DNA of 14,825 bases from an uncultured Armatimonadota bacterium (GTDB lineage: Bacteria; Armatimonadota; Fimbriimonadia; Fimbriimonadales; Fimbriimonadaceae): assembly GCA_946478935.1 (NCBI GenBank), contig CAMLEL010000017.1:1-14825 (forward strand). Direction: 5' to 3'. The notes beneath the pieces were generated by a model. It was not told the origin of the DNA, made no database searches, and worked only from the letters and a program-made list of their open reading frames with translations. Positions within the stretch are counted from its first letter, which is position 1; every line of letters begins with the position of its first letter. Below are positions 1 to 14,825 of this stretch, piece by piece. Position numbers and translations under genes: made by a program.

Positions 1-786
1 GACTTCACGCGAGAAGCCGGAGTGCGGAATCTGGAGCGAACCATTTCTGCAGTCTGCCGAAAGGTTGCGCGTCAGGTTGCCGAAGGAGAAGGCAAGAGGA
101 TCGAGGTCGACGAAGTTCGGCTTGCTGAATTCTTGGGCCAACCGAAGTTCCGTCGAAAACGGCACTTGGCCGAAGACTGCGTCGGAGCGGCAACCGGCCT
201 CGTAGTTGGCGAATACGGCGGCGATGTCATCTCAATCGAGGTGAGCCTGATGGATCCGCATGGTCCGAGGCCAGACCTGAGCTTGACCGGAAATCTGGGC
301 GATGTCATGAAGGAATCTGCCCTGGCCGCGCTTACGTTTGTGCGTGCGAACAGTGAAGCGCTCGGCATCGGCCGATCCTTCAAGTTCGACGTTCATGTGC
401 ATGTACCCCAGGGTGCCATCCCCAAGGATGGTCCCAGTGCAGGGATGACGATTGGAGTGGCCCTGGCGTCAGCGGCAGCTGGCCGATCGGTACGCAACGA
501 TGTCGCCATGACCGGCGAGATCACGCTCCGGGGCAAAGTCTTGGCTGTAGGCGGAATCCGGGACAAGGTCTTGGCTGCCCACCGTTCAGGAATGAAGGCG
601 GTGATCATTCCAGCAGAAAATGCTTCGGATCTCGAGGAACTGCCAGCGAACATACTTGCGGAAGTTGAGGTCCACCTGGTCGGCGACCTTTACCGGGCAC
701 TCGAGATCGCATTGGTTCCCAACCGCCTCGAGCGACGTGTTTCGTACAGCCACGATCCATTCGTGGTGGCCCAAGTGGAAAGTTGA
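1..786 (+). CDS. lon: Lon ATP-dependent protease, C-terminal part (5' truncated by window edge)
   Basis: This is the C-terminal 261 residues of the ATP-dependent serine protease Lon, a cytoplasmic hexamer that degrades misfolded and regulatory proteins. The frame is open from base 1 and begins in the end of the AAA+ lid (REAGVRNLER), so the GTG at 22 is an internal valine and not a start. The protease domain follows. It has the catalytic serine in PKDGPSAG (codon 436-438) and the catalytic lysine in GGIRDKVLAAHR (codon 565-567), 43 residues apart as in E. coli Lon (S679/K722). The stretch MTGEITLRGKVL is also standard. The Walker A/B motifs and N-domain lie outside the window. The gene ends with TGA one base before the stop of the convergent nadA, with no obvious terminator between them. 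Identity is near certain; whether the full gene is intact cannot be seen. Confidence 0.97.
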   Translation, partial: DFTREAGVRNLERTISAVCRKVARQVAEGEGKRIEVDEVRLAEFLGQPKFRRKRHLAEDCVGAATGLVVGEYGGDVISIEVSLMDPHGPRPDLSLTGNLGDVMKESALAALTFVRANSEALGIGRSFKFDVHVHVPQGAIPKDGPSAGMTIGVALASAAAGRSVRNDVAMTGEITLRGKVLAVGGIRDKVLAAHRSGMKAVIIPAENASDLEELPANILAEVEVHLVGDLYRALEIALVPNRLERRVSYSHDPFVVAQVES

Positions 787-787
787 G

Positions 788-1885
788 CTAGGCGCAAACC
801 GTCAGCATTCGCGTGAGTGATACTTTCGCCCAGTGTGCCACTGCTTCGGGGACTTTGACTTGATTCACCACCGTGCCTTGAGCCAAGTTCTCCAGGACCC
901 AACACAGGAAACTCGGATGAATCCGATACATCGTGGAACAGGGACAGATTTGTGGGTCCAGGCAAAAGACTGTCTTGTCCGGATGTTCGGAAGCGAGCCG
1001 GTTGACTAGGTTGATCTCAGTTCCGATGGCCCACTTGGAACCAGGCTCAGCCGCTTCGACCGTCTTGATGATAAATTCGGTTGACCCATTGAAGTCAGAT
1101 GCGCGGACAACTTCGATCGTACATTCGGGGTGAACCAGCACGTTGATTCCCGGAAAGTCCCGACGAGCCTGCTCGATCTGGTCTACCGTGAACCGCTTGT
1201 GGACGGAGCAGTGCCCCTTCCAGAGGAGGAACTTGGACCGGCGCAGGCTCTCTTCAGTGTTGCCACCCAGCGGCTTGAAGGGATCCCAGACCACCATGTC
1301 CACGTCGGGATCGTATCCAAGCTTGGCGCCGGTATTGCGCCCTAGGTGCTGGTCAGGAAAGAACAGCACCTTTTCGCCTTGCTCCAAGGCCCATTCGACG
1401 GCCGTTGGAGCATTGGTCGAAGTGCAAACCGTTCCTCCATGCTCACCAACAAACGCCTTTAGGTTGGCAGCCGAGTTGATGTAGGTGACCGGGACGACGC
1501 TCATGTCTTTGCCGAGTACACGCTCCAGTTCGGACCAGCACTTTCGAACTTGGAACAGGTTCGCCATATCGGCCATTGAGCAGCCCGCAGCCAGGTTCGG
1601 CAAAATCACGATCTGGTTATCTGGAGTCAAAATGTCCGCGCTTTCGGCCATAAAGTGCACTCCACAAAACACGATGTAATCGGCTTCGGGATGGCGGTTG
1701 GCGTCTTTGGCCAGCTTGTAGCTGTCGCCGCGATAATCTGCGTGCTTGATGATTTCGTCGCGCTGGTAATGGTGACCGAGGATCACCAATCGATCACCCA
1801 ACTTTTCTTTCGCCGCAATAATGCGGGCATCCGCCTCTTCTGGTTCGAGGTCGGCATACTCCTTCGGGAGCGGAACCTGGTACAT
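788..1885 (-). CDS. nadA: Quinolinate synthase NadA
   Basis: The product (365 residues) is quinolinate synthase, which condenses iminoaspartate with dihydroxyacetone phosphate to quinolinate in de novo NAD synthesis and carries an oxygen-sensitive [4Fe-4S] cluster. The start resembles the family (VILGHHYQRDEI at 34-45, FCGVHFMAESADIL at 73-86). The three cluster cysteines fit C102 (AAGCSMAD), C226 (GHCSVH) and one of C314/C316 in CPCSTMYRIHP. ATG at 1883-1885 is the only sensible start; upstream is only a weak GAGAG. The gene stands alone: neither nadB nor nadC is adjacent, although both would normally be needed for the pathway. It diverges from the hisN operon across about 180 bp and converges on lon with one base between the stops. 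Length and motifs are complete. Confidence 0.97.
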   Translation of the reverse strand: MYQVPLPKEYADLEPEEADARIIAAKEKLGDRLVILGHHYQRDEIIKHADYRGDSYKLAKDANRHPEADYIVFCGVHFMAESADILTPDNQIVILPNLAAGCSMADMANLFQVRKCWSELERVLGKDMSVVPVTYINSAANLKAFVGEHGGTVCTSTNAPTAVEWALEQGEKVLFFPDQHLGRNTGAKLGYDPDVDMVVWDPFKPLGGNTEESLRRSKFLLWKGHCSVHKRFTVDQIEQARRDFPGINVLVHPECTIEVVRASDFNGSTEFIIKTVEAAEPGSKWAIGTEINLVNRLASEHPDKTVFCLDPQICPCSTMYRIHPSFLCWVLENLAQGTVVNQVKVPEAVAHWAKVSLTRMLTVCA

Positions 1886-1953
1886 ATTTTTCTCTCAGAT
1901 TCGGAGAGGGAGACTCTCTGATTAAGTGACAACAGTCGGTTCGGACGACGGAG

Positions 1954-1981
1954 TTGTTGTTGCCTCTATCGTTAGTATACG
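1954..1981 (+). promoter_or_regulatory. Possible weak promoter for the hisN-sua5 operon
   Basis: TTGTTG at 1954-1959 and TATACG at 1976-1981 are separated by 16 bp and lie about 80 bp upstream of the chosen hisN start. Both hexamers match the sigma-70 consensus only partly. The -10 region overlaps an ATACGTAT palindrome (1977-1984), so the same bases could serve the divergent nadA gene (TATACT on the minus strand). This is a weak call made from spacing and position only. Confidence 0.25.
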
Positions 1982-2063
1982 TATTGCGTGAGTCTGTCCG
2001 AGTGGGATGGTCATTAGGCCCACGCAACGTTCTTCGCAAGTTCGCCAAGTAAACTCCGGCGGC

Positions 2064-2816
2064 ATGTCTCCCCGCCTCCAATTTGCGATCGAAACGGCGA
2101 TTCTCGCAGGGAAATCGACCCTCGCCTACTTTCAAACTGGCGCTGCGGTTGACATCAAACCCGATGAGACGCCGATTACCATTGCTGACCGGGATGCAGA
2201 GCGCCTGATGCGGCAGCGAATCGCCGAAATCTATCCGCAAGACGGCATCTTGGGCGAGGAAGAGGGTGAAACTGGGTCAGGTAGCGCGCGGTGGGTGATT
2301 GACCCGATCGATGGCACAAAGTCCTTCATCGCTGGTGTTCCGCTCTATGCGACGCTGCTGGCTTTCGAGCAGGATGGAGCACCAAAAATCGGAGTTTGCT
2401 ACTTTCCCGCCCTCGATGAATTGGTGACGGCCGAGCTTGGCAAGGGCGCCTATTGGAATGGACGACCCTGCCGGGTGAGCGAACGTCCGACGTTGGAACG
2501 AAGTCTGATTGCCACCGGAAGCTCGTCGTCGATGGCAAAGGCTGGCAGGGCAGCAGGATTCTCCAAGGTTGAGAATGCGGCCATGGCCTGCCGAACCTGG
2601 GGAGATGCCTACGGTCATGCCTTGGTGGCAACCGGCCGCGTGGATGCGATGATCGATCCGATTGTCGCGCATTGGGACATTTCCGCGATGTCGCTCATCG
2701 TCCGAGAAGCCGGTGGAAGATTTACAGACTTTAGCGGTGAGAATCCACTCTCAAAGGAAGCGCTCAGCTCAAATGGCAAGGTCCACGACGAGTTGCTTGA
2801 GGCGTTCCGGCATTGA
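2064..2816 (+). CDS. hisN: Histidinol-phosphatase, inositol monophosphatase family (HisN type)
   Basis: The product (250 residues) belongs to the inositol monophosphatase-like, Mg-dependent phosphatase family and most resembles HisN-type histidinol-phosphatases, which release phosphate from L-histidinol phosphate in histidine synthesis. Metal-site motifs are all present: GEEEG at 64-68, DPIDGTKSF at 80-88 (D80, D83) and WDISA at 204-208 (D205). The KSF after DPIDGT and the late GGRFTDFSGE block favour HisN over inositol-1-phosphatase or CysQ, but substrate cannot be proven from sequence. The frame is open from an ATG at 2007, adding 19 residues without family resemblance. I prefer ATG 2064, just before the first helix (LQFAIETAILAGK), although neither site has a clear Shine-Dalgarno. 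It is the first gene of a six-gene operon, and its TGA overlaps the ruvX TTG by four bases. Confidence 0.85.
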   Translation: MSPRLQFAIETAILAGKSTLAYFQTGAAVDIKPDETPITIADRDAERLMRQRIAEIYPQDGILGEEEGETGSGSARWVIDPIDGTKSFIAGVPLYATLLAFEQDGAPKIGVCYFPALDELVTAELGKGAYWNGRPCRVSERPTLERSLIATGSSSSMAKAGRAAGFSKVENAAMACRTWGDAYGHALVATGRVDAMIDPIVAHWDISAMSLIVREAGGRFTDFSGENPLSKEALSSNGKVHDELLEAFRH

Positions 2817-3229
2817 GAGTCCTTGGCATCGATTTCGGCTTCCGGCGAATCGGAGTTGCCGTGGCGGAGTCAGAATTTGGTGTGATCACACCGCGCCCAG
2901 CGCTGGCTGCAACTGGCACCTTGAAGCTAGATGCCGCGAAAATCTCGGCGACTTTTGCAAATGAAGGCGCGGATCGCGCGGTAATTGGTGTTCCCCTGGA
3001 AGAGGACGGTACGAAAGGCAAGATGGCCCGGATCTGCATGAAGGTGGCCGAGTTGCTACGCGAACAGGGCATCGAAGTTGCGGAGATCGATGAAAGATAC
3101 TCGTCTGTTGAAGCAGAATCGAATCTAATGCAAGAGGACTTGAAGGCAAGTCAGCGGCGGAAACTCCGGGATGGTGAAGCTGCGTCCATCATCTTGAGGC
3201 GCTATCTGGAGGAACTTGAAAAGGCTTAA
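2813..3229 (+). CDS. ruvX: RuvX/YqgF family nuclease
   Basis: This 138-residue RNase H-fold protein is of the YqgF/RuvX family, known for 16S rRNA 5'-end maturation in E. coli and Holliday-junction resolution in some bacteria. The family pattern is complete: LGIDFGFRRIGVAV at 4-17 (catalytic D7), VIGVPLEEDGT at 57-67, DERYSSVEAE at 93-102 and a final acidic site in DGEAASIIL at 120-128 (D120). The start is TTG at 2813 in the TTGA overlap with the hisN stop, giving the usual LRVLGID beginning; no ATG fits. Its 3' end overlaps mltG by 14 bp. A ruvX-mltG pair is a familiar arrangement in Bacillus-type genomes (yrrK/yrrL), which supports both calls. Confidence 0.93.
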   Translation: MRVLGIDFGFRRIGVAVAESEFGVITPRPALAATGTLKLDAAKISATFANEGADRAVIGVPLEEDGTKGKMARICMKVAELLREQGIEVAEIDERYSSVEAESNLMQEDLKASQRRKLRDGEAASIILRRYLEELEKA

Positions 3230-4223
3230 GCGGTTCATCCTCCGGGTATTCGCTCTGGTCTTGATCGTCGCTGCTGGCGGCGCGTATTGGCTGTACACCC
3301 AAATTCAGCCCCTGAACCCGAGCGACAAACTGAGGCTGGTGCGCTTTACCGAATCCACGCATATACGGTCGGCAATGGATCGGCTTGAGAAAGGCAAGGT
3401 GATTCGGAGCGCCCTCGCTGCAAAAATCTACATGCGTCTGAAGAGTTCTCCGACGACCGTGAGGTCTGGAACCTACGAACTCGGTGCCAATCTATCCCTC
3501 CAAGATGTGATCGATGCATTGCAAAAACCGATTCGACGAATGGTTCGCCTACCTGAGACCAATTGGGCAGCCCGAACGGCGAATCTTTTGGCTAAGCAAG
3601 AATTGGGCACGGCCAGTGAATACATGAGCCTTGTCCGCGAACCGGATCGCTTCCAACCGACCGTGTCGTTTCCTCTGCCAGCAGAATCGCTCGAAGGCTA
3701 CCTGTATCCCGACACATACGATCTGCCGCCACTCATGACGCCAGCTGAGGTCATCGACCGGCAGCTCGAAAACTTTGAAAAACGCATTTGGATCGGGCTG
3801 AACAAGCCAAAGGAACTCCATCGCGCTATCATCATCGCATCGATGGTCGAATTGGAAGTGGCGAGAGATGAGGAGCGCCCAATTGTTGCGGGCGTGATTG
3901 AGAATCGCCTGGCCATAGGAATGCCATTGCAGATCGATGCGGCAATCAATTACGGGATTCAAAAATGGCGACCGCTCACCTACGCGGACTACCGCAATGT
4001 GGATTCGCCGTTCAACTTGTATCGCCACAAGGGCCTGCCGCCGGGCCCGATTTGCTCTCCGACCGTCAAGTCCGTGAAAGCGGCGCTTAACCCGGCCAAG
4101 CACAAATACGTCTATTACGTGGCCCTACCGAGCGGCCGGAGCTTGTTTGCTGAAACGTATTCGGAACACCTGACCAACGTTGCCCGTCGGCGACGCGCTG
4201 TCGCGCAAGGGACCCCCGAATGA
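3216..4223 (+). CDS. mltG: Endolytic murein transglycosylase MltG (YceG-like)
   Basis: The product (335 residues) is an inner-membrane lytic transglycosylase that cleaves nascent glycan strands and so sets peptidoglycan chain length. It has a short basic N-terminus, one membrane helix (about residues 7-27, FILRVFALVLIVAAGGAYWL), and an extracytoplasmic YceG domain. Visible signatures are EGYLYPDTYDLP, ASMVELEV with the catalytic glutamate at E212 (codon 3849-3851), ENRLAIGMPLQIDAAINYG and GLPPGPICSP. The start is TTG at 3216, inside ruvX; a GGAGG at 3208-3212 lies only 3 nt upstream, so expression probably relies on coupling to ruvX. The stop overlaps the next start in ATGA. Length is typical. 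Confidence 0.94.
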   Translation: MKRLKRFILRVFALVLIVAAGGAYWLYTQIQPLNPSDKLRLVRFTESTHIRSAMDRLEKGKVIRSALAAKIYMRLKSSPTTVRSGTYELGANLSLQDVIDALQKPIRRMVRLPETNWAARTANLLAKQELGTASEYMSLVREPDRFQPTVSFPLPAESLEGYLYPDTYDLPPLMTPAEVIDRQLENFEKRIWIGLNKPKELHRAIIIASMVELEVARDEERPIVAGVIENRLAIGMPLQIDAAINYGIQKWRPLTYADYRNVDSPFNLYRHKGLPPGPICSPTVKSVKAALNPAKHKYVYYVALPSGRSLFAETYSEHLTNVARRRRAVAQGTPE

Positions 4224-5317
4224 GCGGGTTTCGCACCGGTTCGTTTGATCGCGAACGGATTTCCAGTGTTTTCCACCCGTTCCTCCCCGCCCACGCCGTT
4301 GGATCACTCCTCGAAGTGGACCTGGAGGGGCTTTGGAATCAGGGCAAGCGCTTGATCCTCCTGGATGTCGATCACACGATCGTCAAATGGCGCGAAGAAG
4401 AATTTCCCCAAGGGGTTGAGGATTGGGTGCGCCGGGCGAAGCAGCGCGGGTTTGACCTGTGCATCTTGAGCAACACTCGCAATCCCGAACGCCTCGCTCG
4501 CTTGGCTGCACGGCTGGATGTCGAGACGGTCCGGGACAAGTTCAAGCCAAGCCCGGCGATGTTTCGTCTGGCCATGATCAAATTCAAGAGAAAGCCAGAT
4601 GAGTGCCTGATGATCGGCGATCAGATCTTCACGGACATATTGGGTGCGAACCGCTGTGGGATCGATGCCATCTGGGTTCAAAAGATGGAAGGAAGGGAGT
4701 TCGCTGGAACGAAGATCAGCCGATTGGGCGAGCGACTGCTGAGGTCAACTCTCTATAAAGCTTTGGTGACCCCGGTCGATGAACAGACGAGAGACACGTT
4801 CGAAGAAGGCAAGCCGGCTGGTGATCGAAAGCTCGTTCGCCAGATCATCAAGTTTGGCATCGTCGGTGGCACTTCATTTATCATCGACTTCGGGCTCTCG
4901 TTCCTCTTCTTGCGAATTCTGTCTTGGGATGGAAAGCTGATCAGCGAATCCCTGGGCGCATGGCTCCAGACATCCTTGCCCGCGATGTTCTCTTATGCCA
5001 AAGATGCCCCGACGGCGGCAGTTCCCATTCTTGGCGGCCTTGCATCGTTCATTGCCATGTTCAATTCCTTCATCTGGAATCGCAATTGGACATTCCGTGT
5101 GAAAGGTCGGGCTGAGAGGTTGGCCCAACTTCGCCGGTTCTACGCTGTCTCGATCTTGGGAGCTCTTTGGAACACCCTGATCACCAGCGCCCTCACGAAC
5201 ATCATTCCTGGCCATCCGAATCAAAGTCTGCTGGTCGCCAAGGTGATCGCGGCCGGGATCGTTGCGATATGGAATTTCCTCGGCCAACGGTATTACGCAT
5301 TCCGAGTGAAGTCGTGA
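4220..5317 (+). CDS. YqeG-type HAD phosphatase fused to a GtrA-like membrane domain
   Basis: A 365-residue fusion of two families normally encoded separately. Residues 1 to about 170 are a YqeG/Gep4-type HAD IIIA phosphatase (the yeast relative Gep4 dephosphorylates phosphatidylglycerophosphate). All four HAD motifs are present: DVDHT (D49, D51), LSN (S84), K109 in KFKPSP, and GDQIFTDILGAN (D134, D139). After a charged linker (about 175-204) comes a GtrA/DPMS-flippase-like domain with about four membrane helices and its two signatures, FNSFIWNRNWTF and WNFLGQRYYAF. GtrA proteins are thought to flip polyprenyl-phosphate-linked sugars. ATG at 4220 has AAGGGA 7 nt upstream and overlaps the mltG stop (ATGA). 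The reading frame is continuous, so this is not two genes read together by error unless the assembly is wrong. A role in lipid-linked precursor recycling or translocation is inference. Proximity to aroE recalls Bacillus yqeG-yqeH-aroE. Confidence 0.88.
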   Translation: MSGFRTGSFDRERISSVFHPFLPAHAVGSLLEVDLEGLWNQGKRLILLDVDHTIVKWREEEFPQGVEDWVRRAKQRGFDLCILSNTRNPERLARLAARLDVETVRDKFKPSPAMFRLAMIKFKRKPDECLMIGDQIFTDILGANRCGIDAIWVQKMEGREFAGTKISRLGERLLRSTLYKALVTPVDEQTRDTFEEGKPAGDRKLVRQIIKFGIVGGTSFIIDFGLSFLFLRILSWDGKLISESLGAWLQTSLPAMFSYAKDAPTAAVPILGGLASFIAMFNSFIWNRNWTFRVKGRAERLAQLRRFYAVSILGALWNTLITSALTNIIPGHPNQSLLVAKVIAAGIVAIWNFLGQRYYAFRVKS

Positions 5318-6102
5318 GCGCATCCTACCCTTGGCGGGATGCTCCGCCCGCCGACTTTGCCGTAATCGGAGATCCGGTCAGTCACTCGAAGTCCCCGGCC
5401 ATGCACCAGGCCGTTTTTCAAGCGCTCGGATTGGACTACCGGTACAGGGCGATTCATGTCCCGACCGGAGAAGTGTCAGCAGCGCTGGATCACCTCGCCG
5501 AGCTCGGCTATTGGGGTGTCAACGTAACGGTGCCTCACAAACAGTCAGCCCTGGAATGGGCCACTGAGCCGGACTCGATTGCCCAGCGAATTGGCGCAAC
5601 GAACACCCTTGAGCTACGAACTCGTGCCGCAACGAATACGGACGCGGGTGGATTTATGGAGTCTTTGAAAGGAGCAAACATTTGCCGGGCGCTCGTTCTG
5701 GGAGCAGGTGGTTCGGCCCGAGCAGTTTGCATCGCGTTGCGAGATGCAGGGGTAGAGGTTTGCATCTGGAACCGCAGCCCTGAATCAGCCCGTGCGCTCG
5801 CCGATGAGTTTGGCTTGCTCCCCGTCGAATCGCCGCAATCGAAAGCCTTTGAACTCGTCGTGAATGCAACATCCGCATCGTTGCAGGGAAGCAATCTGCC
5901 GATTGAGTGGTCGGAGGCGGTGCCAGGGGCGATCGCCTACGACTTGGTCTACGGGGTAACTCCATTCCTGGTATCCGCCAAGCAGTTCAGATTTCAGGTG
6001 ATCGATGGATCTGAGTTGCTCGTTGCCCAGGGAGCACGCTCCTTTGAGTGGTGGACTGGTTTGAAGGCGCCTCGGGATGTCATGCGGGAGGCAATCGGGT
6101 GA
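5314..6102 (+). CDS. aroE: Shikimate dehydrogenase AroE
   Basis: The product (262 residues) reduces 3-dehydroshikimate to shikimate with NADPH in aromatic amino acid synthesis. The shikimate site is visible as GDPVSHSKSPAMH (19-31), NVTVPHK with catalytic K76, and NTD with D110. The NADP site is GAGGSARA (130-137) followed by NRS (153-155), then NATS (184-187) and the late GARSFEWWTG. I chose GTG at 5314, which overlaps the previous stop as GTGA and places the first strand (DFAVIGDP) at the usual distance. The open frame runs further upstream to 5167, but that part lies inside the GtrA domain and has no family resemblance. The segment DLVYGVTPFL replaces the usual DLVYNP-type sequence, a small variation. 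The downstream sua5 overlaps by four bases, a linkage also known from E. coli tsaC-aroE. Confidence 0.95.
   Translation: MSASYPWRDAPPADFAVIGDPVSHSKSPAMHQAVFQALGLDYRYRAIHVPTGEVSAALDHLAELGYWGVNVTVPHKQSALEWATEPDSIAQRIGATNTLELRTRAATNTDAGGFMESLKGANICRALVLGAGGSARAVCIALRDAGVEVCIWNRSPESARALADEFGLLPVESPQSKAFELVVNATSASLQGSNLPIEWSEAVPGAIAYDLVYGVTPFLVSAKQFRFQVIDGSELLVAQGARSFEWWTGLKAPRDVMREAIG
6086..6091 (+). promoter_or_regulatory. Ribosome-binding site that fixes the sua5 start
   Basis: GGGAGG ends 7 nt before GTG 6099, an ideal distance. It lies in the last codons of aroE and supports GTG 6099 over the in-frame ATG/GTG codons further upstream. It is the clearest Shine-Dalgarno among the internal starts of this operon. 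Confidence 0.65.
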
Positions 6103-7022
6103 GAATCGTTGCTCCCACTGATGAAAATATCGCGGAGGCGGCCAGCGCCATCAGAAGCGGACGCCTCGTGGTGATGCCAACCGAGACAGTGTACGGGTTG
6201 GCCGCCGATGCTCTGAATCGAGACGCCGTTTTGGACGTCTTCGCGGCCAAAGGTCGGCCATCGGACAATCCCCTGATCGTGCACTTGGCTGAGACGACGT
6301 GGCTGTCCAAAGTTGCCCGAGACATCCCTGAGGTCGCTTACAAGCTTGCCAATCGGTTTTGGCCGGGTCCGCTTACGCTGGTTTTGCTCAAACTGCCGAT
6401 TGTGCCGATGGAAGTCTCTGCGGGGTTGGACACCGTTGCCGTTCGAGTTCCCGCACACTCAGTGGCGCGGCGCCTGATTCTGGAAGCAGGGACGCCCGTG
6501 GCTGCTCCCAGCGCCAACCTGTTCACTCGTTTATCTCCCACGAGGGCTGAGCACGTGGATCCCTCGATCGGTGACAGCGCCGAACTTGTCTTGGATGGCG
6601 GTTCGTCGGAGGTGGGTCTTGAGTCCACCGTACTGGATTTAACCGATGGTCCGAGAATCCTTCGCCCTGGCGGGGTCTCTCAAGCGGAGTTGGAGGCCTT
6701 TCTTGGTATGCCCATTCCCTTGGGAACAGGGGTTCGGAAGTCTCCGGGACAGTATCCCCGCCACTATTCCCCTAGGACCCCTGTCGAGATCGTGCCCCAA
6801 CTGCAGCCCGACCAGGCGGGCCTCGTGCTCTCCGCCCTCACAAACCCGGCACAGGTTCTGCTTCCGCATGACCCAGTGGCCTATGCTGCGCTACTATACG
6901 AAACGCTTTTCGACCTTGATCAAATCGGTCTGGACCGGATTTATGTGGAAGCTCCACCCCAAACCAGGGATTGGGACGCCGTGTGGGATCGCCTGAAGAA
7001 GGCGGCTATGCCTTCGCCTTGA
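6099..7022 (+). CDS. sua5: Threonylcarbamoyl-AMP synthase, long form (Sua5)
   Basis: The product (307 residues) makes threonylcarbamoyl-AMP from threonine, bicarbonate and ATP, the first step of the universal tRNA modification t6A at A37. The YrdC domain shows PTETVYGLAADA (27-38), KGRPSDNPLIVHL (51-63), RFWPGPLTLVL and PVAAPSANLF. The linker SPGQYPRHYSPRTPV and the following C-terminal Sua5 domain identify the long Sua5 type rather than short TsaC. GTG 6099 is the start, in a GTGA overlap with aroE. A neighbouring substrate of the pathway, tRNA-Ile(GAT), sits in the same window at 11603-11679; this is probably coincidence, since all ANN-decoding tRNAs are targets. It is the last gene of the operon, and its final 17 bp overlap the convergent nagA. 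Confidence 0.95.
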   Translation: MRIVAPTDENIAEAASAIRSGRLVVMPTETVYGLAADALNRDAVLDVFAAKGRPSDNPLIVHLAETTWLSKVARDIPEVAYKLANRFWPGPLTLVLLKLPIVPMEVSAGLDTVAVRVPAHSVARRLILEAGTPVAAPSANLFTRLSPTRAEHVDPSIGDSAELVLDGGSSEVGLESTVLDLTDGPRILRPGGVSQAELEAFLGMPIPLGTGVRKSPGQYPRHYSPRTPVEIVPQLQPDQAGLVLSALTNPAQVLLPHDPVAYAALLYETLFDLDQIGLDRIYVEAPPQTRDWDAVWDRLKKAAMPSP

Positions 7023-8052
7023 TCCGATCTTGGATCGCTAGATTCTGGTCCAACTCCAGATAGACCCTTGGCTTGATCGCCCATTTGAGAGCCAGCCGAG
7101 GATTGATGCAGCAAGCCCGAATGGCGGTTTCCGGACCGAAGTCTTCATACAGGTTCCGGAAAGCATCCAAGAGCGAGATGGCGCTTCCCGCCAGTGCTCC
7201 CGATTCCGCGAGCCGCACGTCGGATTTACCCGTCACGCAGTTAAGTCCCCACATTTCAAATTTCTTGCCCGCGCCCATGCCCGTGGCCATCGTGCTGTCA
7301 CTGACGGCGATGACTTTGTCCGCCGGCTTGCATCGGAACAGAAGTTGAGCGGCTTCTTTGGAAACGTGAAGACGATCGTAGATCAATTCGGTCGCGAGTG
7401 CGTTGTTCGTCAGCGCATATCCCAGAATGCCAGCCTCCCGGTGATGGAGGCCGCGCATGGCGTTGAAGGTGTGGGTCGTGCTCGCCGCACCGAATTCAAA
7501 TCCGTGACGAGCCTGATCATAGGTTGCTTCTGTGTGACCCATGCTGACGAGAACCTTGCGCTTCATCAAGCGTGCGATGAGATCTAGCGCATGAGGTCGT
7601 TCTGGCGCAAGGGTGATGACCCGCAGGCGTGGATCATTCAAGGTCTTGTCCCACTCGGATACCCCAAGTGGAGGGTCGACGATTGCTGACGGCGGTTGTG
7701 CACCAGGATAGGCAGGACTGATGAAAGGACCTTCTAGGTGAAAGCCTGGCACCATTGGAGAATCTGGAAAGCTCGCAAGCGCAGCTCGAATTGCTTTTGA
7801 GGAAGCAGTGACGGTTGTCGGCAGAAATGCTTCATAACCCTCGGATTCCAAGCGTGAGCAAAGGATTTCCATCTGCTTGGTGGTTGCCGACATGAAGTCA
7901 ATCCCGAACGCGCCATGAATGTGGATGTCAACGAAGCCGGGAATCAACACTGATTTCGGAGCGGCCACCACCCGCTTCCATCGACGGGTCGCCCAATCGA
8001 CTTCATAGGCCCCAAAGCCTTCCGGACCCAGTGCGTTATAAGTCTTTTTCAC
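7006..8052 (-). CDS. nagA: N-acetylglucosamine-6-phosphate deacetylase NagA
   Basis: The product (348 residues) removes acetate from GlcNAc-6-phosphate, a step in amino-sugar catabolism and cell-wall recycling. It is an amidohydrolase-superfamily TIM barrel with PGFVDIHIHG (H44, H46), GFHLEGPF (E107), GHTEATYD (H173), THTFNAM (H194) and the catalytic aspartate in SDSTMATGM (D252). The start is GTG at 8052, overlapping the dprA stop as GTGA. The barrel is complete, but the N- and C-terminal strands that form the small beta-sandwich are shorter than in E. coli NagA (382 residues), and the usual G.I..G..AD tail is hard to recognise. No nagB or sugar transporter is adjacent; a ROK regulator of the NagC family is encoded 3.6 kb away, without proof of a link. 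Confidence 0.92.
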   Translation of the reverse strand: MKKTYNALGPEGFGAYEVDWATRRWKRVVAAPKSVLIPGFVDIHIHGAFGIDFMSATTKQMEILCSRLESEGYEAFLPTTVTASSKAIRAALASFPDSPMVPGFHLEGPFISPAYPGAQPPSAIVDPPLGVSEWDKTLNDPRLRVITLAPERPHALDLIARLMKRKVLVSMGHTEATYDQARHGFEFGAASTTHTFNAMRGLHHREAGILGYALTNNALATELIYDRLHVSKEAAQLLFRCKPADKVIAVSDSTMATGMGAGKKFEMWGLNCVTGKSDVRLAESGALAGSAISLLDAFRNLYEDFGPETAIRACCINPRLALKWAIKPRVYLELDQNLAIQDRIKAKA

Positions 8053-9089
8053 GGCTTGATCGCGTAGCCTCCAGCGTCGTGCAAGATTCGACCTTCCAGT
8101 TCGAGAAGGGTCAATTCACTGGCGACTTCCTGCATAGAAAGCCCAGTTCGCTCCAGGATGAATTCGATGGCCAGAGGCGTAGTGGTCAGGACAGACATGA
8201 TTTTGGTTGGAATCTCACCAACGGGAGGGGCCATCACTTTCGTTGCCGGCTTCTCCAAATCGAGTGCGGATATCACCTGATCAGGGTGGTCAAGCAAGGT
8301 GGCTCCATCCCGAATCAAAGCATGCGACCCGCGGAAGCTCATGTTTTCAATATTGGCGGGAACGACAAATACTTGACGGCCCAATTCATTGGCCCGGTTG
8401 GCCGTATGGATGGCGCCCGACCTTTCTGGAGCTTCCACAACGATCAAAACTTGACTCAATGCGGCGATGACATAGTTTCGAGCCAAAAACCGGTAAGCGT
8501 CGGGCTTTGCTCCGCAGGCAAACTGGCTGACGAGGCACCCGCCGCCTTCCCGAATCTGCTGAAACAAACCGCGATGAATCGCTGGATAGAGTTTGTCGAC
8601 GCCGCCCGCGAGGACTGCGATCGTCTTTCCCTCAGCGCCGAGCGCACCGCGATGGGCTGCGCCGTCTATGCCTATCGCTCCGCCGCTCACGATGGTCGCG
8701 CCCGCCTCTGCCAGGGATTCTGCAAACTTCATCGCGACGGCTTTCCCATAAGTGGACGCGGCTCGTGTGCCGACGATGCCGACCGTGGGTCGATGAGCGC
8801 AAGCCCAATCCCCCCAGACAAATAGCCCCAATGGGTTTTGCGGCCATTCCTTGAGCTGCTGTGGATAATCTCGATGATCGAGCGTCTCAATTCCCAGCTT
8901 TTCCGCGGTACGCGCTTTCGACGGATCGAAGCCTTCCAGTCGCTTGCGTTCAGAATCGCTCAGCGAGGGGTGGGTTTGAAGCCGGGAAACTCCGTTATCG
9001 CCAAGAGGGCCGAGCTCTTTGAGGAGAGCTCGGCCCTTTAAGATCGGGAGTTCGGCGAGGAGCAGGGCCTGCCAAAGCAGGAACGACAT
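8049..9089 (-). CDS. dprA: DNA-processing protein DprA (Smf)
   Basis: The product (346 residues) protects incoming single-stranded DNA and loads RecA during natural transformation. The order is an N-terminal helical region (1 to about 90), a Rossmann-like DprA core (about 101-275), and a C-terminal winged helix (about 290-346). The core shows GIVGTRAAS (104-112), SGGAIGIDGAAH (135-146), VLAGGVDKLYP (159-169) and RSGAIHTANRA, followed by a GSHALIRDGATLL block. The RNR usually seen in the core is RNY here (204-206). ATG at 9087-9089 shares its A with the TAA of the upstream gene (TAATG), so the two are translationally coupled. A strong hairpin lies in codons 17-29. In E. coli dprA (smf) also sits near tsaC-aroE, so the neighbourhood is partly conserved. 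Confidence 0.95.
   Translation of the reverse strand: MSFLLWQALLLAELPILKGRALLKELGPLGDNGVSRLQTHPSLSDSERKRLEGFDPSKARTAEKLGIETLDHRDYPQQLKEWPQNPLGLFVWGDWACAHRPTVGIVGTRAASTYGKAVAMKFAESLAEAGATIVSGGAIGIDGAAHRGALGAEGKTIAVLAGGVDKLYPAIHRGLFQQIREGGGCLVSQFACGAKPDAYRFLARNYVIAALSQVLIVVEAPERSGAIHTANRANELGRQVFVVPANIENMSFRGSHALIRDGATLLDHPDQVISALDLEKPATKVMAPPVGEIPTKIMSVLTTTPLAIEFILERTGLSMQEVASELTLLELEGRILHDAGGYAIKP
9004..9039 (-). repeat. Strong hairpin inside the 5' end of dprA
   Basis: GGGCCGAGCTC at 9007-9017 and GAGCTCGGCCC at 9026-9036 are perfect inverted repeats of 11 bp around an 8-nt loop. An A-T pair (9006/9037), a G-T position and another A-T pair extend the stem outward. It covers about codons 17-29 of dprA (RALLKELGPLG region). 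It is not a standard terminator: the dprA transcript has only TCTT after it, and the plus strand only TTTA. The structure itself is certain; a role as attenuator, pause or mRNA-processing site is open. Confidence 0.8.
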
Positions 9090-10696
9090 TAACGGCCGTC
9101 GCCGCCCCCGAGCGCGCCGCCTCCGCCCGCTCCACCACCCCGTCCGGGATCGTTTGCTGTGGGCCGAACGAGCGGACGCAGCGTATTGTCGATCACGAGG
9201 GCGAAGTCAGTTCGTGCTTCATTGCCCATCCAGTCTGCGGCCACCACCGTGATAACCTTTCGTCCGTCTACAAATGGCTTGTTTTTGCCCAGCGCGGAAA
9301 TTCGAGCAAGAGCGATTCCATCTCGACCGAACTCATACTCGAGCTCCTGACCGTCGACAAGTATTTTGATGCTCTTGTTGTTGATGCCGCTCGCTTCGTC
9401 TTCAATCTTGAAGATCAACTCGAGTGGGGGCTGTCCATTAACCAGATCGCCCGGATTCGGCCAGACCATTTTTACCGACGGAGCAGTCAGGTCGACTCCG
9501 AGTTGTCGGTCAAATGCCAAAACACTTCCGTCTTGGGCAAGCAGGAAGAGCGTATTGCCGTCCAAAACAGCAGACCCGGCCGCGGGAATGGCGAGCACCT
9601 TGGTTGGCTGGGCTTGGGTCGTCCCTTGACCACCTCGGCCACCGCCCCCCAGGCCACCGGGAGCGCCGGGTGAGCCTCCAGCGGGATTGGTCGTGCTAGA
9701 GCTGGACTCCCCGATGGGTCGGACCAGATAGCTCCATACGACGTCGCCAGTCTTGGAATCGATCAGGTTGATTGCGCCGTTGCGGGTGGGCACCACATAG
9801 AATTTGCCGGCTACTGACGGGGGCGCGGCAGGCTGAGAACCGAGGTTGATTTCCTTGCGAACCAGGGGCCGACCATTGGAACCGAAAAGGAACACCTTGC
9901 CGTCGAGACTCACGCCAAGAACGCTCTCGCCATTCGCGGCCGGAGCGAAGGCAAGCTGCTCATTCGTGTTTCCTTCAAACACCTTTCGACCCGAGACGGC
10001 GTTTACGCCGATCATGTAGGAGCCGGAATTCACGTATAGGTTGTCGCTCAGATTCACGGCTTCCACATCGGGCCCGATGACTGAAAAGCGCTGCTTCCAG
10101 TTCTGCTTCTGAGTGGTTGCGCTGTAGCTCACCATCTCATAGTTGTTGTTGAAGTAGAAGACATTGCTTTGATAAGCGGCCAGGCGTCCCATAAAGCCTT
10201 CGTGGACTTTTACGGGAGCATTCCACACCGGCTGTCCAGTTACCGCATTGATCGCCATTAGCGAGTTGTCCGACATCCCGAAAACGACAAACTTGCTGGC
10301 AAGAACCGGCTCTCGATAGATGGGTGCGGGAGCGACGTAGGTCCACTTTGACTCGCCTGTCTTGGCGTCGACGCCATAGATCGTGCGGTTGTTCGCGGCG
10401 GCTATCGCCAGACCATCAGTAAGGATGACGGTCGACTTGAAACTCCCCTCGATAGGGTCGACCAATGGAAACTTCCACTTTTGATTGCCGCTTTCTTTGT
10501 CGAGGGCATACATGCGTGTGCCGACGGCGGCATACACCGTTCCGTCTTGAATTGTAGGGCTGCCGACTGGCGAACTGGTACCAGGCTGCACCCAACGCCA
10601 CGCAAGCGGCGCAGGTCCGTCGAAGTCGGCCGACGCAATAGCTGTAAATAGCGTCGCCAAAAGTCCGACGAAGAGAATTCGGTTCGTTCCCATCAT
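9089..10696 (-). CDS. Exported PQQ-like beta-propeller protein with Ig-like domain
   Basis: The product has 535 residues. A signal peptide (about 1-23, cut after ASA) precedes a beta-propeller of PQQ-type repeats (about 35-395). Examples are YALDKESGNQKWKF, YGVDAKTGESKWTY, MAINAVTGQPVW and LIDSKTGDVVWSY, resembling the BamB/PQQ-enzyme fold. A Gly/Pro/Ser-rich insert (about 338-364) interrupts the propeller before its last blade (LFLLAQDGSVLAFD). A bacterial Ig-like domain follows (about 405-505, with VVAADWMGNEAR), then a glycine-rich tail. No dehydrogenase catalytic residues are recognisable, so a binding or scaffold role outside the cytoplasm is inferred. The frame opens at 10744, but that codon falls inside the -10 element, so I use ATG 10694-10696, which precedes the signal peptide and has GGAG 10 nt upstream. 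It is the first gene of the operon with dprA and nagA. Confidence 0.8.
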   Translation of the reverse strand: MMGTNRILFVGLLATLFTAIASADFDGPAPLAWRWVQPGTSSPVGSPTIQDGTVYAAVGTRMYALDKESGNQKWKFPLVDPIEGSFKSTVILTDGLAIAAANNRTIYGVDAKTGESKWTYVAPAPIYREPVLASKFVVFGMSDNSLMAINAVTGQPVWNAPVKVHEGFMGRLAAYQSNVFYFNNNYEMVSYSATTQKQNWKQRFSVIGPDVEAVNLSDNLYVNSGSYMIGVNAVSGRKVFEGNTNEQLAFAPAANGESVLGVSLDGKVFLFGSNGRPLVRKEINLGSQPAAPPSVAGKFYVVPTRNGAINLIDSKTGDVVWSYLVRPIGESSSSTTNPAGGSPGAPGGLGGGGRGGQGTTQAQPTKVLAIPAAGSAVLDGNTLFLLAQDGSVLAFDRQLGVDLTAPSVKMVWPNPGDLVNGQPPLELIFKIEDEASGINNKSIKILVDGQELEYEFGRDGIALARISALGKNKPFVDGRKVITVVAADWMGNEARTDFALVIDNTLRPLVRPTANDPGRGGGAGGGGALGGGDGR

Positions 10697-10742
10697 TCGA
10701 TTTTTACTCCAGGTGAGCCCAACTAGGCTCCCGATCACAAGC

Positions 10743-10772
10743 ATTTTAGCGATGAACGACCCATCTTGTCTA
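10743..10772 (-). promoter_or_regulatory. Sigma-70-type promoter of the propeller-dprA-nagA operon
   Basis: On the minus strand TAGACA (10772-10767) and TAAAAT (10748-10743) are 18 bp apart, each matching the consensus at five of six positions. Transcription would begin near 10736, giving a leader of about 40 nt to ATG 10696. A small GAGCC/GGCTC inverted repeat (10715-10730) would lie in that leader. Confidence 0.55.
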
Positions 10773-10851
10773 TGCGTTGACCGTCAGATATCCGACGTCT
10801 GGGGTGAAAGCTACGTCACGCAAACTTCGTTGCGGTGCCAATATTACGCAA

Positions 10852-11544
10852 ATGAGTTTGGTCGCACTGTGCTACCACAAGGTTGGAACGGAGGCAGAAG
10901 AGGGCCGCCGCCTAAACATCCATCCCCATCGACTCGACTCTCACGTAAGGTTCTTTGCCCGGCGCAGGTTTGATTTCGTAACCGGTTGTGACCTGATTCA
11001 ATGGCCAAAGCGGCCGACCGTTTGTTTCACTTTCGACGACGGATTTGCTTCAACCTTGGCAGCAACCGAAATCTTTGAGCGGCGACAGGCAAAGATGTCC
11101 ATTTATATCGTTTCAAGTCTGGTAGGGCAGGAGAGCCAGTGGGAAGGCGCGGGGCCGCCAAGGCCATTGGCCGACTGGGATGCCCTTGCCCGCCTTGCGG
11201 AGTTGGGTCATGAAGTGGGCAACCATACCGCAACTCACGCAAGGCTGGGTGATCTTTCCTTGGAAAAGCAGGTCGAGGAGATTGATCGATGTCGTCGAGA
11301 ACTAGCGGAGCGTGGGTTCGCTCAAGGTGCGTTCTGCTACCCATATGGAAGTTCGAACCGGGATTCTGCCAAAGCCCTTGAAACTTGTGGCTACGTCGTC
11401 GGCTTGGCCCTGGGGAAACGACTGCCGCGCCCAGATGACCCACTTTCCGCAATACCGCGGATCGTCGTGGCATACAGTGACGCACTTCCACTCCTGCTGT
11501 ATCGGGTGCACGTCCGTCCAAAGCTCCGCCGTAAGGGTGGGTAG
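10852..11544 (+). CDS. Polysaccharide deacetylase (NodB-homology domain)
   Basis: The product (230 residues) is a carbohydrate esterase family 4-type deacetylase, which removes N- or O-acetyl groups from glycans using a divalent metal. The three main motifs are present: TFDDGF at 60-65 (D62, D63), the metal histidines H125 and H129 in HTATH, and FCYPYG at 161-166. The N-terminus MSLVALCYHKVG is the usual first strand, so ATG 10852 is preferred over the open frame extending to 10777. No clear Shine-Dalgarno is seen. There is no signal peptide or membrane segment, so the protein seems to act in the cytoplasm, or it is exported by an unrecognised route. The substrate is unknown; neighbours do not name one. 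It is divergent from the propeller operon and followed by a tRNA gene. Confidence 0.88.
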   Translation: MSLVALCYHKVGTEAEEGRRLNIHPHRLDSHVRFFARRRFDFVTGCDLIQWPKRPTVCFTFDDGFASTLAATEIFERRQAKMSIYIVSSLVGQESQWEGAGPPRPLADWDALARLAELGHEVGNHTATHARLGDLSLEKQVEEIDRCRRELAERGFAQGAFCYPYGSSNRDSAKALETCGYVVGLALGKRLPRPDDPLSAIPRIVVAYSDALPLLLYRVHVRPKLRRKGG

Positions 11545-11561
11545 TCCCACTCCCAGGTCCG

Positions 11562-11590
11562 TTGCGAAATCAATCCGTTGGGGGTATCCT
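11562..11590 (+). promoter_or_regulatory. Promoter of the tRNA-Ile gene
   Basis: TTGCGA (11562-11567) and TATCCT (11585-11590) are 17 bp apart, and the expected start near 11597 lies about 6 nt before the mature tRNA 5' end. The spacing and position are as expected for a tRNA transcribed alone. Confidence 0.5.
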
Positions 11591-11602
11591 ATCCCCTGCT
11601 TC

Positions 11603-11679
<77 letters not shown>

Positions 11680-11692
11680 ATCTCCATTCCCG

Positions 11693-12868
11693 CTATTGCA
11701 GTGTGGGGCCGATCGCGGCAAACAAGTTATTCAGCAACCCGGCGACAGCGCCGTGCAACTTGTCTCCATGGGCGAGGTCAATCCTCAATTCATCGTAGGA
11801 GGGTCGCAGCGCCCGAGCTCGAACCTTGGACCTTAATCCTTCCATCATGTCCGTGTTCAATTGGAACACGCGACCGTGTACAAACACCGCCTCAGGATTG
11901 AAGACGTTGACGACGGTGGCGAGGCCGATCGCCACAAATGAGAGGGTTTGATCGACGGCGTCGCGCACATCAGAATTTGATTTCATTGCCGGCCCTAGTT
12001 CGTCGAAGTCGATGGCTCGTCCCAGAATCGACTCAACTTGTCGAAGCAGGGCAATGTCCGAAGCCACGGTTTCCAAGCAACCTCGATTTCCGCAACCACA
12101 GGCGCGTCCGTTTGGGTCCACCGTGGTATGTCCTATTTCACCGGCGAACCCCTGTGCGCCCGAAACGTACCGACCACCGCTCACCACTCCCATACCCACG
12201 CCCGAACTGAAATCGACCACAGCGTAATCGGACAAGCCATCAGCTTGTCCTTGGTACTGCTCAGACAAGCACAGAGACTGCTCTTCCTGAGTGCAAACGA
12301 CGGGCACTTGGAGCATATCTTCCAAATCTGCACCCAGGTCCCTCCCATCCAGGAAGTGGAGATTCGGAGAGAAGGCGACGCGGCGGTACCGACTGTGAAC
12401 CAGACCCGGTACAGCCAATCCGAGTCCATGGCACTTACCGAGATGCGCGCTCATCGCAAGATTGGCCTCAACCGAGATGGCTTCCAGCAGCGCTGAGTAC
12501 TCGTTCGGGGTTTGAAATCTTCGAACCGTTTCCGCCTTTGGTTTCCCTTCGAGGCCAGAAACGGCGATTGAGCAGGTTTGAATGTCGATCGTCGCGCCAA
12601 GCACATACGCGCTGGTGCCCGCCAGGCGGAAGGATTTACCCGGCCGCCCCTTGCTCGGCGCGGCAAATGCTCCTTCTTCCAGAAGACCCGTTGCCAGGAG
12701 ATCGGCGATGATGCTTGAACTGGTCGGAGGCGTAACGCCAGTTGCTCGGGTCAGTTCGGCACGAGTGCTGGGACCGCGACGGCGAAGCTCTTCGAGAAAT
12801 CGCCGCATGTTGATGCGTTTCAGCGTTGTGGGCCGGGGATTGGCAGCGAGCAGTTCAGAGTCGTCCAT
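11693..12868 (-). CDS. ROK-family transcriptional repressor (NagC/XylR/Mlc type)
   Basis: The product (391 residues) has an N-terminal winged helix-turn-helix (about 17-65, with RAELTRATGVTPPTSSSIIADL) and a C-terminal ROK sugar-binding domain. The ROK zinc motif is complete: GEIGH with H247 and CGCGNRGCLE with C257, C259 and C264. The phosphate loop (GATIDIQT at 91-98) lacks the GGT of ROK kinases, and the region of the catalytic ND reads CTQEEQS. It is therefore a repressor that binds sugar rather than a kinase. ATG 12866-12868 is used; a GGAGG lies too far upstream (16 nt) to serve it. The gene is divergent from the pseudopilin/YtfQ operon across 126 bp, so it probably controls itself and that operon. 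The effector is unknown; galactofuranose or another sugar brought in by the YtfQ-type system is a guess. Confidence 0.92.
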   Translation of the reverse strand: MDDSELLAANPRPTTLKRINMRRFLEELRRRGPSTRAELTRATGVTPPTSSSIIADLLATGLLEEGAFAAPSKGRPGKSFRLAGTSAYVLGATIDIQTCSIAVSGLEGKPKAETVRRFQTPNEYSALLEAISVEANLAMSAHLGKCHGLGLAVPGLVHSRYRRVAFSPNLHFLDGRDLGADLEDMLQVPVVCTQEEQSLCLSEQYQGQADGLSDYAVVDFSSGVGMGVVSGGRYVSGAQGFAGEIGHTTVDPNGRACGCGNRGCLETVASDIALLRQVESILGRAIDFDELGPAMKSNSDVRDAVDQTLSFVAIGLATVVNVFNPEAVFVHGRVFQLNTDMMEGLRSKVRARALRPSYDELRIDLAHGDKLHGAVAGLLNNLFAAIGPTLQ

Positions 12869-12921
12869 GGGGGTGCGAGCGTGTCCTCCACAGTGTATCA
12901 GACGTTTATTTTCTAAAATTT

Positions 12922-12938
12922 ATTAAATAGTCTTTAAT
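12922..12938. promoter_or_regulatory. AT-rich inverted repeat, candidate ROK operator
   Basis: ATTAAA (12922-12927) and TTTAAT (12933-12938) form a 6-bp inverted repeat around TAGTC. Next to it lie the overlapping AT palindromes ATTTTCTAAAAT (12908-12919) and ATTTATTAAAT (12918-12928). NagC/Mlc-type ROK regulators bind AT-rich inverted repeats, and this is the natural place for one. In so AT-rich a stretch such repeats also arise by chance. Confidence 0.3.
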
Positions 12939-12952
12939 TTCTGGTTTATAAT
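12923..12952 (+). promoter_or_regulatory. Promoter of the pseudopilin-ytfQ operon
   Basis: A perfect TATAAT lies at 12947-12952. The best -35 candidate is a poor TTAAAT at 12923-12928 with 18-bp spacing, so the promoter may depend on its AT-rich upstream region or an activator. Transcription would begin near 12958-12960, inside the left arm of the 11-bp inverted repeat. Confidence 0.5.
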
Positions 12953-12953
12953 G

Positions 12954-12985
12954 CCTTCGACGCGGATCAAATTGCGCGTCGAAGG
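12954..12985. promoter_or_regulatory. Perfect 11-bp inverted repeat over the start of transcription and the RBS
   Basis: CCTTCGACGCG (12954-12964) and CGCGTCGAAGG (12975-12985) are perfect inverted repeats with a 10-bp spacer, so the half-sites are 21 bp (two helical turns) apart. The left arm lies just after the TATAAT; the right arm ends in the Shine-Dalgarno AGGAG (12983-12987), 7 nt before ATG 12995. It could be a repressor operator or, if transcription begins far enough upstream, an RNA hairpin that hides the ribosome-binding site. The geometry favours the operator. Confidence 0.65.
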
Positions 12986-12994
12986 AGTTCTGCA

Positions 12995-13840
12995 ATGCCG
13001 CATTCCCCGGTTTCATCTTCCGTGCGGCCCTCGTTGAAGAGTGGCTTTACGCTCATCGAATTGCTCGTCGTTATCGCGATCATCGCGATTCTCGCCGCCA
13101 TCCTGTTTCCAGTGTTCGCGCAGGCCAAGCAATCGGCCAAGCGAGCCGCAACGATTTCGAACCTGAAGCAAAACGTGCTTGCCCACGTCATGTACGCAAA
13201 CGATTACGACGACACGGTCGTCCTGGTTTGGCAGCACGGTCCCTGGTTCCCCGACGGCAGCTTCGCGCTTCAGAAGCTGTATCCGTACATCAAAAACGTC
13301 GACACGGTTTGGGATGTATCAGCCGGAATACCGAACTTTGTGGGTGGACGGCCGATGACCGGATCCTATTGGGGAGACTGGACTGCCAGCGGTACGCTGG
13401 GCTTCAGCAACGGCGGCCTCATGGTTCCGCGCAATAACTACTCACCACGCGTCATGAGTTCTCAGGAGAATGTGGCCGAGCTCATGGTGATGGCGTCTTG
13501 TCGCACCAGCAGCCCGTTGGGTTGCTTTGCCTTTACCGAAACTCAACCGAGTTGCTACAACTCCGTCCAAGGTCGCTGGGAGGATCCCCAGAGCCCGGGA
13601 TACGCAGCCGCAACCTGGCACAACAAGGTTCTGCCCAGTGCGATCATGGATGGCCATGCGGTCGCCGCCAAGGGCATGATCTACTCGCCTCCCGCAAATG
13701 ATTGCGACGCGCAGACAGCCCAGTGGTGGTCTTGCTGTTCCAGCCAGGGCAATTACGTTCCCAGCAACGCCTGGTCTGCTCACTACCTCCAGCCCCGAGT
13801 CTTGAATTTCTGGGGTACGTGGTGGGACGGAACTCGATAG
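12995..13840 (+). CDS. Prepilin-like protein with H-X9-DG motif
   Basis: The product (281 residues) has a type IV prepilin/pseudopilin N-terminus. A 17-residue basic leader ends in G17, followed by FTLIELLVV with the conserved glutamate E22 and a hydrophobic helix to about residue 42, then [10 protein letters not shown], a stretch typical of Armatimonadota. The C-terminal half contains H209 and D219-G220 separated by nine residues, the prepilin-associated H-X9-DG motif also seen in DUF1559-type proteins. Six cysteines (169, 177, 187, 237, 247, 248) could form disulfides. A prepilin peptidase would process it, and the globular part would face outward. AGGAG sits 7 nt before the ATG. It is the first gene of the operon; the next start lies 2 nt after its stop. 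Its precise role is unknown; a surface-exposed or glycan-binding role is inferred from the operon. Confidence 0.9.
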
Positions 13841-13842
13841 TA

Positions 13843-14073
13843 ATGAAGAAGCAAGTGAGCCCCGGGGTCCTCATCGCCGTTCTATCGGCGGTGGGGATCG
13901 GCATTGTCGTCTACGTGCTGGTAATCATGAAACCCAGCTTTGGAGCAGGGCCCAAGGTGGAGCCAAGGAAGTTCAGTCCCCCGGCCGGTTACCAGATGCC
14001 CAATTCTGGTGGACCGATCGGCGCCCCCAATCCGAACCAAAATCCTGCAAACTCCGGTAAAACGACGTCATGA
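13843..14073 (+). CDS. Small one-pass membrane protein, Pro/Asn/Gly-rich tail
   Basis: A 76-residue protein I do not recognise. It starts MKKQVSPG, has one hydrophobic helix (about 8-29, VLIAVLSAVGIGIVVYVLVIM) and a hydrophilic tail rich in Pro, Gly and Asn (about 31-76) with no cysteine and no lipobox. ATG 13843 begins two bases after the pseudopilin stop, and its own TGA overlaps the next ATG as ATGA, so it is translated as part of the operon. This coupling on both sides is the main evidence that it is real. By the positive-inside rule the tail would lie outside the cytoplasm. A role as a partner of the pseudopilin or the transporter is only inferred from position. Confidence 0.72.
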   Translation: MKKQVSPGVLIAVLSAVGIGIVVYVLVIMKPSFGAGPKVEPRKFSPPAGYQMPNSGGPIGAPNPNQNPANSGKTTS

Positions 14074-14825
14074 CGCGAAGTCAACTTTTCACCTTTGCCG
14101 GAACCGCAGCGATTCTAGTTGCCCTTGCCGGTTGTTCAGGTACACCGAAAACGGATACCGTTGGCAACGATGGGTCAGGCGGAACGCCTGCCAAAGACTC
14201 CTATGTCGTTGGATTCTCACAAATCGGCGCGGAGAGCGCTTGGCGAACCGCAAACACCAAATCGATCCAGGATGAGGCCGCCAAGCGAGGGGTCGAGCTC
14301 AAGTTCGCCGATGCTCAGCAGAAGCAAGAGAATCAGATCAAAGCGATTCGGTCCTTCATCGCTCAAGATGTGGATGTGATTGCCTTTTCACCGGTCGTTG
14401 AGACTGGCTGGGAGCCCGTAATGCGTGAGGCAAAGCAGGCGAACATTCCAGTGATCGTGTCCGATCGGCGACCTGAAGTTCCGGAAGATCTTTATGTGAC
14501 CTTCATCGGTTCCGACTTCGTCGCTGAAGGTCGCATGGCGGCCGAATGGCTCGCTACGAAGATGAATGGCAAAGCGGTCATCGCCGAGCTTCAAGGAACT
14601 CCAGGGAGCGCTCCGGCCAACGATCGCAAGAAGGGCTTCGCCGAAGAGATCGCCAAGCACCCCGACATGAAGGTGGTCTTCTCCCAGACAGGCGAATTCA
14701 CACGCGCGAAAGGGAAAGAAGTCATGGAAGCGCTGTTAAAGAGCCCTCAGGGATCGCAGATCATTGCCCTCTATGCTCACAACGACGACATGGCTTTGGG
14801 AGCGATTCAGGCAATCGAAGAGGCA
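14070..14825 (+). CDS. ytfQ: YtfQ-like galactofuranose ABC transporter substrate-binding lipoprotein (3' truncated)
   Basis: The first 252 residues of a periplasmic-binding-protein-I type sugar-binding protein; the frame is open to the window end. It begins with a lipoprotein signal (AAILVALAGC, lipobox cysteine C22), then a Gly/Ser/Thr-rich tether. The body closely follows E. coli YtfQ, the galactofuranose-binding protein of the YtfQRT-YjfF importer: VGFSQIGAESAWR, ADAQQKQENQIKAIRSFIAQ, PVVETGWEPV, ELQGTPG, DRKKGFAEEI, GEFTRAKGKEVMEALL and YAHNDDMALGAIQAI. E. coli YtfQ is a soluble secreted protein, whereas this one appears lipid-anchored. ATG 14070 overlaps the previous stop (ATGA). The ATPase and permease genes would be expected just downstream. 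Galactofuranose as substrate is likely by family but not proven. Confidence 0.93.
   Translation, partial: MTRSQLFTFAGTAAILVALAGCSGTPKTDTVGNDGSGGTPAKDSYVVGFSQIGAESAWRTANTKSIQDEAAKRGVELKFADAQQKQENQIKAIRSFIAQDVDVIAFSPVVETGWEPVMREAKQANIPVIVSDRRPEVPEDLYVTFIGSDFVAEGRMAAEWLATKMNGKAVIAELQGTPGSAPANDRKKGFAEEIAKHPDMKVVFSQTGEFTRAKGKEVMEALLKSPQGSQIIALYAHNDDMALGAIQAIEEA

What the first reader, a model, noticed from the sequence alone, without database searches (positions are those of the whole stretch)
4220..5317. Phosphatase-flippase fusion: YqeG-type HAD enzyme joined to a GtrA-like membrane domain
Seen: one uninterrupted 365-residue frame with a complete HAD motif set (D49/D51, S84, K109, D134/D139) followed by a four-helix domain with both GtrA signatures. 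Known: YqeG/Gep4 enzymes dephosphorylate lipid phosphates such as phosphatidylglycerophosphate; GtrA-like proteins are linked to moving polyprenyl-phosphate sugars across the membrane. Inference: the fusion ties a lipid-phosphate hydrolase to a lipid-carrier flippase, perhaps recycling or releasing an undecaprenyl-linked intermediate. I do not know of this architecture being studied, and mltG just upstream adds a cell-envelope setting.
Basis: partly seen in the sequence, partly recalled or inferred. Interest (0 to 1): 0.72.

Follow-up and report, generated by a model that had tools for sequence, protein, structure and literature searches.

The report
Lipid-phosphate phosphatase fused to GtrA domain
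In one group of environmental bacteria a small phosphatase is permanently joined to the membrane protein GtrA, and the surrounding genomes suggest, without proving it, that the pair trims and exports a lipid-carried pentose sugar for the cell envelope, as in the mycobacterial arabinose pathway.

Summary
The fusion is real. Window 4220-5317 (+) encodes one 365-aa protein: a YqeG-type HAD phosphatase (TIGR01668, above cut-off) with all catalytic residues, then a four-helix GtrA domain (PF04138). It is a clade trait of Fimbriimonadia-type Armatimonadota: 19 of 151 sampled phylum genomes have it as one ORF, a 20th (G109) as two genes overlapping by ATGA. Trees give one fusion clade with G109 nested inside. 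mltG and aroE flank unfused yqeG too, so mltG says little about function.

The PGP and undecaprenyl-recycling readings gain little support: no PGP-synthase-type enzyme (PF01066) and no PgpA was detected in the fusion genomes. Instead, 20 of 23 fusion/split genomes carry a decaprenyl-phosphate phosphoribosyltransferase (DPPRS) clustered with DprE2-like and DprE1-like genes. The fusion holds the genome's only GtrA above cut-off. Elsewhere in the phylum a separate GtrA sits beside DPPRS (9 of 65 GtrA genomes, one clade), and in one genome a YqeG does.

Best reading, inferred: a DPPR 5'-phosphatase joined to the exporter of the lipid-linked pentose. Against it: YqeG and DPPRS do not co-vary over the phylum, PAP2 phosphatases are present, and the fusion is not in the DPA cluster. 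Nothing was tested biochemically.

The parts
4220..5317 (+). YqeG-GtrA fusion gene, 365 aa
4220..4759 (+). HAD phosphatase part, residues 1-180 (YqeG, TIGR01668 on 21-168)
4364..4378 (+). HAD motif I, residues 49-53 (D49, D51, T53 invariant in 44 of 44)
4469..4471 (+). HAD motif II, S84
4544..4546 (+). HAD motif III, K109
4619..4636 (+). HAD motif IV, D134 to D139
4760..4828 (+). variable linker, residues 181-203; low confidence at 186-194
4829..5314 (+). GtrA domain, residues 204-365, four transmembrane helices
4919..5020 (+). insertion between TM1 and TM2, residues 234-267, predicted periplasmic, with a helix at 241-252
5078..5095 (+). first GtrA signature, N287-R288-x-x-T-F292
5273..5302 (+). 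second GtrA signature, N352-F353 to F361
3216..4223 (+). mltG (YceG, PF02618); its stop overlaps the fusion's ATG (ATGA, 4220-4223)
5314..6102 (+). aroE, probable GTG start at 5314 overlapping the fusion's stop (GTGA); the listed ORF begins at 5167

Best explanation
A bifunctional inner-membrane protein of a polyprenyl-phosphate-pentose (DPA-type) pathway. Shown by sequence: a complete HAD phosphatase active site on the same chain as the genome's only GtrA domain above cut-off, in genomes most of which encode a DPPR-synthase relative clustered with DprE2-like and DprE1-like genes. Inferred: DPPR synthase makes polyprenyl-phosphoryl-5-phosphoribose on the inner leaflet; the YqeG domain, held in the cytoplasm at the membrane, removes the 5'-phosphate; the pentose lipid, before or after epimerisation to arabinose, is bound by the GtrA domain and moved to the periplasmic face (or handed to a glycosyltransferase there) for envelope glycan synthesis. 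The fusion would supply the two roles, phosphatase and exporter, that the three-gene cluster lacks.
For: DPPR synthase relative (NF008977, 218.5-234.1 bits in four fusion genomes, cut-off 234); at E<=1e-30 in 139 of 151 phylum genomes, control 1 of 14, and in 18 of 19 fusion genomes, 6 of these 18 over the cut-off. DPPRS, DprE2-like and DprE1-like genes clustered in 20 of 23 fusion/split genomes against 3 of 42 other loci that I chose; DprE1 is the best NCBIfam model of the oxidase (236.4 and 270.6 bits, under the cut-off of 500). One GtrA above cut-off per fusion genome. In 9 of 65 unfused genomes with GtrA above cut-off it lies directly after DPPRS, in the cluster looked at beside a sugar transferase, exosortase and EpsI genes. 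In G031 one of two YqeG genes lies 45 bp upstream of DPPRS. A HAD domain performs this dephosphorylation in the ORF15 system (PMC11127046, passages) and the GtrA protein Rv3789 is needed for arabinosylation (PMC7389260, passages). Positive loops and four helices put both ends in the cytoplasm.
Against: YqeG and DPPRS do not co-vary: of 151 genomes 131 have both, 11 YqeG only, 8 DPPRS only, 1 neither (my tally), and YqeG occurs in bacteria without DPPRS such as B. subtilis. PAP2 phosphatases, the mycobacterial type proposed for this step, are in 30 of 30 genomes tested. The fusion gene is not in the DPA cluster. The nine GtrA-DPPRS pairs are one clade, not that of the fused GtrA. The DprE2-like SDR fits a general SDR model better than DprE2, and 12 of 18 fusion-genome DPPRS are under the curated cut-off. 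G103 has DPPRS without the other two beside it, and G001, the nearest held relative, gave no DPPRS; the window's own genome is not held.
Confidence: 0.4

Rival explanations
1. Two tasks on one chain: YqeG keeps its ordinary housekeeping role, whatever that is in this phylum, and GtrA exports lipid-linked sugars; they were joined through operon neighbourhood, and the join serves only co-expression or membrane anchoring.
For: YqeG stayed in its old ruvX-mltG-yqeG-aroE place and is near-universal with or without GtrA and DPPRS. The linker is long and variable (33% mean identity), and the domain orientation is not fixed in the model (pTM 0.52). G109 does without the covalent link.
Against: The fusion is kept in 22 of the 23 genomes of the clade examined with both active regions conserved. 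In G109 the two genes stay overlapped, which suggests that joint production matters.
Confidence: 0.27
2. Membrane-tethered phosphatidylglycerophosphate phosphatase (Gep4/PgpP type): the HAD domain makes phosphatidylglycerol and the GtrA domain is only an anchor or lipid-presenting platform.
For: PF09419 'Mitochondrial PGP phosphatase' scores above cut-off. PgpA is absent from 151 of 151 genomes, so another PGP phosphatase would be needed if PG is made. CdsA is in 29 of 30 genomes. YqeG-type enzymes as PGP phosphatases are recalled, from no call. The GtrA-like domain of archaeal DPMS carries a catalytic domain without being called a flippase (recalled; match to 5mlz).
Against: No PF01066 enzyme in 20 of 20 fusion/split genomes of the draw, nor in 23 of 23 with the A1 profile beyond one partial hit at E 0.089; over the phylum PF01066 is in 23 of 151 while YqeG is above cut-off in 142. 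It gives GtrA no sugar-lipid role.
Confidence: 0.2
3. Undecaprenyl (pyro)phosphate phosphatase that recycles the carrier and flips it (near the first reader's idea).
For: GtrA family proteins are linked to polyprenyl-phosphate sugars (PMC7389260, passages).
Against: HAD-IIIA proteins are not a known Und-PP phosphatase family (recalled). PAP2 proteins, which include that activity (recalled), are in 30 of 30 genomes tested. The predicted topology puts the HAD site in the cytoplasm, while recycled Und-PP is released outside (recalled).
Confidence: 0.05

Closest known systems
YqeG family HAD-IIIA phosphatase (TIGR01668; B. subtilis YqeG)
   Same: Family score above cut-off, catalytic residues, and a place ahead of an aro gene (B. 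subtilis yqeG-yqeH-aroD, PMC5080769, passages).
   Different: C-terminal four-helix GtrA domain; unfused YqeG in the phylum is about 165-290 aa in most of the loci fetched. B. subtilis YqeG showed only weak 5'-nucleotidase activity and its function was left open there.
GtrA family (PF04138): Shigella GtrA, GtcA, M. tuberculosis Rv3789
   Same: Family score above cut-off and both signature stretches.
   Different: Those are small separate proteins (PMC7389260, passages); here the domain is fused and has a roughly 34-residue insertion between TM1 and TM2.
ORF15 of Citrobacter youngae (HAD PRP domain fused to a UbiA polyprenyl phosphoribosyltransferase)
   Same: A HAD phosphatase fused to a membrane domain in lipid-linked pentofuranose synthesis (PMC11127046, passages).
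   Different: There the HAD is fused to the synthase and export is by a MATE protein; here it is fused to GtrA and the synthase relative is a separate gene.
Mycobacterial DPA pathway (Rv3806c, Rv3807c, DprE1, DprE2, Rv3789)
   Same: The fusion genomes have relatives of DPPR synthase, DprE1 and, more weakly, DprE2.
   Different: The proposed phosphatase there is a separate PAP2-type protein and Rv3789 is separate, with flippase and anchor roles both argued (PMC7389260, PMC5964476, PMC3229680, passages).
Archaeal dolichyl-phosphate mannose synthase with GtrA-like domain (PDB 5mlz)
   Same: Cytoplasmic catalytic domain followed by a GtrA-like domain; profile match E 4.7e-4 over 268-323, Foldseek E 3.1e-5.
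   Different: The catalytic domain is a glycosyltransferase, not a phosphatase.
Bacteroides inositol-lipid cluster BT_1523-BT_1525
   Same: A GtrA protein (BT_1524) encoded beside a lipid head-group phosphatase (BT_1525) (PMC9246714, PMC8791184, passages).
   Different: Separate genes, a PgpA-type phosphatase, and deletion of BT_1524 left the inositol lipids unchanged by TLC.

Membership tests
YqeG family phosphatase (TIGR01668) | Score above the curated cut-off | tested here: met
   105 bits against 89.1
YqeG family phosphatase (TIGR01668) | Complete HAD catalytic residues | tested here: met
   D49, D51, S84, K109, D134, D139 in 44 of 44
GtrA family (PF04138) | Score above the gathering cut-off and four helices | tested here: met
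   65.8 bits against 26.1; helices in the model
GtrA family (PF04138) | Translocation of polyprenyl-phosphate sugars | not testable with these tools
   needs biochemistry; unproven for the family too according to PMC7389260
PGP phosphatase (Gep4/PgpP) | A PGP-making enzyme detectable in the same genomes | tested here: not met
   PF01066 in 0 of 20; A1 profile in 0 of 23 at E<=0.001, one partial hit at 0.089. A divergent enzyme may have been missed
PGP phosphatase (Gep4/PgpP) | Hydrolysis of phosphatidylglycerophosphate | not testable with these tools
   needs an assay
DPA pathway component | DPPR synthase relative in the same genomes | tested here: met
   18 of 19 fusion genomes at E<=1e-30, 6 of them over the curated cut-off
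DPA pathway component | DprE1-like and DprE2-like genes clustered with DPPRS | tested here: met
   20 of 23; profiles built partly from this clade; NCBIfam scores are under the DprE1 and DprE2 cut-offs
DPA pathway component | The fusion gene itself lies in the DPA cluster | tested here: not met
   it lies in the ruvX-mltG-aroE locus; no YqeG or GtrA match in the DPA loci of the clade
DPA pathway component | Presence of YqeG follows presence of DPPRS | tested here: not met
   131 both, 11 YqeG only, 8 DPPRS only, 1 neither of 151 (tally)
Dolichyl-phosphate mannose synthase (5mlz type) | Glycosyltransferase catalytic domain | tested here: not met
   the N-terminal part is HAD

The most novel reading that the evidence does not exclude
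YqeG-type HAD enzymes can serve as the 5'-phosphatase of polyprenyl-phosphoryl-phosphoribose, and in Fimbriimonadia this enzyme is fused to the GtrA exporter, so that dephosphorylation and export of the lipid-linked pentose are coupled in one protein: a natural single-chain answer to two unsettled steps of the arabinose-donor pathway.
Probability: 0.33. Interest if true: 0.75.

Novelty: new variant of a known kind. Interest (0 to 1): 0.52.

Why it matters
How the mycobacterial arabinose donor is exported is unsettled (flippase or anchor: PMC7389260 and PMC5964476, passages), and its proposed phosphatase Rv3807c was the one gene of the tested set not found essential (PMC5964476). A natural protein that may join both steps, in environmental bacteria, would make both testable. 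It would also give the widespread YqeG family a second candidate substrate. The DPPR-synthase family at E<=1e-30 in 139 of 151 genomes suggests an arabinose- or ribose-donor pathway across the phylum.

Tried and rejected
Assembly artefact or frameshift: rejected, the fusion recurs in 19 of 151 genomes and in L001-L004, one of which (L001) lies in one of the 19. mltG as a functional clue: rejected. PgpA as a competing PGP phosphatase: 0 of 151, control 4 of 14. TIGR00560 PgsA: 19 of 151 at E<=0.001, 2 over cut-off, none of the fusion genomes. PLD-type synthases as a PG source: PF13091 in 28 of 30 genomes, many as double hits in frames of about 700 aa, which I read from recall as polyphosphate kinase, and many in frames near 1000 aa; I did not check each. 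Other phosphatases beside DPPRS: a crude motif scan of neighbours flagged one distant ORF (L213) and missed the YqeG of L240, so it is not evidence. VIA-align listed HAD chains only and left the GtrA part barely tested. Papers: YqeG with 'phosphatidylglycerophosphate phosphatase' 0; YqeG with GtrA 0; PgpP search 22, the 20 listed not on point by title; Fimbriimonas polar lipids 0; Armatimonadetes lipid terms 23, 10 listed, the F. ginsengisoli genome paper having no phospholipid statement in the passages searched; an Armatimonad/DprE1/YqeG search gave 193, of which the 10 listed hold no 'armatimonad' (183 not seen). Whether the split in G109 is a real fission or a base error could not be decided.

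Full report
Observation. Window 4220-5317 (+) is one open frame of 365 residues. Its first half scores as YqeG-family HAD-IIIA phosphatase (TIGR01668, 105 bits, cut-off 89.1) and its second as GtrA (PF04138, 65.8 bits, cut-off 26.1). In an alignment of 44 fusion proteins that I chose, D49, D51, T53, S84, N85, K109, G133, D134 and D139 never vary, nor do GtrA residues G216, N287, R288, F292, N352 and F361. Mean pairwise identity is 58% in the HAD part, 43% in the GtrA part and 33% in the linker. AlphaFold2 gives mean pLDDT 85.3 but pTM 0.52, so I trust the domains but not their mutual orientation. The TM2-TM3 loop has 7 K/R against 1 D/E and the C-tail 3 against 0, while the two outer loops have 2 against 3 and none; by the positive-inside rule both ends and the HAD domain lie in the cytoplasm (inference).

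Distribution. All 120 listed homologs carry PF00702 and PF04138; those with an organism name are Armatimonadetes/Fimbriimonadaceae/Fimbriimonas, including F. ginsengisoli (360 further matches not listed). Of 151 genomes drawn from the phylum, 142 have a YqeG over cut-off and 85 a GtrA over cut-off. In 19 the two lie in one ORF; in G109 they are two genes overlapping by ATGA. Each of these 20 genomes has one GtrA and one YqeG over cut-off; G132 has a second GtrA hit below it. With G002-G004, found by another search, 23 genomes of the clade were studied. A tree of 73 GtrA domains puts the 23 fused rows (window included) and the G109 row on one branch (100/99; few columns). A tree of joined RuvX-MltG-YqeG-AroE (44 rows, 20 unfused) gives the same clade (100/99) with G109 inside a 16-row subclade (98/97). 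One fusion followed by one fission, or one base error, is the simplest history.

Context. In most fusion loci the order is impA-ruvX-mltG-fusion-aroE-tsaC. In 20 unfused loci mltG is found in 15 and aroE in 15 beside yqeG. In B. subtilis yqeG also heads an operon with aroD (PMC5080769, passages). So YqeG kept its old place and gained GtrA there, and mltG is no special clue.

Test of the PGP reading. PgpA: 0 of 151, control 4 of 14. PF01066, the family of PgsA: 23 of 151, control 14 of 14, none of the 20 fusion/split genomes. A profile of ten phylum members matched 4 of 7 unfused genomes (three of them donors of the profile) and none of 23 fusion/split genomes at E<=1 but one partial hit at 0.089. 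CdsA is present in 29 of 30. By these models the fusion genomes have no enzyme that makes PGP; a divergent one may have been missed.

Test of the lipid-pentose reading. One UbiA protein of the fusion genomes is a decaprenyl-phosphate phosphoribosyltransferase relative (NF008977, 218.5-234.1 bits in four, cut-off 234). This family occurs at E<=1e-30 in 139 of 151 genomes (107 over cut-off; control 1 of 14, C. glutamicum, under cut-off) and in 18 of the 19 fusion genomes, 6 of these over cut-off. So its presence alone does not mark the fusion clade. What does is its company: an SDR with some DprE2 similarity (NF053786, 88.4 and 75.7 bits, cut-off 250, a general SDR model scoring higher) and an FAD oxidase whose best NCBIfam model is DprE1 (236.4 and 270.6 bits, cut-off 500). 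All three are clustered in 20 of 23 fusion/split genomes; in G016 the contig ends after DprE2, in G103 DPPRS stands alone, in G001 nothing was found. Among 42 other DPPRS loci, picked by me and not at random, 3 have the trio (G061, G011, G130). My profiles were built partly from the fusion clade, which favours the contrast. In 9 of 65 unfused genomes with GtrA over cut-off, GtrA follows DPPRS within a few bases; in the one annotated (L241) the cluster also holds a Wzz/ATPase protein, a sugar transferase, an exosortase and EpsI. In G031 one of two YqeG genes lies 45 bp upstream of DPPRS. So GtrA is linked to DPPRS, YqeG is once linked to DPPRS, and YqeG is fused to GtrA.

Mechanism (inferred). 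DPPRS loads phosphoribose on the polyprenyl phosphate; the tethered HAD site removes the 5'-phosphate; DprE1/E2 may turn ribose to arabinose; GtrA binds the lipid-linked pentose and moves or presents it to the periplasmic side. Precedents: HAD removal of this phosphate in ORF15 (PMC11127046, passages); the GtrA protein Rv3789 in arabinosylation, with flippase and anchor roles both argued (PMC7389260; PMC5964476; passages). A catalytic domain joined to a GtrA-like domain is known in archaeal DPMS, which the GtrA part matches (5mlz).

What speaks against it. YqeG and DPPRS do not co-vary: 131 genomes have both, 11 YqeG only, 8 DPPRS only, 1 neither (tally; absences may be gaps in draft genomes). 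PAP2 phosphatases are in 30 of 30 genomes tested. The fusion gene is not in the DPA cluster. The nine GtrA-DPPRS pairs are one clade, separate from the fused GtrA. The nearest held relative, G001, gave no DPPRS, and the window's own genome is not held. In Bacteroides a GtrA gene beside a lipid phosphatase could be deleted without changing inositol lipids (PMC9246714, passages), so neighbourhood can mislead.

Verdict. A real, conserved, single-origin fusion. I found no paper that names YqeG and GtrA together; databases label it as a YqeG phosphatase. The function is proposed, not shown. What works like a DPPR phosphatase-exporter is my best guess at 0.4; membership in the YqeG and GtrA sequence families is firm, membership among PGP phosphatases is not supported.

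Noticed in passing
phylum sample G001, G005-G154: 128 of 151 genomes show no CDP-alcohol phosphatidyltransferase (PF01066) although CdsA is present in 29 of 30 tested; how these bacteria use CDP-diacylglycerol is unexplained.
   Followed up: partly
L250:2075-3760, L251:2151-3857, L252:2325-3932 (minus strand): In G057, G033 and G072 YqeG is the C-terminal part of 535-568 aa ORFs whose first roughly 370 residues match no Pfam family at E<=0.001.
   Followed up: no
L253:4684-7422 (minus strand): In G010 the DPPR-synthase-like UbiA domain is the C-terminal part of a 912-aa ORF without other Pfam matches.
   Followed up: no
L241:4413-10308: A DPPRS-GtrA pair lies in a cluster with a Wzz/ATPase protein, sugar transferase, exosortase and EpsI genes, linking lipid-pentose supply with an exosortase system.
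   Followed up: partly
window 2007-2816: An inositol-monophosphatase-family gene before ruvX is found in most fusion loci; my query found none in the 20 unfused loci of about 6 kb, which may cut it off.
   Followed up: no
L081:2656-4349 (G109): yqeG and gtrA are separate, overlapping by ATGA, inside the fusion clade: fission or base error.
   Followed up: partly
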